Source: Marinobacter sp.
GTDB taxonomy: Bacteria; Pseudomonadota; Gammaproteobacteria; Pseudomonadales; Oleiphilaceae
Direction: 5' to 3'
Assembly (NCBI GenBank): GCA_014359475.1
Contig: JACIZI010000003.1
Location: 62,001 to 126,000, forward strand
DNA: 64,000 nt
The translations under genes were made by a program, and so were the position numbers. This document shows, in pieces, positions 1-64,000 of this stretch. The notes beneath the pieces were generated by a model. The model worked only from the letters and a program-made list of their open reading frames with translations, made no database searches and had not been told where the DNA came from. Positions within the stretch are counted from its first letter, which is position 1, and every line of letters begins with the position of its first letter.

Positions 1-324
1 CCGAATGGCTTCCTTTTGTGAGGAATAGAAGTCGCGACGCATGTCACGCCTGGCCTGGGCGTAGTCGTGAATATTCGAAAGCTTTTCACGGGTGGTCTCG
101 ATGCGGTCAGACACCTTTCCGATGATAGATCCCACAATGCCGAAATTAAGGAACGCGCCTTCGGTTTCCATCATCTCCTGCTCGGACAACGGTGCCAGCT
201 CCATTGCCTGGCTGTTGTCCGCGCTGAAGATCAGGCTGGCGTCGACCGAATGGGAATCATCGGCTGCGAATGCAGACGTAGACATAACACCGCTTACCAG
301 TGTTGCTATCACTAATTTTTTCAT
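1..324 (-). CDS. Secreted protein with double-glycine-like motif (partial, runs off the left edge)
   Basis: This open frame starts at the ATG at 324 and runs off the window, so only the first 108 residues are visible. Residues 1-20 (MKKLVIATL...SAFA) form a typical Sec signal peptide cut after AFA. Around residues 44-55 the mature part reads LAPLSEQEMMETEGAF, which resembles the LSxxEMxxTxG(G/A) end of class II bacteriocin leaders. A short hydrophobic stretch (LNFGIVGSIIG) and a basic, helical region follow. A GGAG ribosome site precedes the ATG. The gene lies 36 bp behind a beta-barrel gene on the same strand, probably in one operon. The function is unknown; the motif suggests processing or export but proves neither. 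Confidence 0.75.
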   Translation of the reverse strand, partial: MKKLVIATLVSGVMSTSAFAADDSHSVDASLIFSADNSQAMELAPLSEQEMMETEGAFLNFGIVGSIIGKVSDRIETTREKLSNIHDYAQARRDMRRDFYSSQKEAIR

Positions 325-359
325 TTCTTTTCTCCACACAGGTTATTGGGAGCTCTTGG

Positions 360-1241
360 TTAAATGGCATAAAGCCAATTAAATCTCAGGCTGGCTCCAC
401 TTTGGCCTGAGACATTCGCCGAAAAGGAAACATTAAGCGTGTTTCCCTTCGATACCCCGTATCCCAGACCGAGCGTCAAATCTGTGCTGGTCCGGTCAAA
501 TCCCTGTGGCTCATCATCAAGGTAGCCCGCCTCGAGAAAAGTCCATTTAAAGCCCGACGTCAGTGTCACGCGGTCGTTAACAGCGAATGCCACTGAGGGA
601 GTCAGAAAAAAAAGATTGCCCGGTTCATAGCTGGCCTCGCCATCGTCCCGTTCCTGGTTCCACTGGAAAGAGCCGGTGACGGAAAGCACTACCGGATCAA
701 TGGCCCGGTAGGTGGTCAGACCCAGGGCCCATGATTTGCCGGAATCGCTGCCCTGCTGATATTTTTCGTACGCGGCGCCCTCAATAAAGCCAAGCAGCGC
801 CGGAGTCTTGCCGTCCCTGGAAAATTGGTGATTCAGGCCCACCCAGGAGCTCAAAAAACGATTTTCCGTATCCTTGAAGTTTCCGCTAAGATCGCCATAT
901 CGTTCATTGCGATACAGGTAGCTGGCACGAACATAAATCTCGGTATCACGCGTCACCCCACGCCTGAGGCCCAGGGTCCCAATAAACGCATCCGTATTAC
1001 TTTCAAACTCCCCGAACCGGGTAGGCAGTAAAACAAAAGACGCATCACCCGTGGGGACAATAATAGCATCACCTGTCGACAGGCGCTGACTTTGATCGTT
1101 CACGTAGGTGACGGACATATCCAGCTGGGTTCTGCCCTCCTCAGCGATAAGGTCTTCAATCGTCAAAGGGAGCTCAGCGGCCGCGGCGGGCGAGACCAGA
1201 AGGAGGGTGGCAGTAATGTAAAGATTGCGCAGTCCATTCAC
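360..1241 (-). CDS. Outer-membrane beta-barrel protein, phenol-degradation MetA-type transporter family
   Basis: The protein has about 294 residues, an N-terminal signal sequence (LYITATLLLVSPAAAA) and then alternating amphipathic strands ending in an aromatic-rich C-terminus (FNWLYAI), as expected for an outer-membrane barrel. Strand patterns such as LGLRRGVTRDTEIYVRASYL fit the PF13557-like family. The frame is open to an ATG at 1343, but the GTG at 1241 is preferred: it is preceded by AAAGGA and puts the signal peptide at the N-terminus, while the longer version has 34 unlikely leading residues. It is cotranscribed with the secreted protein at 324. The substrate is unknown. Confidence 0.7.
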   Translation of the reverse strand: MNGLRNLYITATLLLVSPAAAAELPLTIEDLIAEEGRTQLDMSVTYVNDQSQRLSTGDAIIVPTGDASFVLLPTRFGEFESNTDAFIGTLGLRRGVTRDTEIYVRASYLYRNERYGDLSGNFKDTENRFLSSWVGLNHQFSRDGKTPALLGFIEGAAYEKYQQGSDSGKSWALGLTTYRAIDPVVLSVTGSFQWNQERDDGEASYEPGNLFFLTPSVAFAVNDRVTLTSGFKWTFLEAGYLDDEPQGFDRTSTDLTLGLGYGVSKGNTLNVSFSANVSGQSGASLRFNWLYAI

Positions 1242-1513
1242 GTTGCAGTCAAATCCTTTAACAGCTTTGGAGAACACTTTGATGCCTGCTCCATCGGGCG
1301 ATGAAGCAAGAGCAACCGTAACCCACTTCCAAGGCATCGTCAATAAACATTCATCCCCCCTCCTTTTTTACCACGACGACCTCACACTTCAAGCAGTGGC
1401 CCGGCTTTCCAGGAAGTTCAACAGGATGGACTTGCCCCTCAACGCCCCACAAAAAAACCGACAGCGGGCGTCTCCCCGGTGTCGGTTTCTGGTATTGACG
1501 AGGGCATTCCTTC

Positions 1514-3565
1514 CTACAGGGCGTAGAACAACATCGGTATGAAGCCGGTCGCCAGCAGCGTGGGAATCATCACCAGAAGCGGCAGCAGCAACCGCTCATA
1601 ACGGTGCCAGATGCTACCGCTACGCTCGGCCGCCAGAACTTCCTCCTCTCCGACAACTTGCCGTGTCAGCAGGTGGTTAAGGGCCACCGGCGGGCTGAGG
1701 TAACCAAGCTCGAAGGCGACCAGGCAAACCACCCAGAAGTGAACCGGATCGATGCCGATCTGCATGGCCGGCTGGGCCACGGTTGCCGAGACCAGTACTA
1801 CCGCACCAAACGGATCCATGACCATACCAATCAGGGTCAGCATCACGACGATGATCGCCATCGCTACCCAGGGACTGGTCAGATCCTCCGGGAACAACTC
1901 TGTAACAATATCAGAGCGCTCCAGGATACCGCCGAGACAGAGGGTGAAGCCGATCAGCCCCAGCAAGGCACCGATGTGCACCGCGGAATCGCTCGCCGCA
2001 GCAACATTACGGGTCCAGAAAGCCGACGCACGGGTTTCACCGGGCTCGCGGTTATGTCTGCTGGCATCCAGTGCAACCAGAGCCATCATCACCAGTGGCA
2101 GGATCATCGGTGCGCTGTATTCATCAAACTGCAGCCCGAGAATAACCCAGATGGCAATGATCACCGCTGCGGCCATCAGGGCATAGGGGATCAACGGCCG
2201 TAAATTCGCCACGGACTGTGCAAACGCCCCCTGGACAGGGCGTGGCTTCCAGTTACCCTCGCTTTTGCAGACCACCAGAGTGAACAGGGACGCGGACATA
2301 ATGAAGACCCAGAAGCCCCAGCCATAAAGTTCGGTCGTTGTAACCTCCTTGTTCAGGGCTGCCACCACCACAATAAGCAGGCAGGGATTCAGCACCACAC
2401 CCAGGCTGCCACTCATGGCTGTAGTAGCAAGAGATAGTTGCCGGCCGGCGCCCGCACGACGCAGTTCGTCGTACACCACCCCCCCCACAGCAAGAATAAA
2501 GATGCCGGAGGCGCCGGTGAATGCAGTGGGGAAGGCGGTGGCAAAAATCATTACCGATGCAAGGATGGGAGCCGGCAGCTGATAGGGCTTGATAATGTTG
2601 ATCAGCAATTCCGGAATGCGGGTCTGCTTGAGCATCATGCCCACCAGCACATAGAGGCCGATATTGATAAAGATCGAGGACAGATCGGTCATCATGCCAA
2701 AATAGATGGCAAGCCCGGAGGTATAACCGTCAATAAAGAAGAAGTATGCCATCGCAATGGCACCCATGATGGCGAACAGAGGTATGGCCAGCAGCGATGA
2801 CGGCCGCAGCTCACCAGGCCCCATCCGCCCGGGTATAAGGAAGAATCGCACCACATTGATTACCATGAACAGCAGGAACACCGCCGTCCAGGCATGCTGT
2901 ATGACCAGAGCATCTGCCGAGCCGGGCGAGGCCTCCAGGTCTCCCGTATAGCTCCGCAGGCCAATGATCATCAGGGCGTTGGTAAAAAACTGGCTGGCCT
3001 GGCTCAACTTCCACTCGCGCCGGTTGCGGGGCAGTCGCAGAGCAATATGGTCGGCATCCAGAGCCGCGATGGCCGCTGCCATCGCAAACATCGCAATGAA
3101 CAGATACCTGGTCAAGCCCATATTGTTGAGCAGGAAATCCGCAAACCCCTGTTCAACAGACTTGAAAATGGCCAGTGCTTTGGACCCATGCTCAAGGTTG
3201 TACTGGTAAGCCTGATATTTCTTCTGGCACAGCTCTACATTTCGCTCGAGTGACTTGCGGATTGCGCCGGGGTCAGGTGGCGAGCTGAACAGCGCATCCG
3301 GATCGGGCTTATAGGCCTCAATGCGCCGCTTTACCTCGGCATCAATATCAACGTTGAGTTGGCAGGCAGGCTCGGTCGGACTGGGATCGAGCGTGTAATA
3401 GTTGGGCCAGGTCTGCTCCCCCACCCAAAGCAGCCGGGAATGCAGGGAGTTCCCCATTCCCAGCAACAACGTAAACATCAGAAGCAGCAGGAGCACCGCC
3501 CCGTGCAGGCGGTGCACGGGGTACAGCGTTTTTGTCCCGGCTGCTGAAAGCACTCGCCAGATCAT
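1514..3565 (-). CDS. TRAP transporter large permease (DctM-type) with long N-terminal insertion
   Basis: This 683-residue polytopic inner-membrane protein contains the DctM core in its C-terminal two thirds (for example FATAFPTAFTGASGIFILAVGG and MDPFGAVVLVSATVAQPA), the part that moves substrate with a sodium or proton gradient. The N-terminal third is unusual. TM1 (about residues 18-40) is followed by a hydrophilic region of roughly 110 residues with two cysteines (C68 and C113), then a TM block that may stand in for the DctQ small subunit. The ATG at 3565 was chosen over 3637 because it begins 22 bp after the binding-protein stop and has AAGGG upstream. It is the last gene of a lipoprotein / binding protein / permease operon. 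The substrate cannot be read. Confidence 0.8.
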   Translation of the reverse strand: MIWRVLSAAGTKTLYPVHRLHGAVLLLLLMFTLLLGMGNSLHSRLLWVGEQTWPNYYTLDPSPTEPACQLNVDIDAEVKRRIEAYKPDPDALFSSPPDPGAIRKSLERNVELCQKKYQAYQYNLEHGSKALAIFKSVEQGFADFLLNNMGLTRYLFIAMFAMAAAIAALDADHIALRLPRNRREWKLSQASQFFTNALMIIGLRSYTGDLEASPGSADALVIQHAWTAVFLLFMVINVVRFFLIPGRMGPGELRPSSLLAIPLFAIMGAIAMAYFFFIDGYTSGLAIYFGMMTDLSSIFINIGLYVLVGMMLKQTRIPELLINIIKPYQLPAPILASVMIFATAFPTAFTGASGIFILAVGGVVYDELRRAGAGRQLSLATTAMSGSLGVVLNPCLLIVVVAALNKEVTTTELYGWGFWVFIMSASLFTLVVCKSEGNWKPRPVQGAFAQSVANLRPLIPYALMAAAVIIAIWVILGLQFDEYSAPMILPLVMMALVALDASRHNREPGETRASAFWTRNVAAASDSAVHIGALLGLIGFTLCLGGILERSDIVTELFPEDLTSPWVAMAIIVVMLTLIGMVMDPFGAVVLVSATVAQPAMQIGIDPVHFWVVCLVAFELGYLSPPVALNHLLTRQVVGEEEVLAAERSGSIWHRYERLLLPLLVMIPTLLATGFIPMLFYAL

Positions 3566-3587
3566 GGAGGTCAACCCTTGCGTTTGG

Positions 3588-4598
3588 TTATTCGCGATTT
3601 TCCGCGGTACATTCGGTTGCTGTCGGGTTGCTTGCACACCGGATCTTGCTCATCAGGCCCAGCATCTTCGGATGATAGACCTCGCGGGCACCACCTGTAC
3701 CATCGCGCAACTGCAAACGGTTCTCGCGGAACATTTCCTGGTACCCGGTGATATCCTCCTCAGGAATGCGGATCCACTGTTTATCCGGGATCGCCGCTTC
3801 CTGACGCTCGATCAGGTTCATGGCCTGCGGGAACATGCCCCATGCGACCTCCCTGGCCTTCTGGGCTTTCTCGTCACTCAGCACATCATCGCGAGCAACC
3901 AGCTGCAGCGTCAGCTGTGCCAGCGGGTAGTCCACGATACCTCCCTTGTCGCCAATGCCCTTGTACAATTCGAGCGCCTCATAGGCAAAAGCCGGAGCGT
4001 AGGCAGCGTCCACGGAACCATTATTGAATTTGCCGGCAAAGTTGGTGATATCGGAAGGCACAACGGTCGCCTTCACATGATTGACCATGTGAACCGCATC
4101 TTTCTGGTATTCCAGAGTCGCCATTCGCTTGCCTGCCAGCTCGGCTGCCGTGTCAATGCTTCGGTCGTCAACGAACAGGTAACCCGCGCCGGCCGGGAAA
4201 ATGCCCAGCACTTCGTATTCGCCGTCTCTCATCAGGCTGGCCGCCCTCGGCTGGGCCAGGGTGGCCAGCAGCGTCTTGAGGTTGTTATAAGTGGGAAGGG
4301 CACCCACCGCACTGATGGTGCCGGTAAATCGGTTAAACGGACGAATACGGATATCCGTAGCGGCTACGGCATCGCACTGTCCGGCGCGAAAATCGCCCAC
4401 CGCAACCCCTTCGTCAGTGTAGGGTTTGAGCTGCATGTCAACGCCATGGGCCTTCATCTCCAGGGCATAGTCCTTGACGATGTTATAGAAATCACCGTTG
4501 GCACCAATTACGTCAAATACACAGGTTTTGACTGTTTCGGCAGATGCCAGGGACGCCATCGACGCAAGCGTCAATGCTGCAAGGGATTTACGAATCAT
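3588..4598 (-). CDS. Periplasmic solute-binding protein, AdeT-like (TRAP-associated)
   Basis: The 336-residue protein has a clear signal peptide (MIRKSLAALTLASMASLASA) and a periplasmic binding-protein fold. FDVIGANGDFYNIVKDYA and QCDAVAATDIRIRPFNRF match the AdeT1/2-type putative solute-binding proteins (PF19582) better than classical DctP. The family was once linked to drug efflux, but here it lies between a TatT-like lipoprotein and a DctM permease, which supports a role as the receptor of a TRAP transporter. Its ligand is unknown. A strong GGAGG site precedes the ATG. The mature protein has cysteines near both ends. Confidence 0.8.
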   Translation of the reverse strand: MIRKSLAALTLASMASLASAETVKTCVFDVIGANGDFYNIVKDYALEMKAHGVDMQLKPYTDEGVAVGDFRAGQCDAVAATDIRIRPFNRFTGTISAVGALPTYNNLKTLLATLAQPRAASLMRDGEYEVLGIFPAGAGYLFVDDRSIDTAAELAGKRMATLEYQKDAVHMVNHVKATVVPSDITNFAGKFNNGSVDAAYAPAFAYEALELYKGIGDKGGIVDYPLAQLTLQLVARDDVLSDEKAQKAREVAWGMFPQAMNLIERQEAAIPDKQWIRIPEEDITGYQEMFRENRLQLRDGTGGAREVYHPKMLGLMSKIRCASNPTATECTAENRE

Positions 4599-4662
4599 TC
4601 TTACCTCCGGGTTCGCTCATTTATTATGTTGTTCAGAGTAGTAACAGCACCGGCCAGCCTTC

Positions 4663-5736
4663 CTACAGAAGCCCGTCCAGGTCCATGGTTTCTACGCCTT
4701 CCATGTCACGCTGGTCGCTCAGTTTGCCAAAATAGGTGCTCGGGGTACGGTAGCCGTAGTGGGATGCCCAGTATTTGTCAGAGGCGAAAGTGACCACCAA
4801 GCGGGCAATCTCATCGATCAACCGGTACTTCTCCTGAACGTCAAAACTTTCTTCTGATGCCACAAACCGCGCAAGCACGTCTTCCAGAACATCATCCCGA
4901 CCAAAGGTTTCCGCTGCGACAGCCTCCAGAGCCATGGACGCCCGCATGCCCTTCTCGACACTCAGGCGGGAACTGTTTTCCAGCACCTCCCAGGGGTCCG
5001 GCGACAGGTCGGGGCGGGTATCCGGCAGAAGCAGCCAGACCAGGCCGCGGATTGCATTGGGCAGCCCGGCCCACTTCTCGTTGTCCACACACTTGGCGGC
5101 GCGCTCTGCCTGAGCAGCGATATCACGGGGCACACCGGCAAGGGCCCCAGAGTTGGCATCATTCACAATCGCCTGCATACCCGTCAGCAGGCCCAGCAGG
5201 AAGGTAATTTCGTCGTACTCGTCAAAAAGAAAGGGGCATTCGGCATTCTCGGCAGCAGGGTCGAATTCGTAGGTTGCCATGGCGCGCTGAAAGGCTTTAT
5301 AGCGCCGCTTGGCGACCAGCGCATTCAGCCGCTTGGCCCGCTCCCGGGCGTCTTTAGCCTGGTCAATGGCGCCGGCAAATTCGTAAGTGCGGTAGCGCAG
5401 CTCGGCTTCCCATGCTTCCTGTTCCGCACAGTTGGCTGAGAGCAGCATCAACAGCGAACCGGTTTCGTTCGGCGCATCCACCACCCGGGAGAAGGAGTAC
5501 AGCAAAGGATCGACCGACTCACCCAGTGCGCACGCCATGCCCGTATCGGACATCTCCAGCACATAAGGCGTTGCTTCGGTCTCGGCATAGCCTTTGAGCA
5601 CCCCCCCGGTTACCTTATAAACAGGGGTCATGAGCGGATTCGTGGAGCAGCCGGACAGCAGCAGCGCCGCCAGTATCGAAAGAATATACCGCGCACGCCC
5701 GGGGAATACGGAAAACCTGAGGAAATGAGAGGTCAT
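4663..5736 (-). CDS. TRAP-associated lipoprotein (TatT-like)
   Basis: This protein of about 357 residues begins MTSHFLRFSVF and has a lipobox (LLSGC, cysteine near residue 27), so it is probably anchored in a membrane as a lipoprotein. The rest is alpha-helical and resembles the TatT 'T component' of TRAP systems (PF16811), which forms TPR-like rings with the binding protein. Motifs such as LLYSFSRVVDAPNETGSLL and YRTYEFAGAIDQAKDARERA fit. The ATG at 5736 has AGGA seven bases upstream; the open frame extends to 6024 but that part looks non-coding. It is the first gene of the TRAP operon, 64 bp before the binding protein. Confidence 0.65.
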   Translation of the reverse strand: MTSHFLRFSVFPGRARYILSILAALLLSGCSTNPLMTPVYKVTGGVLKGYAETEATPYVLEMSDTGMACALGESVDPLLYSFSRVVDAPNETGSLLMLLSANCAEQEAWEAELRYRTYEFAGAIDQAKDARERAKRLNALVAKRRYKAFQRAMATYEFDPAAENAECPFLFDEYDEITFLLGLLTGMQAIVNDANSGALAGVPRDIAAQAERAAKCVDNEKWAGLPNAIRGLVWLLLPDTRPDLSPDPWEVLENSSRLSVEKGMRASMALEAVAAETFGRDDVLEDVLARFVASEESFDVQEKYRLIDEIARLVVTFASDKYWASHYGYRTPSTYFGKLSDQRDMEGVETMDLDGLL

Positions 5737-6040
5737 AACTCGTCCTGTTCTGAAATTGTTTTTATCGGAATTATGGGGGATGATCCACCCGATTCCCACG
5801 CGATGTCCTTGTGTGTATAGCTCGGACCGGGGCCGGGCCAGCTCTCCCCTGAGCAGTTCAGCGATCGCAAGAGTGCGACGATTGCAACCAGACCAAAATG
5901 GCTCTGTTGCCAACAAGCCATGCCAATCAGGCCAATGGCCTGAAAAACGGGCCACGCATAAAAAAGGTTTATGCTTCACAAACAGCCACTTACTGACTGA
6001 AGGTTGCGGAAGACATTGTGTCAAATTTTTTGACGGAAAA
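5737..6040. promoter_or_regulatory. 304-bp gap between atuR and the TRAP operon
   Basis: This gap lies between the stop of the TetR gene and the start of the TRAP operon, both on the minus strand. It holds two small hairpins: GCATAAA/TTTATGC at 5956-5974 and CAGGCC/GGCCTG at 5928-5942. Read on the minus strand these could end atuR transcription, although neither is followed directly by a clean T run. The TRAP promoter should lie here, but I see no convincing -35/-10 pair. Confidence 0.4.
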
Positions 6041-6670
6041 CTATGAACTTTTGCCGTTTCGTGACAGCCCGAGCATTAACATGACCTGGTCAGCCAGTCC
6101 GCCCAACCCCATGGGACCCTGCGGCCGATACCAGGTAATAGTCCAGCTCAGCGCCCCGGTGAGCATCCGCCGCACAATGAAAGGGTCCGCCTGCAGAGCT
6201 CCCTCCTCTTGCAGCCCACACAGGACGTCCATCCAGAGTTGCTCGTAGATGTCCCGCAACACCAGGACTTCTTCCTGCGCTGCCGATGACAGACTGCGCC
6301 ATTCATACACCAGCACTGCCATCGCCTCTCCGGTCTGACCATTAACAGACTCCAGTTCGGCCAGCACCAACGCTTTCAACTTGCCATGCATATCCGGCGC
6401 AGCGTCCACCGCCGCCCGCATCATGGCGGTATTCAATTGGATTGTCTCCACCATGACCGCCTTGAGAATTTCTTCCTTGGTACGGAAATGATGAAACAGA
6501 CTGCCCGACTGAATGCCCACCGCAGCAGCCAGATCGCGCACCGTCGTCCGCTCATAGCCCTTGTCCCGGAACAACCGGGCAGCCTCTCTGAGAAGCCGGC
6601 CACGGGCACTGTCCGGGTCGGAAACTTTATTTTGCTCAATCAGTGACTGAAGAAGCGGGTTGTGATTCAC
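6041..6670 (-). CDS. atuR: TetR-family repressor of the terpene operon (AtuR-like)
   Basis: The protein has 209 residues. The N-terminal helix-turn-helix (about residues 22-68: ARGRLLREAARLFRDKGYERTT, then VRDLAAAVGIQSGSLFHHF) is typical of TetR regulators, and the C-terminal part is a helical ligand-binding domain. It is transcribed away from atuA, with 128 bp between the start codons, as for atuR in Pseudomonas aeruginosa. The likely ligand is a citronellyl- or geranyl-type CoA ester, inferred from the neighbours. The 18-bp palindrome in the shared intergenic region is its probable operator. The name rests on synteny and on the family rather than on an alignment. Confidence 0.8.
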   Translation of the reverse strand: MNHNPLLQSLIEQNKVSDPDSARGRLLREAARLFRDKGYERTTVRDLAAAVGIQSGSLFHHFRTKEEILKAVMVETIQLNTAMMRAAVDAAPDMHGKLKALVLAELESVNGQTGEAMAVLVYEWRSLSSAAQEEVLVLRDIYEQLWMDVLCGLQEEGALQADPFIVRRMLTGALSWTITWYRPQGPMGLGGLADQVMLMLGLSRNGKSS

Positions 6671-6724
6671 ATGAGTATCCAGTGATCCGGTGAAAGTCGG
6701 CCGATTTTACCCGACCACCGGCTA

Positions 6725-6754
6725 TTTACAAACCAAGCGCTTGCTTGGTATTGT
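6725..6754 (+). promoter_or_regulatory. atuA promoter with embedded palindromic operator
   Basis: A -35-like TTTACA (6725-6730) and a -10-like TATTGT (6749-6754) are 18 bp apart. The spacer is almost entirely filled by the perfect palindrome ACCAAGC-GCTT-GCTTGGT (6732-6749). A TetR dimer bound there would block RNA polymerase. The palindrome and hexamers are visible; that AtuR binds here is inferred from the divergent gene arrangement. Confidence 0.65.
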
Positions 6755-6798
6755 CCATCAAAGATTATTTACAGGCACCTTCGAGAGGCTCTCCGCTC

Positions 6799-8607
6799 AT
6801 GACTGACGACCAGCCAGACACCCAAAAGACCGTACGCATCGGCTGCTCTGCCGCATTCTGGGGCGACACGGAAACCGCTGCGGCGCAACTGGTGCGCAGC
6901 GGTAACATTGATTATCTGGTAGCGGATTATCTCGCCGAGATCACCATGTCCATCATGGCCGGACAGAAGATCAAGGACCCCGGTCAGGGCTACGCCCGGG
7001 ATTTTGTCCAGACGGCGCTCGGCCCTCTGCTTACCGACATCAGGGAAAAAGGAATCCGGGTTTTGTCCAACGCCGGAGGGGTCAATCCCGTGGCCTGCCG
7101 GGATGCCTTGCAGGCCCTGTGCGAAGAGGCAGGTGTTGAGCTGAACATTGCGCTGGTACTGGGCGATGACCTGCTGCCGGACAAGAAGGCGTTAGCCGAT
7201 GCAGGCACCACCGAAATGACCACCGGCGCGCCAATGCCCGGCAGGATGGTCAGCCTGAATGCCTATCTGGGCGCGCCTGGCCTGGTGGCGGCCCTGGAAC
7301 AGGGAGCCGACATCATTATTACCGGGCGAGTGGCAGACAGTGCGTTGGTGCTTGCCCCTCTGGTCCACGAATTCGGCTGGGCATGGGACGATTACGATCG
7401 ACTCGCCCAGGGCAGCCTGGCTGGCCACCTGCTGGAATGCGGAGTCCACGCTACCGGTGGCAACTTCACGGACTGGGAGGACGTAGCCAGCGGTTTTGAC
7501 AACATGGGCTTCCCCATCGCCGAGGTCTCCGCCAGTGGTGATTTTTTTATCACCAAGCCGGACAACACCGGCGGTCAGGTCACCCGCGGCACGGTCGCAG
7601 AGCAGCTGGTTTATGAGATCGGCGACCCCCGGGCATACCTGCTTCCTGATGTCAGCTGTGACTTCACCCAGGTCACACTTGAGGAAACCGGTCCCGATCA
7701 GGTGACCGTAAGAGGAGCCCGTGGCCAGGCACCCACAGACAGCTACAAGGTATCCGGTACCTGGCCGGACGGGTTTAAATGCATGGTCACTTTCCTGCTT
7801 GCCGGCATGGAGGCCTCCAGGAAGGCACAGACTGTAGCAGAAGCCATTCTGCGCAAGACATCCCGGATGTTTGCCGACAGGGGACTGCCGGATTATTCGG
7901 AGACCAGCATCGAATTGCTGGGCACTGAAACCACCTACGGAGATCACGGCCGTCGCTCGGATTGCCGGGAGGTGGTAGTGAAGATCGGCACCGCCCATCC
8001 CCAAAAGGAGGCGCTGGTGTTGTTCTCCCGGGAGATTGCCCAGGCAGCCACGGGCATGGCTCCGGGGATCACCGGCATTGTAGGGGGACGGCCCACGGTG
8101 TGGCCGAAAATCCGGCTATGGTCCTGCCTGGTGCCCAAGGCGCAGGTATCTGTATCAGTGGACCTGGGAGGCACATCAACTCCGGTGGAGATTTCCACCA
8201 ACGGCGGGTTTGATGATCGCTCTCTGCCGACGGTGGACCTGCCGGGTGCGAGCGGAAATACAGACACGACGGTACCGCTGGTCAGGCTGGCCTGGGCGCG
8301 CAGTGGCGACAAGGGTGACCACAGCAACATTGGCGTAGTGGCCAGGAAGACAGACTACCTTCCTTATATAGCTGCCGCGCTGACAGAGCAGGCAGTAGCG
8401 GATTGGATGCAGCATACACTGGATCCCCAGCGTGGAAACGTGACCCGCTGGGGAATGCCCGGAATTCAAGGCATCAACTTTTTGCTGGAACACAGCCTTG
8501 GTGGTGGGGGTGTAGCTTCATTGCGCATTGACCCTCAGGGGAAGGCGTTTGCCCAGCAGCTTCTGGAGTTTCCCGTGCCCGTACCTTCCGGACTCATTGC
8601 TGACTGA
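6799..8607 (+). CDS. atuA: Acyclic terpene utilisation protein AtuA
   Basis: This 602-residue protein matches the AtuA/DUF1446 family. The long N-terminal domain (about residues 10-450) carries [20 protein letters not shown] near the start and [18 protein letters not shown] near residue 180. The C-terminal AtuA-like domain contains [17 protein letters not shown] at about residue 500. AtuA is required for growth on citronellol/geraniol in pseudomonads, but its exact reaction is not settled. The ATG at 6799 is preferred to the upstream ATG at 6745, which lies inside the operator. It is the first gene of the catabolic operon. Confidence 0.9.
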
Positions 8608-8679
8608 TAACAGGTGTGCGATGCGCCTGGCGGGGGAGACTCCCTGTCAGCTGCCCGAACTTTCTACAAGGACTGATAC

Positions 8680-9546
8680 ATGAGCTACCAATCAATTTTT
8701 CAACCCGGTCTTTTTACGGGCCAGACATTTATTGTCACCGGCGGCGGTTCCGGTATCGGTCGCTGTACCGCCCATGAGCTTGCTGCCCTGGGTGCCCGGG
8801 TGGCACTGATAGGCCGCAAGCAGGAAAAAGTGGATGCCGTTAAGGCGGAGATCGAGAAAGACGGGGGCATTGCCTCTGCTCACAGCTGTGATATCCGCGA
8901 GGAAGAGTCGGTCAAGGCGACGGTGAAGGCGGTTATTGAGGAGCATGGGGGGCTGAACGGAGTGGTGAATAACGCCGGGGGCCAGTTTGCAGCTCCGCTG
9001 ACCGGGATCAGTCAGAAGGGCTGGGAGACGGTGGTCCGGACAAACCTCACCGGTGGTTTTCTGATCGCCCGTGAGGCTTTCACCCAGGCGCTGAGCAAGT
9101 CCGGCGGGTCGATTGTGAATATCGTGGCGGATATGTGGGGCGGAATGCCCGGCATGGGGCATTCCGGAGCCGCCCGGGCCGGGATGGTAAATTTCACCCA
9201 GACTGCGGCGGTGGAGTGGGCGCCATCCGGGGTCCGGGTGAATGCAGTGGCTCCCGGCTGGATCGCATCCAGCGGCATGGACAACTACCCCGCCGACATG
9301 AAGGCGTGGATTCGCAGCCTGAAAGATGCGGTACCACTTAAGCGCATGGGGACTGAATCGGAGGTGAGCAGTGCCATATGTTTCCTGCTGAGCCCCGGCG
9401 CGGCTTTTATTTCCGGGGATTGCCTGCGGATTGACGGTGCCGCTTCCCAGGGTGGACGGGTCTGGCCCATGCCCAAGGCCAAGAATAACGAACCCTACAA
9501 CGGCTTCCACCGGGCAACGACTCCGAACGTTCTTAAAGAAGACTGA
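8680..9546 (+). CDS. atuB: Short-chain dehydrogenase/reductase (AtuB-like), lacking the usual Tyr-Lys pair
   Basis: The 288-residue protein has a Rossmann fold with TGGGSGIG at residues 20-27 and NNAG at 97-100. The classical YxxxK active site is replaced: HSGAARAGM puts Ser162 where Tyr is expected and Arg166 where Lys is expected. The sequence around it (TQTAAVEWAPSGVRVNAVAPG) resembles 2,4-dienoyl-CoA reductases, which also lack the Tyr. A role in terpenoid acyl-CoA redox steps is therefore likelier than alcohol oxidation. It lies between atuA and atuC, the atuB position in Pseudomonas. The substrate is not known from sequence. Confidence 0.8.
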   Translation: MSYQSIFQPGLFTGQTFIVTGGGSGIGRCTAHELAALGARVALIGRKQEKVDAVKAEIEKDGGIASAHSCDIREEESVKATVKAVIEEHGGLNGVVNNAGGQFAAPLTGISQKGWETVVRTNLTGGFLIAREAFTQALSKSGGSIVNIVADMWGGMPGMGHSGAARAGMVNFTQTAAVEWAPSGVRVNAVAPGWIASSGMDNYPADMKAWIRSLKDAVPLKRMGTESEVSSAICFLLSPGAAFISGDCLRIDGAASQGGRVWPMPKAKNNEPYNGFHRATTPNVLKED

Positions 9547-9557
9547 GGTCAGGCAAG

Positions 9558-11174
9558 ATGCAGTTATTGCAGAGCAACATTCTCCCCGGCTCCGAGGAAT
9601 TCCGCGAGAATGCGGAGGCGATGGAGGCCCACATTCAGACCTTCCGCGAGGTGGAGCAAAAGGTGCTGGATCTGGCGGAGTCGGCCCGGGAGAAGTTCAC
9701 CAAACGCGGCAAGTTGCTGCCCCGGGACCGGGTCAACCGGCTGCTGGACCGGGGTTCGGAGTTTCTGGAACTGTGCTCCCTGGCCGGCTACAAGATGCAC
9801 GATGACAAGGATGGCAGCCAGGCCGGCGGTGGCATCATTGCCGGAATTGGCAGAGTGTGCGGCGTCCGTTGCCTGGTGGTCGCCAATAACAGTGCTATCA
9901 AGGGGGGCACGATCACCCCGGCCGGCCTGGACAAGACGCTGCGACTGCAGCAAATCGCCATGGAAAACAAGCTGCCGGTCGTCTCCCTGTCCGAAAGCGG
10001 CGGTGCCAACCTGAACTACGCCACCGACATTTTCGTACTCGGCGCCCGGGGTTTTGCCAATCAGGCACGTCTGTCTGCCGCTGGCATTCCGCAAGTCACT
10101 GTGGTCCACGGCAATGCCACCGCCGGCGGCGCCTACCAGCCGGGCCTGTCCGACTATGTGATTACAGTCCGTGAACAGGCCAAGATGTTCCTGGCCGGTC
10201 CGCCACTGCTTAAGGCCGCAACCGGCGAAGTGGCCACGGATGAGGAACTGGGCGGTGCCGAGATGCATGCAACCATCGCGGGCACGGCGGAGTACCTGGC
10301 GGAAGACGACGCCGACGGTATCCGCCAGGCACGTGAAATCCTCGGCGCCCTGCCCTGGAACGAACAATTGCCAGCACAACACGAACCGGAATGGGAAGAA
10401 CCCCTGCATTCGCCCGACGAACTGCTGGGGGTGATCCCGGCCGATTCGAAAAAGCCCTACGACGTGAGGGAAATCCTCGCCCGTATCGCCGACGGTTCCC
10501 GTTTCCTGGACTTCAAGAACGGTTACGACGATCAGACCGTGTGCGGCACCATCCGCATCGAAGGTCACTCGGTGGGTATTGTCGGCAACAACGGCCCGAT
10601 CACCGCCGGGGGCGCCACCAAGGCGGCGCAATTCATTCAGCTGTGTGACCAGGCGGGCACTCCGATCGTGTTCCTGCACAACACCACAGGCTTCATGGTC
10701 GGCACCCATTCTGAACAGAATGGCATTATCAAACACGGCTCAAAAATGCTGCAGGCTGTGGCCAACTGCCGGGTGCCGAAAATCGCCGTGGTGGTGGGCG
10801 GCTCCTACGGTGCCGGAAACTACGCCATGTGCGGCCGTGGCCTGGACCCTCGCTTTATTTTTGCCTGGCCCAACAGCCGCACTGCCGTCATGGGCCCTGC
10901 CCAGGCGGGCAAGGTGATGCGCATTGTCGCGGAGGAGAAGCAGCGGCGCAACGGCATGGAGCCGGATATCAAGACACTGGATTTTCTGGAACAGGCCACC
11001 GCCAGGAAACTGGAGGATGGCTCCACGGCCCTGTTCGGCACCGCCCGTTTGTGGGACGACGGACTGATCGACCCACGGGATACCCGTCGTGTTCTGGCCA
11101 TGGTGCTGTCCGTTTGCCGGGAAGCTTCGGTCCGGTCTCTGAATCCGAACACCTTCGGGGTTGGTCGGTTCTAG
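9558..11174 (+). CDS. atuC: Geranyl-CoA carboxylase, carboxyltransferase (beta) subunit
   Basis: This 538-residue carboxyltransferase subunit moves the carboxyl group from biotin on AtuF to the gamma-methyl group of cis-geranyl-CoA. Both crotonase-fold halves are present: SESGGANLNYATDIF and GNATAGGAYQPGLSDY in the N-half, and NNGPITAGGATKAAQFIQL and VGGSYGAGNYAMCGRG in the C-half. The length and sequence would also fit methylcrotonyl-CoA carboxylase (LiuB). The operon with atuA, atuD, atuE and atuF favours geranyl-CoA. It starts 11 bp after atuB. Confidence 0.88.
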   Translation: MQLLQSNILPGSEEFRENAEAMEAHIQTFREVEQKVLDLAESAREKFTKRGKLLPRDRVNRLLDRGSEFLELCSLAGYKMHDDKDGSQAGGGIIAGIGRVCGVRCLVVANNSAIKGGTITPAGLDKTLRLQQIAMENKLPVVSLSESGGANLNYATDIFVLGARGFANQARLSAAGIPQVTVVHGNATAGGAYQPGLSDYVITVREQAKMFLAGPPLLKAATGEVATDEELGGAEMHATIAGTAEYLAEDDADGIRQAREILGALPWNEQLPAQHEPEWEEPLHSPDELLGVIPADSKKPYDVREILARIADGSRFLDFKNGYDDQTVCGTIRIEGHSVGIVGNNGPITAGGATKAAQFIQLCDQAGTPIVFLHNTTGFMVGTHSEQNGIIKHGSKMLQAVANCRVPKIAVVVGGSYGAGNYAMCGRGLDPRFIFAWPNSRTAVMGPAQAGKVMRIVAEEKQRRNGMEPDIKTLDFLEQATARKLEDGSTALFGTARLWDDGLIDPRDTRRVLAMVLSVCREASVRSLNPNTFGVGRF

Positions 11175-11276
11175 GTTTTGCAGTGGCGGTTGTCCGGGAG
11201 TCCATGACCCGCAGGATTGCTGATCTTTGGGGCTGGAGTTATCGCTGTTACATGATTGCGCAGGTGAGACGACAGG

Positions 11277-11317
11277 TTTTGCCTGTTCCAGTCCGCAGTG
11301 GACTGGAACAAGCAAAA
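11277..11317. repeat. 18-bp inverted repeat between atuC and atuD
   Basis: In the 242-bp atuC-atuD gap, 11277-11294 and 11300-11317 are inverted repeats with one mismatch and a 5-nt loop. The RNA would form a very stable hairpin. No T run follows on the plus strand, so it is not a classical terminator. It may stabilise or attenuate the transcript, since the genes on either side should be cotranscribed. I see no other element in the gap except the GTG start and GGAG site of atuD. Confidence 0.7.
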
Positions 11318-11416
11318 TCAGTTCAACAGGAACGGAAAACGTTGCGGGCACTGGCATCAAATCAACAGACACGCACGCAACTAACACGCGAGCCGTAACA
11401 AAACAGGAGAACAAAA

Positions 11417-12574
11417 GTGAATTTTACCCAGGAACACGAGGCATTGAGAAAAACCGTCCGGGACTTCGTGCAGAAGGAGATTAACCCCCACTGCGACGAG
11501 TGGGAAGAAGCCGGTACGTTTCCCATTCATGAGGTGTTCAAGAAGCTCGGCAACCTCGGACTGCTGGGTATTCACAAGCCCACGGAGTATGGCGGCATGG
11601 GACTGGACTACAGCTACAATCTGGTGGCTGCCGAGGAACTGGGCATGGCCGAGTGTGGCGGTGTGCCGCTGGCGATCGGCGTGCAGACGGATATGTGTAC
11701 ACCTGCCCTGGCCCGGTTCGGATCGAATGAGCTCAAGGAGCAGTTTCTGGCCCCGGCCATAGCCGGTGACAAGGTGGGATGCATCGGCGTCAGTGAAGTG
11801 GGCGCAGGTTCTGATGTGGCGGGGCTGAAGACAACCGCCAGGAAAGACGGTGACGACTACGTCATCAACGGCTCCAAGATGTGGATCACCAACTCCCCGA
11901 AGGCTGATTTTATCTGCCTGCTGGCCAATACCTCTGACGACAAGCCCCACAAGAACAAGTCATTGATTGTGGTGCCCATGGACAGTCCCGGGATTTCCTT
12001 CAGCAAAAATCTGAACAAGCTGGGGATGCGCTCTTCCGAGACCGCCCAGGTGTTTTTTGACGACGTGCGGGTGCCCCAACGGTATCGCATCGGAGCCGAG
12101 GGTACCGGGTTCATGATGCAAATGGTGCAGTTCCAGGAGGAACGCATGTGGGCCGCGGCTAACATGCTCAAGGCACTGGAGAACTGCATCAACAAGACCA
12201 TCGAGTACTGCCGGGAACGTTCAACTTTCGGCCAGCCGCTGATTAACAACCAGTCGATTCATTTCCGGATGGCGGAATTGCAGACCGAGGTAGAGGCGCT
12301 GCGGGCGCTGACCTACCAGGTCTGTGATCTGCACGTGCAGGGTAAGGATGTGACCCGGCTTGCTTCGATGGCGAAGCTGAAGGCCGGCCGGCTGGGGCGT
12401 GAGGTAACGGATTCCTGTCTGCAGTACTGGGGCGGCATGGGGTTCATGTGGGACAACCCGATTTCCCGGTCCTATCGTGATGTGCGACTGGCGTCGATTG
12501 GCGGCGGCGCGGACGAGATCATGCTTGGTATCATCTGCAAGCTGATGGGCACACTACCCGGTAAGAACGGATAA
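11417..12574 (+). CDS. atuD: Citronellyl-CoA dehydrogenase (acyl-CoA dehydrogenase)
   Basis: The 385-residue protein is a standard-length flavin acyl-CoA dehydrogenase: an N-terminal helical domain, the FAD signature GCIGVSEVGAGSDVAGLKTT (about residues 117-136), WITNSPKADF, and a C-terminal helical domain ending with GGGADEIMLGIICKLMG. By family and operon position it oxidises citronellyl-CoA to cis-geranyl-CoA and passes electrons to an electron-transfer flavoprotein. It starts with GTG at 11417 after a CAGGAG site. A leucine-pathway isovaleryl-CoA dehydrogenase is the main alternative, but the cluster argues against it. Confidence 0.88.
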   Translation: MNFTQEHEALRKTVRDFVQKEINPHCDEWEEAGTFPIHEVFKKLGNLGLLGIHKPTEYGGMGLDYSYNLVAAEELGMAECGGVPLAIGVQTDMCTPALARFGSNELKEQFLAPAIAGDKVGCIGVSEVGAGSDVAGLKTTARKDGDDYVINGSKMWITNSPKADFICLLANTSDDKPHKNKSLIVVPMDSPGISFSKNLNKLGMRSSETAQVFFDDVRVPQRYRIGAEGTGFMMQMVQFQEERMWAAANMLKALENCINKTIEYCRERSTFGQPLINNQSIHFRMAELQTEVEALRALTYQVCDLHVQGKDVTRLASMAKLKAGRLGREVTDSCLQYWGGMGFMWDNPISRSYRDVRLASIGGGADEIMLGIICKLMGTLPGKNG

Positions 12575-12586
12575 AGGGAGCCAGAG

Positions 12587-13408
12587 ATGGAACAACTGCC
12601 GCACTGCGACACCCTGCTTCTGGAGAAGAAAGGACCGGCGCTGCACGTGAGGATCAATCGTCCGGAAGTGCGGAATGCGATGAGCCTGGAGATGGTGGCG
12701 GAACTTTCCACTGTGTTCAGCCTGGTGGAAAACGATGCAGCCATCCGGGCGGTGGTGCTCCGTGGTGCCGGAGGGCATTTCTGTGCCGGGGGTGACATCA
12801 AGGATATGGCGGGTGCCCGCGGCCAGCAGGCCGGGGAAGGCCGGGATGATCCGTTTTATCGGCTGAACCGGGCCTTCGGGCAAATGATTCAGCAGGTGAA
12901 TGAGTCGTCGAAAGTGGTGATCGCTGTAGTAGAAGGCGCCGTAATGGGCGGTGGGTTCGGGCTGGCCTGTGTGTCGGATGTGGCGATTGCCGGGCCCACC
13001 GCGCGCCTGGCCATGCCCGAAACGACGCTGGGGGTGATTCCTGCCCAGATTGCGCCATTTGTGGTGGAGCGGATCGGACTGACACAGGCGCGGCGTCTGG
13101 CCTTGCTGGGCTTGCAGGTTGACGGCAACCAGGCCCGACAACTGGGGATTGTGCACGAGTGTGCGGAGTCGGAGGAGCGGATCGACGAACTGCTTGAGGC
13201 AGCCCTTGAACGAATCCGGCATTGTGCCCCCGGGGCCACTGCTGAAACCAAGGCACTGTTACACCGGGTGGGTCATGAGCCGATGCACACCCTGCTCGAC
13301 GAGGCAGCAGAGGCCTTCGCCACGGCGGTTCGGGGAAAGGAAGGCCAGGAAGGCACTCTGGCGTTCATGCAAAAACGCAAACCCGCCTGGGCGGAAGACA
13401 GCCACTGA
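12587..13408 (+). CDS. atuE: Isohexenylglutaconyl-CoA hydratase (crotonase family)
   Basis: This 273-residue protein has the crotonase fold. The oxyanion-hole segments are GAGGHFCAGGDIKDM (about residues 61-75) and VEGAVMGGGFGLACVSDVA (about 117-135). In the terpene pathway AtuE hydrates the product of geranyl-CoA carboxylase before cleavage to acetate and 7-methyl-3-oxo-6-octenoyl-CoA. The gene starts 12 bp after atuD with a GGGAG site. An ordinary enoyl-CoA hydratase or methylglutaconyl-CoA hydratase (LiuC) is possible from sequence alone. Confidence 0.85.
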   Translation: MEQLPHCDTLLLEKKGPALHVRINRPEVRNAMSLEMVAELSTVFSLVENDAAIRAVVLRGAGGHFCAGGDIKDMAGARGQQAGEGRDDPFYRLNRAFGQMIQQVNESSKVVIAVVEGAVMGGGFGLACVSDVAIAGPTARLAMPETTLGVIPAQIAPFVVERIGLTQARRLALLGLQVDGNQARQLGIVHECAESEERIDELLEAALERIRHCAPGATAETKALLHRVGHEPMHTLLDEAAEAFATAVRGKEGQEGTLAFMQKRKPAWAEDSH

Positions 13409-13456
13409 GCCATCCACAGCACCGACACAACACGCACTACAAGAGAGATTCAATGC

Positions 13457-15427
13457 ATGCTGACTAAACTGCTGGTAGCGAACCGTGGGGAGATCGCGGT
13501 ACGGATTATGAAAACGGCCCGCTCGCTGGGCTACCGCACGGTGGCGGTATATTCCGAAGCGGACGCCCGGGCCCTGCATGTAGAGATGGCGGACGAAGCT
13601 GTGTGCATTGGTCCGGCTCAGGTAGCAGAGTCCTACCTGAACGTGGCGGCCATTCTGGATGCGGCCCGCAGGACCGGGGCGGATTGTGTGCACCCCGGGT
13701 ACGGTTTTCTGTCGGAAAATGCCGGTTTTGCCAGGGCCTGCAAGGACGCAGGGCTGGTGTTTGTCGGCCCGCCCGAGTCAGCCATCGAGCTGATGGGCAG
13801 TAAGCGTCGCTCGAAGATCGCCATGCAGGAGGCCGGAGTGCCGGTAGTGCCCGGTTTCGAGGGGGACAATGCCACCGATGAGGAGCTGATTGAGGCAGCG
13901 GCAAATATCGGCTACCCGCTGATGCTCAAGGCCTCGGCGGGCGGTGGTGGTCGCGGTATGCGGCTGGTGGAAAGTGAATCGGAACTGGCAGACAATATCA
14001 AACGGGCCAGGTCCGAAGCCCGTCAGGCCTTCGGTGATGATGAGCTTATTCTTGAAAAAGCCGTGATTGAACCGCGCCATATCGAGATTCAGGTGTTTGC
14101 CGATCGGCACGGCCATGCAGTCCATCTTGGGGAGCGGGATTGCTCGGTGCAGCGCCGCCACCAGAAGGTGGTAGAGGAAGCGCCGTCCCCGTTTGTGACC
14201 CCGGAACTCCGGCAGTCCATGGGCGAAGCCGCCGTGAAAGCCGCCCTGGCCTGCCATTATGAAGGCGCCGGAACCGTGGAATTCCTGGTGGACAAGAACC
14301 GGAATTTCTACTTCCTGGAAATGAACACCCGCTTGCAGGTAGAACACCCGGTCACTGAGCTGATTACCGGACAGGATCTGGTGGCCTGGCAGCTGGCAGT
14401 GGCCGAAGGTCAGGTGCTCCCTCTTTCCCAGGACAGCATCCGCCTGGACGGCCATGCCATTGAAGTACGTCTCTATGCGGAGGACCCTGCCAATCAGTTC
14501 ACGCCACAGACCGGGGAGCTGCTGGGATTCGCACCGGCTGAAGGTGACGGTATCCGCTTTGACAGCGGTGTGCGCGCTGGCGATCAGGTCACCCCTCATT
14601 ATGATCCGATGCTTGCCAAGGTGATCGCCTGGGGCAAGGATCGCAATGAAGCCCGACGCCGGCTGATCCGCGCACTGGAGGATACAACCATCTTCGGCGT
14701 GACCACCAACCGCTGGTTTCTGAGCCGTATCGTGTCCCACCCGACATTCGGTAAAGGGGAGGCAACCACCGCCTTCCTGAGCAAGGAATTCCGGGAAGAT
14801 GATTCGCTTTCTCCGCTTGAGATCAGTGAGCAGGAGCTGGCCCTCGCAGCAACCATTGCATGCCAGACTGACAATGGCAGGGCAGGCTGGAGTAATGCAC
14901 CGGCCACTGAAACGCCGGTGGTGCTTCGGTATCAGGACCAGACCTTTGAACTGATGGCGCGGCACAGCAGCGAACAGATGCTGGTACGCATGGGAGAGGA
15001 AAACCGGGAAATTACCCTCCGGAGTGCAAGCTCTGGCGTACTATGCATCATCGACAGGGGGGTTCGTCAAAGGTGCCAATATCAGCGGCACGGCGATGAC
15101 CTATATTTGCAGCTGCTCGGACGGGCGGTCATGGTAACCGATGTTACCCATCAGCCCGCTGCCGGGGCGACAAATTCCGGAAGCGGCCGGATACAGGCCG
15201 CCATGGACGGCGCAATTATCGACGTGCCGGTCAGAGCGGGCCAGGTCGTAAAACAGGGTGACACCCTGATGGTGCTGGAAGCCATGAAAATGGAACATCC
15301 GGTCAAGGCCGACCGGGACGGTGTCATCCGCGACCTGTTCGCCGGGGTTGGCGATCAGGTCAAACGGAATCAACTGCTGGCCGAGGTCGAAGCCGGTCAG
15401 TCAGCCGACACCGGCACGGACTCCTAG
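13457..15427 (+). CDS. atuF: Geranyl-CoA carboxylase, biotin-containing (alpha) subunit
   Basis: The 656-residue subunit holds the biotin carboxylase domain (about residues 1-445: ANRGEIAVRIMKTA, the ATP-grasp KASAGGGGRGMRLV, and FLEMNTRLQVEHPVTE) and a C-terminal biotin carrier domain with EAMKMEHP; Lys611 should carry biotin. It carboxylates biotin with ATP and bicarbonate, and AtuC transfers the carboxyl group to geranyl-CoA. The ATG at 13457 is used; the ATG four bases earlier meets a stop at once. The TAG stop (15425-15427) touches the first base of a repeat element. Confidence 0.88.
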   Translation: MLTKLLVANRGEIAVRIMKTARSLGYRTVAVYSEADARALHVEMADEAVCIGPAQVAESYLNVAAILDAARRTGADCVHPGYGFLSENAGFARACKDAGLVFVGPPESAIELMGSKRRSKIAMQEAGVPVVPGFEGDNATDEELIEAAANIGYPLMLKASAGGGGRGMRLVESESELADNIKRARSEARQAFGDDELILEKAVIEPRHIEIQVFADRHGHAVHLGERDCSVQRRHQKVVEEAPSPFVTPELRQSMGEAAVKAALACHYEGAGTVEFLVDKNRNFYFLEMNTRLQVEHPVTELITGQDLVAWQLAVAEGQVLPLSQDSIRLDGHAIEVRLYAEDPANQFTPQTGELLGFAPAEGDGIRFDSGVRAGDQVTPHYDPMLAKVIAWGKDRNEARRRLIRALEDTTIFGVTTNRWFLSRIVSHPTFGKGEATTAFLSKEFREDDSLSPLEISEQELALAATIACQTDNGRAGWSNAPATETPVVLRYQDQTFELMARHSSEQMLVRMGEENREITLRSASSGVLCIIDRGVRQRCQYQRHGDDLYLQLLGRAVMVTDVTHQPAAGATNSGSGRIQAAMDGAIIDVPVRAGQVVKQGDTLMVLEAMKMEHPVKADRDGVIRDLFAGVGDQVKRNQLLAEVEAGQSADTGTDS

Positions 15428-15506
15428 CAGCCTGTCGGATTTAAGCAATCGCCGCGAGCAAGATGGGAAGCAGCGCGGCAGATCAGCCTTAAGTCCGACA
15501 GGCTGC
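15427..15506. repeat. 80-bp inverted-repeat element (short copy)
   Basis: Near-perfect 19-bp terminal inverted repeats (15427-15445 and 15488-15506, one mismatch) with the core GCAGCCTGTCGG and TTAAG. The interior (GCAATCGCCGCGAGCAAGATGG onward) matches the reverse complement of one end of the 162-bp copy at 28254-28415, then jumps to the other end. It is therefore an internally deleted version of the same element. It starts at the atuF stop codon and may also act as a transcript-end hairpin. Confidence 0.85.
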
Positions 15507-15585
15507 CAGCAGCACCACCATGCTGTCGCCGCCAGGCATCCGGGAAACACACTCAGCTATCAACCTACCCCTGACGGACGACATA

Positions 15586-17406
15586 ATGACACAAGATACC
15601 GTAACCGCCCGCGACCTTGCCCGCAGCCTGCCCGGCATTGCCAGGCGGCTTCCTGCCATCATCAAAGGCTTGTACTACTTTTCCGTCGGGGATAAAAAGA
15701 AAGAACTTACCCTGGGCACACTGGTTGAAAACAATGCCCGCAGGTACCCCGACCGCCCGGCAATCAAGTACGAAGACCGGGAGATCAATTATGCTGACTT
15801 TAACGCCTGGGCAAACCGCATCGCCCAGTATCTGCGTGGGCAGGGTCTGAAAAAAGGCGATGCGATTGCGGTATTCCTTGAAAACCGTCCTGAACTGCTG
15901 GCAGTCGTGACCGGCGCCGCTAAAATCGGCGTGGCCTGCGCCATGCTCAACACCTCCCAGAAAGGCCGCGTTCTGGAACACAGTATCAACCTGGTCAAAC
16001 CGCGCATGGTGGTGGTCGGCGAAGAACTGATCGAAAGTTTTGAAGCGGTCCGCAAGGATATCAAGGTGGACCACGCCAACCCGTTCCAGTTCCTCGCGGA
16101 TACCAACACCCTGAACATCTTCGGGGATGCGCCGGAAGGCTACGTCAATATGGCGGAAAAAGTGGCGGCCCATAACAGCACCAATCCCACGGTGACGAAT
16201 CCGCCCAGAATGGGCGACACGGCCATTTATCTGTACACCTCCGGTACCACCGGACTGCCCAAAGCGGCCCCTGGCTCCCACCAGAAGTTTGTGCGCGCCT
16301 ACGGCGGCTTCGGCCTGATGTCCGTGGGGATGAAACCCGAAGACGTCCTTTACTGTACACTGCCCCTCTATCACGGCACCGCCCTGGTGATCTGCTGGGG
16401 CAGCGCATTGGCCGGCGGGGCCTCCATCGCCCTGCGCCGCAAGTTCTCTGCCAGCCAGTTCTGGAATGACGTACGCAAATTCCAGGCAACCACCTTCGGC
16501 TACGTGGGCGAGCTCTGCCGCTACCTGCTGAACCAGCCACCCAGCGACCAGGACCGCAATCATACTCTGACCAAGATGCTGGGTAACGGCCTGCGCCCAT
16601 CCATCTGGAAGGAGTTCAAGGAGCGCTTCGGCATCGAAACAGTCGTCGAATTCTATGCTTCGAGTGAGGGTAATGTCGGTTTCAGCAACTTCTTCAACAT
16701 AGACAACACAGTGGGCTTCTCCACAGCCCCCTACAAGCTGGTAAAGTTCCACGAGGGAACCCGTGACCCGGTCCGCAACGAAAAAGGCTTTCTGGAAGAA
16801 GTAAAAAAAGGCGAGCCGGGGCTGCTGCTGGGCGAAATCACCAGGAAATGGATGTTTGAAGGCTATACCCAGAAAGAAGCCACCGAGAAGTCCATAATCC
16901 GGGACGGTTTCAAAAAGGGTGACCAGTGGTTCAACACCGGCGATGTGTTGCGGGAAATCGGGTTCGGCCACCTGCAATTCGTCGACCGCATGGGTGATAC
17001 TTTCCGCTGGAAAGGCGAGAACGTGTCCACCACGGAAGTGGAGAACATCATCGATGGCTCCGGCATGGTGGAGGAAGCCATCGTGTACGGCATCGAGGTT
17101 CCCAACACTAATGGCAAGGCCGGCATGGTGACCCTGGTGCCGCAGGATAACTTCGAGATTCAGGCCCTGTTCGGTTATCTGAATGACAACCTGCCACCTT
17201 ATGCCATTCCGGTATTTATCCGTGTCACCGATGCCATCGAGAAAACCGGTACCTTCAAATACCGCAAGGTAGACATCCAGAAGCGCGGTTATGCACTGGA
17301 CAACGATACAGACGATGTCTTCGTCTGGTTGCCAAAAACCGACGGCTATACACTTCTGACGCCCGAACTGGTCAAGGATATTGATGCCGGCAAGGTTCAG
17401 TTCTGA
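15586..17406 (+). CDS. FATP-type long/very-long-chain acyl-CoA synthetase (AtuH-like position)
   Basis: This 606-residue AMP-forming ligase has the P-loop YTSGTTGLPKAAPGS (about residue 216 onward) and the conserved GDTFRWKGENVSTTEVE block near residue 470, features of the fatty-acid-transport-protein branch of acyl-CoA synthetases. It activates a carboxylic acid with ATP and CoA at the membrane. The position right after atuF matches the atu locus of P. aeruginosa, where a similar synthetase ends the cluster, so a terpenoid acid is a plausible substrate. The ATG at 15586 gives the family length; the upstream ATG at 15520 adds an unlikely leader. A repeat element separates it from atuF. Confidence 0.85.
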   Translation: MTQDTVTARDLARSLPGIARRLPAIIKGLYYFSVGDKKKELTLGTLVENNARRYPDRPAIKYEDREINYADFNAWANRIAQYLRGQGLKKGDAIAVFLENRPELLAVVTGAAKIGVACAMLNTSQKGRVLEHSINLVKPRMVVVGEELIESFEAVRKDIKVDHANPFQFLADTNTLNIFGDAPEGYVNMAEKVAAHNSTNPTVTNPPRMGDTAIYLYTSGTTGLPKAAPGSHQKFVRAYGGFGLMSVGMKPEDVLYCTLPLYHGTALVICWGSALAGGASIALRRKFSASQFWNDVRKFQATTFGYVGELCRYLLNQPPSDQDRNHTLTKMLGNGLRPSIWKEFKERFGIETVVEFYASSEGNVGFSNFFNIDNTVGFSTAPYKLVKFHEGTRDPVRNEKGFLEEVKKGEPGLLLGEITRKWMFEGYTQKEATEKSIIRDGFKKGDQWFNTGDVLREIGFGHLQFVDRMGDTFRWKGENVSTTEVENIIDGSGMVEEAIVYGIEVPNTNGKAGMVTLVPQDNFEIQALFGYLNDNLPPYAIPVFIRVTDAIEKTGTFKYRKVDIQKRGYALDNDTDDVFVWLPKTDGYTLLTPELVKDIDAGKVQF

Positions 17407-17587
17407 GCTGGACCTTGCCTTCAATGACAGCAGCCTGCCAACATCAGTGGAGGGCAGGCATGCTGGTCCCTCTTGCCAGGCACGCCCACCCTTCAGAGAT
17501 ACAATCTGCATCATCAAACCACGATCAACGGACCTTAGAAGTGTTAACCTGACCACCTGCTTATTAACTTCTACAGGAGGCGACCCC

Positions 17588-18238
17588 ATGCACGTTTTGA
17601 TTGCCGGTGCCAACGGACAGATCGGGCAACATTTGCTGAAGGCGATGGCCGACAGCAAGCATGAGGCCCGGGCGCTGATCCGGGATGCGGAACAGGGCGC
17701 GAAGCTGCAGTCGCTGGGTGCCACCGAGACGGTGGTCGGCGATCTGGAACAGGATTGCAGTGAGGCCATGCGCGGTTGTGACGCAGTGGTTTTCACTGCG
17801 GGCTCCGGCCCTCACACCGGACCGGACAAGACCATTGATGTGGACCAGAACGGCGCCATCCGGCTGATTGATACCGCCTGGAAGATGGGTATCAGGCATT
17901 TCATCATGGTAAGCAGCATGCGGGCAGAAGAACCCGAAAACGGCCCGGAGAAACTGCGCCATTACCTGCACGCCAAGCACAAGGCCGACGAACACCTGCG
18001 CGCCAGCGGTCTGTCCTACACCATCGTCCGCCCGGGCAAACTGACCAACGAGCCGGGGACTGGCAAGGTGAGTGTCGGCGAGAAACTGGAATTCGGCGAG
18101 ATTCCCCGGGAGGATGTTGCCAGGGCCTTACTGGCAGTCATCAATGAAGGGCCTACAGGCTGCGACGGGTTTGATCTGATTTCCGGCGACAGCCCGGTAG
18201 CCGAGGCGGTCTCGATGTTCGTGCGTCCGGCCTCGTAG
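17588..18238 (+). CDS. NAD(P)-binding atypical SDR, NmrA/YwnB-like
   Basis: The 216-residue protein starts with a dinucleotide-binding motif (VLIAGANGQIGQHLL, residues 3-17) and continues with GCDAVVFTAGSGPHTGPD and IRHFIMVSSMRA, typical of atypical extended SDRs (NAD(P)H-binding PF13460). HAKHKADEHLRASGLSYTI is at the position of the usual YxxxK helix, without a clear catalytic Tyr. The enzyme may be a reductase or a redox-sensing protein; its substrate is not apparent. The ATG at 17588 follows a strong AGGAGG, so the longer frame from 17381 is rejected. Confidence 0.8.
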   Translation: MHVLIAGANGQIGQHLLKAMADSKHEARALIRDAEQGAKLQSLGATETVVGDLEQDCSEAMRGCDAVVFTAGSGPHTGPDKTIDVDQNGAIRLIDTAWKMGIRHFIMVSSMRAEEPENGPEKLRHYLHAKHKADEHLRASGLSYTIVRPGKLTNEPGTGKVSVGEKLEFGEIPREDVARALLAVINEGPTGCDGFDLISGDSPVAEAVSMFVRPAS

Positions 18239-18641
18239 CCTGCATCGTTCGGGGCGGCCGCGAGAATCCGGCCTGCGAGCTCCAGCGTTGGAGTGGGGCC
18301 GTTATCTCTTTTCAGGACACGCCCGTGAACCCATCCATGGGGGGCCCGGGCGCAGCCATCCCTGGCTGCTTACGGTCCTGACAAGAGATAACGGCCCCAC
18401 TCTCATTAACTGCGGAGATATCTCCGGGTGTATAGCAGGGAGGACGACGGCCAGTAATTGTCAGGATACTGGCGGTACGTTTTGATATACGTTTACAGCG
18501 TAATTCCACTTCAAGGGACTGATAATTTACATTTCCGGCCTATCGCCGATCTTGGCGATCCCGGCCTGAGTCGGTAACATTGTCTTTTTTCCGACATCTT
18601 TTCCTTGTTGCACCTTTCAATTCCTGACCCGGGCGTTCGTC
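18239..18641. promoter_or_regulatory. 403-bp intergenic region with structured element
   Basis: This stretch carries no convincing gene. It contains the three-way-junction element (18291-18402), a perfect 14-bp palindrome CGGAGATATCTCCG (18413-18426), and an A/T-richer stretch from about 18480 that should hold the promoter of the purine permease. I looked for purine-riboswitch landmarks before the permease and did not recognise any. Confidence 0.5.
18291..18402. repeat. Three-way-junction inverted-repeat element, copy 1
   Basis: Outer arms 18291-18318 and 18375-18402 form a 28-bp stem with one mismatch. They enclose a 56-nt centre (18319-18374) containing two small hairpins, CCCATCCATGGG and GCAGCCATCCCTGGCTGC. 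Copy 2 (22193-22306) has the same 56-nt centre but an unrelated outer stem. One inner hairpin differs between copies by compensatory changes (CCC/GGG here, TAC/GTA there). It lies after one gene and before another on the same strand. Confidence 0.85.
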
Positions 18642-19940
18642 ATGCTTGAAAAACTGTTCCAGCTCCAGTCCCATGGCACAACGGTCCGTAAGGAAGTGGT
18701 TGCCGGCATCACCACATTCCTCACCATGGCCTACATTATTGTGGTCAACCCCAGCATTCTGTCCGCCACCGGCATGGATTTCGGCGCTGTGTTTGTGGCC
18801 ACCTGTCTGGCGGCCGCCATCGGCACCCTGATCATGGGCCTCTGGGCCAACTACCCTATCGCGCTGGCACCCGGTATGGGGCTGAACGCCTTTTTCTCCT
18901 TCACTGTCGTCGGCAGCATGGGCTACAGCTGGCAGGTGGCATTGGGGGCGGTCTTCCTGTCCGGCTTCATCTTCTTCCTGCTGAGCATTTTCAAGGTCAG
19001 GGAATGGATCATTAACAGCATCCCTCTGTCCCTTCGCTTCGGCATTTCTGCCGGCATCGGTTTCTTCCTGGCCCTGATCGCCTTCAAAAATGCCGGCATT
19101 GTGGTGGACAATCCGGCTACCCTGGTCGGCCTGGGCGATGTAAAAGTACCTGAGGCGCTGTTGTTCTTTGGTGGTTTTGTGTTGATCTGCGCCCTGTCCT
19201 TCCGGCAGATCACCGGCGCGGTAATGATTGGCATTCTGGCAGTCACGGTGATGGCGATGATGTTCGGCATGGTGGAGTACGACGGGTTGGTGTCCGCCCC
19301 ACCCAGCCTCGCGCCCACGTTTATGGAAATGGACATCGCCGGGGCCCTCAATGTGGGAATGGTGAGCGTAATCTTCGCTTTTCTGTTCGTAGACCTGTTC
19401 GACACCTCCGGCACCCTGATCGGTTCCGCCCAGCGTGGCGGCCTGCTGGATAAGGACGGCAAACTGCCCCGCCTGGGCCGGGCACTGATGTCGGATTCCG
19501 TCGCAACAATGTCGGGCGCCGCGCTGGGTACCTCGACAACCACCAGCTATGTGGAGTCCACCGCAGGCATTTCTGCCGGTGGCCGTACCGGTCTGACCGC
19601 CGTGGTCGTGGCTGTGTTATTCCTGGCCTGCCTGTTGTTCTCACCGATTGCCAGTGTCATCCCCGCCTATGCCACTGCGCCGGCACTGCTCTACGTCGCC
19701 GTGCTGATGGCAAGCGGCCTGAAACTGATTGACTGGGACGATATCACTGAGGCGGCCCCGGCCGTGGTCACCGCCCTGATGATGCCGCTGACCTTCTCTA
19801 TCGCCAACGGCATTGCTCTGGGCTTTATTACCTATGCGCTGCTCAAGGCGGCCAGTGGTCGCTGGTCCCAGCTTAATCCCGCCGTTGTGATCATAGCCGT
19901 GGTGTTTGTGCTGAAGTTTATTTTCCTGGAAGCGGCTTGA
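18642..19940 (+). CDS. NCS2/AzgA-type purine permease
   Basis: This 432-residue inner-membrane protein has about 12-14 hydrophobic segments and AzgA-family motifs: VAGITTFLTMAYIIVVNPSI near the start, APGMGLNAFFSFTVV, FVDLFDTSGTLIGSAQRGG in the middle and STTTSYVESTAGISAGGRTG near residue 305. It should import hypoxanthine, guanine or adenine by proton symport. The relic of an adenine phosphoribosyltransferase right behind it supports a purine role. A 10-bp hairpin overlaps its stop codon. Confidence 0.88.
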   Translation: MLEKLFQLQSHGTTVRKEVVAGITTFLTMAYIIVVNPSILSATGMDFGAVFVATCLAAAIGTLIMGLWANYPIALAPGMGLNAFFSFTVVGSMGYSWQVALGAVFLSGFIFFLLSIFKVREWIINSIPLSLRFGISAGIGFFLALIAFKNAGIVVDNPATLVGLGDVKVPEALLFFGGFVLICALSFRQITGAVMIGILAVTVMAMMFGMVEYDGLVSAPPSLAPTFMEMDIAGALNVGMVSVIFAFLFVDLFDTSGTLIGSAQRGGLLDKDGKLPRLGRALMSDSVATMSGAALGTSTTTSYVESTAGISAGGRTGLTAVVVAVLFLACLLFSPIASVIPAYATAPALLYVAVLMASGLKLIDWDDITEAAPAVVTALMMPLTFSIANGIALGFITYALLKAASGRWSQLNPAVVIIAVVFVLKFIFLEAA

Positions 19941-19949
19941 GCCGCTTCC
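19928..19949. repeat. Hairpin overlapping the permease stop codon
   Basis: GGAAGCGGCT and AGCCGCTTCC (19928-19937 and 19940-19949) are perfect inverted repeats around the TGA stop at 19938-19940. No T run follows, so termination would need Rho or be incomplete. It lies at the junction between the permease and the apt relic. Confidence 0.5.
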
Positions 19950-20084
19950 CGTCTGATCCGCCGCATTGGTGTGGAGATTGTCGAGGTGGCCGCCATGATT
20001 GACCTGCCGGACCTGGGTGGTTCCCGCCGCCCCGGGGAGGAAGATCTGGAGCTCTATACCGTCTGCTCGTTTACGGACGATTAA
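19950..20084 (+). pseudogene. apt: Relic of adenine phosphoribosyltransferase (apt) C-terminus
   Basis: Directly behind the permease, an open stretch of about 44 codons ending in TAA (20082-20084) reads LIRRIGVEIVEVAAMIDLPD followed by LGGSRRP. This is like the C-terminal part of Apt (the IVEVAxxIDLPDLGG pattern after the PRPP loop). There is no start codon, no ribosome site and no PRPP-binding segment, so only the 3' end remains. Its last bases fuse with a terminal repeat of the dispersed element (20081-20098), which may mark the deletion breakpoint. The identification is by eye and rests on a short segment. Confidence 0.6.
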
Positions 20085-20098
20085 GTCCGACAGGCTGC
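20081..20098. repeat. Solo terminal repeat of the inverted-repeat element
   Basis: TTAAGTCCGACAGGCTGC matches the right end of the elements at 15427-15506 and 28254-28415. No left end is present nearby. It supplies or overlaps the stop of the apt relic. Confidence 0.8.
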
Positions 20099-20177
20099 CA
20101 GGCCCTCCGACGCTGTGGCCAGTGGCGCGCCGGAGGGGGTAAACTGCTGCTGACCCGACCAAGGAATCAGGAGCATC

Positions 20178-20840
20178 ATGCAGGACTACCAGCATCACTG
20201 GAAAGACGGCACCCCCGTCCACCTCCCCCTCGGCAAGATTGTCTGTGTCGGGCGCAACTACGCCGCCCATGCCAGGGAACTGGATAATCCCGTGCCGGAC
20301 GAGCCACTATTGTTCATCAAACCGGCTAGCTCCGCGGCATATCTGACACGCCCCTTGAGAATCCCTGCAGGCCGTGGCTCCGTGCATTTCGAGACGGAAC
20401 TGGCGGTACTGATCGGACGTCCGCTGACCGCCGCATCCCCGGAGGAGACTGGCCAGGCCATTCTGGGATACGGGCTGGCACTGGACCTGACCCTGCGGGA
20501 TCTGCAGTCGCAGCTTAAAGCCCAGGGCCATCCCTGGGAGCGCGCCAAGGGTTTTGATGGTGCCTGCCCTCTCTCTCCGTTTATCAGCAGCGATCGGGTA
20601 GACCCCCTCACGGCCCGTTTCACCCTGGAAGTGGACGGCAAGCAACAGCAATCCGGTGACGCGCGGGAAATGCTGATGCCGGTACGGGAACTGATTGCCC
20701 ACATCAGCGGTCAATTTACCCTGATGCCCGGGGATGTGGTGCTGACCGGTACACCCAAAGGGGTCGGTCCGTTGCAGGCAGGACAGGCGTTGTCGCTGGA
20801 ACTCGGCGACGATTTATTTGTCGGGACTCATGTGGCATAA
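20178..20840 (+). CDS. Fumarylacetoacetate hydrolase-family protein
   Basis: The 220-residue protein matches the compact FAH family (YcgM/FAHD1-like). KIVCVGRNYAAHARELDNP begins the domain, HFETELAVLIG carries the metal-binding glutamates, and GDVVLTGTPKGVGPL is the conserved C-terminal motif. Members act as acylpyruvate hydrolases or oxaloacetate decarboxylases; the substrate cannot be told here. A GGAG site precedes the ATG. The ABC1 kinase-like gene starts 13 bp downstream, so the two are probably cotranscribed. Confidence 0.85.
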   Translation: MQDYQHHWKDGTPVHLPLGKIVCVGRNYAAHARELDNPVPDEPLLFIKPASSAAYLTRPLRIPAGRGSVHFETELAVLIGRPLTAASPEETGQAILGYGLALDLTLRDLQSQLKAQGHPWERAKGFDGACPLSPFISSDRVDPLTARFTLEVDGKQQQSGDAREMLMPVRELIAHISGQFTLMPGDVVLTGTPKGVGPLQAGQALSLELGDDLFVGTHVA

Positions 20841-20853
20841 GGCTGGGTACACT

Positions 20854-22161
20854 ATGAGCAAAAAACCGGTTACTTCAAGAAGCGGTCGTTTTTTCAAACT
20901 GGCCGGCATGACGGCCTCAGTGGCAGGCCAGTATGCAGGCCAACGGGCACGGCGGATGTTCCGGGGCGATGATGAAGTTGCCCGGTCGGAGAGTTATACC
21001 CGGATGGCTGGCCAGATCGCCGGCACTCTGGGAGAAATGAAAGGGGCGGTCATGAAGGTGGGGCAGATAGCCTCCCAGACCCAGGACTTCTTGCCCAAAG
21101 AGTTTTCCGATGCCCTCCAGACCCTGCAGAAAGAAGCTCCCCCTATGCCCTTCGAGGTGATTCTGGAGCAGGTGGAATCGGAACTGGGGAAGCCGGTAGG
21201 CGAGCTGTTCGAATACTTTCAGGAAACGCCCTATGCGGCGGCCTCTATCGGCCAGGTGCATCGCGCCCGGCTGCATGAAGGCACGGATGTAATCGTAAAA
21301 GTGCAATATCCGGGGGTAGATGAATCCTGCGACTCCGATCTCAGGCAGCTGCGTATGGCGTTGCGGCTGGGTGGACTGCTGAAGATGCCCAAGGCGTCGG
21401 TGGACCAGCTGTTCGGGGAGATCCGCGAGCGCCTCAAGGAGGAGCTGGATTACGAGAATGAAGCTCGCAATATCGAACTGTTCCGGGAGTTCCACAAGGA
21501 TCAGCCGTGGGTAGTCATTCCGGCGGTGGTTGCGGGCCATTCCTCACGACGGGTGCTGACCATGGAGCTGGTGGAAGGCGATCATGTGAGCAAGGTGACC
21601 CCGGACCGCTACAGCCAGGAGACCATTAATCTGATCGGCCACCGTATCTTCACGACCATGGCGGATCAGCTATTTCGCTTCCAGTGCATTCATGGCGACC
21701 CTCACGCCGGTAACTTTGCCTATCGGCCCGATGGCTCAATCATCATGTATGATTTTGGCTGTGTGAAGAAGCTGAAGCCGGAGATTGTGGATTCCTACTG
21801 CAAGGCACTGGTTGCGGCAATTCAGGAGGACTATCAGGCTCTGGACCGGCATCTGATTTCGTTGGGTGCACGGGTGGAGTCGCAGCCGGCGGTGGATGAG
21901 GGCTATTATGCGATGTGGCGGGATATTCTGATTCAGCCGTTTGCCTCTGATGAGCCCTATGATTTCTCGGAATCTGAGCTGCACAAGCATGTGGCCTCCA
22001 GGGCGCGGACGGTGTTCAGGTATCTGGAGTATTTCAAGCCGCCGGTGGAGAGTATTTTTATTGACCGGATGATTGCGGGGCATTACTGGATGCTGAAGCG
22101 GTTGGGGGTGCAGGCGGCTTTTCGGGAGGAGCTTCGCCGATACCTTGGGCTGGAGCACTAA
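20854..22161 (+). CDS. ABC1/AarF/UbiB-type atypical kinase-like protein
   Basis: This 435-residue protein has the signature features of the ABC1 family: the KxGQ motif (MKVGQIASQTQDFLPKEF, about residues 68-85), the Ala-rich loop (YAAASIGQVHRARL), the catalytic-like HGDPHAGNF and the DFG-like YDFGCVKKL. Family members support ubiquinone synthesis and have ATPase rather than classical kinase activity. It is not in a ubi operon here, so it may be a second ABC1 paralogue. The start at 20854 avoids overlap with the upstream gene. A three-way-junction element follows the stop. Confidence 0.85.
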   Translation: MSKKPVTSRSGRFFKLAGMTASVAGQYAGQRARRMFRGDDEVARSESYTRMAGQIAGTLGEMKGAVMKVGQIASQTQDFLPKEFSDALQTLQKEAPPMPFEVILEQVESELGKPVGELFEYFQETPYAAASIGQVHRARLHEGTDVIVKVQYPGVDESCDSDLRQLRMALRLGGLLKMPKASVDQLFGEIRERLKEELDYENEARNIELFREFHKDQPWVVIPAVVAGHSSRRVLTMELVEGDHVSKVTPDRYSQETINLIGHRIFTTMADQLFRFQCIHGDPHAGNFAYRPDGSIIMYDFGCVKKLKPEIVDSYCKALVAAIQEDYQALDRHLISLGARVESQPAVDEGYYAMWRDILIQPFASDEPYDFSESELHKHVASRARTVFRYLEYFKPPVESIFIDRMIAGHYWMLKRLGVQAAFREELRRYLGLEH

Positions 22162-22192
22162 CTCTGGCCCCAGCCTTTTAGGTTTGGTGCGG

Positions 22193-22306
22193 GTCAGACA
22201 GGGGGATTCCCTTTCCAAAACACGCCCGTGAATACATCCATGTAGGGCTCGGGCGCAGCCATCCATGGCTGCTTACGGTTTTGGAAAGGGAATCCCCCTG
22301 CCCGAC
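22193..22306. repeat. Three-way-junction inverted-repeat element, copy 2
   Basis: Outer arms 22193-22221 and 22278-22306 form a 29-bp stem with two mismatches. The 56-nt centre (22222-22277) is nearly identical to that of copy 1 but carries TACATCCATGTA instead of CCCATCCATGGG, a paired change that keeps the hairpin. The second inner hairpin is GCAGCCATCCATGGCTGC. It lies between two convergent genes and could serve as a two-way transcript end, although there is no T run. Confidence 0.85.
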
Positions 22307-22332
22307 TTACTGACCCCGCCGATACCGCCTGT

Positions 22333-23010
22333 TTACAGAAAACGCTTCACCCATTCTTCCACACCTTCCGATGCCCCTTTCCGGATCACCTGCGCCCTTG
22401 AAACCGAGGCCGGTTCGCCCGGGTCGATGACGGTGACGGGTACATCGAAGTCCACTTCGTGGACCAGTCCGGCTGCCGGATAGACTTGCAGTGATGTTCC
22501 GACGATCAGGAGGTGGTCGGCGGTTCGGACCACGTCGGCGGCTTTTTCCAGCATGGGGACTTCTTCGCCGAACCAGACGATGTGCGGCCGCAGCTGGAAT
22601 CCCCGATCGCAGGTGTCGCCCGGTTTGATGTCGTTGTAGCCGATGTCGTAGATCAGTTCCGCGTGGACGGAGCTGCGGGCTTTGGTGAGTTCACCGTGCA
22701 GATGCAGTACGTTGGTGGAGCCGCCGCGTTCGTGGAGGTCGTCGACGTTCTGGGTGATCACGGTAACGCGGTGGCGGGCTTCCAGTTCGGCCAGCAGGCG
22801 GTGGGCCTGGTTGGGCTGAACGTCTTGCAGTTGGCGGCGGCGCTGGTTGTAGAAGCGCAGGACCAGGTCGCGGTTGCGCTGGAAGGCTTCGGGGGTGGCT
22901 ACGTCATACACGCTGTACTTTTCCCACAGTCCGCCATTGTCGCGGAAGGTGGAAAGGCCACTTTCAGCGCTGATGCCGGCGCCGCTGAGTACCACGATAT
23001 GCTGTCCCAT
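22333..23010 (-). CDS. cobB: CobB-type NAD-dependent protein deacylase without zinc cysteines
   Basis: The 225-residue sirtuin has the NAD motif VVLSGAGISAESGLSTFRD (residues 6-24), the TQNVDDLHERGG loop and the catalytic His in HLHGEL. FYNQRRRQL has the Tyr-x-x-Arg pair typical of class III enzymes that remove succinyl and malonyl groups. The four zinc-binding cysteines are missing: the region after HLHGEL reads TKARSSVHAEL. Zinc-free sirtuins of this kind exist, so the protein can still be active. Its start overlaps the stop of the upstream dehydrogenase by one base (TGATG), which suggests translational coupling. Confidence 0.85.
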   Translation of the reverse strand: MGQHIVVLSGAGISAESGLSTFRDNGGLWEKYSVYDVATPEAFQRNRDLVLRFYNQRRRQLQDVQPNQAHRLLAELEARHRVTVITQNVDDLHERGGSTNVLHLHGELTKARSSVHAELIYDIGYNDIKPGDTCDRGFQLRPHIVWFGEEVPMLEKAADVVRTADHLLIVGTSLQVYPAAGLVHEVDFDVPVTVIDPGEPASVSRAQVIRKGASEGVEEWVKRFL

Positions 23011-24413
23011 CAGTCGAAGATCTTGCCGGGGTTGATGATGCCGTTGGGGTCGAATACCTGCTTGATGCCCTTGAGGTAGGCTATTTCCGCTTCGCTGCGG
23101 GTGTAGTGCAGGTAGGGTTTCTTGGTTATGCCGACTCCGTGTTCGGCAGAGACGCTGCCCTGGTATTTTTCGACGATTTCAAATACCCATTTGTTGACCT
23201 GTTGGCACTTCTCGAAGAAGTCTTCTTTGGCCATGTCTTCCGGCTTCAGAATATTCAGGTGCAGGTTGCCGTCGCCGATGTGGCCGAACCAGATGATTTC
23301 AAAGTCCGGGTAATGCTCGGTCACCACCGCATCGATTTCCTGCAGGAAGCCGGGCACCCGGGAGACCACGACGGAGATGTCGTTTTTGTAGGGCGTGCGC
23401 GGGGCAATGGATTCGGAGATCCGTTCCCGCAACTGCCACAGGTTCCGGGCCTGGGTTTCGCTCTGGCTGATCACGCCGTCCAGTACCCAGCCTTCTTCCA
23501 CACATTGTTCGAACAGGGCCATGGCATCGTCCATCACCTCGTCGGACACGGCCTCAAATTCCAGCAGCGCATAGTAAGGCGCTTCCGTTTCAAACGGTGC
23601 CGGCACCTGGCCGTGAGCCAGGACGTGTTGCATGGCCTGGTGGGAGAAGAACTCGTAGGCAGTGAGGTCGATTTTTTTCTGGAAGGTCTGCAGCACGTCC
23701 ATGGTGTTGGTCAGGTCGCCCAGGCCCAGCACCAACACGGTGAGGTTGTGTGGCTGGCGTGACAGTTTCATGGTGGCCTCGGTGATGAAGCCCAGGGTGC
23801 CTTCGGCACCGATAAAGAGGTGACGCAGGTCGTAACCGGTGTTGTTCTTCTCCAGGTCCTTGTTCAGGTCGAGAATATCGCCTTTGCCAGTGACCACCTT
23901 CAGGCCCGCCACCCAGTCCCGGCTCATGCCGTAGCGGATGACCTTGATGCCGCCGGCGTTGGTGGAGAGGTTGCCACCCAGCTGGCTGGAGCCTGCGGAG
24001 GCGAAATCCACCGGGTAATAGAGGCCGTTATCTTCGGCAAAGTTCTGCAACTGCTCGGTTACCACGCCGGCCTGGCAGCGCACGGTGCGGTCGCTGGCGC
24101 TGAAGTCAAGGATCCGGTTCATGTTGTCGAACGCCACCACCACTTCGCCGTTGGCAGCTACCGCACCGGCACTGAGGCCGGTGCGACCGCCGGAGGGCAC
24201 CAGGGCAACCCGGTTCTCGTTGGCAAACCTGACCAGTGCCTGCACCTGCCCGGTGGTTTTGGGTAATACGATGGCGGTGGGCTTAGGCGCGTGGATCCTG
24301 GTCCAGTCCTTGCCGTAGTTTTCCAGGTCGGCAGGATCGGTGAGGACTTTGCCGGGGGCATCGCCGGATGCCATCAGGTCCTTCAGGGAGGCAATGATCT
24401 GTTCAGCGTTCAT
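23010..24413 (-). CDS. FAD-linked D-2-hydroxyglutarate dehydrogenase-like oxidoreductase
   Basis: The 467-residue protein belongs to the FAD-binding oxidase/linked-oxidase family. The PCMH FAD domain (about residues 40-220) includes VPSGGRTGLSAGAV and AGSSQLGGNLSTNAGG. The C-terminal domain carries WFGHIGDGNLHLNI, SAEHGVGITKKP and FDPNGIINPGKIF. D-lactate dehydrogenase is an alternative, but the gene is divergent from serA. In Pseudomonas the same pairing removes D-2-hydroxyglutarate formed by SerA, and this pulls serine synthesis forward. Electrons probably go to an electron-transfer flavoprotein. Confidence 0.82.
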   Translation of the reverse strand: MNAEQIIASLKDLMASGDAPGKVLTDPADLENYGKDWTRIHAPKPTAIVLPKTTGQVQALVRFANENRVALVPSGGRTGLSAGAVAANGEVVVAFDNMNRILDFSASDRTVRCQAGVVTEQLQNFAEDNGLYYPVDFASAGSSQLGGNLSTNAGGIKVIRYGMSRDWVAGLKVVTGKGDILDLNKDLEKNNTGYDLRHLFIGAEGTLGFITEATMKLSRQPHNLTVLVLGLGDLTNTMDVLQTFQKKIDLTAYEFFSHQAMQHVLAHGQVPAPFETEAPYYALLEFEAVSDEVMDDAMALFEQCVEEGWVLDGVISQSETQARNLWQLRERISESIAPRTPYKNDISVVVSRVPGFLQEIDAVVTEHYPDFEIIWFGHIGDGNLHLNILKPEDMAKEDFFEKCQQVNKWVFEIVEKYQGSVSAEHGVGITKKPYLHYTRSEAEIAYLKGIKQVFDPNGIINPGKIFD

Positions 24414-24603
24414 GGGAAATTCAGTCTCGTCCGGTTCCGGTTACCTGCCTGCTGCCCGCCGGGGCCGGGGGATTGATTCAGACAATGCAACGCGCTGTGA
24501 AAGTCTGCGTTTATGGTATCATACCGCCCCTGTTCTGTGAGCCGGGCTGACGATCCCCGGCTGCAGGTCATTTCATATGACGGAAAGGTTCGGAAGCTAG
24601 CCC

Positions 24604-25833
24604 ATGTCAAATACGTCTCTCGAAAAGAGCAAAATCCGGATCCTGCTGCTGGAAGGCGTGCATCAATCTGCTATTGATACCCTGAATGCCGCAGGCTATA
24701 CCAACATCGAGTACCTGTCTCACTCACTGGCCGAGGAAGACCTGATCGAGAAGATTGCCGATGCGCACTTCGTCGGGATTCGTTCGCGCACCCAGCTGAC
24801 CGAGAGTGTGCTTGAGGCTGCCAAAAAGCTGGTGGCTGTGGGTTGCTTCTGTATTGGTACCAACCAGGTCAACCTGCAGGCTGCGACCCGTCGCGGCATC
24901 GCAGTATTCAACGCCCCCTTCTCCAACACCCGCTCTGTGGCCGAACTGGTACTGGCCCAGGCCATTCTGCTGCTGCGCGGCGTACCGGAGAAGAGCGCCA
25001 GGGCGCACCGGGGTGAATGGCTGAAATCCGCGAAAAACAGCTACGAAATCCGCGGCAAGAAGCTCGGCATTATCGGCTACGGCAACATCGGCACCCAGTT
25101 CAGTGTGCTCGCTGAAGGCCTGGGCATGGACGTATACTTCTACGATGTCGTCTCCAAGCTGCCGATTGGTAATGCCACTCAGGTCGGCACCCTGCAGGAG
25201 CTGCTGAACATCGCCGACGTGGTGTCGCTGCACGTGCCGGAGACTCCGGCCACCCGTTATATGTTCAAGGCCGAGCAGTTCGCCCAGATGAAGCCGGGCT
25301 CAATCCTGATGAACGCTTCCCGGGGCACTGTTGTCGATATTGATGCACTGGCTGAGGCGCTTTCGTCCGGCAAGCTACTGGGTGCCGCCGTTGACGTTTT
25401 CCCGGTTGAGCCGAAGTCCAACGACGAGGAATTCGTATCACCGCTGCGGGAATTTGACAATTGTATCCTGACCCCGCATGTGGGCGGCTCCACCATTGAG
25501 GCCCAGGAAAATATCGGCCGTGAAGTGGCCGAAAAACTGGCCATGTACAGCGACAATGGCACCTCCGTCTCTTCCGTAAACTTCCCGGAAGTGGCCCTGC
25601 CGTCGCACCCGAACCAGCATCGTCTGCTGCATATTCACGAGAACGTGCCGGGTGTCATGTCCGAGATCAACCAGGTGTTCTCCGAGAACGGCATCAATAT
25701 ATGCGGTCAGTACCTGCAGACCAGGGAAGACATCGGCTACGTGGTGGTGGATGTCAACAAGGAATACGGCGAGCTGGCCCTGGAGAAGCTGCGCCAGGTG
25801 AAGGGCACCATTCGCTGCCGGGTACTGTTCTGA
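24604..25833 (+). CDS. serA: D-3-phosphoglycerate dehydrogenase
   Basis: The 409-residue enzyme, nearly the length of E. coli SerA, oxidises 3-phosphoglycerate in the first step of serine synthesis. It also reduces 2-oxoglutarate to D-2-hydroxyglutarate. Visible features are the NAD motif GIIGYGNIGTQ (about residues 155-165), NASRGTVVDIDALAEAL, the catalytic-His region CILTPHVGGSTIEAQENIG and a C-terminal ACT domain (HENVPGVMSEINQVFSENGI), which should bind serine for feedback control. A strong terminator follows. The upstream gap of 190 bp is shared with the divergent dehydrogenase. Confidence 0.95.
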   Translation: MSNTSLEKSKIRILLLEGVHQSAIDTLNAAGYTNIEYLSHSLAEEDLIEKIADAHFVGIRSRTQLTESVLEAAKKLVAVGCFCIGTNQVNLQAATRRGIAVFNAPFSNTRSVAELVLAQAILLLRGVPEKSARAHRGEWLKSAKNSYEIRGKKLGIIGYGNIGTQFSVLAEGLGMDVYFYDVVSKLPIGNATQVGTLQELLNIADVVSLHVPETPATRYMFKAEQFAQMKPGSILMNASRGTVVDIDALAEALSSGKLLGAAVDVFPVEPKSNDEEFVSPLREFDNCILTPHVGGSTIEAQENIGREVAEKLAMYSDNGTSVSSVNFPEVALPSHPNQHRLLHIHENVPGVMSEINQVFSENGINICGQYLQTREDIGYVVVDVNKEYGELALEKLRQVKGTIRCRVLF

Positions 25834-25856
25834 TACCCCACTGCCCTGACGTATCG

Positions 25857-25891
25857 AAAGCCGGAGCGGGAAGTCCCCCTCCGGCTTTTTT
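25857..25891 (+). terminator. Rho-independent terminator of serA
   Basis: AAAGCCGGAG (25857-25866) pairs with CTCCGGCTTT (25879-25888) around a 12-nt loop, and the stem runs into a T tract (25886-25891). Confidence 0.92.
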
Positions 25892-26038
25892 GTTTCATTT
25901 CAGGCCATTTCCTTGCGGGGTGACGAAGATGTAACTCGTCGGCTGCAGATTTTCCTTGAGATAACGCCAGTAAGGCCCATGGTTATAAGAGCAGGATGAA
26001 ATCGTTACATCCTCTGAAACCAAGAGAAGGAGAAACCT

Positions 26039-26323
26039 ATGTCTCTGAAAGAGTCTTTGCAACAGAAACTGGAAACCCAGACCGAATACTGGAGCAAGCA
26101 GGTTCAGGCCCTTCAGGCGGAAGCCGATGAGAAAATGGCCAAGGCGAAGGATGACCAGGCGGAAGCCAGGATCCAGAAAGAGATGTCAGAGAAGATAGAA
26201 AGTCTGGAGAACCAGATTGAAGAAGCCCGCCAGAAGCTCGCTGAAGTCAAGGACAGCAGCGAAGACAAGCTGTCGGAGCTGAAGGCCACCATCAACGACT
26301 GGCTGCCGAGCAATACCAACTGA
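26039..26323 (+). CDS. Small coiled-coil protein
   Basis: This 94-residue, highly charged protein is predicted by eye to be one long coiled coil: heptads run through KLETQTEYWSKQVQALQAEA and SEKIESLENQIEEARQKLAE. There is no signal peptide or membrane segment. An AAGGAG site lies six bases before the ATG. Similar small conserved coiled-coil proteins occur in gammaproteobacteria without a known function. It stands alone between the serA terminator and a strong hairpin. Confidence 0.8.
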   Translation: MSLKESLQQKLETQTEYWSKQVQALQAEADEKMAKAKDDQAEARIQKEMSEKIESLENQIEEARQKLAEVKDSSEDKLSELKATINDWLPSNTN

Positions 26324-26333
26324 TACGGAAGGA

Positions 26334-26365
26334 TGTGTCAGCCGCCCCCGGGGCCGGCTGACACA
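26334..26365. terminator. Two-way hairpin between convergent genes
   Basis: TGTGTCAGCCG (26334-26344) pairs with CGGCTGACACA (26355-26365) around a C/G-rich loop that can pair further. There is no T run, but the stem is long and lies between the ends of two convergent genes. Confidence 0.6.
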
Positions 26366-26376
26366 CTCCTGGAGCT

Positions 26377-27039
26377 TTACTGGGCCATCGGCACCAGTGT
26401 CAGTTCCACACGACGGTTCTGTTCCCGCCCGGCAGCCGTATCGTTCGAGGCAACCGGCTGACGCGGGCCATAGCCGACCGCACGGGTGCGGCTGGCATCA
26501 ATGCCCCGGTCCAGCAGGAAATCGCGAACGGCACCAGCCCGACGCTCACTCAGCAATTGGTTGTAATCCCGTGAGCCGGTGCTGTCAGTGTGCCCCTCGA
26601 TACGAATACTGGTCTTGTCGAATTCCTTCAGAACAACGGCCACGGACTCCAGCGTGTCCTGGAAGGAAGGCTTGATGGTGGACTGGTTTACATCAAACGT
26701 AATGTTACCGGGCATCACCAGGTCGATCTGATCGCCATTGCGAACCACCCGCACACCGGAGCCCTCCAGCTTACGCCGCAACTGGGCTTCCTGGCGATCC
26801 ATGTAATAACCGATACCGCCACCTACGGCGGCGCCAGAAGCGGCACCGATCAGAGCACCCTTGCCCCGGTCACTTTTACTGGATGTGGCCGCACCTACAG
26901 CGGCACCCCCAATCGCGCCGATGATACTGCCTTTAGTGGCACTGGAGGTTTTCTCCTCACCGGTATAGGGATCATAGGTCATGCAACCACCCAGACCCAG
27001 GGCGGCTACCATACTTACTGCGACTATTGATTTTTTCAC
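26377..27039 (-). CDS. OmpA-family lipoprotein with glycine-zipper region
   Basis: The 220-residue protein has a lipoprotein signal (VKKSIVAVSMVAALGLGGC, lipidated Cys19). A glycine-zipper segment (GSIIGAIGGAAVGAATS and GALIGAASGAAVGGGIGYY) follows, then a C-terminal OmpA peptidoglycan-binding domain (about residues 105-217) with IEGHTDSTGSRDYNQLLSER. It should link the outer membrane to the cell wall, like YiaD. The GTG at 27039 is chosen because GAGAGG stands six bases before it; an in-frame GTG at 27057 adds six residues before the signal. Confidence 0.88.
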   Translation of the reverse strand: MKKSIVAVSMVAALGLGGCMTYDPYTGEEKTSSATKGSIIGAIGGAAVGAATSSKSDRGKGALIGAASGAAVGGGIGYYMDRQEAQLRRKLEGSGVRVVRNGDQIDLVMPGNITFDVNQSTIKPSFQDTLESVAVVLKEFDKTSIRIEGHTDSTGSRDYNQLLSERRAGAVRDFLLDRGIDASRTRAVGYGPRQPVASNDTAAGREQNRRVELTLVPMAQ

Positions 27040-27069
27040 AAACAACCTCTCTTTCACTGCAATGAAAAC

Positions 27070-28089
27070 CTAGCCCGCCCTGGAGACAGGCGCGGGGTCC
27101 TGCTTTGAGAACGTATCAACAATGGTGTTGAACACCGTTGCCTGAAGATCCTGGGCCTCATTCACCAGGTGATGGCGTCCGTCGGGAATGCGCACTTCCT
27201 CGACGGAGGCGAATTTGTTCCGCAATATCCTCAGGTTATGTTGCCAGTCCACGGTCAGGTCCTTCTCTCCTTGCACCACCGTCAGCGGAAAGTCCACCGG
27301 CCGTGCGGATTCAATATGGGGCACCCACTGACGCAATGCCGATACCCAGTCGACGTGAACCGCCCTGGCCTGCAGCGGGTCATGCTCCCGCAGGAATTGC
27401 AGAAACCGGGAGTCGCCGCTGTTTTCTGCAAATACCCGACGCCAGCGAGACAGGAAGGGCTTCACCACCGAATGCAGTACCCGCGCACCCAGCCAACCCA
27501 TGGGACGCACCAGAGGCGCCAGCAACACAACCTTCCGGAATACCGATGTTTCGGTGTTGAGCCCGTTCGACAACAGGTAGTCGATCAATATTCCTCCACC
27601 GGTACTCTGCCCCACGGCAAACCAGGGGCTCCTGATCCGGCCGCGCATCCGCGCCAGCATGTCACACAGAACCTCCTGGTACTCCAGGAAGCTGCTGATG
27701 GCTGCCGGTGTCCCGCTGGACAGTCCATGCCCGGGCTGATCATAGGCCAACACGTCAAATCCGGCCCCCAGACAACGATCTATCAACTGGGTATAAAGTC
27801 CGACATGATCGAAGTAACCATGGAAGATGAACACTGTTCCCTTTGGCTTGCGGGTCTCCGGAAGATGGTAATAATGCACCACCACCCGGTGACCGGCAGC
27901 ATCCACAAACCCCTGATGGTATTCCACATCCGGGTGCTCCACCCAGAGGTCCAGCCCGTAGTAGCGGCAATACGCTACCATTTCGTCAGGAAGTTGCTCC
28001 TGACGGGCCGGATCAAAAGGCCGGAGTTTTTCCAGCAGCGAACTTCGATCCCAGTCAGGTATCTTTATGCTATCTGTTTTCCAGTACAC
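27070..28089 (-). CDS. Alpha/beta hydrolase, monoacylglycerol-lipase-like
   Basis: This 339-residue protein fits the serine aminopeptidase S33/monoacylglycerol lipase family. VFIFHGYFDHVGLY provides the oxyanion region, FAVGQSTGGGILIDYLL the nucleophile elbow (Ser near residue 166), VVQGEKDLTVDW the acid and PDGRHHLVNE the His. There is no signal peptide, so it is probably cytosolic or peripheral. It starts with GTG at 28089; the ribosome site is weak. A lipid ester is the likely substrate, but the specificity cannot be read. It could be cotranscribed with the OmpA-like gene 30 bp downstream. Confidence 0.8.
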   Translation of the reverse strand: MYWKTDSIKIPDWDRSSLLEKLRPFDPARQEQLPDEMVAYCRYYGLDLWVEHPDVEYHQGFVDAAGHRVVVHYYHLPETRKPKGTVFIFHGYFDHVGLYTQLIDRCLGAGFDVLAYDQPGHGLSSGTPAAISSFLEYQEVLCDMLARMRGRIRSPWFAVGQSTGGGILIDYLLSNGLNTETSVFRKVVLLAPLVRPMGWLGARVLHSVVKPFLSRWRRVFAENSGDSRFLQFLREHDPLQARAVHVDWVSALRQWVPHIESARPVDFPLTVVQGEKDLTVDWQHNLRILRNKFASVEEVRIPDGRHHLVNEAQDLQATVFNTIVDTFSKQDPAPVSRAG

Positions 28090-28481
28090 TTGGGGTTACA
28101 CGCCTGTCATCAGTTTGGGTTCCATTGTGCAGGTTAAAGACTAGCACAGCCGGAGACCCGGAGGGCAGCCGGATATCCGACGTTTCCGTTATGGCCGCCG
28201 GCACATCACAACGCCTGTCACCGGAGCCATAGGACAGAGACCGGCTGTTTCCAGCAGCCTGTCGGGCTTAAGGCTAATCTACTGCGCCGGCGGGAAAACG
28301 GCTCATATTTCCCGGCTTTTTCGTTGCATAGAACCACTATGCGCCTCAAAATCCAGAAAATCTGCGCTCGCTTTCCCACCTTGCTCGCGACGATTGCTTA
28401 AGCCCGACAGGCTGCTAGTATTATGTGACCGGCCCGGATGGCCATCCGGATGATACGCAGAAGTAAATCACGGAGAAACCG
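28090..28481. promoter_or_regulatory. 392-bp divergent intergenic region with repeat element
   Basis: The region separates two divergent hydrolase genes. Positions 28254-28415 are a full-length dispersed inverted-repeat element. The remaining flanks should hold the two promoters; I see no clear -35/-10 pair. A GGAG site (28471-28474) precedes the ATG at 28482. Confidence 0.5.
28254..28415. repeat. 162-bp inverted-repeat element (long copy, MITE-like)
   Basis: Perfect 19-bp terminal inverted repeats (28254-28272 and 28397-28415) enclose a 124-bp interior without a coding frame. The interior contains a small hairpin (GCATAGAACCACTATGC). The right end in reverse complement matches the start of the short copy at 15427, and the left end matches that copy's end. 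No clear target duplication is visible. It resembles a non-autonomous mobile repeat whose transposase would lie elsewhere. Confidence 0.85.
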
Positions 28482-29384
28482 ATGCTTCAGACTGCCCTTG
28501 AGCACAGCCTGAAAGAAGTTTTACAGCGCCTTGTAAAGCCCCTGCTGCACCCGGCAATTCCGGTACGGGCGCAACGGTCGATGATTCGCAAGGCCTACCT
28601 GGCCTCGACCCCACCGGCCGGTTGCCGTTTCGAGCACATGACCCTGGGCGGCATTCCTGTCACCCGAACCCGGTGCGAAGACAGTGACCCGGCGCGAGCC
28701 ATTCTGTATCTCCATGGTGGCGCATATATTATCGGATCACCGGATACCCATCGCGGTATCACCGGCCACCTTTGCGTATCGAGCGGTGCCAGCGTGTATG
28801 CCGCAGACTACCGGCTGGCCCCGGAAGCCCCCTTCCCGGCGAGCCTGGAGGATGCGAAAGCTGCCTATCTGGCGTTGCTTGAGGATGGCTACCAGCCCGC
28901 TCAGATTGCCCTGGCAGGTGACTCCGCAGGCGGCGGCCTGGCTCTGGCCCTGGCGATGCAGTTGCGCGACGAAGAGGTCGGGCTGCCCGGCGCCATCGTC
29001 GTGTTTTCTCCCTGGGCAGACCTGACCCACAGTCAGCTCTATGAGCCGAAGGTCGAGCCGATGCTGCCGCAGCGCTGGATTGACAAGGCCGCGGGCCTTT
29101 ACTGCGTCGGCGAATCCCGCAAGAATCCTCTGATATCACCTGTCTACGGCGATTTCAGTGGACTGCCACCACTACTCATCCAGGTGGGCAGCGAAGAAAT
29201 ACTGCTCAACGACGCACAACGAGTGGCAGAGGCCGCGCGTAAGTCAGGCACTGAGGTTTGCCTGGACATCTATAACGGCCTTTGGCACGTTTTCCAGATG
29301 CACGCCGGTCAACTGGCGCGGGCCACCGAAGCCACGCGGGAAGCCGGGCAGTTTATCCGGGACAGGACATTCTCACGCGCCTGA
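28482..29384 (+). CDS. Hormone-sensitive-lipase-family esterase
   Basis: The 300-residue alpha/beta hydrolase has the HGGAY oxyanion motif (LYLHGGAYIIGSPDTHRG) and the GDSAGG nucleophile elbow (LAGDSAGGGLALALAMQL) that define the HSL (family IV) esterases. The acid (EEILLNDAQR) and the His (GLWHVFQMH) follow in the usual order. It should hydrolyse short- to medium-chain esters in the cytosol. A GGAG site lies seven bases upstream of the ATG. Confidence 0.88.
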   Translation: MLQTALEHSLKEVLQRLVKPLLHPAIPVRAQRSMIRKAYLASTPPAGCRFEHMTLGGIPVTRTRCEDSDPARAILYLHGGAYIIGSPDTHRGITGHLCVSSGASVYAADYRLAPEAPFPASLEDAKAAYLALLEDGYQPAQIALAGDSAGGGLALALAMQLRDEEVGLPGAIVVFSPWADLTHSQLYEPKVEPMLPQRWIDKAAGLYCVGESRKNPLISPVYGDFSGLPPLLIQVGSEEILLNDAQRVAEAARKSGTEVCLDIYNGLWHVFQMHAGQLARATEATREAGQFIRDRTFSRA

Positions 29385-29392
29385 ATGTCCCG

Positions 29393-29668
29393 TTATTCGG
29401 GGTCGGGCAGTAAACGCTCACCCCGAATCAGCGCCTCCTTGTACTCCCTGGGCCAGCGTTTGACCCGCCACTCGAGCCGCAGGGCACTGCGACGATCGCC
29501 TACCCCGGCCTGATATTCCAGAACCAGCGGGCCCTTCCCGCGCAATGACCTGGCACCTCTGGGCGCACCCGCCTGGTGTTCACCAAAACGCCGTTCCACG
29601 TCAGTGGTAATACCTGCGTAGAGATCCCCTCTGGCCGTACGGATCAGATACAGGTGCCATTCACTCAT
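29393..29668 (-). CDS. GIY-YIG domain protein (YhbQ-like)
   Basis: This 91-residue protein has the single-domain GIY-YIG layout: HLYLIRTARGDLYAGITTDV holds the two motif halves (LYLI and YAGIT), ERRFGEHQ the catalytic Arg helix, and LEWRVKRWPREYKEALI the C-terminal helix with the conserved Glu. Proteins of this UPF0213 type are small putative nucleases of uncertain role. The ATG at 29668 follows AGGAG; the upstream start at 29695 adds nine residues that look non-coding. The stop lies eight bases from that of the convergent esterase. Confidence 0.85.
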   Translation of the reverse strand: MSEWHLYLIRTARGDLYAGITTDVERRFGEHQAGAPRGARSLRGKGPLVLEYQAGVGDRRSALRLEWRVKRWPREYKEALIRGERLLPDPE

Positions 29669-29814
29669 TGCCAACCACTCCTGCCAACTTCCCATTCATC
29701 TTTCCAATAACAGAGCACAACAGAACCATCGCAGGAGCCTACAATATCGCTTTTTCCTGACTGACCGCCATCAACACCCATCACCCGAACCGGACTTGCC
29801 ATAAGGAATAAATG

Positions 29815-29848
29815 TAAACATAATGCGAACAATTATTATTTAATAACC
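29815..29848. promoter_or_regulatory. Possible Fur box before the imelysin cluster
   Basis: An A/T-rich run with overlapping Fur-like hexamers (ATAATG, AATTATTATT, TAATAA) lies 30-60 bp before the first imelysin gene, in the core promoter position. The match to GATAATGATAATCATTATC is partial. The gene content of the cluster makes iron control likely. Confidence 0.35.
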
Positions 29849-29873
29849 ATCAGACCAACCCGGAGCCCCCTCA

Positions 29874-31166
29874 ATGACAAGCTGTTCTCGCGCAACCTCT
29901 ATTGCAATCGCCACGGCCACCATCGCTCTGGCCGGCTGCGTTACCAGCGGAGCTGATAAGGCAAGGTTGCCTGCCACCAAGGCCTCGGTGGTCGCCCACT
30001 ATGCCGACCTGGCCCATGCCAGCTACCAGGATGCACTGACCACCGCCCGTGCCCTGGACCAGGCCACTGATCGCCTGATCGCAAACCCCACCCAGGCCAG
30101 TCTGGGCGCTGCCAGAGAAGCCTGGCTGGCAGCCCGCGTTCCCTACCAGCAAACCGAGGTGTTCCGGTTTGGCAACGCTATTGTGGACGATTGGGAAGGC
30201 CAGCTGAATGCCTGGCCCCTGGACGAAGGCCTGATCGACTACGTCAGGGCCGATGACTACCAGCACGAACTGGGCAATGCCGGAGCCACCGCAAACATTA
30301 TCGCCAGTGATCACATCAACGTGGGTGGCGAAACCCTGAACGTAACCGAACTGAATGCAGAGTTGCTGGCCAGCCTGAACGAAGTGGGTGGTTCCGAAGC
30401 CAACGTAGCCACCGGCTATCATGCGGTGGAATTCCTGTTGTGGGGCCAGGATCTGCACGGCTTTGAGCGCGGTGCCGGCGAACGTCCGGTGACCGACTAC
30501 GGCAAAGGCGCGGATTGCACCAATGGCCACTGCGACCGCCGCGGTGAATACCTGGATGCGGTCACCGACCTGCTGGTTTCCGACCTGGAATGGATGGTGG
30601 CCCAGTGGGCTCCGGAAGGCGACGGCAACTACCGCGACCAGCTGACCTCTGCCAGTGCAGACGAAGGCGTACAGAAGATGCTGTTCGGCATGGGTTCCCT
30701 GTCCCTGGGCGAGCTGGCCGGCGAGCGCATGAAGGTTGCCCTGGAAGCCAACTCCTACGAGGACGAACACGATTGCTTCAGCGACAATACCCACAACTCC
30801 CATTACTACAATGGTCAGGGCATCCATAACGTATACACCGGCACCTACCGCCGGGTAGACGGTTCACTGGTGACCGGTCCATCTCTCTCGGACCTGGTAG
30901 AACAGATCAACCCGGAACTGGACGCTCGGATTAATGCCCGGCTGGATGCCTCCATGGCGGCCCTCGGTGACCTGAAGTCAGCTGCCGAGGCCAATGACCA
31001 GCCGATGCCGTTCGATATGATGATTGCCCCGGGCAACGACAGGGGTGCCGGCATCGTGAACAATGCTATCCGTGCCCTGGTCATGCAGACCGCCTCCATA
31101 GAACAGGCCGCCCGTGAACTGGGCCTTGAGGCCCTGTCTCCGGATGATGCCGGCCACTCGTTCTGA
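29874..31166 (+). CDS. Imelysin-family lipoprotein (IrpA-like)
   Basis: The 430-residue protein begins with a lipoprotein signal (TIALAGC, Cys22). It contains the imelysin core, two repeated helical halves with the GxHxxE motif in TGYHAVEFLLWGQDLHG (about residues 181-197). Imelysins are cell-surface or periplasmic proteins of iron-responsive operons; peptidase activity is doubtful and metal or haem handling is favoured. A di-heme protein, a second imelysin and a DUF1513 protein follow in the same direction, the usual companions of this family. An A/T-rich Fur-like region lies upstream. Confidence 0.88.
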   Translation: MTSCSRATSIAIATATIALAGCVTSGADKARLPATKASVVAHYADLAHASYQDALTTARALDQATDRLIANPTQASLGAAREAWLAARVPYQQTEVFRFGNAIVDDWEGQLNAWPLDEGLIDYVRADDYQHELGNAGATANIIASDHINVGGETLNVTELNAELLASLNEVGGSEANVATGYHAVEFLLWGQDLHGFERGAGERPVTDYGKGADCTNGHCDRRGEYLDAVTDLLVSDLEWMVAQWAPEGDGNYRDQLTSASADEGVQKMLFGMGSLSLGELAGERMKVALEANSYEDEHDCFSDNTHNSHYYNGQGIHNVYTGTYRRVDGSLVTGPSLSDLVEQINPELDARINARLDASMAALGDLKSAAEANDQPMPFDMMIAPGNDRGAGIVNNAIRALVMQTASIEQAARELGLEALSPDDAGHSF

Positions 31167-31282
31167 CCGGTGGTGCAGTAACCGGAAGCATCCCCTTCCG
31201 TTAAGGTTCAGAATACACCCGGGCCGTGCAAAGCCTGCTCACGCACAAGTCCATGACTTATTCCGTTAAGGCACAAGGTATT

Positions 31283-32701
31283 ATGAACACAAGGCTGACA
31301 GTTCTGTTGTTCCCTCTGCTCGGTTTGACCCTCTCCGGAGCAGCGTCCCAGGCAGCGGAGTACGCAGGCTTCCCCCTGCAGACCAGCCCCGCAAGCGGAG
31401 GGGAAGGAACTGTCGAGCAGTCCGACACCAATGCCTATTCCCTGCCCCAGGCCAACCTGTCGATGACCAGGCGTCTGGACTTCAGTGTCGGCAACAGTTT
31501 TTTCCGCAATCCCTGGGTCGAGGCACCGGCCAGCACCGATGCCCGCGACGGACTCGGACCTTTGTTCAACACCAACTCCTGCCAGGGTTGCCATATCAAG
31601 GATGGACGGGGCCACCCGCCGGGCGTGGACAGCCCGCCTGTTTCTCTGTTCCTGCGGCTCTCGGTACCCGCAGATCCCGAGCAGGACCAAAAAGTACTGA
31701 AAGTGCATGGCTTCAAACCAGCCACCGTCTATGGTGCCCAGTTGCAAACCGCTGCCCTGCCCGCCGCGAACCCCGAAGCAGACCTGGTTCTGGAGTGGCA
31801 GTCTCGCCGCGCAACACTGGCGGACGGCACCAAAGTGGAGCTGAGGGAACCGGTTTACCGGATCGAAAACCCCAACTATGGCCCACTGCCGGAAGATCTT
31901 CAGGTGTCGCCAAGAGTAGCTCCCCAGGTGATCGGCATGGGGCTGCTCGAGGCAATTCCCGTCGCAGCACTGGAAGCTCTGGCCGACCCCGAAGATACCA
32001 ATGATGATGGCATTTCCGGCAAACTGAACCGGGTCTGGGACCTGGCCGCCAAGCAGACGGTGGCAGGCCGTTTTGGCTGGAAAGCCGGAGAGCCCAGCGT
32101 TCGGGAACAAAGCATGGAGGCCTTTGCCGGCGACATGGGGCTGACGTCTACCCTGCAACCATTCACCGACTGCAGACCGGACCAACAATGCCAGCGCTTC
32201 ACTGCCGGCGGCACACCGGAAGTGAGCGACAAGGTTGCGGATTTCGTGACCTTCTACGCCCGCAGCCTGGCCGTGCCTGCACGCCGCAATATGGATCGCG
32301 ATTCGGTACAACAGGGTGCCCGCCTGTTCAACGAATCCGGCTGCGCCGGTTGCCATACGCCCACCCACACTACCGGCAAGGTGGCAGACCGCACGGACCT
32401 GAGCAACCAGACCATCTGGCCCTATACCGATCTGCTGCTGCATGACATGGGGCCGGCCCTGGCCGATGGCCGGCCGGAGTTCCTTGCCAGCGGCAACGAA
32501 TGGCGCACGCCTCCGCTCTGGGGCATCGGGCTGGCGCAGGTGGTCAACCCCCAGTCGGGCTTCCTCCACGACGGCCGGGCCAGAACACTGGAAGAAGCCA
32601 TCCTGTGGCACGGGGGCGAAGCCGACGCTGCCGCCGACCGCTATCGTCAGATGCATGGCGACGAGCGACAGGCACTTATCGACTTCCTGCAATCCCTTTG
32701 A
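31283..32701 (+). CDS. Di-heme c-type oxidoreductase (DUF1111/thiol oxidoreductase family)
   Basis: The 472-residue protein has a signal peptide (MNTRLTVLLFPLLGLTLSGA) and two haem c sites: CQGCH at about residues 100-104 and CAGCH at about 354-358. The domain is related to MauG-like di-haem peroxidases and is annotated as di-haem oxidoreductase or thiol oxidoreductase in imelysin operons. It acts in the periplasm, and its substrate is unknown. The ATG at 31283 places the signal at the N-terminus; the frame is open to 31226. It lies between two imelysin genes. Confidence 0.88.
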   Translation: MNTRLTVLLFPLLGLTLSGAASQAAEYAGFPLQTSPASGGEGTVEQSDTNAYSLPQANLSMTRRLDFSVGNSFFRNPWVEAPASTDARDGLGPLFNTNSCQGCHIKDGRGHPPGVDSPPVSLFLRLSVPADPEQDQKVLKVHGFKPATVYGAQLQTAALPAANPEADLVLEWQSRRATLADGTKVELREPVYRIENPNYGPLPEDLQVSPRVAPQVIGMGLLEAIPVAALEALADPEDTNDDGISGKLNRVWDLAAKQTVAGRFGWKAGEPSVREQSMEAFAGDMGLTSTLQPFTDCRPDQQCQRFTAGGTPEVSDKVADFVTFYARSLAVPARRNMDRDSVQQGARLFNESGCAGCHTPTHTTGKVADRTDLSNQTIWPYTDLLLHDMGPALADGRPEFLASGNEWRTPPLWGIGLAQVVNPQSGFLHDGRARTLEEAILWHGGEADAAADRYRQMHGDERQALIDFLQSL

Positions 32702-32710
32702 GGTCACAAT

Positions 32711-33748
32711 ATGCTGAAAATTCTACTGAGCGCAGGCTTTGCCGCGCTGATGGTCACAACCGCCACGGCTTCGCCCGGCAACGATGTAAACCAGCAAGCC
32801 AGGGTCCAGTGGCACCAGGCCATCGCCAATGGCTATCAGGCACTGGCTGCTGCCGCTGAACAGTTTGCCGCGGTCAGTAATGGCTATTGCAAAGCTCCCG
32901 ACAAGAGATCCCGGCAGTCCGTCGAGGATGCCTGGCTAAGCGCGTTCCTGGCCTGGCAGCGGATACGTTTTGTGGATTTTGGTCCGATCGAGAACGACAA
33001 CCTGGCCTGGCAATTCCAGTTCTGGCCGGACCCGAAGAATTTGGTCGGGCGCAAGGCTGCGTATCTGCTCAAACAGGAGGAACCGGTGACGCCGCAAATG
33101 GTGGCCGATTCCGGTGTCGCGGTACAGGGTTTTCCGATGGCCGAGTATCTGCTGTTTGACGAACAGCTGAACCACTCTGAGCGAGCGCTACCGGCGACCT
33201 CCACCTGCGGCCTCCTGTCTGCAGTCTCCGTACATATCCGTGCCAACAGCCAGGCACTGGCGCATGACTGGCAGTCTTTCCGGGGTCACTACCTGGACAC
33301 CGACGCCTACCGTGACACTACCATACGCGCGGCAATGGCAGCCCTGGAAATTCTGGGTGAACGGCGTCTGGCACAGCCCATGGGCCTGCGCGGAAACGGC
33401 AACCGATCAGCCTACGCAGCGGATGCCTGGCGCAGCGGCACCAGCACCCGCGCCATTGAGGCCACAGTGACCGGTCTGCAACGATATTTCCTGCCGGGCT
33501 TTGAAACGCTGCTGTTACACAGCAGTCAGCCGGAACTGGCTGATCGGATCAGGGGCCAGTTTGAGGAAGTACAGGAAAATTTTCCGGAACTGCGTGCTGC
33601 AATGAGCGCACTACTCTCCGAGGATGGCCGCTATGGCAAACTTCAGGGGCTCTACGTGGACATCTCGCAACTGGCCAACCTGGTTAATGAGCAGGCAGCG
33701 GCAGAGCTCGGTGTGATTCGCGGTTTCAACTCAAGCGATGGCGACTGA
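32711..33748 (+). CDS. Second imelysin-family protein
   Basis: This 345-residue protein has a signal peptide (MLKILLSAGFAALMVTTATA, cut before SPGND) and the imelysin fold, but no lipobox, so it should be periplasmic. The GxHxxE motif is altered to GFPMAEYLLFD: the His is replaced by Pro while the Glu remains. This may mean a different ligand from the first imelysin. The ATG lies 10 bp after the di-haem gene, so cotranscription is nearly certain. The stop overlaps the frame of the next gene. Confidence 0.85.
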   Translation: MLKILLSAGFAALMVTTATASPGNDVNQQARVQWHQAIANGYQALAAAAEQFAAVSNGYCKAPDKRSRQSVEDAWLSAFLAWQRIRFVDFGPIENDNLAWQFQFWPDPKNLVGRKAAYLLKQEEPVTPQMVADSGVAVQGFPMAEYLLFDEQLNHSERALPATSTCGLLSAVSVHIRANSQALAHDWQSFRGHYLDTDAYRDTTIRAAMAALEILGERRLAQPMGLRGNGNRSAYAADAWRSGTSTRAIEATVTGLQRYFLPGFETLLLHSSQPELADRIRGQFEEVQENFPELRAAMSALLSEDGRYGKLQGLYVDISQLANLVNEQAAAELGVIRGFNSSDGD

Positions 33749-33761
33749 GGAGGGCGCAGAC

Positions 33762-34871
33762 ATGGCCAGCCAACCCTGTTCCACCAGCCGCCGCGGGCTT
33801 CTCAAAGCCGGGGCCGCGGCCAGCCTGCTCGGCGGCATGTCCAGCTGCGCCTTGCTTCCGCGCAAATCCGGCTCTTCGTTCGAGCCATATGTCGGTGCGG
33901 TGGGCCTGCCAGACGGCCGTTTCGCAATCAGTGCCATCAATGCCAGCGGCGAACCGCTCTGGCAATGCCCGGTGGAAACACGTTGTCACAGTGGCTGCAG
34001 CGCTCCCGATGGCCGCCAGTTGATCTTTTTCGAGCGCCGTCCGGGCTGGTCCTTCCACGTCATCGACGCCCATACCGGCGAGCGGCGACACCATATCAAA
34101 GCCGCGGAGGGGGAGCATTTTGTCGGTCACGGCGTATTCTCCCCTGACAGCCATTACCTGTACGCAACTGCCAGCCGTTACCAGCATGGCGAGGGTATTA
34201 TTGCCGTTTACGATGCCCGCCAGAGCTTCCAGCGGGTGGATACTTTCAACCTGAAAGGCATCGGCCCCCATGAGCTGACACTGCATCCGGATGGAGAGAC
34301 ACTGATCATCGGCCTGGGTGGCATACTGACCCACCCGGATTACGACAGAATCAAACTGAACCTGGACACCATGGAGCCTGCGCTGATTCTGATGGAACGT
34401 CGCTCCGGCAGAACCCGCGGCCGCTTCCGCCCAGCTCACCACAAGCAGAGCAGCCGCCATGTGAGCGTGAGCTCCGAGGGCGGGGTCTATGTGGCCTACC
34501 AGTACCAGGGACCACTTCACGAAACACCGCCCTTGCTGGCCCGCCTGCACCAGGGCCGGCTACAGGAGTTCGGGTTCGACACGCAAACCCGACAATCCCT
34601 GGCAAACTACATCGCCAGCGTGGTGGCCCATCCGGAAAACAACCTGGTGGCCGCTACCTCCCCGGTCGGCGGTACCGCCATTGTCTTCCATGGCCTCACC
34701 GGCGAACTCTTGGCCCGTGCCCCGATCACCGATTGCGCCGGTGCGCATGCCCTGGCCGGTGGCGATTTCATGATTTCCTCCGGTCAGGGCCGGCTGGTGC
34801 GACTGGGAGCAGACAACAATCCCCGGGACATCGCGCAGCTTCCCGTCGCCTGGGACCATCATCTGGTCTGA
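33762..34871 (+). CDS. DUF1513 protein with Tat-type signal
   Basis: The 369-residue protein has a twin-arginine signal (SRRGLLKAGAAASLLGG, then SSC) and repeated beta-propeller-like segments (VGAVGLPDGRFAISAINASG, LTLHPDGETLIIGLGGILTH). It matches DUF1513, the standard fourth gene of imelysin clusters. Export by Tat suggests that it folds, perhaps with a cofactor, before crossing the membrane. The ATG at 33762 is chosen for its GAGGAGG site; an earlier ATG at 33738 lies within the end of the second imelysin gene. Its biochemical role is unknown. Confidence 0.85.
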   Translation: MASQPCSTSRRGLLKAGAAASLLGGMSSCALLPRKSGSSFEPYVGAVGLPDGRFAISAINASGEPLWQCPVETRCHSGCSAPDGRQLIFFERRPGWSFHVIDAHTGERRHHIKAAEGEHFVGHGVFSPDSHYLYATASRYQHGEGIIAVYDARQSFQRVDTFNLKGIGPHELTLHPDGETLIIGLGGILTHPDYDRIKLNLDTMEPALILMERRSGRTRGRFRPAHHKQSSRHVSVSSEGGVYVAYQYQGPLHETPPLLARLHQGRLQEFGFDTQTRQSLANYIASVVAHPENNLVAATSPVGGTAIVFHGLTGELLARAPITDCAGAHALAGGDFMISSGQGRLVRLGADNNPRDIAQLPVAWDHHLV

Positions 34872-34942
34872 AGTCAGGGGGACGGTTAAGGTCACCCCAG
34901 TGTCCTGCTATGCTGTGCTGACAATTTCAAGGAGAATCAGCT

Positions 34943-36259
34943 TTGTCAGCACAGCACCGGGATACTATTGAGCAGCTTTACAGCCTGATTGCCAACGAAG
35001 AGGATGCACGGGTCTGCAAGGATATACCCCCCGAGGCCTGCCGGGAGGTGCCCCGCAACTTCTTCCTGATTCTGGGCAGTAATGTTCTGACCAAGCTGGG
35101 GGACCTGCTGATCAGCCCCAAGACAGTACTGGCCTGGCTGATGACGGCGGTGGGTGCGCCGGCGCTGGTAGCCTGGCTGGTGCCGATACGTGAGTCCGGA
35201 TCCATGGTGCCGCAGATGGTGATTGGTGCCTGGGTAAGGCGCAGGGCTGTGCGCAAATGGTTCTGGACGCTCGGGGCCTTCGGTCAGTCTGCCAGTGTGA
35301 TGGCCATGGCGGGCAGCGTCTGGTATCTGGAGGGCTACGCGGCCGGGGGTGGCATTACAGGCGCTCTGGTGTTCTTCTCCCTGGCACGGGGCTTTTGCTC
35401 GGTGTCCATGAAGGATGTGCAGGGCAAGTGCATACCAAAAACCCGGCGCGGGCGACTGTCCGGCCTGGCCACCACTATCGGAGGCAGCGCCACCGTGGCA
35501 CTCACCGCCGCGCTGTTCTGGGATCGTGGCGACCCCTCTCTCACCTTCTACACCCTGCTGCTGTTGCTGGCCGCGGCGCTCTGGCTCATCGCCGGAGTGC
35601 TCTTTGCCAGTGTTGACGAATACGCCGGTGAAACCGGCGGCGGTGGCAACGCCATCAATGAGGCATTCAATAGCCTGTCTCTGCTTCGGGACGATGCGCC
35701 CTTCCGCCATTTCGTAATCACCCGGGCCTTGCTGCTCGGCTCTGCGCTGGCTGCTCCGTACTTTGTTGTACTGGCCCAGCAGGCCTCCGATACCGGCTGG
35801 ATGCTGGGCGTTTTCCTGCTGGCAAGCAGCCTGGCAAGCTCCCTCAGCGCCAGTTTCTGGGGCTGGGCCGCCGACACCTCCAGCCGCCGGGTTATGATCC
35901 GGGGTGCGGCCATGGCCAGTGCTGTCTGCCTGCTGGTGGGAGGTGTTAATGCACTGGTGCCGGGCAAGGGTTCTGGCGGAGCCTGGTTCTATGCTGTGGC
36001 ATTCTTTGTGCTGAATATTGCCCATGCCGGGGTGCGGCTGGGGCGCAAGACCTACCTGATAGACATGGCCGGAGGCAATAAGCGAACTGACTATACAGCG
36101 GTGAGCAATACCGTTATCGGCGTGTTGTTGCTGCTCACCGGGGGGCTGACGGCGCTGATTTCCCTGGTCTCGGAGGTGGCTGTCGTCCTGCTGCTGGGGG
36201 TGATGGGGCTAATGGGCCTGTTCAGCGCCCTGCGCCTGGGGGAAGTCACCGGGGAATGA
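34943..36259 (+). CDS. Major facilitator superfamily transporter-like protein
   Basis: This 438-residue polytopic protein has about 10-12 membrane segments arranged in two halves, with a cytoplasmic loop (SVDEYAGETGGGGNAINEAF) between them. The N-terminal 40 residues are soluble. The pattern LARGFCSVSMKDVQGKCIPKTRRGRLSG resembles the MFS loop between segments 4 and 5. The start is TTG at 34943 with AGGAG nine bases before it; no better ATG is available. The substrate is unknown. It is a single gene, with a convergent small membrane protein downstream. Confidence 0.75.
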   Translation: MSAQHRDTIEQLYSLIANEEDARVCKDIPPEACREVPRNFFLILGSNVLTKLGDLLISPKTVLAWLMTAVGAPALVAWLVPIRESGSMVPQMVIGAWVRRRAVRKWFWTLGAFGQSASVMAMAGSVWYLEGYAAGGGITGALVFFSLARGFCSVSMKDVQGKCIPKTRRGRLSGLATTIGGSATVALTAALFWDRGDPSLTFYTLLLLLAAALWLIAGVLFASVDEYAGETGGGGNAINEAFNSLSLLRDDAPFRHFVITRALLLGSALAAPYFVVLAQQASDTGWMLGVFLLASSLASSLSASFWGWAADTSSRRVMIRGAAMASAVCLLVGGVNALVPGKGSGGAWFYAVAFFVLNIAHAGVRLGRKTYLIDMAGGNKRTDYTAVSNTVIGVLLLLTGGLTALISLVSEVAVVLLLGVMGLMGLFSALRLGEVTGE

Positions 36260-36273
36260 CGCACCTGCACGAA

Positions 36274-36639
36274 TCAGACCGTCTTGCCGTCGTTGAGGGC
36301 CAGCGCACCTTTCACCACCCGATAGATGACCCACACAGCCACACCGACCAGAACCAGTATGCCGAAGCCCATCAAGGGTATTGTTACGGTGCCGACAACG
36401 CTCCACAACAACCCGATCCAGAAGGTGCGAATCTGCCAGCGGAAGTGGGATTCCACCCAGGTACCCCGAACATCCTCCATCTTGACGTAGTTGATGATGA
36501 CACCGACCAGACCGGTGATACCACCTACAAAGAACGCCAGCGCCTGAAGTATATATACGACGACCGCCAGGTTGCGGGCGGGGTCGGAACGGCGGTTTAC
36601 AGGGTCCGGGTCGGCAGGGATAAAATCTTGATCGGCCAA
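36274..36639 (-). CDS. Small membrane protein (DUF4870-like)
   Basis: This 121-residue protein has three or four hydrophobic segments (LAVVVYILQALAFFVGGITG, TFWIGLLWSVVGTVTIPLMG, ILVLVGVAVWVIYRVVKGAL) around a polar VKMEDVRGTWVESHFRWQI segment, the layout of DUF4870-like proteins. The TTG at 36639 is taken as the start because AGGAG stands six bases upstream; the frame continues to 36777 but the extra part crosses a repeat half-element. Function unknown. Confidence 0.75.
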   Translation of the reverse strand: MADQDFIPADPDPVNRRSDPARNLAVVVYILQALAFFVGGITGLVGVIINYVKMEDVRGTWVESHFRWQIRTFWIGLLWSVVGTVTIPLMGFGILVLVGVAVWVIYRVVKGALALNDGKTV

Positions 36640-36676
36640 AGCACAACTCCTTGAATAGCGTTGCCAGAAGTCTAGA

Positions 36677-36710
36677 CAGCCTGCCGGACTTAAGCAATCG
36701 GCGCGAGCGA
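36677..36710. repeat. Half copy of the inverted-repeat element
   Basis: CAGCCTGCCGGACTTAAGCA and the following ATCGGCGCGAGCG match the left end and subterminal part of the element at 15427-15506. The right end is missing. It lies between the small membrane protein and the eIF-2B-fold gene. Confidence 0.75.
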
Positions 36711-36773
36711 AGGCTGCGGCAAAGGCGCTGATTGCCATCGGCTCACGCGCAGATTGGTAACCGGGGCAGAGTC

Positions 36774-37508
36774 TCACTCACTACTTTCGGTAATCAGGAA
36801 CACATTTTGACCAAAAGGTGTTTTTTCGAAGATTTCCTCCGAAAACTTTAGCTGATGAACTTTTTTACGGGAATCGCCGAGCACGAAAACCGGCTTCTGC
36901 ACGGACTGCATAAGCCCGACTATTCGCCGGCTTCCCAGCTTGTTTACAAAAAACTCATCATTGAACTGGTCCACCCCCAGCCAGGCTGCGTCCAGCCGTG
37001 CAACTATATCAGGCAGGCGTTCATCTTCGATCAGCCAGGCCTTTATGTCCCGGGAGCGCAGTTCCTGATACTGGCTTTCGCCCTCGCCGCCCGGCTCCGA
37101 GCGGGTCTGCCAGACATGCAGCCCTTCCGCCTGCCCGGCAACTTCCGCGGCTACGCCGATCAACATACCGCTATGGGAATGCATGAGCACCGTTTGGCCG
37201 GTGAAGTCCTGCTTTTCCAGCAGGTGTCTGGCGATATCTCGGTGAATATTCCTCCAGCGGCTCTCATAAGCTTTTAGCTCATCAGGAAAATCCGGACCGA
37301 TACAAGGCTCAAGGGAATCCAGCAAGTGATGCACCACAACCATGGACTCGTCTATCTTCCGCAGCTCCCGAAACGCCCACTTCAGACGCTTTTCATATGC
37401 AGGGTCCCGTTCGAGAGATGCCAGTTCCTGGCAGATGTGATCCACAAGCACCGATGAACCATGCTCCCGATCGCCCGCGATTTTCTTTATTTTTTCCTCA
37501 AAGCTCAT
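36774..37508 (-). CDS. eIF-2B/MtnA-fold protein
   Basis: This 244-residue soluble protein resembles the C-terminal domain of the eIF-2B alpha / methylthioribose-1-phosphate isomerase / ribose-1,5-bisphosphate isomerase family. QTVLMHSHSGMLIGVA aligns with the THCNTG segment, LGVDQFNDEFFVNKLGS with GADRIxxNGDVANKIGT, and KPVFVLGDSRKKV with the PFYVxAESxKF strand. The catalytic Asp is kept (Asp180) but the catalytic Cys is replaced by Ser111, so sugar-phosphate isomerase activity is uncertain. The alignment is by eye. It is probably single, facing no obvious pathway gene. Confidence 0.65.
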   Translation of the reverse strand: MSFEEKIKKIAGDREHGSSVLVDHICQELASLERDPAYEKRLKWAFRELRKIDESMVVVHHLLDSLEPCIGPDFPDELKAYESRWRNIHRDIARHLLEKQDFTGQTVLMHSHSGMLIGVAAEVAGQAEGLHVWQTRSEPGGEGESQYQELRSRDIKAWLIEDERLPDIVARLDAAWLGVDQFNDEFFVNKLGSRRIVGLMQSVQKPVFVLGDSRKKVHQLKFSEEIFEKTPFGQNVFLITESSE

Positions 37509-37715
37509 GTGTGATTCCTTTCGGGACCGCGCTGATACCTATGACCGACTGAAAAAACGGATTCGAAACCATCTCTTGTCAGTTGGCCCATCCATGCAGT
37601 ATTTCAACCGCGGCCGATAGCGGGGCGTTAAACAGGCTTCAAAGATAGTACATTTAAGGGACATCCCGAGGCGAGGGAGCCTGGATTGCCGTTTTGTTTG
37701 GCCGGCGAAGCCCGC

Positions 37716-37750
37716 AAAAAAAACCGCCGACCGTTGCCAGTCAGCGGCTT
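37716..37750 (-). terminator. Rho-independent terminator of phoX
   Basis: On the minus strand, CCGCTGAC (37747-37740) pairs with GTCGGCGG (37731-37724) with one wobble, and eight T residues follow (37723-37716). It lies just after the PhoX stop codon. Confidence 0.88.
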
Positions 37751-37771
37751 TGCAAACGGGACTGCGGGCAA

Positions 37772-39796
37772 TCAGGCTCCGATCACCCCGCCATCATTAC
37801 GGGTAACGATGACACAGGCATCCCGGGGACGCGGTTCATTCGAATTTGGCCAGTTGGCTTCCGGGTGCTGGATGTTGACGAACATGGTCTTCACATCCGG
37901 CGGCGTGACCACCCCGGTTACCTCGCAGCCGACCGGGCCCACGAAGAAACGCTTGATATCCCGGGTCCTGGGATTGGCCGCCAGCATCATGTTGTTCTGG
38001 TAGGGAGGCGCGTCGGAACCGTCGGTCTGGATCCAGAGGCGGCCGTTGTAGTCGAACCAGAGACCATCAGGGCTGTTGAAGATGTTATCGTCATCCAGTG
38101 TGACCACGACTTCACCATCCACCTCGGTTTCAGTGCCGGGACCGCCGGCAAACACGAAGATATCCCAGTCGAATCCGGTAGCCGTGTGGTCGTTACCGGC
38201 TTCGGTCCAGCGGATGATGTGGCCGGTGTCGTTAGGCTCGCGGGGGTTGGCGGCATTGGCACCATCGAAGCCTTCCTTGCCCCGGTTGGAGTTGTTGGTC
38301 AGGGTAAAATAGACCTCACCGGTGTTGGGGTCCACGGCACCCCATTCCGGACGGTCCATCGGCGTGGCGCCGGCAATGTCCGCGGCCAGGCGGGTATTGA
38401 GCAGTACATCCGCCTGATTCTCGAAGCCGTCAAACGTGATGTCACCCACCATGTTGCCTTCAGCTTCAGCCACTTTCGCGGCAAAGTCTGTATCCTCAAG
38501 ATCCAGCGGCAGCCAGTCACCGGAACCATCCTCGTTGAAGCGGGCCACGTACAGGGTGCCTTCATCCAGCAGGTAACCGCCAGCAGTCGCCTTGTAATAA
38601 GGCTTGGCGGACACAAACTTGTAGATGTACTCGAAGCGGGAGTCGTCCCCGGAGTAGCAGACCACCGGCTTGCCCTCCTCGGCCGGCGCAAAGATCACAC
38701 CTTCATGGCCAAAACGGCCCAGCGCGGTGCGCTTCTGTGGCCTGCTGTCCGGCGTGAAGGGGTCGATCTCGACCATGTATCCGAAGGTGTTCGCCTCGTT
38801 ACGGTAGTCCTCGGTTTCAGAGCCTGCGTCCGGGGTCAGGTCAAAACGGATGTATTCATCCGCAGTGTTCTCGGCCAGCTCCCAGTCATAGCGACTGCTG
38901 TCTCCGATGCCGTGACGGACCTGCTCCCGGGGCTGCGTATCGCTGCTATTCGCAAAGTACAGGTGCCAGTTCTCTTCGGCAGTCAGATAGGTGCCCCAGG
39001 GTGTTGGCCCCATTGAGCAGTTATTAATGGTGCCGCGGGTTCCCGTACCGTCCTTGCTGTAGCGGGTGTGGAGCTTGCTATAGCCACGCACAGGCCCGCG
39101 GATATCCATCGGGGTACCGCTGGTAATACGGCGGTTGAACGGACTGCCGAATACGATATCCCAGGTGCCATTCGCGTCCTGTTTGATATGCACCACGGAG
39201 ACACCGTGGGCGGCAATTTCCTTGCGCACCTCATCACTGGGGCGCTTACCGCCCACGTAGGTTGCGCCCTCGGTATGAAGCGCGTCCTGGTTGATGTACT
39301 CGTGGTTCATCACCAGCAGCCCTTCGGTACTGCTGTTACCGCCGGCTTTCTGATCAATCGGGAAGAAGTGCATGCCATCATGGTGCATGCCGATCTGCTG
39401 TTCCTGGTCGGCACCGGTATTGGTGCCATCGGAACGATACGCCGGATACTCGCCAGTGATCGGCGTGCCCCAGGGCAGGAAGGCCTTGGCTGTATAACCC
39501 TCCGGCACGACCACACGATTCTCGGAGGAGACCGGCACAGCACGGAAGCCAAGCTCGGTTACTGCCTCCTCATTGCTGCCGCCATTGCCGGAGTCATTGT
39601 TATCGTCATCACTGCCACAGGCCGCCAGACCGAAGCCCATAACGCTGGCGAGCGCGGCCCCCACACTGCCCTTGAGCAACGCGCGGCGCTGCATGCGCGC
39701 GGCCAGCACTTCATTGAACGGAGTATTACCAGAATGATTAACGACCGGCTCATAGTCCGGGTCAAGATAATTCGGATCAAGATGGTGCTTTGCCAT
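37772..39796 (-). CDS. phoX: PhoX-family alkaline phosphatase (DUF839)
   Basis: The 674-residue protein matches the PhoX/DUF839 family of Tat-exported, calcium- and iron-dependent phosphatases. Features are a Tat-like signal (MQRRALLKGSVGAALASVMG, near residue 35) behind a cytoplasmic leader, an Asp/Asn-rich linker (CGSDDDNNDSGNGGSNEE), NHEYINQDALH and WGTYLTAEENWHLYF. It should release phosphate from organic phosphates in the periplasm. A Pho box lies upstream and a strong terminator downstream. The ATG at 39796 follows an AGAGG site; the frame runs to 39859. Confidence 0.88.
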   Translation of the reverse strand: MAKHHLDPNYLDPDYEPVVNHSGNTPFNEVLAARMQRRALLKGSVGAALASVMGFGLAACGSDDDNNDSGNGGSNEEAVTELGFRAVPVSSENRVVVPEGYTAKAFLPWGTPITGEYPAYRSDGTNTGADQEQQIGMHHDGMHFFPIDQKAGGNSSTEGLLVMNHEYINQDALHTEGATYVGGKRPSDEVRKEIAAHGVSVVHIKQDANGTWDIVFGSPFNRRITSGTPMDIRGPVRGYSKLHTRYSKDGTGTRGTINNCSMGPTPWGTYLTAEENWHLYFANSSDTQPREQVRHGIGDSSRYDWELAENTADEYIRFDLTPDAGSETEDYRNEANTFGYMVEIDPFTPDSRPQKRTALGRFGHEGVIFAPAEEGKPVVCYSGDDSRFEYIYKFVSAKPYYKATAGGYLLDEGTLYVARFNEDGSGDWLPLDLEDTDFAAKVAEAEGNMVGDITFDGFENQADVLLNTRLAADIAGATPMDRPEWGAVDPNTGEVYFTLTNNSNRGKEGFDGANAANPREPNDTGHIIRWTEAGNDHTATGFDWDIFVFAGGPGTETEVDGEVVVTLDDDNIFNSPDGLWFDYNGRLWIQTDGSDAPPYQNNMMLAANPRTRDIKRFFVGPVGCEVTGVVTPPDVKTMFVNIQHPEANWPNSNEPRPRDACVIVTRNDGGVIGA

Positions 39797-39849
39797 GGTG
39801 TCTGCCTCTCTCACACAAGAGTGATAATGGGTGTGCAGGGAGGCAGTGT

Positions 39850-39867
39850 CTGCCAGCAAGATGACAG
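39850..39867 (-). promoter_or_regulatory. Pho box upstream of phoX
   Basis: Read on the minus strand, CTGTCAT, a 4-nt spacer and CTGGCAG (39867 to 39850) match the PhoB site pattern of two 7-mers (CTGTCAT) four bases apart, with 7/7 and 5/7 matches. It lies about 55-70 bp before the phoX start codon, a normal position for phosphate-starvation activation. Confidence 0.7.
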
Positions 39868-39963
39868 TTTACGGTCCGTTTTCGGACAGGAGGGTTAACA
39901 TTTTCTTACAAAGCGCTGGCGGGCAGGAAGCGGGACCTGTCAAAGGCCCCGCAGGAGAGGCGT

Positions 39964-40296
39964 TTACTTGCTCATCTCTTTATAGCTGTCTTTCACTGCA
40001 TCACCGGTTGCCTTGGCGGCATCCTCAACTTCCTCTGCGGCTTCGCTGGCAGCATCACCGACTTCTTCCGCCGCATCGCCGGCGGTATCCTTGGTTTTTT
40101 CCCAGGCGGTGTCATTCTGGCCGGTGGCATCCTCGTAGGTTTCTTCCATCTGATCGCCGGCATCGTCGGCCATTTCCCCGACATTATCCCCTGCCTGCTC
40201 AAGATCTACACCCTCGTTTTCGTCCGAGCTGCAACCCGCCAGCCCCAGGCCCAGCGTCATCAGCACAATCAGACTACCCAACGTCATCCTGTTCAT
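39964..40296 (-). CDS. Small acidic lipoprotein
   Basis: This 110-residue protein has a lipoprotein signal (MNRMTLGSLIVLMTLGLGLAGC) and an acidic, Ala/Glu/Asp-rich mature part with imperfect repeats (GDAAEEVGDAASEAAEEVED). It should be an extended helical or disordered periplasmic protein tethered to the outer membrane. The function is unknown. The ATG at 40296 puts the signal at the N-terminus; an earlier start at 40362 does not. Confidence 0.8.
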   Translation of the reverse strand: MNRMTLGSLIVLMTLGLGLAGCSSDENEGVDLEQAGDNVGEMADDAGDQMEETYEDATGQNDTAWEKTKDTAGDAAEEVGDAASEAAEEVEDAAKATGDAVKDSYKEMSK

Positions 40297-40384
40297 AGCG
40301 TTTTCCCTCTTCTGGTGTGTGTTCACCCTACACACCCTAGGGGCAAGACAGTACAAACACAATTAAGTGGCCATTACGCTTTAT

Positions 40385-40657
40385 TCACGACCGGCTTTGC
40401 AGGGGGCTGGCCACGGGCCGGCCGTCCAGGGTGATGATGTGATCCACCGGCAGCATCAACCCCTGGGCCAGCAACAGGAAATCCCGACCTGCCCGACAGA
40501 ACAGATCCCTCAGGCGGTCGTGAACGGTAATGATCTGACCAGACGGGTCGAGGAACACCACTTCCGCCAACCGGCCGGTTGCGATGTACTCACTCATAAG
40601 CCCGGAGGCACTCCAGCCTGCAGAGCCCTCTTGTGCAACGTTGCCGTGCATTGTCAT
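40385..40657 (-). CDS. Small protein, possibly Rof-like
   Basis: The 90-residue protein has a compact, mainly beta pattern (AEVVFLDPSGQIITVHDRLRD, then LLLAQGLMLPVDHIITLDGR). This faintly recalls the small beta-barrel Rho-binding antiterminator (Rof/YaeO), but I cannot confirm it. There is no signal peptide. AAGGA lies nine bases before the ATG. It is divergent from alkB, with 162 bp between the starts. Confidence 0.6.
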   Translation of the reverse strand: MTMHGNVAQEGSAGWSASGLMSEYIATGRLAEVVFLDPSGQIITVHDRLRDLFCRAGRDFLLLAQGLMLPVDHIITLDGRPVASPLQSRS

Positions 40658-40819
40658 GGGATCATTCCTTTGCCGTTCGTTTTTGGTGGTCCGGAAAAGT
40701 CTGGTACAGAAAACGCGGGTGCGCCAGAAATGGCATAATCCAATTTCCGGTTTGTTGTTGCATTGACAGATTGTCCGACATAAACTCGGTGTTACAGATC
40801 AAGCAATGGAGGTCGAGTA

Positions 40820-42112
40820 ATGAATGCCAAAGTCCAGCCCAATGTTGAATCCCAACGGGTGACAACTCCCGAAGGCAACGCCGCTGTCAGGCCATCGGCC
40901 AAGGGCAGCACCTGGAAAGACCCGAAGCGGTACCTGTGGCTGATGGGCCCGGCCCTGCCCGGCATCGGTCTGGCCGCGCTGACCGGTTATGCCCTGGCAC
41001 CGAAAAAACTGAAGGCTCTGGCCTGGACAGGCCCGGCGCTGGTACACGGAATCATCCCGGCACTGGACCGCGTCATCGGCGAAGACAAGAGCAACCCGCC
41101 GGAGTCTGCCGTCAAATCACTGGAGCAGGACAAATACTACGACCGGATCGTCAAGGCCTTTATCCCCACCCAGTACGCCATGACCTTCATGGGAGCCTGG
41201 CTCGCCAGCCGGAAAAAGACACCACTTGAAGACAAGATCGGCCTGACCCTGACGGTTGGAGCCATCAATGGCGTTGGCATCAACACCGCCCATGAACTGG
41301 GTCACAAGTCGAACAAATTCAACAAGCTGATGGCGATGGCCGCACTGGCCCCCACCGGTTACACACACTTCGTGGTGGAGCACAATTTCGGCCACCACAA
41401 GCGCGTGGCAACGCCGGAGGACCCCGCCAGCAGCCGGATGGGTGAGAGTTTCTGGAAGTTTCTGCCGCGCACCGTGGTGGGTGGCATCAAGTCGTCCATC
41501 AAGATCGAGAAAGCCCGCCTTGCCCGGAAGGGAAAATCCTTCTGGAGCCTGGACAACGAGCTGCTGCAGGGCTGGGCCCTGAGTGCCGGCTTCTTTGGTG
41601 CGACGACGCTGGTATGTGGTCCGCGGGCAGTTCCGTTCCTGGCGGCTCAGGCAGTGTATGGAGCCAGTCTGCTGGAGAGCGTGAACTATATCGAGCACTA
41701 TGGTTTGCTGCGGCAGAAGGACAAGAACGGCAAGTATGAACGTACCAGGCCGGAGCACAGCTGGAACAGCAATCACATTGTAACCAACCTGTTCCTGTAT
41801 CAGTTGCAGCGTCATTCCGATCACCACGCCCATCCCACCCGGAGCTTCCAGGCCCTGCGGCACTTCGAGAATGCACCGCAACTGCCCAGTGGCTACGCCT
41901 CGATGCTGCTGCCCGCCTACATCCCGAAGTGGTGGTATGAGGAGATGGACAAGCGAGTGATCGATCACTATGAAGGGGATCTGAGCAAGATCAACTGGGA
42001 TCCGGACCGGAAGGAAGAGTTGATGGCCAAATACGCCGATTATGCGGCGGAAGTGGCTGCCAGGAGCAAGGCGGAAAAAGAGTCCTCGGATTCCGAGGTA
42101 GAAGCTGCATAA
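40820..42112 (+). CDS. alkB: Alkane 1-monooxygenase
   Basis: The 430-residue integral membrane protein carries the eight-histidine motifs of AlkB: HELGHK (158-163), HNFGHHKRVATPEDPASS (from 188), NYIEHYGLLR (about 285) and QRHSDHHAHP (about 330). It hydroxylates the end carbon of n-alkanes with O2, using electrons from rubredoxin and rubredoxin reductase, which are not in this window. The first 35 residues are polar and poorly conserved. A GGAGG site precedes the ATG. The divergent small gene and the convergent acyl-CoA dehydrogenase are not the usual alk operon partners. Confidence 0.95.
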   Translation: MNAKVQPNVESQRVTTPEGNAAVRPSAKGSTWKDPKRYLWLMGPALPGIGLAALTGYALAPKKLKALAWTGPALVHGIIPALDRVIGEDKSNPPESAVKSLEQDKYYDRIVKAFIPTQYAMTFMGAWLASRKKTPLEDKIGLTLTVGAINGVGINTAHELGHKSNKFNKLMAMAALAPTGYTHFVVEHNFGHHKRVATPEDPASSRMGESFWKFLPRTVVGGIKSSIKIEKARLARKGKSFWSLDNELLQGWALSAGFFGATTLVCGPRAVPFLAAQAVYGASLLESVNYIEHYGLLRQKDKNGKYERTRPEHSWNSNHIVTNLFLYQLQRHSDHHAHPTRSFQALRHFENAPQLPSGYASMLLPAYIPKWWYEEMDKRVIDHYEGDLSKINWDPDRKEELMAKYADYAAEVAARSKAEKESSDSEVEAA

Positions 42113-42122
42113 AGCAGTCCCC

Positions 42123-42148
42123 GGGGCCGGCGGAACAGCCGGCCCCTT
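42123..42148 (+). terminator. Hairpin terminator after alkB
   Basis: GGGGCCGGC (42123-42131) pairs perfectly with GCCGGCCCC (42138-42146) around a 6-nt loop, followed only by TTCCC. It may act on both convergent transcripts. Confidence 0.65.
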
Positions 42149-42233
42149 CCCTCACATCTTCACTTCCCCACTTCTTACTTTCTCACTGACTGTAATCGCC
42201 TGCCGGTCCAGGCAAGCGTGTCCGCTCCGGAAC

Positions 42234-44036
42234 TCAGAACCACTCCGCCTTCATGTTGAAACAGGTATCGTCCTGGTTGCGTAACAGAACCAGATCCTGC
42301 GCCACCAGCGGCAGTTCCCAGTGAAAGAAATACTGGGCCGCCTGCAATTTGCCCTGGTAGAAATTGCGTTCCCCATCGCTGTTCGCGGAACCCAGCGCAT
42401 GGGCTGCGGCGTTGGCCTGGCGCAGCCACATCCAGGCCACAACGATGTGGCCAAACAAGTGGAGGAAGCAGGAGGCGTTGGCCAGGACTTTATCCGGGCT
42501 TTCACTCATCAGTGACTTACCCAGGCTCTGGGTGACCTGTACCGCCTGCTGCAGGGTTTCGCTCAGAGACAGGGCCCATTGCTGGCAGCGGTCGGTGGTG
42601 GCCGCTGTCAGGTCAGTTTCCATTTGCTGCATCAGGATCTGCAGGCCGTGGCTCTGGTCCTGCCAGAGTTTGCGGCCGAGCAGGTCCAGTGCCTGGATAC
42701 CGTTGGTGCCTTCGTGGATGGGGTTAAGGCGATTATCCCGCCAGCACTGTTCGACCGGGTATTCCCGGGTGTAGCCTGCGCCGCCATAGACCTGGATTGC
42801 CAGGTCGTTGGCCTTCGGGCCGTACTCCGAGGGCCATGCCTTCATGACCGGGGTCAGCAGGTCGAGCAGCTTGCCGGCTTCCAGACGTTTCTGCTCGTCC
42901 GTGTGGGTGTTCTGGTCATCCACCAGACGTGCGCCATAAAGGCACAGGGCCAGACCGCCTTCACTGTAGGCTTTTTGCGCCAGCAGCATGCGGCGCACAT
43001 CGGCGTGTTCGATGATGGGCACCTGCGGGCTTTGCGGGTTCTTTTCGGAGGGTTTGCGGCCCTGCAGGCGGTCTTTGGCGTATTCGAGGCTATGCATGTA
43101 GCCCCGGTAGCCGATGACCGCTGCGCCAAATCCGACACCCAGGCGCGCTTCGTTCATCATCTGGAACATGTATTTCAGGCCCTGGTGTGGTTCGCCCACC
43201 AGGAAGCCGCGGCAGGGAGCATCGTCGCCGAAACTCAGGGCAGTGGAAGTGGTGCCCCGGTAGCCGAGTTTGTGGATCAGGCCGGCGAGACTGACTCCGT
43301 TTTTCTCTCCGGGCTCGCCATTCTCGTCCACCCGGTATTTGGGCACGATAAACAGGGAGATGCCTTTCACTCCGGGAGGGGCACCTTTGATTTTGGCCAG
43401 CACCATGTGAACGATATTGTCGGTGATGCTTTGCTCGCCGCCGGAGATGTAGATTTTCGCGCCTTTGATCAGGTAATGGCCGTCATCCGTCGGTGTGGCG
43501 GTGGTGCGGATGTCCGCGAGGCTCGAGCCGGCATGGGGTTCGGTCAGGGCCATGGTGCCGCTGTAGCGGCCGGCGAGCATGTGGGGCAGGAAGGTGCTTT
43601 GCTGCTGTTGGTTGCCGAAGACGCGGATCAGGTTGGCGGCTGCGGTGGTGAGAAACGGGTAGCCCGCGGTGCCGGGGTTTGCGGCAGTGAAGAAGCCGTT
43701 GCAGGCCGCCATGACGGATTCCGGGAGCTGCATGCCGCCGAGAGCATAATCGTACCGTCCGGCGATGAAGCCGGCCTGGGCGTAGGCATCGAAGGCTTCT
43801 TTTACCTGGGGCAGCATTTCCACCTGACCGTTGACGAATCTGGGCTCATCTTTGTCGGCTTCGCTGTTGTGGGTGGCAAACTTTTGCCGGGCGATCTTGT
43901 CGGCGGTTTCGATGACGGCATCGAAAGTGTCTTTGTTGTGCTCGCTGAAGCGCTCTCGGCTGGTGAGGGTTTCGGTGTCCAGTACTTCGTAAAGCTGGAA
44001 GGCCAGGTCGCGGCGTTCGATCAGGGTGTCGGTCAT
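42234..44036 (-). CDS. Acyl-CoA dehydrogenase, 600-residue type
   Basis: The protein is longer than typical acyl-CoA dehydrogenases because of an extra C-terminal helical domain (about residues 470-600), as in the large FadE-type enzymes with an acyl-CoA dehydrogenase C-terminal domain. The FAD signature is MALTEPHAGSSLADIRTTA (about residues 157-175). The region QVYGGAGYTREYPVEQ and then NPIHEGTNGIQALDLLGRK carries the catalytic Glu. It oxidises acyl-CoA in the first step of beta-oxidation, probably on fatty acids derived from alkanes. It is convergent with alkB and on its own. Confidence 0.9.
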   Translation of the reverse strand: MTDTLIERRDLAFQLYEVLDTETLTSRERFSEHNKDTFDAVIETADKIARQKFATHNSEADKDEPRFVNGQVEMLPQVKEAFDAYAQAGFIAGRYDYALGGMQLPESVMAACNGFFTAANPGTAGYPFLTTAAANLIRVFGNQQQQSTFLPHMLAGRYSGTMALTEPHAGSSLADIRTTATPTDDGHYLIKGAKIYISGGEQSITDNIVHMVLAKIKGAPPGVKGISLFIVPKYRVDENGEPGEKNGVSLAGLIHKLGYRGTTSTALSFGDDAPCRGFLVGEPHQGLKYMFQMMNEARLGVGFGAAVIGYRGYMHSLEYAKDRLQGRKPSEKNPQSPQVPIIEHADVRRMLLAQKAYSEGGLALCLYGARLVDDQNTHTDEQKRLEAGKLLDLLTPVMKAWPSEYGPKANDLAIQVYGGAGYTREYPVEQCWRDNRLNPIHEGTNGIQALDLLGRKLWQDQSHGLQILMQQMETDLTAATTDRCQQWALSLSETLQQAVQVTQSLGKSLMSESPDKVLANASCFLHLFGHIVVAWMWLRQANAAAHALGSANSDGERNFYQGKLQAAQYFFHWELPLVAQDLVLLRNQDDTCFNMKAEWF

Positions 44037-44222
44037 GGAATCTCTCCTTTTTATGCTGTACAGGCTCTCATAGTCAATGATGCCAGGGAACCGGAATAAC
44101 TGAGCTTTTCCCAGCAGTAAGCATTTGGGCTCGGATTATGCATGTTATAAAAGTGAACGCACCTGCAGAGCATCAAAGCGTAAAGAATCCTGACACAGGT
44201 GCTTGAATTGGAGAAGTCTGTC

Positions 44223-44387
44223 ATGCAACCAGCTTTACACAGTAATCAGGCCGCACTCCTTAACCGTCTGTATGACATGAAACGACAGCAGATTGAGCGC
44301 GCCCAGCAGCAGGGTGCACCACTTCGCTGCCAGGTTCTTGAAGCGGAGGCTCAGGCCATCTCGGACGCCCTCAAGGCGCTGCGCTGA
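44223..44387 (+). CDS. Small helical protein
   Basis: This 54-residue protein (MQPALHSNQAALLNRLYDMK at the N-terminus) is helical, with an LLNRLYDMKRQQIERAQQ segment and a C-terminal ALKAL end. The ATG at 44223 follows GGAG at nine bases; the frame starts earlier with a GTG at 44199. No family is recognised. A short bulged hairpin (44416-44442) lies after the stop. Confidence 0.6.
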   Translation: MQPALHSNQAALLNRLYDMKRQQIERAQQQGAPLRCQVLEAEAQAISDALKALR

Positions 44388-44505
44388 GGACAAAGCGACC
44401 AAAACGGTCACTAATGAGCCGGCAGCGTCACAACTGCCGCTCAGATTATCCTAGAACCCTTCTTCACCCGACGTACGTTTGGCATCAAGGAACGGACCGC
44501 CGCAC

Positions 44506-44533
44506 TTGACCTGCGCTGCCTGCCAAGTATTAT
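44506..44533 (+). promoter_or_regulatory. Sigma-70-type promoter before the mrp operon
   Basis: TTGACC (44506-44511) and TATTAT (44528-44533) are separated by 16 bp. Transcription would start near 44540, about 24 nt before the start codon of the small open frame. Confidence 0.6.
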
Positions 44534-44563
44534 CTGGCAAGGTATCCCACAGACGGAGAGCAC

Positions 44564-44677
44564 ATGGTCGCAAGATCCCGCGCCCATAACACGACTATCT
44601 ACGCCACCATGCCCGCCCGAATTCAGCAGGATCGTGGTCGGCTGCCCTACTTCCCGGACCCGCCCGTCACAGAGTGA
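44564..44677 (+). CDS. 37-residue peptide, possible leader of the mrp operon
   Basis: An ATG at 44564 opens a 37-codon frame (MVARSRAHNTTIYATMPARI, ending PYFPDPPVTE). A GGAG site stands six bases before it and the promoter lies 30 bp upstream. The peptide is basic in its first half and proline-rich at the end, without a membrane segment. It could be a regulatory leader of the antiporter operon or an independent small protein. No homologue is known to me. Confidence 0.45.
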   Translation: MVARSRAHNTTIYATMPARIQQDRGRLPYFPDPPVTE

Positions 44678-44794
44678 TCCCGTGATCTGCGCGCCGACTT
44701 TCATCGTAGCTGGTGCAGACCCAGCGTCCGGACGCTAGACTCAGTTCAACGCAGCAGCTCAACCAATCCAAGCAAGAACGATAACGAGGTTGCG

Positions 44795-47593
44795 ATGTCG
44801 CTACCGCTGGTTGTATTTTTGCCATTCATCGGGGCTATTCTCGCGCCCCTGTTTGCCCAGGGGGGGCGCACGGCGATAGCCATCGCCTCATCGGTGCCTT
44901 CTGTCATAGCCCTGGCTGCTCTTTACCCCCATTGGTCAACCCTGGCGGGTGGTGGCATTGTACTCAATACCTTTGAATGGATGCCCGCCATGGGGCTCTC
45001 CTTCAGTTTCAGGCTGGATGGCCTGTCATTGTTGTTCGCCCTGCTGATCCTGATCATCGGCCTGCTCATTATTCTCTACGCCCGGTATTATCTGAAGCCC
45101 CACGAGAATATCGCCAAATTCTATTCCATGCTGCTGTGCTTTCAGGGCGCCATGCTGGGTATTGTAATGTCCAGCAATCTGCTGCTGATGCTGATTTTCT
45201 GGGAACTGACCAGTCTGGTTTCGTTCCTGCTGATCAGTTTCTGGAACCACAAACAGGATGCCCGCCGGGGTGCCCGCATGGCTCTGGCGGTAACCGGTGG
45301 TGGCGGTTTCGCACTGCTGGCAGGTGTGCTGATGCTGGGCAATATTGTGGGCAGCTTCGAGCTGGACGATGTGCTCGCCGCCGGCGCACTCATCAAATCC
45401 CATGAACTCTATCCGATTACCCTGACGCTGATCCTGCTCGGGGCCTTCACCAAGTCGGCGCAGTTTCCTTTCCACTTCTGGCTGCCTCACGCCATGCAGG
45501 CGCCTACGCCGGTGTCCGCCTACCTGCACTCCGCAACCATGGTGAAAGCCGGTGTATTCCTGCTGGCGCGCCTTTACCCTGCCCTGGCCGGCACCGAGCA
45601 ATGGTTCTACATGGTCAGCTTCACCGGCATGGCCACTTTGCTGATCGGAGCCTATGTGGCCATGTTCAAACACGACCTGAAGGGACTGCTGGCCCATTCC
45701 ACCGTCAGCCATCTGGGCCTGATTACCCTGCTGTTCGGCATGGGCACCAAACTGGCGGCGGTTGCGGCGGTATTCCATATCATAAACCACGCCACGTTCA
45801 AGGCGTCGCTGTTTATGGCGGCCGGTATTATCGACCACGAAACCGGTACACGGGACATGCGGCGCATCAATGGGCTTTGGCGATTCATGCCCCACACTGC
45901 CACCCTCGCCATGGTGGCAGCCTCATCAATGGCCGGTGTTCCGTTGCTGAACGGGTTCCTCAGCAAGGAGATGTTCTTTGCGGAGTCGCTGGCACTGAAC
46001 CTTCCCGGTCTCTGGGCCTGGTTACCACCGATTGTGGCAACGCTGGCCGGCATTTTTGCGGTGGCCTACTCGGCGCGCTTCATCCACGATGTGTTTTTCA
46101 ACGGTAAACCGGTGGATCTGCCGGTGTATCCGCCCCACGAGCCACCCCGGTACATGAAAATTCCGGTGGAGGTGCTGGTATTTGCCTGCATCATGGTGGG
46201 GGTTTTCCCGGCGTTTTCCGTCGGCCCGCTGCTTTACTCTGCCGCGTCCGCCACGCTGGGGGGGAATGTCCCGGAATATCACCTGACCATTGCCCATGGC
46301 TTCAACCTGCCGCTGATGATGAGTATTGCCGCCTTTGTCGGCGGCCTGGTGATGTACTCCCAGCGCCAGCGGTTCTTCGATTTCCACGCCCGTTTCCGGG
46401 AAATTGACGAGAAAGCAGTGTTCGAATCCGCTGTGTCCTGGACGGTAGATAAAGCCAACCGGCTCACCGCCATGATCGAGAACGGCTCCCTGCAACGCTA
46501 TGCCCTGTTGCTGGTACTGAGCGTAGTGGCGGTTGCGGTCATGCCCCTTGCGGATCAGGGCATCCACATTGGCAGCTCCGGGATCCGTCCGATTGACTGG
46601 CCCACCCTGGCCGGTGCAGCAATCCTGATTGTCTGCGCGCTGGGCACCGCCGCAATGCATCGCGAGCGGTTCTACGCACTGGTCCTGCTGAGCGTGGTGG
46701 GCCTGATGGTCGCCATGGGCTTCGCCCGTTTCTCGGCTCCGGACCTGGCCATGACCCAGTTATCCGTAGAGGTCGTGACGATCGTTCTGTTAATGCTGGC
46801 GCTTTATTACATGCCGGCGTGGGCACCGGTCGAGTCATGCAGAAGCCGTCGCTTCCGGGATATCGTGATTTCCCTGGCCGCGGGTGCCGGCATGACGCTG
46901 GTGACACTGGCAATGCTGACCGAGCCGTTCACCTCGATTTCTGAATTTTTCCTGGAAAACAGCAAGACCGGCGGTGGCGGTACCAACGTGGTGAACGTCA
47001 TTCTGGTGGACTTCCGGGGCTTTGATACCCTGGGCGAAATCGCCGTTCTGGGCATAGCAGCCCTTGGCATCTACGCAATGCTCCGGGACACCGTCATGAC
47101 GCCGCCACCCAGCGACCATGGACGCGCCTGGACCCGGGATGCCTATCCGCTGATGCTCCAACAGATCGCCCGGCCGATGCTGCCACTGGCACTGATGGTG
47201 TCGGCGTATATTTTCCTGCGGGGGCATAACCTGCCGGGTGGCGGCTTTATCGCAGGCCTGATCACCGCCGTCGCCCTGGTACTGCAGTACATCGCCAGCG
47301 GCATGGTCCGGACCCAGGAAAGGATAACATTCCGCTATCACAACGTGATCGGACTCGGGTTACTGTTTGCCGCCGGAACCGGCGCAGCCAGCTTTGCTTT
47401 TGGTTATCCGTTCCTGACCTCTACTTTCGAATACCTGAAATGGCCGGTGGTGGGGAAATTTGAAGTCGCCTCGGCACTGTTCTTCGATCTGGGTGTGTAC
47501 CTGGCTGTCATCGGAGCCACTCTGCTGGCGTTGGTGAGCATCGGTCGCCTGTCGCCCCATTCCGCCATCAAGAGCCACAAGGAGAGCCACTAA
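44795..47593 (+). CDS. mrpA: Mrp Na+/H+ antiporter subunit A (fused A+B)
   Basis: The 932-residue protein is the largest subunit of the multi-component Na+(K+)/H+ antiporter. The N-terminal 500 residues resemble the NuoL-type proton-channel subunit: LLCFQGAMLGIVMSSNLLLM, GAFTKSAQFPFHFWLPHAM and HSTVSHLGLITLLFG. The C-terminal part (about 770-932) is an MnhB-like domain (LPLALMVSAYIFLRGHNLPG), so A and B are fused, as in many proteobacterial Pha/Mrp systems. The complex uses the proton gradient to expel sodium and supports alkali and salt tolerance. It starts a six-gene coupled operon. Confidence 0.93.
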   Translation: MSLPLVVFLPFIGAILAPLFAQGGRTAIAIASSVPSVIALAALYPHWSTLAGGGIVLNTFEWMPAMGLSFSFRLDGLSLLFALLILIIGLLIILYARYYLKPHENIAKFYSMLLCFQGAMLGIVMSSNLLLMLIFWELTSLVSFLLISFWNHKQDARRGARMALAVTGGGGFALLAGVLMLGNIVGSFELDDVLAAGALIKSHELYPITLTLILLGAFTKSAQFPFHFWLPHAMQAPTPVSAYLHSATMVKAGVFLLARLYPALAGTEQWFYMVSFTGMATLLIGAYVAMFKHDLKGLLAHSTVSHLGLITLLFGMGTKLAAVAAVFHIINHATFKASLFMAAGIIDHETGTRDMRRINGLWRFMPHTATLAMVAASSMAGVPLLNGFLSKEMFFAESLALNLPGLWAWLPPIVATLAGIFAVAYSARFIHDVFFNGKPVDLPVYPPHEPPRYMKIPVEVLVFACIMVGVFPAFSVGPLLYSAASATLGGNVPEYHLTIAHGFNLPLMMSIAAFVGGLVMYSQRQRFFDFHARFREIDEKAVFESAVSWTVDKANRLTAMIENGSLQRYALLLVLSVVAVAVMPLADQGIHIGSSGIRPIDWPTLAGAAILIVCALGTAAMHRERFYALVLLSVVGLMVAMGFARFSAPDLAMTQLSVEVVTIVLLMLALYYMPAWAPVESCRSRRFRDIVISLAAGAGMTLVTLAMLTEPFTSISEFFLENSKTGGGGTNVVNVILVDFRGFDTLGEIAVLGIAALGIYAMLRDTVMTPPPSDHGRAWTRDAYPLMLQQIARPMLPLALMVSAYIFLRGHNLPGGGFIAGLITAVALVLQYIASGMVRTQERITFRYHNVIGLGLLFAAGTGAASFAFGYPFLTSTFEYLKWPVVGKFEVASALFFDLGVYLAVIGATLLALVSIGRLSPHSAIKSHKESH

Positions 47594-47961
47594 TGGAGAT
47601 TGCCTTCGCTTTCGTTATCGGAGCACTGACAACCTCCGGAGTCTACCTGCTGTTAAGGGCTCGTACCTTTCCGGTGGTAATGGGCCTTACACTGCTGTCC
47701 TATGGTGTGAACCTGTTCCTGTTCTCCACCGGCAGGCTCGCCACTGGCCAGCAGCCGATTATCGGCAGCACCGAAACCTATACCGACCCCCTCCCCCAGG
47801 CGCTGGTGCTGACTGCCATTGTCATCGGCTTTGCCATGACGGCTTTTGTGGTTGTTTTGTCCCTGCGCAGCCTGGCGGACCATGACGACGACCATGTGGA
47901 TGGTCGGCAGGCACCACCCGGCGAACCTGTCTCCGAAAACAGGGGGGGGCAGAACCAATGA
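47593..47961 (+). CDS. mrpC: Mrp antiporter subunit C
   Basis: This 122-residue NuoK-like subunit has three membrane segments (including FVIGALTTSGVYLLLRA and ALVLTAIVIGFAMTAFVVVL) and the conserved polar TDPLPQALVLTAIVI stretch. The ATG overlaps the mrpA stop (TAATG), so translation is coupled. Confidence 0.93.
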   Translation: MEIAFAFVIGALTTSGVYLLLRARTFPVVMGLTLLSYGVNLFLFSTGRLATGQQPIIGSTETYTDPLPQALVLTAIVIGFAMTAFVVVLSLRSLADHDDDHVDGRQAPPGEPVSENRGGQNQ

Positions 47962-49475
47962 ATCCCTGGCTTACTGCCCCCATACTGCTTCCGTTGTTCG
48001 GGGGTATTACTCAGATATTCATGGGCTACGCGCCGGTCAACCTGCGTCGCACTCTGGGTCTGATTACCACGGTACTGCTGGTATGCGCCTCGGCCGTACT
48101 GGTGATGATGGCGGATGACGGCAGCTACCGCGCCTACGCCTTCGGTAACTGGCAACCGCCGTTTGGTATCGTGCTGGTTCTGGACCGGCTGGCAGCCCTG
48201 ATGGTTCTGCTGACCTCGGTGCTGGCCCTGTTCTGCCACATCTACTCTCTCGGAGGAGCCGACGGAGAAAACCGCCAGTTTCATGCGCTGTTCCTGTTCC
48301 AGTTGATGGGCCTCAACATTGCGTTCCTCACCGGGGACCTGTTCAACCTGTTTGTGGCATTCGAGGTTCTGCTGATCGCCTCCTACGGCCTGTTGCTCCA
48401 TGGTGGCGGCACCGTTCGCACTGTGCCGGGGCTGCACTATGTGGTGCTCAACCTGATCGGCTCTTCCATCTTCCTGATCAGCGTGGGCATGATCTACAGC
48501 GTAACCGGCACGCTCAATATGGCTGATCTGGCGGTAAAGATACCCCGGGTATCCGCAGAGCAACTGCCGCTGGTCAAGGCCGGCGGCATGATGCTGCTCG
48601 TCGTGTTCGGCCTGAAAGCAGCCATTCTGCCCCTGTGTTTCTGGCTGCCCAGGGCCTATGCAGCAGCAACGGCGCCTGTGGCAGCACTGTTTGCGGTAAT
48701 GACCAAGGTCGGCATCTACGCCATTCTGCGTGTCTACACCCTGATCTTTGGTGACACTGCCGGTGAACTCGCCAACCTGGGCATGGACTGGATTTTCCCG
48801 CTGGCTCTGATCACCCTGGCGATGGGGGTGATCGGTGCTATCGGGGCGGCAAACCTGAAAACGCTTATCGCCTGGCAGGTGATTATCTCCGTCGGAACGC
48901 TGTTGGCCGCCATCTCACTGGGAACCGAGGCTGGCATTTCTGCCGCCCTGTTCTACCTGCTACATACCACCTGGGTGGTCGGCGGATTGTTCCTTTTGGC
49001 GGACCTGGTCGCCCGCCAGCGCGGATCGGCATCCGATGGTATTGTCACCGCACCCCGTATGCACAACCGCACCCTGCTGAGCGTGTTGTTCCTGTTCGGT
49101 GCCGTAGCCGCGGTGGGGCTGCCGCCACTCAGTGGTTTCTTCGCAAAACTGCTGATATTGATGGCCGCGGAACCCGGAGCCCGGATGGCCTGGCTGTGGT
49201 CGGTGGTGCTGATTGGTGGCTTTTTGACGCTGGTAGCCTATAGCCGCGCCGGCAGTATCGTATTCTGGCGCAATACCGAGGGTCACATAGAGCGACACGG
49301 TACCCTGACCCGCTCGGTCACCTTCTCCACGGGAGCCCTGATCAGTGCCGGCGTCATTCTCGTGATACTGGCCGGCCCGATCAGCCGCTACACCGATGCC
49401 ACCGCAGCCCAGTTGCTGGACCCGGAACAATACACAGAAATCCTGGAAACACAGATGGTTGGGGAGGGTAACTGA
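47958..49475 (+). CDS. mrpD: Mrp antiporter subunit D
   Basis: The 505-residue NuoN/NuoM-like subunit is polytopic. Characteristic segments are GDLFNLFVAFEVLLIASYGL, GLKAAILPLCFWLPRAYAAA (lysine and proline in the channel helix) and GVIGAIGAANLKTLIAWQVI. It works with MrpA as the second proton-translocating unit. The ATG overlaps the mrpC stop by four bases (ATGA). Confidence 0.93.
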   Translation: MNPWLTAPILLPLFGGITQIFMGYAPVNLRRTLGLITTVLLVCASAVLVMMADDGSYRAYAFGNWQPPFGIVLVLDRLAALMVLLTSVLALFCHIYSLGGADGENRQFHALFLFQLMGLNIAFLTGDLFNLFVAFEVLLIASYGLLLHGGGTVRTVPGLHYVVLNLIGSSIFLISVGMIYSVTGTLNMADLAVKIPRVSAEQLPLVKAGGMMLLVVFGLKAAILPLCFWLPRAYAAATAPVAALFAVMTKVGIYAILRVYTLIFGDTAGELANLGMDWIFPLALITLAMGVIGAIGAANLKTLIAWQVIISVGTLLAAISLGTEAGISAALFYLLHTTWVVGGLFLLADLVARQRGSASDGIVTAPRMHNRTLLSVLFLFGAVAAVGLPPLSGFFAKLLILMAAEPGARMAWLWSVVLIGGFLTLVAYSRAGSIVFWRNTEGHIERHGTLTRSVTFSTGALISAGVILVILAGPISRYTDATAAQLLDPEQYTEILETQMVGEGN

Positions 49476-49963
49476 TGCTCGACCGACTCAATTTCCCGCA
49501 GCCCTGTCTCAGCCTGATCCTGTTCGTGGTCTGGCAGGTACTCAGTGATGGCGTCAGTGGGGCCAGCGTTGTCATGGGCCTGATGCTGGCCTGGCTGATC
49601 CCCCGGCTTACCCATGGTTTCTGGCCGGAGCGGCCGCCCTTCCGGAAGCCCTGGAAAATGGCAGGCTACCTGTTACTGGTTACCCGGGACATCGTAACGG
49701 CCAGCATTGCAGTTACCCGACTGATCCTGACCCCGGGCCGGCCTCGTCCGGTGTTTATCTCTTATCCGCTGACATTGCAGAACCCGCTGGCCATCTCCAT
49801 GCTCGCCAGCACCATCTCCCTGACACCGGGCACTGTCAGTGCCGATGTCAGCGATGACAACAAACTTCTTTTGATCCACAGCCTGGACACGGAGGATGAA
49901 CAGAAAGTGATTGATACCATCCGCAACCGCTACGAGTCACGACTGCTGGAGATGTTCCAATGA
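49475..49963 (+). CDS. mrpE: Mrp antiporter subunit E
   Basis: This 162-residue subunit has two N-terminal membrane segments and a cytoplasmic tail, with the MnhE landmarks SYPLTLQNPLAISMLASTIS and LTPGTVSADVSDDNKLLLIH. The start overlaps the mrpD stop (TGATG). Confidence 0.92.
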   Translation: MLDRLNFPQPCLSLILFVVWQVLSDGVSGASVVMGLMLAWLIPRLTHGFWPERPPFRKPWKMAGYLLLVTRDIVTASIAVTRLILTPGRPRPVFISYPLTLQNPLAISMLASTISLTPGTVSADVSDDNKLLLIHSLDTEDEQKVIDTIRNRYESRLLEMFQ

Positions 49964-50229
49964 TAACCACGGCTCTATACATTACAATCGGCATGGTAAT
50001 GCTGGCCGTCCTGCTTAACACATACCGGTTACTGCGTGGCCCTGACGCGCCGGACCGGGTGCTGGCACTGGACACGCTCTACATTAATGCCATTGCGCTG
50101 ATCATTCTGCTCGGCATCACCCTCGGTACGCGCCTGTATCTGGAAGCGGCCCTGCTGATCGCGGTGATGGGCTTTGTGGGTACCGTTGCCATGGCCAAAT
50201 ACCTCAAACGCGGCAGCGTCATCGAATAA
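49960..50229 (+). CDS. mrpF: Mrp antiporter subunit F
   Basis: This 89-residue subunit has three membrane helices and the MnhF pattern RLLRGPDAPDRVLALDTLYI. It overlaps mrpE by four bases (ATGA). Confidence 0.92.
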   Translation: MITTALYITIGMVMLAVLLNTYRLLRGPDAPDRVLALDTLYINAIALIILLGITLGTRLYLEAALLIAVMGFVGTVAMAKYLKRGSVIE

Positions 50230-50239
50230 GGAGCCCCCG

Positions 50240-50572
50240 ATGAACCAGGCCCTCGAAATTCTGCTCAGTATTTTACTCCTGACCGGCGGGTTCTTCACCC
50301 TGGCAGGCGCCATAGGGCTGGCCCGTCTTCCGGATTTCTATACCCGCCTGCACGGGCCGACCAAGGCCACTACCCTAGGCGTGGGTGCCATCATGATCAG
50401 CTCACTGATCTATTTTTCCGTCACCGAGGGTAGCATTAACATGACGGAAATCCTGATCATGGTTTTCCTGGTGCTCACCGCACCGGTCAGTGCCAACATG
50501 ATGGCCAAGGCCGCCATGCACATTGGCGTCAGGACCACAGAGGAAACCCGGGGTCAGGGTTGGGACCAATAA
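50240..50572 (+). CDS. mrpG: Mrp antiporter subunit G
   Basis: The 110-residue subunit carries the MnhG signature GAIGLARLPDFYTRLHGPTK followed by ATTLGV, and ends with a polar tail. The ATG at 50240 follows AAGGAG; an upstream in-frame start inside mrpF is unlikely. It is the last antiporter gene; 48 bp with a tandem repeat separate it from the ligase gene. Confidence 0.92.
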   Translation: MNQALEILLSILLLTGGFFTLAGAIGLARLPDFYTRLHGPTKATTLGVGAIMISSLIYFSVTEGSINMTEILIMVFLVLTAPVSANMMAKAAMHIGVRTTEETRGQGWDQ

Positions 50573-50576
50573 CTGC

Positions 50577-50608
50577 AACAACGCCAACAACGCCAACAAC
50601 GCCAACAA
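50577..50608 (+). repeat. 9-bp tandem repeat before the acyl-CoA ligase
   Basis: AACAACGCC is repeated three times exactly (50577-50603) with a partial fourth copy, running into the AGAGG ribosome site of the next gene. Confidence 0.85.
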
Positions 50609-50620
50609 AGAGGTAGCACC

Positions 50621-52264
50621 ATGACTCAGACCCGAATCCTGCAACCGGCGGACAATGCCTACCAGTACCCGCTGCTGATCAAACAGTTGCTCCTGTCCGG
50701 TCCCCGCTATGCGCCGGACCAGGAAATTGTTTACGCAGACAAGAGCAAGTACACCTACGCGGATCTGGTGGACCGCATCCACCGCCTGGCCAACGCCCTG
50801 ACGGATGCCGGCGTAAAAGCCGGCGATACTGTGGCGGTAATGGACTGGGATACCCCGCGCTACCTGGAATGTTTTTTCGCCATTCCGATGATCGGGGCCA
50901 TTCTGCACACGGTGAACGTGCGCCTGTCACCAGAGCAGATTGTCTACACCATGAACCATGCCGAAGACGACGTGGTGCTGGTACACGACGATTTCCTGCC
51001 AATCCTCGAAGGCGTGAAGGATGAGATCAGGACGGTCAAAAAGTACATTCAGCTCACCGATGACCAACAGGCGAAGCCCACCACTCTGGACACGGCCGGT
51101 GAGTATGAAGCGCTGCTGAGCCAGGCGGGCAATCATTTCGATTTCCAGGATTTCGACGAAAACAGTGTCGCCACCACCTTTTACACCACCGGCACCACCG
51201 GTAACCCAAAGGGGGTCTATTTCAGCCATCGCCAGCTGGTGCTGCATACCCTGGGACAAACCAGCACCCTGGGCTTCTTTGATGAATCCCCGCTGATGCG
51301 CTCCGGCTCCGTGTACATGCCCCTGACCCCAATGTTCCATGTCCATGCCTGGGGCGTCCCCTACGCCGCCACCATGATGGGTGTGAAGCAGGTCTATCCC
51401 GGCCGCTATGATCCGGAACTACTGGTGGACCTTATCAAGGAACACGGTATCACCTTCTCCCACTGCGTACCCACCATCATGCAGATGATGATGGCCACCG
51501 AGTCCATCAAGACGGCAGACCTGAGCAACTGGCATGTACTGATCGGTGGCAGCGCCCTGACCCGGGGGCTGTGTGATGCGGGCGCGAAACTGGGTATCCG
51601 CATGTACACGGGTTATGGCATGTCGGAAACCTGCCCGCTGCTGAGCACCACCCACCTGACCCCCCGTGACCTGGAACTGCCCCTGGAACAGCAGACACCA
51701 CTGCGGGTCAAGACCGGCAAGGCGATACCGCTGGTGGACCTGGAGATTGTCGACCCCGACGGTAAGCCGGTCCCCCACGATGGAGAAGCCAAAGGCGAAG
51801 TGGTCGCCCGGGCCCCCTGGCTGACGCAAAGCTACTTCAAACAGCCGGAAAAGGGCGAGGAACTCTGGGAAGGTGGCTGGCTGCACACTGGAGATGTTGC
51901 CAGCATGGAGCCCAACAACGTCATTACCATCAAGGATCGAATCAAGGATGTGATTAAGACCGGTGGAGAGTGGCTGTCATCCCTGGATCTGGAAAATATG
52001 ATCAGCCAGCACCCCTCGGTGGCGGGCGCTGCGGTGGTTGGTGTACCGGATGAGAAATGGGGGGAGCGTCCCCACGCCCTGGTGAGCCTGAAACCCGGTA
52101 CAGAAGCGACCGCAGAGGATATCCGGAAACACCTGCAGTCATTTGTGGATGCCGGTGAAATCAACAAGTGGGCGATTCCGGAGCGGATCGACTTTGTTGA
52201 CGACATTCCCAAGACCAGCGTCGGCAAGATCAACAAGAAGCTGATCCGCGATCAACTGCAGTAA
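50621..52264 (+). CDS. Fatty-acid-CoA ligase, AlkK-like
   Basis: This 547-residue AMP-forming ligase has the P-loop FYTTGTTGNPKGVYFSHRQL (about residues 187-206), the GYGMSETCP adenylate motif, GWLHTGDVASMEP and the C-terminal DRIKDVIKTGGEWLSS hinge with the catalytic Lys near KTSVGKINKK. Its length and sequence suit medium- to long-chain ligases such as AlkK, which activates fatty acids from alkane oxidation. It shares a direction with the mrp operon and may be co-expressed with it, although the functions differ. The substrate chain length is not readable. Confidence 0.88.
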   Translation: MTQTRILQPADNAYQYPLLIKQLLLSGPRYAPDQEIVYADKSKYTYADLVDRIHRLANALTDAGVKAGDTVAVMDWDTPRYLECFFAIPMIGAILHTVNVRLSPEQIVYTMNHAEDDVVLVHDDFLPILEGVKDEIRTVKKYIQLTDDQQAKPTTLDTAGEYEALLSQAGNHFDFQDFDENSVATTFYTTGTTGNPKGVYFSHRQLVLHTLGQTSTLGFFDESPLMRSGSVYMPLTPMFHVHAWGVPYAATMMGVKQVYPGRYDPELLVDLIKEHGITFSHCVPTIMQMMMATESIKTADLSNWHVLIGGSALTRGLCDAGAKLGIRMYTGYGMSETCPLLSTTHLTPRDLELPLEQQTPLRVKTGKAIPLVDLEIVDPDGKPVPHDGEAKGEVVARAPWLTQSYFKQPEKGEELWEGGWLHTGDVASMEPNNVITIKDRIKDVIKTGGEWLSSLDLENMISQHPSVAGAAVVGVPDEKWGERPHALVSLKPGTEATAEDIRKHLQSFVDAGEINKWAIPERIDFVDDIPKTSVGKINKKLIRDQLQ

Positions 52265-52270
52265 GTACCA

Positions 52271-52300
52271 AAGCGGGCCGCCGGACCAGGCGGCCCGTTT
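52271..52300. terminator. Two-way terminator between ligase and dadA
   Basis: CGGGCCGCC (52274-52282) and GGCGGCCCG (52289-52297) form a perfect 9-bp stem with a 6-nt loop, flanked by AA on the left and TTT on the right. It can end both convergent transcripts. Confidence 0.82.
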
Positions 52301-52309
52301 GCCCTTACG

Positions 52310-53560
52310 TCACCCGCTGAACGCAAAATCCACGTCCGGCTTTCTGCCCGCAACAATATCCGTCAGAGCCGCGGCAGACCCGCATGAATGTGTCCAGCCC
52401 AGTGTGCCATGACCGGTATTCAGGTACAGATTAACAAAGTGACTCTTGCCGATGTAGGGCACGTTTGAAGGCGTCGCCGGGCGCAGCCCGGTCCAGAATT
52501 CGGCCTGATCCCAGTACGCGGCTTCCGGCATCACTTCTGCCGCACGGCGCACGATGGCCCGGCACCGGGTGTAGTTAAGCTGCCTTGAATAGCCGCTCAG
52601 TTCGGCAGTGCCCGCTACCCGGATACGGTCTCCCAGACGGGAATAGACCAGTTTGTACTGATCATCCGTCAAGCTTACCCGGAATGCTGCGCTCTCATTG
52701 CGGACCGGCACAGTGATGGAATAGCCCTTGGCAGGATAGATATTCAGATGAATACCCAACTGCTTCGCCAGCGGTGCGCTGAAGCTGCCCAGACTAAGCA
52801 CGTACCGGTCGGCCCGCAGGGTTTCGTGGTGACCGCAGCGCAACACCTCAACACCCAGGAGCCGGTCACGGGTGTTCTCAAAGCCCAGCACTTCGGTGCC
52901 GTAGAGAAACTCCACTCCGGCCTCGGCGGCTTTCCCGGCCAGCGCCTGGGTGAACTTGCGGGCATCGCCGGATTCATCCTCGCCCGTGTAAGTGGCACCG
53001 ACGATACGATGACGAACAGGGGCCAGAGCCGGCTCCAGCTCGACCGCCTTCTCCGCATCAATGACCTGCCGGTCGCAACCCAGAGCCTGCATCTGCCGGG
53101 TCGGTCCCATGGCGGCATCGAACTCCTGCTGGTCGGTATAAAAATGCAGGATGCCCTTTTCCAGGTGGTCGTAGTCGATACCGGTTTCCTTTCTCAGGGC
53201 CTGCAGTCGCGAACGGCTGTAGGTGCCCAACTGCACCATCTGGCGCAGGTTGTGGGCCGCGCGGTTACTGGAGCACTCCTTCAGAAACGCCAGCCCCCAG
53301 CGCCACTGGTCCGGGTCCATACGGGGACGGAACAACAGAGGTGCATCCGGTTGGGTCAGCCATTTCAGCACCTTGAAGGGTGCAGAGGGATTAGCCCAGG
53401 GTTCCGCATGGGAAACAGAGATCTGCCCACCGTTGGCATAACTGGTTTCTACCCCGGCCAGTTGCTGACGATCCACGACGGTAACATCGTAGCCCTCCTG
53501 ACGCAGGTACCAGGCGGTTGTAACGCCCACAACACCGGCTCCCAGAACCAGAATATGCAT
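52310..53560 (-). CDS. dadA: D-amino acid dehydrogenase
   Basis: The 416-residue protein starts with the FAD motif VLGAGVVGVTTAWYL (residues 4-18) and TVVDRQQLAGVETSYANGGQ, which is characteristic of DadA. The C-terminal GLRPATPSNVPYIGKS and NTGHGTLGWTHSCGSA complete the flavin site. It oxidises D-amino acids, mainly D-alanine, to 2-oxo acids and feeds electrons to quinones at the inner membrane. The usual partner dadX is not beside it. A two-way terminator follows its stop. Confidence 0.92.
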   Translation of the reverse strand: MHILVLGAGVVGVTTAWYLRQEGYDVTVVDRQQLAGVETSYANGGQISVSHAEPWANPSAPFKVLKWLTQPDAPLLFRPRMDPDQWRWGLAFLKECSSNRAAHNLRQMVQLGTYSRSRLQALRKETGIDYDHLEKGILHFYTDQQEFDAAMGPTRQMQALGCDRQVIDAEKAVELEPALAPVRHRIVGATYTGEDESGDARKFTQALAGKAAEAGVEFLYGTEVLGFENTRDRLLGVEVLRCGHHETLRADRYVLSLGSFSAPLAKQLGIHLNIYPAKGYSITVPVRNESAAFRVSLTDDQYKLVYSRLGDRIRVAGTAELSGYSRQLNYTRCRAIVRRAAEVMPEAAYWDQAEFWTGLRPATPSNVPYIGKSHFVNLYLNTGHGTLGWTHSCGSAAALTDIVAGRKPDVDFAFSG

Positions 53561-53600
53561 GTTGCTCCTCCACTACGTTAATCGACCCGATAGTGGCTGA

Positions 53601-53957
53601 TCAGCCACCGGCCTTCTTGACGGTCCAGCCTTTGTCTTGCAACAGCGGTACCAGAATGTCCCGCTGGTCACCCTGGATCTCCACAATACCATCCCGCACA
53701 GTGCCACCGACACCGCAGCGCGCTTTCAGCGTCTTGGCCAGGGCCCTGAGCTCATTACCCGCCAGGGGAATACCGGTAATCAGCGTAACACCTTTGCCCT
53801 TGCGGCCCTTAGTTTCCCGGCTGACACGCACAATCCCGTCACCTGCCGGTGCACTTTGCTGCCTGCAGGTGCACGCATCGACCGGATTGCGACACTCCGG
53901 GCACATTCTCCCCTGTTCGGTAGAGAACACCAGCCCCCCTTCCGATCGTTTTTTCAT
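53601..53957 (-). CDS. yciH: SUI1-family translation initiation factor (YciH)
   Basis: The 118-residue protein has a short N-terminal Cys cluster (CPECRNPVDACTC) and the SUI1 domain with ETKGRKGKGVTLITGIPL, LKARCGVGGTVRDG and IEIQGDQRDILVPLL-like segments. It is the bacterial counterpart of eIF1 and may tune start-codon selection. The ATG at 53957 follows GGAGG; an in-frame TTG five codons earlier overlaps that site and is not used. Confidence 0.9.
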   Translation of the reverse strand: MKKRSEGGLVFSTEQGRMCPECRNPVDACTCRQQSAPAGDGIVRVSRETKGRKGKGVTLITGIPLAGNELRALAKTLKARCGVGGTVRDGIVEIQGDQRDILVPLLQDKGWTVKKAGG

Positions 53958-53981
53958 TCCGCCTCCAATCAATACCCGGGT

Positions 53982-54521
53982 TTATTTCTGTTCCGGAGGG
54001 TAGCGGCTGAACATTTCCGCGACAATCTCATCAATCAGTTTACGCCGGCTTTCCGGAGACTGGCTTTCGTTCAGGTAGCGCCGGCTGGCGGCTCGCCAGA
54101 CCACTTCGCTGGTGCTGGTGTCGACCAGTTCGATCACCAGTTTGCCTTCCTCGATCTCGCGGACCGGAGGCGCAGACGATAGGCCCCAGCCAAAATTACC
54201 ACTGCCGAAACCGAGTCCGAGACCAAACCCTTGCCGCTCCAGGCGCTCTTCCTCCACAATCCGCCAGCTTACCAGCAGATCTGCTTTACCGGGCTCCACC
54301 TGCGTCATATTGTGACTTTTGAGGGCCCGGTCAACCGCCGCGCGGACCCGGGTACCATCCAGCGAGACGATCTGCGAGCCGCCCTTGTCGCCTGAAGCGG
54401 CGAACGCCCAGCTTTGATAACGGTCAAAACCGGCGCTGGCATTGTAGTCCAGCACCACATTGCTGGCGCAGCCACTGACAAACAAAACCATTAACAGCAT
54501 TCCTACATAGCGATAGCGCAT
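53982..54521 (-). CDS. DUF4136 lipoprotein
   Basis: This 179-residue protein has a lipoprotein signal (GMLLMVLFVSGC, Cys18). The mature part matches DUF4136 (VLDYNASAGFDRYQSWAFA, ADLLVSWRIVEEERL, EEGKLVIELVDTSTSEVVWR, DEIVAEMFSRYPP). A glycine-rich GFGLGLGFGSGNFGWG stretch interrupts the domain. It is anchored in the envelope; no function is established. It is followed 24 bp later by the SUI1 gene on the same strand. Confidence 0.88.
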   Translation of the reverse strand: MRYRYVGMLLMVLFVSGCASNVVLDYNASAGFDRYQSWAFAASGDKGGSQIVSLDGTRVRAAVDRALKSHNMTQVEPGKADLLVSWRIVEEERLERQGFGLGLGFGSGNFGWGLSSAPPVREIEEGKLVIELVDTSTSEVVWRAASRRYLNESQSPESRRKLIDEIVAEMFSRYPPEQK

Positions 54522-54580
54522 AATGCATCTCCATTAAAACAGGTTACCTCACTGTAAACAGTATACGCAGCAAGGCCCGG

Positions 54581-55195
54581 TTACGTTGACCCGGTGTCCA
54601 ATCGGTAATCCAGCTGACGAGCATCGCAGAATGCTCTGAATTCATCCAGCGCGGTCTCAGGTATCACCAGCGCCATGTTGACACCTGCCCCGTAATCCAC
54701 GTCTCCGGTACGGGCGTTGTTCTGAGCACACCAGTGGCGGACCGGCTGCTCATCGGCAAAATCCAGCGCCACATGCACGATCACCTCGGGCTGCTGCACC
54801 ACCCGGTCCACCGCGGAAAGAACAGATTCCGCCGCACCCGCGTAGGCACGTACCAGTCCGCCGGCACCCAGCTTGATACCACCAAAATAGCGGATTACGA
54901 TGACCAGTATGTCGCCCATATCCTTGTACTGAATCACGCTGAGAATGGGCTTGCCCGCCGTGCCGGAAGGCTCACCGTCATCGTTCATAGCCGCCTCCGC
55001 CGCGGACCCCGGGCGACCTATCTGATAGGCCCAGCACACGTGGCGCGCATCAGGGTGGTCCTGCCAGGCCTGTTCGACGTGGGCTTTCACCTCGTCCCGG
55101 GAGCTCACTGGCAGCACACGGGCAATAAAACGGCTTTTCTTCACTTCCGTCTCCCGCTCAAGGTATCCTGCGGGGACCGGGTAATCTTGACCCAT
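54581..55195 (-). CDS. yigZ: YigZ/IMPACT-family protein
   Basis: The 204-residue protein contains the UPF0029/IMPACT domain: EVKKSRFIARVLPVSS, DARHVCWAYQIG, NDDGEPSGTAGKPILSVI, VIVIRYFGGIKLGAGGLVRA. Bacterial YigZ has been linked to tRNA or elongation-factor related stress roles and, by folding similarity, to regulation of translation; its exact activity is unclear. The ATG at 55195 is chosen by homology, and the frame runs to 55384. A short plus-strand gene starts only 13 bp away in the other direction. Confidence 0.9.
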   Translation of the reverse strand: MGQDYPVPAGYLERETEVKKSRFIARVLPVSSRDEVKAHVEQAWQDHPDARHVCWAYQIGRPGSAAEAAMNDDGEPSGTAGKPILSVIQYKDMGDILVIVIRYFGGIKLGAGGLVRAYAGAAESVLSAVDRVVQQPEVIVHVALDFADEQPVRHWCAQNNARTGDVDYGAGVNMALVIPETALDEFRAFCDARQLDYRLDTGST

Positions 55196-55208
55196 GGAGG
55201 TAATTCCT

Positions 55209-55412
55209 GTGACCGAATCTGATGATAATCGCCCACCAGCCGGTACTGTGGCACCGGCCCGCATCCGCAAGGCCGCCTGCGGTATCCGCTTCGATGAGGA
55301 CGAACTGCAGCAGGGCATCGATTTTTCCGGTGCGGCAGACCTCAAACCGGAAGACAGCGGAGAGACGCACTCAATCCACCACAAACAACGGAAGCAGGAT
55401 CGTCCCTCTTAG
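55209..55412 (+). CDS. Small protein divergent from yigZ
   Basis: A GTG at 55209 follows GGAGG and opens a 67-residue frame (VTESDDNRPPAGTVAPARIR at the start; a conserved-looking CGIRFDEDELQQGIDFSG in the middle; a polar end). There is no signal or membrane segment, and no family is known to me. The start lies 13 bp from the yigZ start, so the two transcripts must overlap at their 5' ends. Confidence 0.5.
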   Translation: MTESDDNRPPAGTVAPARIRKAACGIRFDEDELQQGIDFSGAADLKPEDSGETHSIHHKQRKQDRPS

Positions 55413-55512
55413 CCCCTTCGATCCACCATTTACAGTGGCTTAAGGGTAACATGGATCCCATGCGCCTGCGGCCAGCAATCCGGTCCGACCCCCACAAGGA
55501 GTTTGCCCTACC

Positions 55513-56679
55513 ATGCCGGAACCCGGAACCAGAAACCTGACCCTGGAAAAGGTATCGTCAATCCGCGACATAGACGCAACGGAGTGGGCGCGGCTGGCAG
55601 GGGATCAGAACCCTTTCCTGCATTACCAGTTCCTGCTGGCACTTGAGGAGTCCCGCTGCACCGCTCCTGAGACCGGCTGGGCCCCCAGCCACCTGGTCTT
55701 TCGACAGAACGGTTGCATCGCCGGCCTGATACCCGCCTACCTGAAAAACCACTCCATGGGGGAGTATGTGTTCGACTGGGCCTGGGCGGATGCCTGGCAG
55801 CGCCACGGACTGGATTATTACCCCAAACTGCTGATGGCCATTCCCTTCACGCCCTGTCAGGGACCGCGCCTGCTGTTTCAGGAATCACTTCGCGCTGAAT
55901 TGCACGGCGAACAACTCGCATCCCTGCTCGATGACAACATGGCACAGCTGGGCGCCCATTCCTGGCACCTGCTGTTTCCGGACCAACGGGACCAGGCGTT
56001 GTTATCTCATGAGCAGGAGCTTCACCGACTGGGCTGCCAGTTCCATTGGTTCAACCGCGACTACCAGAGTTTTGAGGATTTCCTTGCCACCCTTACCTCT
56101 CGCAAGCGCAAATCCATCCGCAAGGAACGCCGGCAGGTGCTGGAACAGGGCATCCACTTCCGTGTCTATCCGGGAAGCGAGCTGACCGATGACCAGCTAC
56201 GCCAATTCTTCACTTTCTATAGCGCAACCTATCTGAAACGCGGGCAGCGACCCTATCTCAATCCCGATTTCTTCCGGATGGTGCGGGAGCGATTACCGGA
56301 GAAACTGCACATCATCATGGCGTATCAGCAGGAAGAACCTATCGCCGCCGCCCTGTTCCTGAGTGGCGGGGACACCCTCTATGGTCGCTACTGGGGCTGC
56401 CTGGAGGAATTTGCTCACCTGCACTTCGAAACCTGCTACTACCAGGGGATCGAACTGGCCATCCAGCTGGGGCTGACACGCTTCGATGCCGGAGCCCAGG
56501 GCGAGCACAAACTGGTGCGGGGCTTTGAACCGGTGCTCACCCACTCGTGGCACAGCATCGACCAGCCCGGCTTTCGCCCGGCCATTGAGGCATTCATTAC
56601 GGATGAAGCGGAGCAGGTGGCGGCCTATTACGATCAGGCAACAAAGCTGCTTCCCTATCGCCAGAGCGATACCGGATAA
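55513..56679 (+). CDS. FemAB-like/GNAT N-acyltransferase (COG3146 type)
   Basis: This 388-residue protein belongs to the predicted N-acyltransferase family related to FemAB (PF04339). Characteristic pieces are NPFLHYQFLLALEESRC near the start, SRKRKSIRKERRQVLEQGI in the middle, and GRYWGCLEEFAHLHFETCYYQ with FDAGAQGEHKLVRGFEP near the end. The acyl group and acceptor are unknown. It is followed by a membrane protein gene in the same direction. Confidence 0.87.
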   Translation: MPEPGTRNLTLEKVSSIRDIDATEWARLAGDQNPFLHYQFLLALEESRCTAPETGWAPSHLVFRQNGCIAGLIPAYLKNHSMGEYVFDWAWADAWQRHGLDYYPKLLMAIPFTPCQGPRLLFQESLRAELHGEQLASLLDDNMAQLGAHSWHLLFPDQRDQALLSHEQELHRLGCQFHWFNRDYQSFEDFLATLTSRKRKSIRKERRQVLEQGIHFRVYPGSELTDDQLRQFFTFYSATYLKRGQRPYLNPDFFRMVRERLPEKLHIIMAYQQEEPIAAALFLSGGDTLYGRYWGCLEEFAHLHFETCYYQGIELAIQLGLTRFDAGAQGEHKLVRGFEPVLTHSWHSIDQPGFRPAIEAFITDEAEQVAAYYDQATKLLPYRQSDTG

Positions 56680-56762
56680 CGTTATAATCAACTCACTATC
56701 TTGTTGTGTGTATTCCTGATAGGCCCTGACCCCGAACATTGGTTCAACTACAGGATATCCTC

Positions 56763-57428
56763 ATGGACGTGGAAACGCTGTTTGGCTCTTTAGCCCCGGA
56801 CATTCTGCCCCTTTCGCTGGGCTTCGCAGGCCTGATTATCGCCTTTATTGCCCTGCTGCATTCGGCCAGCGTCCGCCGCACCCAGCAGGGCCAATACGTT
56901 CTCATGCGTGAAAAAGCCGATCTGTTATGGCGGGAGCTGGATGACTTGCGCTCCGGCTCTGCGCCCGGCGTTTCCCCTGAAGGCCAAAAGCCGGACAATA
57001 CTGTCACCGCAGAAGAACGCTACCGGACAGAAAAACACGCTTATGCCCAGATCTGGCCGGAAATCTGGCGGCTTCACGATCGACTCGGATTATTCCTGCG
57101 CAGCGTGGAGGCCGGAGAGCCAGCCGGCGAGTTACGTCTGGAAGCCCGCAATGCCGCGCTGGAGGTGCGCCGGTTACTGAACACCCAGCGCCCTTTCTGC
57201 AGTGAACAGGTCGCCGAACTGGTGACTCATCTGGTGGACACCGAAATCAAGGCCCACCTTGCCGCCTGTCGCTATCTGGATATGCTGAAGGATGTCTCGA
57301 CACAGCCGACTCAGGAAGACCGCCAGAATCTGCAGGAAAAATACCATATTCTGTATGACGGGGAAGCCAGGGAACTGATCAATCAGCTGACCACCACGAT
57401 ACGCCGGCGCACAATCCAACCGGGTTAA
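56763..57428 (+). CDS. Membrane-anchored helical protein of unknown function
   Basis: The 221-residue protein has one N-terminal membrane segment (LPLSLGFAGLIIAFIALLHS, about residues 15-35) and a long, charged, helical cytoplasmic domain (for example YAQIWPEIWRLHDRLGLFLR). No family is recognised. The ATG at 56763 has AGGA upstream. Its stop is immediately adjacent to the stop of the convergent pncB. Confidence 0.75.
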   Translation: MDVETLFGSLAPDILPLSLGFAGLIIAFIALLHSASVRRTQQGQYVLMREKADLLWRELDDLRSGSAPGVSPEGQKPDNTVTAEERYRTEKHAYAQIWPEIWRLHDRLGLFLRSVEAGEPAGELRLEARNAALEVRRLLNTQRPFCSEQVAELVTHLVDTEIKAHLAACRYLDMLKDVSTQPTQEDRQNLQEKYHILYDGEARELINQLTTTIRRRTIQPG

Positions 57429-58772
57429 TCATTCCCGCAGTCTGGCCAGGGTGTTCTTCTGCAGGGCCCGAAGTCCGTCACTGATGGTCACAGGTGCCAG
57501 ATCTGTCTGCTCAAGACCCTTTAACAGGTCTGGCAGCGCATCAACAGCATCAGCTGCGGCGCGGACTTGATCATCCAGGCTATCGAATGCCTGCAACTGC
57601 CCTGACTCCAGCACACATCGCAGGAGCGGCACTCCTTGATGATGTTCGTTTACGCCGGCAATCACATCACCTGCCAGGATTCCTGACCGGTCATATTGTC
57701 GGAAAACCTGTTTGGCCCCCGGGAAGGACCGCTTACCGGGTGAGTTTTTCATTTTCGGCTCACCGCCGAACTCGGTCAGCTTGTAAGCCAGCTCCAGAGC
57801 CGGCGCATCGTTCGCCACCCCTGTCGCGGTTCCCACACCGAAGCCGTCTATGGGTGCACCCTGGCCCAGCAAATCCCGGATACGGTACTCATCCAGACCG
57901 CCGCTGGCCATGATGCGGATATCGGTGAATCCCGCATCGTCGAGGATCGCCCGGCAGCCCCGTGATTCCTCCAGAAGATCACCCGAATCCAGTCGTATGG
58001 CCGATATCCTGGCCGGGGAAGCCTTCAGCCACTCGACGATTCGCTTGACCGCCTGCTGGCTGTCATAGGTATCGACAAGCAAGGTTGTGCCGGGGTAAAG
58101 CCGCGCATAGATTTCAAAGGCTTCCATTTCGCTGGCGCAGGCCTGCACAAAGCTGTGGGCCATAGTGCCGCTGACGTTCAGACCAAAATCCTGACCCGCC
58201 AGCACATTGCTGGTTCCGGAGAGTCCCGCCAGCCGGAACGCCCGGACACCCCGGTGCGCGGCATCCAGGCCGTGCATCCGCCGCATGCCGAAGTCCACAA
58301 CCGGCCTGCCCCCGGCTGCCAGCCTGAGGCGCACAGCTTTGGACGCAATCACCGTTTCCAGATGTACATAGTTCATCAGCAGGCTTTCCAGCAGCTGAGC
58401 CTCTGCAATCGGAGCCTCCACTTCCATCAACGGTTCCTGGGGGAAAAGCGGGGTACCTTCCGGAACGGCACGGATGGTACCGGTGAACCGGAAATCGCGA
58501 AGCCATTCGAGAAATTCCGGTTTGAACCGGTCCAGCTTCCGCAACCGCTCGATATGATCGTCAGTAAAGCGCAACCGGCTGATCACCTTTGCCGCCTGTT
58601 GCTGGCCACAGGCCAGGATGAAATTGCGATTTTCGGGCATCTGGCGGAAGAACAGGCTGAAAACCGCCGTATCATCCATACCCTCCGACCAATAGGCCTG
58701 AGCCATTGCCAGCTCGTACAAATCCACCATCAGTGGCAGATCCGCTTCACGTACCAACTCTGCGGCTTCCAC
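57429..58772 (-). CDS. pncB: Nicotinate phosphoribosyltransferase
   Basis: This 447-residue enzyme joins nicotinate with PRPP to make nicotinate mononucleotide in NAD salvage. MVDLYELAMAQAYWSEGMD is the N-terminal family motif; FGMRRMHGLDAAHRGVRAF holds the histidine region; RLDSGDLLEESRGCR and ASGGLDEYRIRDLL are the phosphoribosyl-binding segments. The start is GTG at 58772, eight bases after the stop of a truncated pncA frame, with GGAGG upstream. Confidence 0.92.
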   Translation of the reverse strand: MEAAELVREADLPLMVDLYELAMAQAYWSEGMDDTAVFSLFFRQMPENRNFILACGQQQAAKVISRLRFTDDHIERLRKLDRFKPEFLEWLRDFRFTGTIRAVPEGTPLFPQEPLMEVEAPIAEAQLLESLLMNYVHLETVIASKAVRLRLAAGGRPVVDFGMRRMHGLDAAHRGVRAFRLAGLSGTSNVLAGQDFGLNVSGTMAHSFVQACASEMEAFEIYARLYPGTTLLVDTYDSQQAVKRIVEWLKASPARISAIRLDSGDLLEESRGCRAILDDAGFTDIRIMASGGLDEYRIRDLLGQGAPIDGFGVGTATGVANDAPALELAYKLTEFGGEPKMKNSPGKRSFPGAKQVFRQYDRSGILAGDVIAGVNEHHQGVPLLRCVLESGQLQAFDSLDDQVRAAADAVDALPDLLKGLEQTDLAPVTISDGLRALQKNTLARLRE

Positions 58773-58777
58773 AGTGG

Positions 58778-58924
58778 TTAATCCTCCTGAATCAGGTTGG
58801 CACCCTGATCTGCCAGCTTCTTTAATATCCGGTCACTTTTGTCCGGCTCGACCGCCAAGCTGCCGCCCTCACAGAAATCATTCTGGATATCAACCAGTAA
58901 CAGCGCGTTGGCCTGAGCAGCCAT
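58778..58924 (-). pseudogene. pncA: Nicotinamidase (pncA) with large internal deletion
   Basis: A 48-codon frame starts at 58924 with an excellent GAGGAGG site. Its N-terminal part (ALLLVDIQNDFCEGGSLAV) is the unmistakable nicotinamidase start, including the catalytic Asp12. After residue 28 it passes directly into SDRILKKLADQGANLIQED, which looks like the C-terminal helix of the same protein. About 160 residues, including the catalytic Lys and Cys, are missing, so it cannot be active. It precedes pncB by eight bases. The deletion explanation is an inference. Confidence 0.7.
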
Positions 58925-58962
58925 AAAGGTATCCTCCTCAGTGTGCCAGCTTCTCGCGTTTC

Positions 58963-59178
58963 TCAGCTATTCTCTATCCGGAAACCCACTTTCAGAACCA
59001 CCTGATAATGGCCCACCTGACCATTTTCCACATGGCCCCGGGTTTCCTGCACTTCGAACCATTCAACATTACGGATCTGCTTGCTGCATTCCGCCACGGC
59101 ATTATTGATCGCGTCTTCAATACTGTTTTTGGAAGAACCGACAATCTCTACTTTTTTATAAACGTGGTGATCACTCAT
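58963..59178 (-). CDS. Dodecin
   Basis: The 71-residue protein is a typical dodecin: HHVYKKVEIVGSSKNSIEDA, then INNAVAECSKQIRNVEWFEV and a final beta strand VGHYQVVLKVGFRIE. Twelve copies form a hollow sphere that stores flavins. The Trp in VEWFEVQETRG is the flavin-stacking residue. The ATG at 59178 follows AAGGAG; the frame extends to 59256. Confidence 0.93.
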   Translation of the reverse strand: MSDHHVYKKVEIVGSSKNSIEDAINNAVAECSKQIRNVEWFEVQETRGHVENGQVGHYQVVLKVGFRIENS

Positions 59179-59265
59179 ACATTCTCCTTCAGTTTCGTTT
59201 GCCCTTATCTGATCCTTGAGGGTGTCACGACGTATAATCAACCACCCCCAAAACATGAGAGTAGT

Positions 59266-60063
59266 ATGAAATCGTTGAGAGCATGGCTATACAGCAGCGG
59301 CCTGTTGATTGCCCTGGTTGCCCTGGGGCCGCTCCTTCTGGCTGCGAGCGGCAGCCTGCATGGGGCAGAGGACTGGCGCACGGCCAACCGGGATTCAGCG
59401 GGTATTGCGCCGGATCCGGCGGCGTATGAAGAAGCGATTGTGCAGGTATACGGAGCCCGGGCCTGGAGCTGGCGGGGCTATTTTGCGGTGCACACCTGGA
59501 TCAGTACCAAGGAAGCTGGGGCGGATCACTACAAGGTGCACGAAGTGACCGGATGGCGACGCTATGTCGTCAACTCCCGGCCAGATGTGCCTGACCGGCA
59601 CTGGTACGGTGCCAGACCGACGCTCTATGCCGACCTGCGCGGTCCGGAGGCAGCTGGCCTGATTCCGGACATTGAAGCCGCCGTACAGAGTTATCCATGG
59701 CAGGAACAATACGAAGCCTGGCCAGGCCCCAACAGCAATACCTTTGTGGCCTGGGTAATCCGGGAAACCCCGGGACTGGATATTGCGTTGCCCAGCCATG
59801 CGATCGGCAAGGACTATCTGGGAGCCTCTCTGGTATCAGAGACACCCGGCGGACTCGGTTACCAGCTGTCTCTGGGGGGCTACTTTGGCTTACTGGCAGG
59901 CGTTCGTGAGGGACTGGAGCTGAACATCCTGGGGTTGTCGCTGGGCATCAACCCCGCCGCTCTTTCCATAAAACTGCCTGGCCTCGGGGAACTGGGCCTG
60001 CTCAATCCGAACCCCATGGCAGATAGCGATCCGGCACCCATCACCTCCGCAGACGCTGACTGA
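59266..60063 (+). CDS. DUF3750 protein
   Basis: This 265-residue protein has an N-terminal membrane anchor or signal (LYSSGLLIALVALGPLLLAA) and matches DUF3750: AVHTWISTKEAGADHYKVHE, then YEAWPGPNSNTFVAWVIRET and GGYFGLLAGVREGLELNILG. The function is not known. It is probably periplasmic or membrane-tethered. The ATG at 59266 is chosen because the signal begins there. It is divergent from dodecin. Confidence 0.88.
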   Translation: MKSLRAWLYSSGLLIALVALGPLLLAASGSLHGAEDWRTANRDSAGIAPDPAAYEEAIVQVYGARAWSWRGYFAVHTWISTKEAGADHYKVHEVTGWRRYVVNSRPDVPDRHWYGARPTLYADLRGPEAAGLIPDIEAAVQSYPWQEQYEAWPGPNSNTFVAWVIRETPGLDIALPSHAIGKDYLGASLVSETPGGLGYQLSLGGYFGLLAGVREGLELNILGLSLGINPAALSIKLPGLGELGLLNPNPMADSDPAPITSADAD

Positions 60064-60065
60064 TT

Positions 60066-60212
60066 TCAGAGCCGGGCAAATTCCAGATAGCGGCTGGCGG
60101 CGCGTTTTTTCTCGTCGCCAGACTCCAGCAGGTGCTCGCGCAGACGGTCAATGATGCGGAAGTAGTTATCAGGCCCACTCGCCGATCCGACTGACTCTAC
60201 CGTCGGCGGCAT
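60066..60212 (-). CDS. Small 48-residue protein downstream of the DUF1415 gene
   Basis: An ATG at 60212 opens a 48-codon frame (MPPTVESVGSASGPDNYFRI, then DRLREHLLESGDEKKRAASR and YLEFARL). It is amphipathic and helical and reads like a real protein. It lies 33 bp after the DUF1415 stop on the same strand. The ribosome site is weak (AAG). No family is recognised. Confidence 0.5.
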   Translation of the reverse strand: MPPTVESVGSASGPDNYFRIIDRLREHLLESGDEKKRAASRYLEFARL

Positions 60213-60245
60213 TACTTGAGCACTTTCTGATCGATCCTGTTTCCG

Positions 60246-60800
60246 TTAATCCGGGGCTGCCAGCAACTCCCTGAGCTTATCAACACCTATTCGGTTCATC
60301 CGTTCGATGTTCCTGCCAGGAATACCTTCCACGTCCGGATGGCAATCAATCGCCTGGGCAAGGCTGTCTTCTCTCAACAGATGCAGCATCGGCCAGGGGG
60401 AACGGTTGGTGTAGTTCTCCGCGTCTTCCGGTCCGGTACCCTCAAACCGATAACAGGGGTGAAAACTGGCAATCTGGTAGATACCTTCCAGCCCCAGATA
60501 GTCCAGCAGATCCTCCGCCATGGCCAGGAAATTCAGGTAATCATCAAAGTCCTGTAAGGCTTCCGGAAGGATCAACAGCGTGGTTTCGGTTTCCGGACTG
60601 TCCTCCAGATGCTGTAACTCGGCGTGGAGCGCCTGTAACAGGGCTTCCTCGCTATCCGCATCGGTTTCGACAAACCTCACCCGGTCAGCCTCCAGTTCTT
60701 TTCTGGCAAACGGGCAAAGATTGAGGCCAACCACCACTCGCTCCACCCAACGACGAGTGTCGGAGATTACCGGACTTGCAGATTCCCGGGTATCGGTCAC
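60246..60800 (-). CDS. DUF1415 protein
   Basis: The 184-residue protein matches DUF1415: RRWVERVVVGLNLCPFARKE near the N-terminus, DFDDYLNFLAMAEDLL in the middle and FHPCYRFEGTGPEDAENYTN with SPWPMLHLLRE near the end. Two conserved cysteines are visible (CPF and PCY). The function is unknown. Its ATG overlaps the stop of the upstream methyltransferase-like gene by four bases. Confidence 0.9.
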   Translation of the reverse strand: MTDTRESASPVISDTRRWVERVVVGLNLCPFARKELEADRVRFVETDADSEEALLQALHAELQHLEDSPETETTLLILPEALQDFDDYLNFLAMAEDLLDYLGLEGIYQIASFHPCYRFEGTGPEDAENYTNRSPWPMLHLLREDSLAQAIDCHPDVEGIPGRNIERMNRIGVDKLRELLAAPD

Positions 60801-61531
60801 TGGACAGGCTTCCGCGCAAGGTAGACGGTATTGGACGACATACCGTTCTGGAAAGGATTGAAGAATTCCACCACCCGGGATTCAACATCCGCAAACAGTT
60901 CCTTCAACACCCGCTCGAACGGCTCATCGGGCGGATCCTGGGACCACATGGCGAAACAGCCACCGGGTTTGATCTGCAGTGCCATGCGGGACAGGGGCTC
61001 TACCGAATAGAAGCTAGCGCTGGATTGATTCAGCAGCGCCCGGGGGGAGTGGTCGATGTCCAGCAGAATGGCATCAAACTGACGGCCCGGCTGCTCCGGA
61101 TCAAAACCGCCCTGCTGCGGGTCCTGCACGGCCATATCAAAGAAACTGCCGTGCACGTAACGACAACGGGCATCTTCGTTCAGCACCTTACCCAGCGGCA
61201 CCTTCTCCTGCTGGTGCCAGTGAATCACGGTATCGACCGCTTCCACCACCAGCAGCTCATTCACCCGGTCGTGCTTTAGTGCCGCCTCAGCGGTGTAACC
61301 CAGTCCCAGTCCGCCAACCACGACATCCAGGGCATCTCCATCGACAGCCTCAATACCCAGATCGGCAAGTGCTACCTCCGCATCCACAAACATGCTGGAC
61401 ATCAGGAACTCCTCGCCCAGCTTGACCTCGTAGATATCACGGTCGCCCAGCGCCGGTATCCGCCGGCGACGCAGGCTCATCTGGCCAATGGACGATGGCT
61501 GACTGTCAATTTCCTCGAACAACAGACCCAT
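60797..61531 (-). CDS. Spermidine synthase-fold methyltransferase-like protein
   Basis: The 244-residue protein has the Rossmann methyltransferase core of the spermidine synthase family: LDVVVGGLGLGYTAEAAL is the nucleotide/cofactor loop, LLVVEAVDTVIHWHQ holds the acidic residue, and FDAILLDIDHSPRAL follows. The N-terminal strand region is short, and a true aminopropyltransferase would need more of it, so polyamine synthesis is not certain. It is the first of a coupled pair with the DUF1415 gene. Confidence 0.82.
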   Translation of the reverse strand: MGLLFEEIDSQPSSIGQMSLRRRRIPALGDRDIYEVKLGEEFLMSSMFVDAEVALADLGIEAVDGDALDVVVGGLGLGYTAEAALKHDRVNELLVVEAVDTVIHWHQQEKVPLGKVLNEDARCRYVHGSFFDMAVQDPQQGGFDPEQPGRQFDAILLDIDHSPRALLNQSSASFYSVEPLSRMALQIKPGGCFAMWSQDPPDEPFERVLKELFADVESRVVEFFNPFQNGMSSNTVYLARKPVQ

Positions 61532-61588
61532 GGGTGAACTCCGATAAACGAATGAGGCGGTTATTCTACAGGGATCCGGATCAGGAAA

Positions 61589-62437
61589 TCAGGCAGGCGC
61601 AGACGATTGGAGCAATGCGAGGGATCGGGCGAGACTCTGGGTGACGGGCGCATTCAGTTTCAGATCCACAATCGGATCCGCCCGGGTTTTCCCCAGGTTC
61701 AGGGTGACAATGGGTTTGCCCCACTCCCGGGCATAGCGACAGAAGCGGTAACCGGAATACACCATGAGCGAAGAACCGACCACCAGCAGGGCATCGCTTT
61801 CCCGGAGTGCATTCAGTCCCGTATCAACACGCTGTTTTGGCACATAATCCCCAAAGAACACCACATCCGGCTTGAGAATGCCGTCGCAACAGGGGCAATT
61901 GACGACCCGGAACCCACTGAAATCCACTGAAAGGTCCGCATCACCGTCGGGTGCGGCACTGGCGCTGAACCCCAGGTAATCCGGGTTCATCTCACCACTC
62001 CATTCATGCACCTGATCCCGCGTACAAAGGTAGCCACAGTCCATGCAGATAACCCGGTCCGCCCGTCCGTGCAGGTCCACCACTCGCTGGCTGCCGGCTT
62101 TCTGGTGCAAACGGTCGACATTCTGGGTCACCAGCAGGGAGGTGCGGGATTCCAGATCCGCCAGATGATAATGGGCAGGATTCGGCCGCGCACGGCTGAC
62201 CACCAGCCAGCCCACCAGGCTGCGGGCCCAGTAACGCTGGCGAATCGGCTCGCTGCCCAGGAACTCCTGGTGCTGGACCGGTTGGCGGCGCTTCCATTCC
62301 CCTTTCTGGTCCCGGTAATCGGGAATACCGGAGTCCGTGGAAACACCAGCACCGGACAGCACCATCACTTTCGGATGCTGCTGGAGAAACTCCGCCAGCT
62401 GCTCTCCGGCAAGGTCCGGTGCCATCATCCGCGCCAT
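61589..62437 (-). CDS. Sirtuin with zinc site (SIRT4-like, class II)
   Basis: This 282-residue deacylase has the NAD motif VLSGAGVSTDSGIPDYRD, the TQNVDRLHQKAG loop, the catalytic His in DLHGRADRVICMDC and a four-cysteine zinc site (CMDC and, later, CPCC) with an insertion of about 40 residues between the pairs. It resembles the class II / SIRT4-like bacterial sirtuins. It differs from the first sirtuin in this window, which lacks zinc cysteines. The stop of the upstream DUF2059 gene lies two bases before the start. Confidence 0.87.
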   Translation of the reverse strand: MARMMAPDLAGEQLAEFLQQHPKVMVLSGAGVSTDSGIPDYRDQKGEWKRRQPVQHQEFLGSEPIRQRYWARSLVGWLVVSRARPNPAHYHLADLESRTSLLVTQNVDRLHQKAGSQRVVDLHGRADRVICMDCGYLCTRDQVHEWSGEMNPDYLGFSASAAPDGDADLSVDFSGFRVVNCPCCDGILKPDVVFFGDYVPKQRVDTGLNALRESDALLVVGSSLMVYSGYRFCRYAREWGKPIVTLNLGKTRADPIVDLKLNAPVTQSLARSLALLQSSAPA

Positions 62438-62439
62438 GA

Positions 62440-63279
62440 TCAGGGCGCTCCGTTACCCAGCAGCTGGCTGAGTTTGCGACTGATCATATCCACCGGTTCC
62501 ATCAGTGCCTTCTGGATGCTCTGGGTGCTGATGCGAGTGAAAGCGGATCCGGCATCGCTTTCCAGAAAGGCCAGGTATTCCCGCAGTTCTTCCGGGGTGA
62601 ATGCGTTGTAGGTATACAGATAAGCCGTGTATACCTGCTGACCAACCTGGCCACGCAGCATGGTGCGCCGGCTTTCAACCTGTTGACGTAACTCGCCCAC
62701 CGGCATGGCTCCGGAACCCTTCAGGGCATTCATGGCCGCCGCCATACTGAACTGCATGGCAATAGCCGTATCCACCGCACTCTGGGTGGCCCGGGCTGCC
62801 TGATCGTAGCGATCAAACAGGCTGGCAAGCTCAGTTCCCTGATACTCTTTCACAAGAGCCGGCCCCTTGGCCTGCACCGCTTTCCAGGCAGAAGGGGATG
62901 AAGCCTCAATTTCAGCTTTCGAGATACGCTTTGCCAGGGGTGTCTGATACCAATCAGCAACCGCCGCAAGCTGAGACTCGCCAAGACTGCTCTGCAGATC
63001 CTCAACCACCTGTCGCTCGATATCGGCACCGCTGAATGCGCTGCTGACCACGGCACCGATGGAATTCACCAGGAACGGCTGTAATTGTGTGCCCTGGCTC
63101 AGCCCCCGGCGGATGCCCTCGTTAAGCATGGCCGGGTATTGGTCGATGATGTCGTCTATGGGGGAGGCGTCCACCACCTGCTGTGCGGTGGGCGCGGCGT
63201 GAGTGGTCACAGCGCTGGCAAACAGCACAGTGAAAACGGTGGCTTTCCAGACGGTAATCCTGGAGCGATGATCAGGCAT
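62440..63279 (-). CDS. DUF2059 protein
   Basis: This 279-residue protein has a signal peptide (KATVFTVLFASAVTTHA, cut before APTAQ) and a helical periplasmic domain. The C-terminal part with YNAFTPEELREYLAFLESDA resembles DUF2059. No function is established. It is cotranscribed with the sirtuin gene. Confidence 0.82.
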   Translation of the reverse strand: MPDHRSRITVWKATVFTVLFASAVTTHAAPTAQQVVDASPIDDIIDQYPAMLNEGIRRGLSQGTQLQPFLVNSIGAVVSSAFSGADIERQVVEDLQSSLGESQLAAVADWYQTPLAKRISKAEIEASSPSAWKAVQAKGPALVKEYQGTELASLFDRYDQAARATQSAVDTAIAMQFSMAAAMNALKGSGAMPVGELRQQVESRRTMLRGQVGQQVYTAYLYTYNAFTPEELREYLAFLESDAGSAFTRISTQSIQKALMEPVDMISRKLSQLLGNGAP

Positions 63280-63392
63280 GATACTCTTCCTTTCGGTTTT
63301 CCGGCGCGGGATGTGTCCGGGGGTTATGCCACGATGCCCGCCTTCCGGGCAAGAATATACGCTCCCGGTTCCATGACAGTTCTGTAGGATTT

Positions 63393-64000
63393 ATGAAACG
63401 CAGCCGCCAACAAAGACTCCGGGAACTTGGCCGGGATGCCCTGTGGCTGATCCTGCCCCTGGCCGGTCTGGTGCTGTCCATTGCCACGACACTCAGGCTG
63501 GGCCTGCTGGAACCGGAACCTCCCCGGCAACCGGACAATATTTGCGAGATATTCCGGGAACACCCGGTCTGGTATGACTATGCGGCGCAGTCACAGGAAC
63601 GCTGGGGCCTGCCCATAGCGACCCAGATGGCCTTCGTCTACTACGAGTCGTCATTCCGCAGTCATGCCCGCCCGCCCCGCGAGAAGCTGCTGGGCTTTAT
63701 TCCCTGGAACCGACCCTCCACCGCTCAGGGTTATTCCCAGGCCCTGGACCCCGCCTGGAGCGAGTACCTGGCGGAGGTGAACGATGGCCCCTTTGTGGTC
63801 CGGACCGACATGGAATATGCGCTCGACTTTATCGGCTGGTATAACCTGCTCAGCCACAAACAACTGGGCATCGCACTGACGAACCCTCGCCATCTGTACC
63901 TGGCCTACCACGAAGGACGGGCAGGATACCGGCGTAAAACCTGGGCCCAAAAGCCGATCATTCAGTCGCTGGCCGGCAAGATTGAAGCCCGGGCGTGGCG
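63393..64000 (+). CDS. Transglycosylase (SLT-like) domain protein, partial
   Basis: The gene starts at 63393 and runs off the window, so about 202 residues are visible. It has an N-terminal membrane anchor (ALWLILPLAGLVLSIATTL). A lysozyme-like SLT domain follows, with the catalytic Glu in VYYESSFRS and the GYSQALDPAW and LYLAYHEGRAGY segments typical of this fold. It probably cuts peptidoglycan in the periplasm. The C-terminus is not in view. TAGGA precedes the ATG. Confidence 0.72.
   Translation, partial: MKRSRQQRLRELGRDALWLILPLAGLVLSIATTLRLGLLEPEPPRQPDNICEIFREHPVWYDYAAQSQERWGLPIATQMAFVYYESSFRSHARPPREKLLGFIPWNRPSTAQGYSQALDPAWSEYLAEVNDGPFVVRTDMEYALDFIGWYNLLSHKQLGIALTNPRHLYLAYHEGRAGYRRKTWAQKPIIQSLAGKIEARAW

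Follow-up and report, generated by a model that had tools for sequence, protein, structure and literature searches.

Two elements with inverted arms in the Marinobacter window

The DNA analysed here, a 64,000-nt window of a Marinobacter sp. contig, carries two related elements with long inverted arms. Element 1 (18291–18402) lies between plus-strand genes for an NAD(P)H-binding protein (17588–18238, PF13460) and a permease (18642–19940, PF00860). Element 2 (22193–22306) is convergent with a plus-strand gene for an ABC1 atypical kinase-like protein (20854–22161, PF03109) and lies 26 nt beyond the 3′ end of a minus-strand Sir2 family gene (22333–23010, PF02146), which lies upstream of the element 2 RNA on the same strand. 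The inverted arms, the fold and matches to Rfam family RF01731 and to our own model R1 point for both to a TwoAYGGAY-like three-way-junction RNA, with the minus strand as RNA sense.

In element 1, the 5′ outer arm in RNA sense (18375–18402, minus strand, 28 nt) is 96% complementary to the 3′ arm (18291–18318). In element 2, the corresponding 29-nt arm (22278–22306, minus strand) is 93% complementary to its partner at 22193–22221. The initial annotation had placed both elements correctly, and its long self-complementary arms and 50/56 identical positions between the centres were confirmed. The spacer between the arms is 56 nt in both elements, which align over 84 nt at 82%. An inverted-repeat scan of the window (28 bp, at most two mismatches, spacer 40–74, three innermost bases paired) returned elements 1 and 2 only, in two registers each. 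All four folds (two elements, two strands) beat 200/200 shuffles, with z from −8.5 to −9.7.

Each centre holds two minus-strand hairpins. In element 1, hairpin A (18352–18369) has the RNA loop AGGGAU at 18358–18363 and hairpin B (18321–18345) the loop AUGGAU at 18333–18338, both closed by C-G. In element 2, the loop is AUGGAU in both hairpin A (22255–22272, loop 22261–22266) and hairpin B (22224–22248, loop 22236–22241, stem UAC/GUA). The inner-hairpin change from CCCATCCATGGG to TACATCCATGTA is present as annotated, and the second hairpin does differ in its loop only. The change had been called compensatory; we read it instead as a free stem beneath a fixed loop. That the arms share no sequence between copies was an overstatement: with inner ends aligned, the window arms are identical at 12/28 positions, and arms across copies follow the family pattern GGG-N5-CTTTYCRRRAC.

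The elements resemble the TwoAYGGAY RNA motif

The whole window gave no Rfam match at gathering score, so we examined sub-threshold matches. RF01731 (TwoAYGGAY, clan CL00106; gathering score 43) matched the minus strand of element 1 with 33.2 bits (E 0.0015) and that of element 2 with 37.4 bits. The source genome contained 18 matches at E ≤ 1, one of them above the gathering score (45.3 vs 43), and control genomes 0/14. When 13 candidates per genome were scored across 194 genomes of the order, at least 16 genomes had a copy above the gathering score; the source genome, with 13 candidates scored, showed none in this run. Rfam microRNA matches to the elements were taken as chance hits to long hairpins.

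The outer stem, the two hairpins with NGGA loops, the order of the parts and the strand are all shared with TwoAYGGAY. The available portion of PMC4333381 names tandem G-A pairs in one stem for the family; here such pairs occur in a single class of hairpin A alleles and are missing from the other classes. The same portion describes the external stem as poorly conserved and proposes TwoAYGGAY as a CsrA-sequestering sRNA, whereas Rfam gives its type as ‘Cis-reg’. The window copies differ from the family in scoring under the gathering score and, across copies, G often takes the place of Y at loop position 2. Further differences are about 70 dispersed copies, head-to-head pairs and nearly perfectly complementary outer arms. 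The motif was already listed in 2010 (PMC2864571). In the open-licence literature we found no test of TwoAYGGAY function, and no report of a dispersed CsrA-binding repeat or of a Marinobacter repeat. Judged by sequence likeness, the window elements look like copies of this known, little-studied motif, apparently built to bind the global regulator CsrA.

Conserved loops, paired stems and RNA strand

A C-[ANGGAN]-G hexaloop tops both inner hairpins in 37/37 aligned copies. Across the 12 loop columns of these gapless copies, the A and the GGA of both loops are invariant and the four variable columns are the four N positions, an arrangement that random placement would give once in 495 by arithmetic. 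Two C-ANGGAN-G loops were also found in 92/96 copies from named loci; the at least two ANGGAN sites in hairpin loops sought in a CsrA-binding RNA are thus present in both sets. The Y of strict AYGGAY is often lost: loop position 2 is T or C in 20/37, G in 15 and A in 2 copies of hairpin A, and T in 15/37 and G in 22 copies of hairpin B. For comparison, the accessible text of PMC7652899 gives the CsrA SELEX consensus RUACARGGAUGU and the RsmE hexaloop ANGGAN. It also notes, as suggested by SELEX, that long stable stems may disfavour CsrA. Some hairpin A stems here are long and stable, a feature that counts against CsrA binding.

Pairing is maintained in 94.0% of cells in the 37 copies, with double changes in 32/44 pairs. 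Covariation was 0.644, compared with 0.164 for shuffled and at most 0.140 for slid alignments, for a structure drawn from the same sequences. Further pair types were barely above shuffles (82 vs 77.0, reached by 42/500). Copies lacking complementary arms had been named in advance as evidence against a structure-conserving element; the 37 aligned copies withstood this check, with 95.4% of outer-helix cells paired. By eye, two loci in other species (L108, L116) appear to be one-armed remnants, counter to arms that are always complementary.

Mismatches in the outer stem favour one strand. Read on the minus strand, G-U in the outer part of the stem outnumbered A-C by 25:2 in 44 source-genome copies (p 6e-6) and by 29:2 at stem positions 3–9 in 96 other copies (p 5e-7), where positions 1–2 had been excluded post hoc after proving mostly unpaired. 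Over all 29 stem positions of the 96 copies the ratio was 53:41 (p 0.26). Of the pairs in the inner 20 bp, about 98% are Watson–Crick; G-U is nearly absent there and shows no bias.

Copy number, orientation and gene context

We built the model R1 from 37 copies, both window elements included; elements 1 and 2 score 113.3 and 117.4 bits as members of this training set, and specificity was examined on 20 fetched copies. R1 matched 71 places in the source genome, among which two pairs are perhaps one copy each, split across contig ends. All but one of the copies examined lie between called genes, and 26 source-genome copies form 5′-to-5′ pairs. R1 matches occurred in 60/61 genomes of the genus and 72/194 of the order. 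Within the genus, numbers ranged from 0 to at least 61 matches per genome, with at least 50 in 37/61 genomes.

CsrA was found in 71/72 R1-positive and 111/122 R1-negative genomes of the order (p 0.034), and the source genome has one CsrA gene. One genome (G242, 88% complete) has an R1 match, yet no CsrA was found in it, and another (G122) combines a single sub-threshold RF01731 match with no CsrA found.

High copy number and strong differences in it within the genus would also suit a cruciform device or a mobile DNA repeat similar to REP/REPIN elements. In that case an enzyme would recognise the inner hairpins at the DNA level, and the GGA loops would do nothing in RNA. The arrangement of copies has the same flavour: adjacent places in the source genome with under 700 nt between them were head-to-head in 13/13 cases, like the repeated, palindromic and often head-to-head REP dimers in the excerpt of PMC3733652. 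The core starts with CGT, near the CGTC tag, a resemblance only. Against this reading, Y1_Tnp (PF01797) is missing from 27/61 genus genomes, 15 of which have at least 50 R1 matches, and the correlation between Y1_Tnp and R1 matches (counted up to ‘at least 61’) was nil (Spearman 0.005, p 0.97). A RAYT/Y1 transposase was rejected as mobiliser on these grounds, unlike the situation expected for REPs. Nor do the elements fit a 20–40 bp palindrome with a GTAG/CGTC tag: their paired region by itself spans about 114 nt in a three-way structure, with a conserved centre and 28-bp variable arms unlike the REPs in that excerpt. Loop conservation follows exactly the CsrA pattern, and mismatches in the outer stem lean towards G-U on one of the two strands. 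We consider a DNA-level repeat unlikely. In the REP survey PMC12306157, the words Marinobacter, CsrA and Rfam are all absent.

Gene context agrees with the minus-strand reading of the window elements in that, at single copies, the upstream gene in RNA sense shares the strand of the RNA in 23/31 cases (p 0.011). Divergent gene pairs are rare among copies with both neighbours known (5/53), and the RNA-3′ side is 20–60 nt from a gene edge in 32/64 copies. Both observations, together with the very stable stems, would also be expected if the long hairpin ended or protected transcripts as a terminator or 3′-end stabiliser and its loops were incidental. Such a role leaves the invariant ANGGAN loops of both hairpins unexplained, and a scan limited to loops of 3–8, which is blind to the whole element, found no U-tract terminator at either element; we regard it as very unlikely.

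No sigma-70-like promoter was found at either window element. In the 5′ flank, the motif GGCGATATC (at most two mismatches) occurs between −34 and −14 relative to the stem in 18/59 copies, compared with a mean of 1.8 and a maximum of 6 copies in 200 rounds of base shuffling. It was rejected as the element's own promoter: no −35 partner was seen by eye, the window copies have no sigma-70-like match, and the 5′ side lacks extra conservation (orthologue conservation 0.786 on the 5′ vs 0.826 on the 3′ side, p 0.058, in 22 comparisons, mostly of paired copies). The motif perhaps marks the element edge.

Paired changes in the arms and an inverted core

Another suggestion of the initial annotation was that each insertion event copies the flanking DNA in inverted form. 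This found no support: the arms carry the family pattern, and at orthologous sites they are mostly inherited, with at most four double changes in 20/28 pairs. Among the 560 inner pair positions of the 28 orthologue pairs, double changes outnumbered single changes by 68 to 8. In one pair of loci, the core of L052 is the exact reverse complement of that of L059. The flanks of these two loci are 90% alike, and their arms show one double change and one single change between them. In another (L090/L098), the core is identical and the flanks are 86% alike, and the arms differ by three clustered double changes and no single change.

Homogenised arms with an inverted spacer are the signature of template switching in the available part of PMC8604942. 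The cases in the portions of PMC8604942 and PMC8794818 at hand share both features and concern short arms in yeast genes and in rRNA and microRNA stems, unlike the 28-bp arms and 56–57-nt spacer of a repeated bacterial element here. The paired changes and the inverted core would be consistent with template switching from one arm to the other at the DNA level, a reading to which we give about an even chance on the sequence comparisons.

Ordinary compensatory selection, or replacement of elements by recombination or re-insertion, could account for the arms with no template switching. The double changes are bimodal and track core divergence: 81/99 doubles fall in 8/28 orthologue pairs, whose cores are less alike than those of the remaining pairs (mean similarity 0.894 vs 0.978), so whole-element replacement may explain them; the other 20 pairs hold 12 double and 6 single inner changes. 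Many paralogues are available as possible donors, and flank motifs are partly common among copies. But selection alone should leave G-U intermediates, and the inner 20 bp of 96 copies show 9 G-U and 6 A-C in 1920 cells; moreover, 58/98 double changes (27 positions) are of transversion type and unbridgeable by G-U. Replacement in turn does not explain an exact core inversion between near-identical arms (L052/L059), nor the identical core with clustered doubles at L090/L098. We hold these alternatives to be quite possible, if somewhat improbable.

Discussion

The elements are probably members of a minus-strand, CsrA-type TwoAYGGAY RNA family. This explanation builds on the family match, the conserved loops and structure, the copy number and the orientation statistics; from these we infer that the elements are transcribed, bind CsrA, act as sponges or at 3′ ends, and have some means of spread. 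The minus strand of each element would encode one TwoAYGGAY copy, in which a long outer stem leads to hairpins A and B at a three-way junction. Both C-G-closed ANGGAN hexaloops would present the shape bound by CsrA/RsmA and, as both hairpins carry one, a single RNA could serve both sites to one CsrA dimer. Transcription running on from the adjacent gene in RNA sense is the probable source of the RNA; jointly, the copies would titrate CsrA or flag the ends of transcripts to it. Free variation in arms that stay complementary may have two causes: what counts in the outer stem is its pairing and, for some part, template switching re-homogenises the arms, sometimes inverting the core. The original proposal of either a structural device or a copying mechanism survives in part, as a minus-strand RNA device together with a separate DNA process between the arms.

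The known sponge RNAs CsrB/CsrC and RsmX/RsmY/RsmZ are encoded at one or few loci and carry many sites each. The elements described here occupy many loci, with two sites each within a long closing stem, and no dedicated promoter was seen at the window elements. The two groups have in common the GGA loops and a proposed titration of CsrA (PMC4333381 and PMC7652899). A bolder version, which we think quite unlikely, is a dispersed layer of CsrA control made of about 70 two-site decoys per genome, its shape preserved by DNA replication, with stems repaired arm-to-arm through template switching. Core flips would then act as a phase switch, giving or removing GGA loops on the transcribed strand at single genes.

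TwoAYGGAY emerges here as a high-copy element in much of the genus with loops matching the CsrA consensus, which makes its role testable in cultured Marinobacter. Should CsrA bind the elements, the number of sites open to it in these cells would depend in part on dispersed repeats, beyond a few dedicated sRNAs. With many copies, conserved cores and free arms, they also offer a natural experiment on how pairing is kept up in changing long RNA stems, a question tied to the long-standing puzzle of compensatory substitution.

Assignment to the TwoAYGGAY family and copy number

An inverted-repeat search confirmed the positions of both elements. Element 1 (18291–18402) has arms at 18291–18318 and 18375–18402 (28 nt, 96%) and element 2 (22193–22306) at 22193–22221 and 22278–22306 (29 nt, 93%), each enclosing a 56-nt centre. 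Between the two centres, 50 of 56 positions are identical, as the initial annotation had counted. Its claim that the arms are unrelated between copies is overstated: the two elements align at 82% over 84 nt, and the arms of aligned copies have the pattern GGG-N5-CTTTYCRRRAC in common. No third such element was found in the window by a scan for 28-bp inverted repeats with at most two mismatches, a spacer of 40–74 and the three innermost bases paired. When both elements were folded on each strand, all four folds were better than all 200 shuffles.

On the minus strand, which is the RNA sense, element 1 matched the Rfam family TwoAYGGAY (RF01731) with 33.2 bits (E 0.0015) and element 2 with 37.4 bits, both under the family's gathering score of 43. 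In their own genome (3.69 Mb, 85 contigs), RF01731 matched 18 places at E ≤ 1, one of which (45.3 bits) exceeds that score, and none of 14 control genomes had matches. Among 194 genomes of the order, 29 matched and 16 of these were over the cut-off; eight had ten or more matches despite only 13 candidates being scored per genome, a setting at which the own genome yields none. Assignment to TwoAYGGAY is well supported.

From 37 copies of the own genome we derived a covariance model, R1, which these copies match by construction; they are what remained of 49 after removal of three without an anchor, five with another core length and four running off a contig. With 150 of 1756 candidates scored, R1 gave at least 110 matches in the own genome, corresponding to at least 71 distinct places, at least 64 of them at 75 bits or more. 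Identical centres occur in two pairs of contig-end places, C18:59593 with C5:86339 and C85:113953 with C9:1, and each pair may be a single copy. R1 matched 60 of 61 genomes of the genus, 37 of them 50 times or more, with 61 candidates scored per genome and one place able to count once on each strand; three genomes had three matches each (G012, G019 and G025) and one had none (G048). In the order sample, 72 of 194 genomes and 42 of 96 genera matched (19 candidates scored each; 20 out-of-genus copies inspected). Y1 transposases were considered and do not track copy number (Spearman 0.005).

RNA structure and strand

Changes on both sides were seen in 32 of 44 base pairs. Covariation reached 0.644; shuffled versions gave 0.164 and slid ones no more than 0.140. 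Further pair types numbered 82, hardly above the 77.0 of the shuffles, of which 42 in 500 reached that number. Assuming mutation without strand bias, we compared G-U pairs in the minus-strand RNA with A-C pairs in the outer stem. The ratio was 25:2 at positions 21–27 from the core in 44 own copies and 29:2 at positions 3–9 from the outside in 96 named-locus copies, the two outermost positions being excluded as largely unpaired; with all 29 positions of the latter included it was 53:41, which is not significant. The bias could also come from transcription-linked deamination of the non-template strand, which would likewise require transcription in the direction of the minus-strand RNA.

GGA loops and a predicted link to CsrA

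In 37 gapless copies, the hexaloops of both hairpins have the form C-[ANGGAN]-G, and only the four N positions vary. The initial annotation described one inner hairpin as compensatory; the stem change is real (CCC/GGG in 19 of 37 copies, UAC/GUA in 17 and one further variant), but with the loop otherwise invariant it is explained as a stem free to change while presenting a fixed loop. Both loops are present in 92 of 96 copies from 80 named loci, nearly all of them Marinobacter, the genus in which these relatives place the own genome (104 matches minus seven opposite-strand repeats and one partial). Among 20 high-scoring, non-randomly drawn copies from 17 genomes outside the genus, all have C-ANGGAN-G in hairpin B and 19 have a GGA-containing loop in hairpin A by eye (20 by script, since the GGA of L140 sits in the stem).

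This loop form is the published shape of CsrA/RsmE sites, which have the SELEX consensus RUACARGGAUGU, lie mostly in hexaloops and include an ANGGAN loop solved by NMR (PMC7652899). TwoAYGGAY, which appears in a 2010 motif table (PMC2864571), has been proposed as a CsrA-binding RNA with tandem G-A pairs in one stem (PMC4333381); we saw such pairs in one allele class of hairpin A among the own copies. The family has been termed relatively unexplored (PMC11661157), and its predicted pairs are treated in PMC7657543 and PMC11701678. The own genome has one CsrA gene. In the order sample, CsrA was found in 71 of 72 R1-positive genomes versus 111 of 122 others (Fisher p 0.034), the sole exception being G242, which is 88% complete. 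CsrA is the precise, predicted protein partner.

In three copies, a near-identical multi-hairpin insert of roughly 70–80 nt replaces hairpin B, with loss of the GGA loop (L029, about 1400–1500; L040, about 430–540; L032, about 980–1050); it looks like a second repeat nested within the first. Another dispersed repeat family, about GCCTGTCGGACTTAAGCAATCG and partly in inverted pairs, occurs in the window at 15393–15512, 28254–28449 and 36677–36708, and a similar stretch adjoins the element in L033.

Complementarity and evolution of the arms

Watson–Crick pairing of the inner 20 bp extends to 852 of 872 cells for the own copies and to 1889 of 1920 for the named-locus ones. G-U is about as infrequent as A-C there, yet many columns hold all four pair types. 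We compared 28 orthologous pairs whose flanks agreed at 70% or more, with no element entering twice. Of their inner 20-bp positions, 484 were unchanged, 68 were double changes and 8 were single ones. When 27 positions were taken, 58 of the 98 doubles were of transversion type; another count came to 99 doubles, a difference probably due to shifts entered by hand. The changes were bimodal. Twenty pairs, with a core identity of 0.978, had at most four doubles and an inner count of 12 double and 6 single changes. The remaining eight, which may represent element replacement, had more than four; their inner count was 56 double and 2 single changes, and their core identity was 0.894.

Within the low-double group, L090 and L098 have identical cores and three clustered doubles with no single change. 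In L059 and L052 (Marinobacter sp. S0848L and M. litoralis Sw-45), the cores are exact reverse complements and the arms are one double and one single change apart. Homogenised arms together with an inverted spacer are the reported hallmark of a polymerase switching template between inverted repeats (PMC8604942), a process that has also been suggested as a means of maintaining RNA hairpins (PMC8794818). We put the chance that template switching chiefly accounts for the perfect arms at about even.

By eye, the gap between the ABC1 gene and the Sir2-family gene that flank element 2 contains the element at some loci (L044, L064 and L083) and a short remnant at others (L070 and L088), consistent with deletion or an empty site. 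L036 has a lone left-arm-like stretch at about 1530–1610 beside a full copy, as if left by a deleted element. Directly 3′ of the ABC1 gene, palindromic hairpins GGGGTCAGATGAA...TTCATCTGACCCC occupy that gap, without a TwoAYGGAY core, at five loci (L046–L049 and L100, two of which bear the name Marinobacter pelagius), and L080 and L102 carry a different element subtype missed by R1, with a plus-strand loop ATCCAT and another around GTCC.

Genomic context and paired arrangement

Genes were called with a codon-score script rather than a published gene finder. Among the 70 places whose sequence was available, one overlapped a called gene. Where both neighbours were known, the upstream gene (RNA sense) was co-oriented in 38 of 53 copies, with divergent gene pairs at five; for single copies it was co-oriented in 23 of 31. 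A gene edge lay 20–60 nt away on the RNA-3′ side in 32 of 64 cases; for the 5′ side the figure was 12 of 60. Adjacent places less than 700 nt apart were 5′-to-5′ in all 13 cases in the own genome and in all 30 in named loci, the latter not independent because they are largely one inherited site. In G000, the 5′ flanks of 18 of 59 copies contain the motif GGCGATATC (at most two mismatches) between −34 and −14 relative to the stem.

The family is already known; in the literature searched we found no account of its copy number, pair arrangement, arm behaviour or core inversion. The form of the element is unusual: high-copy, paired and kept in shape.
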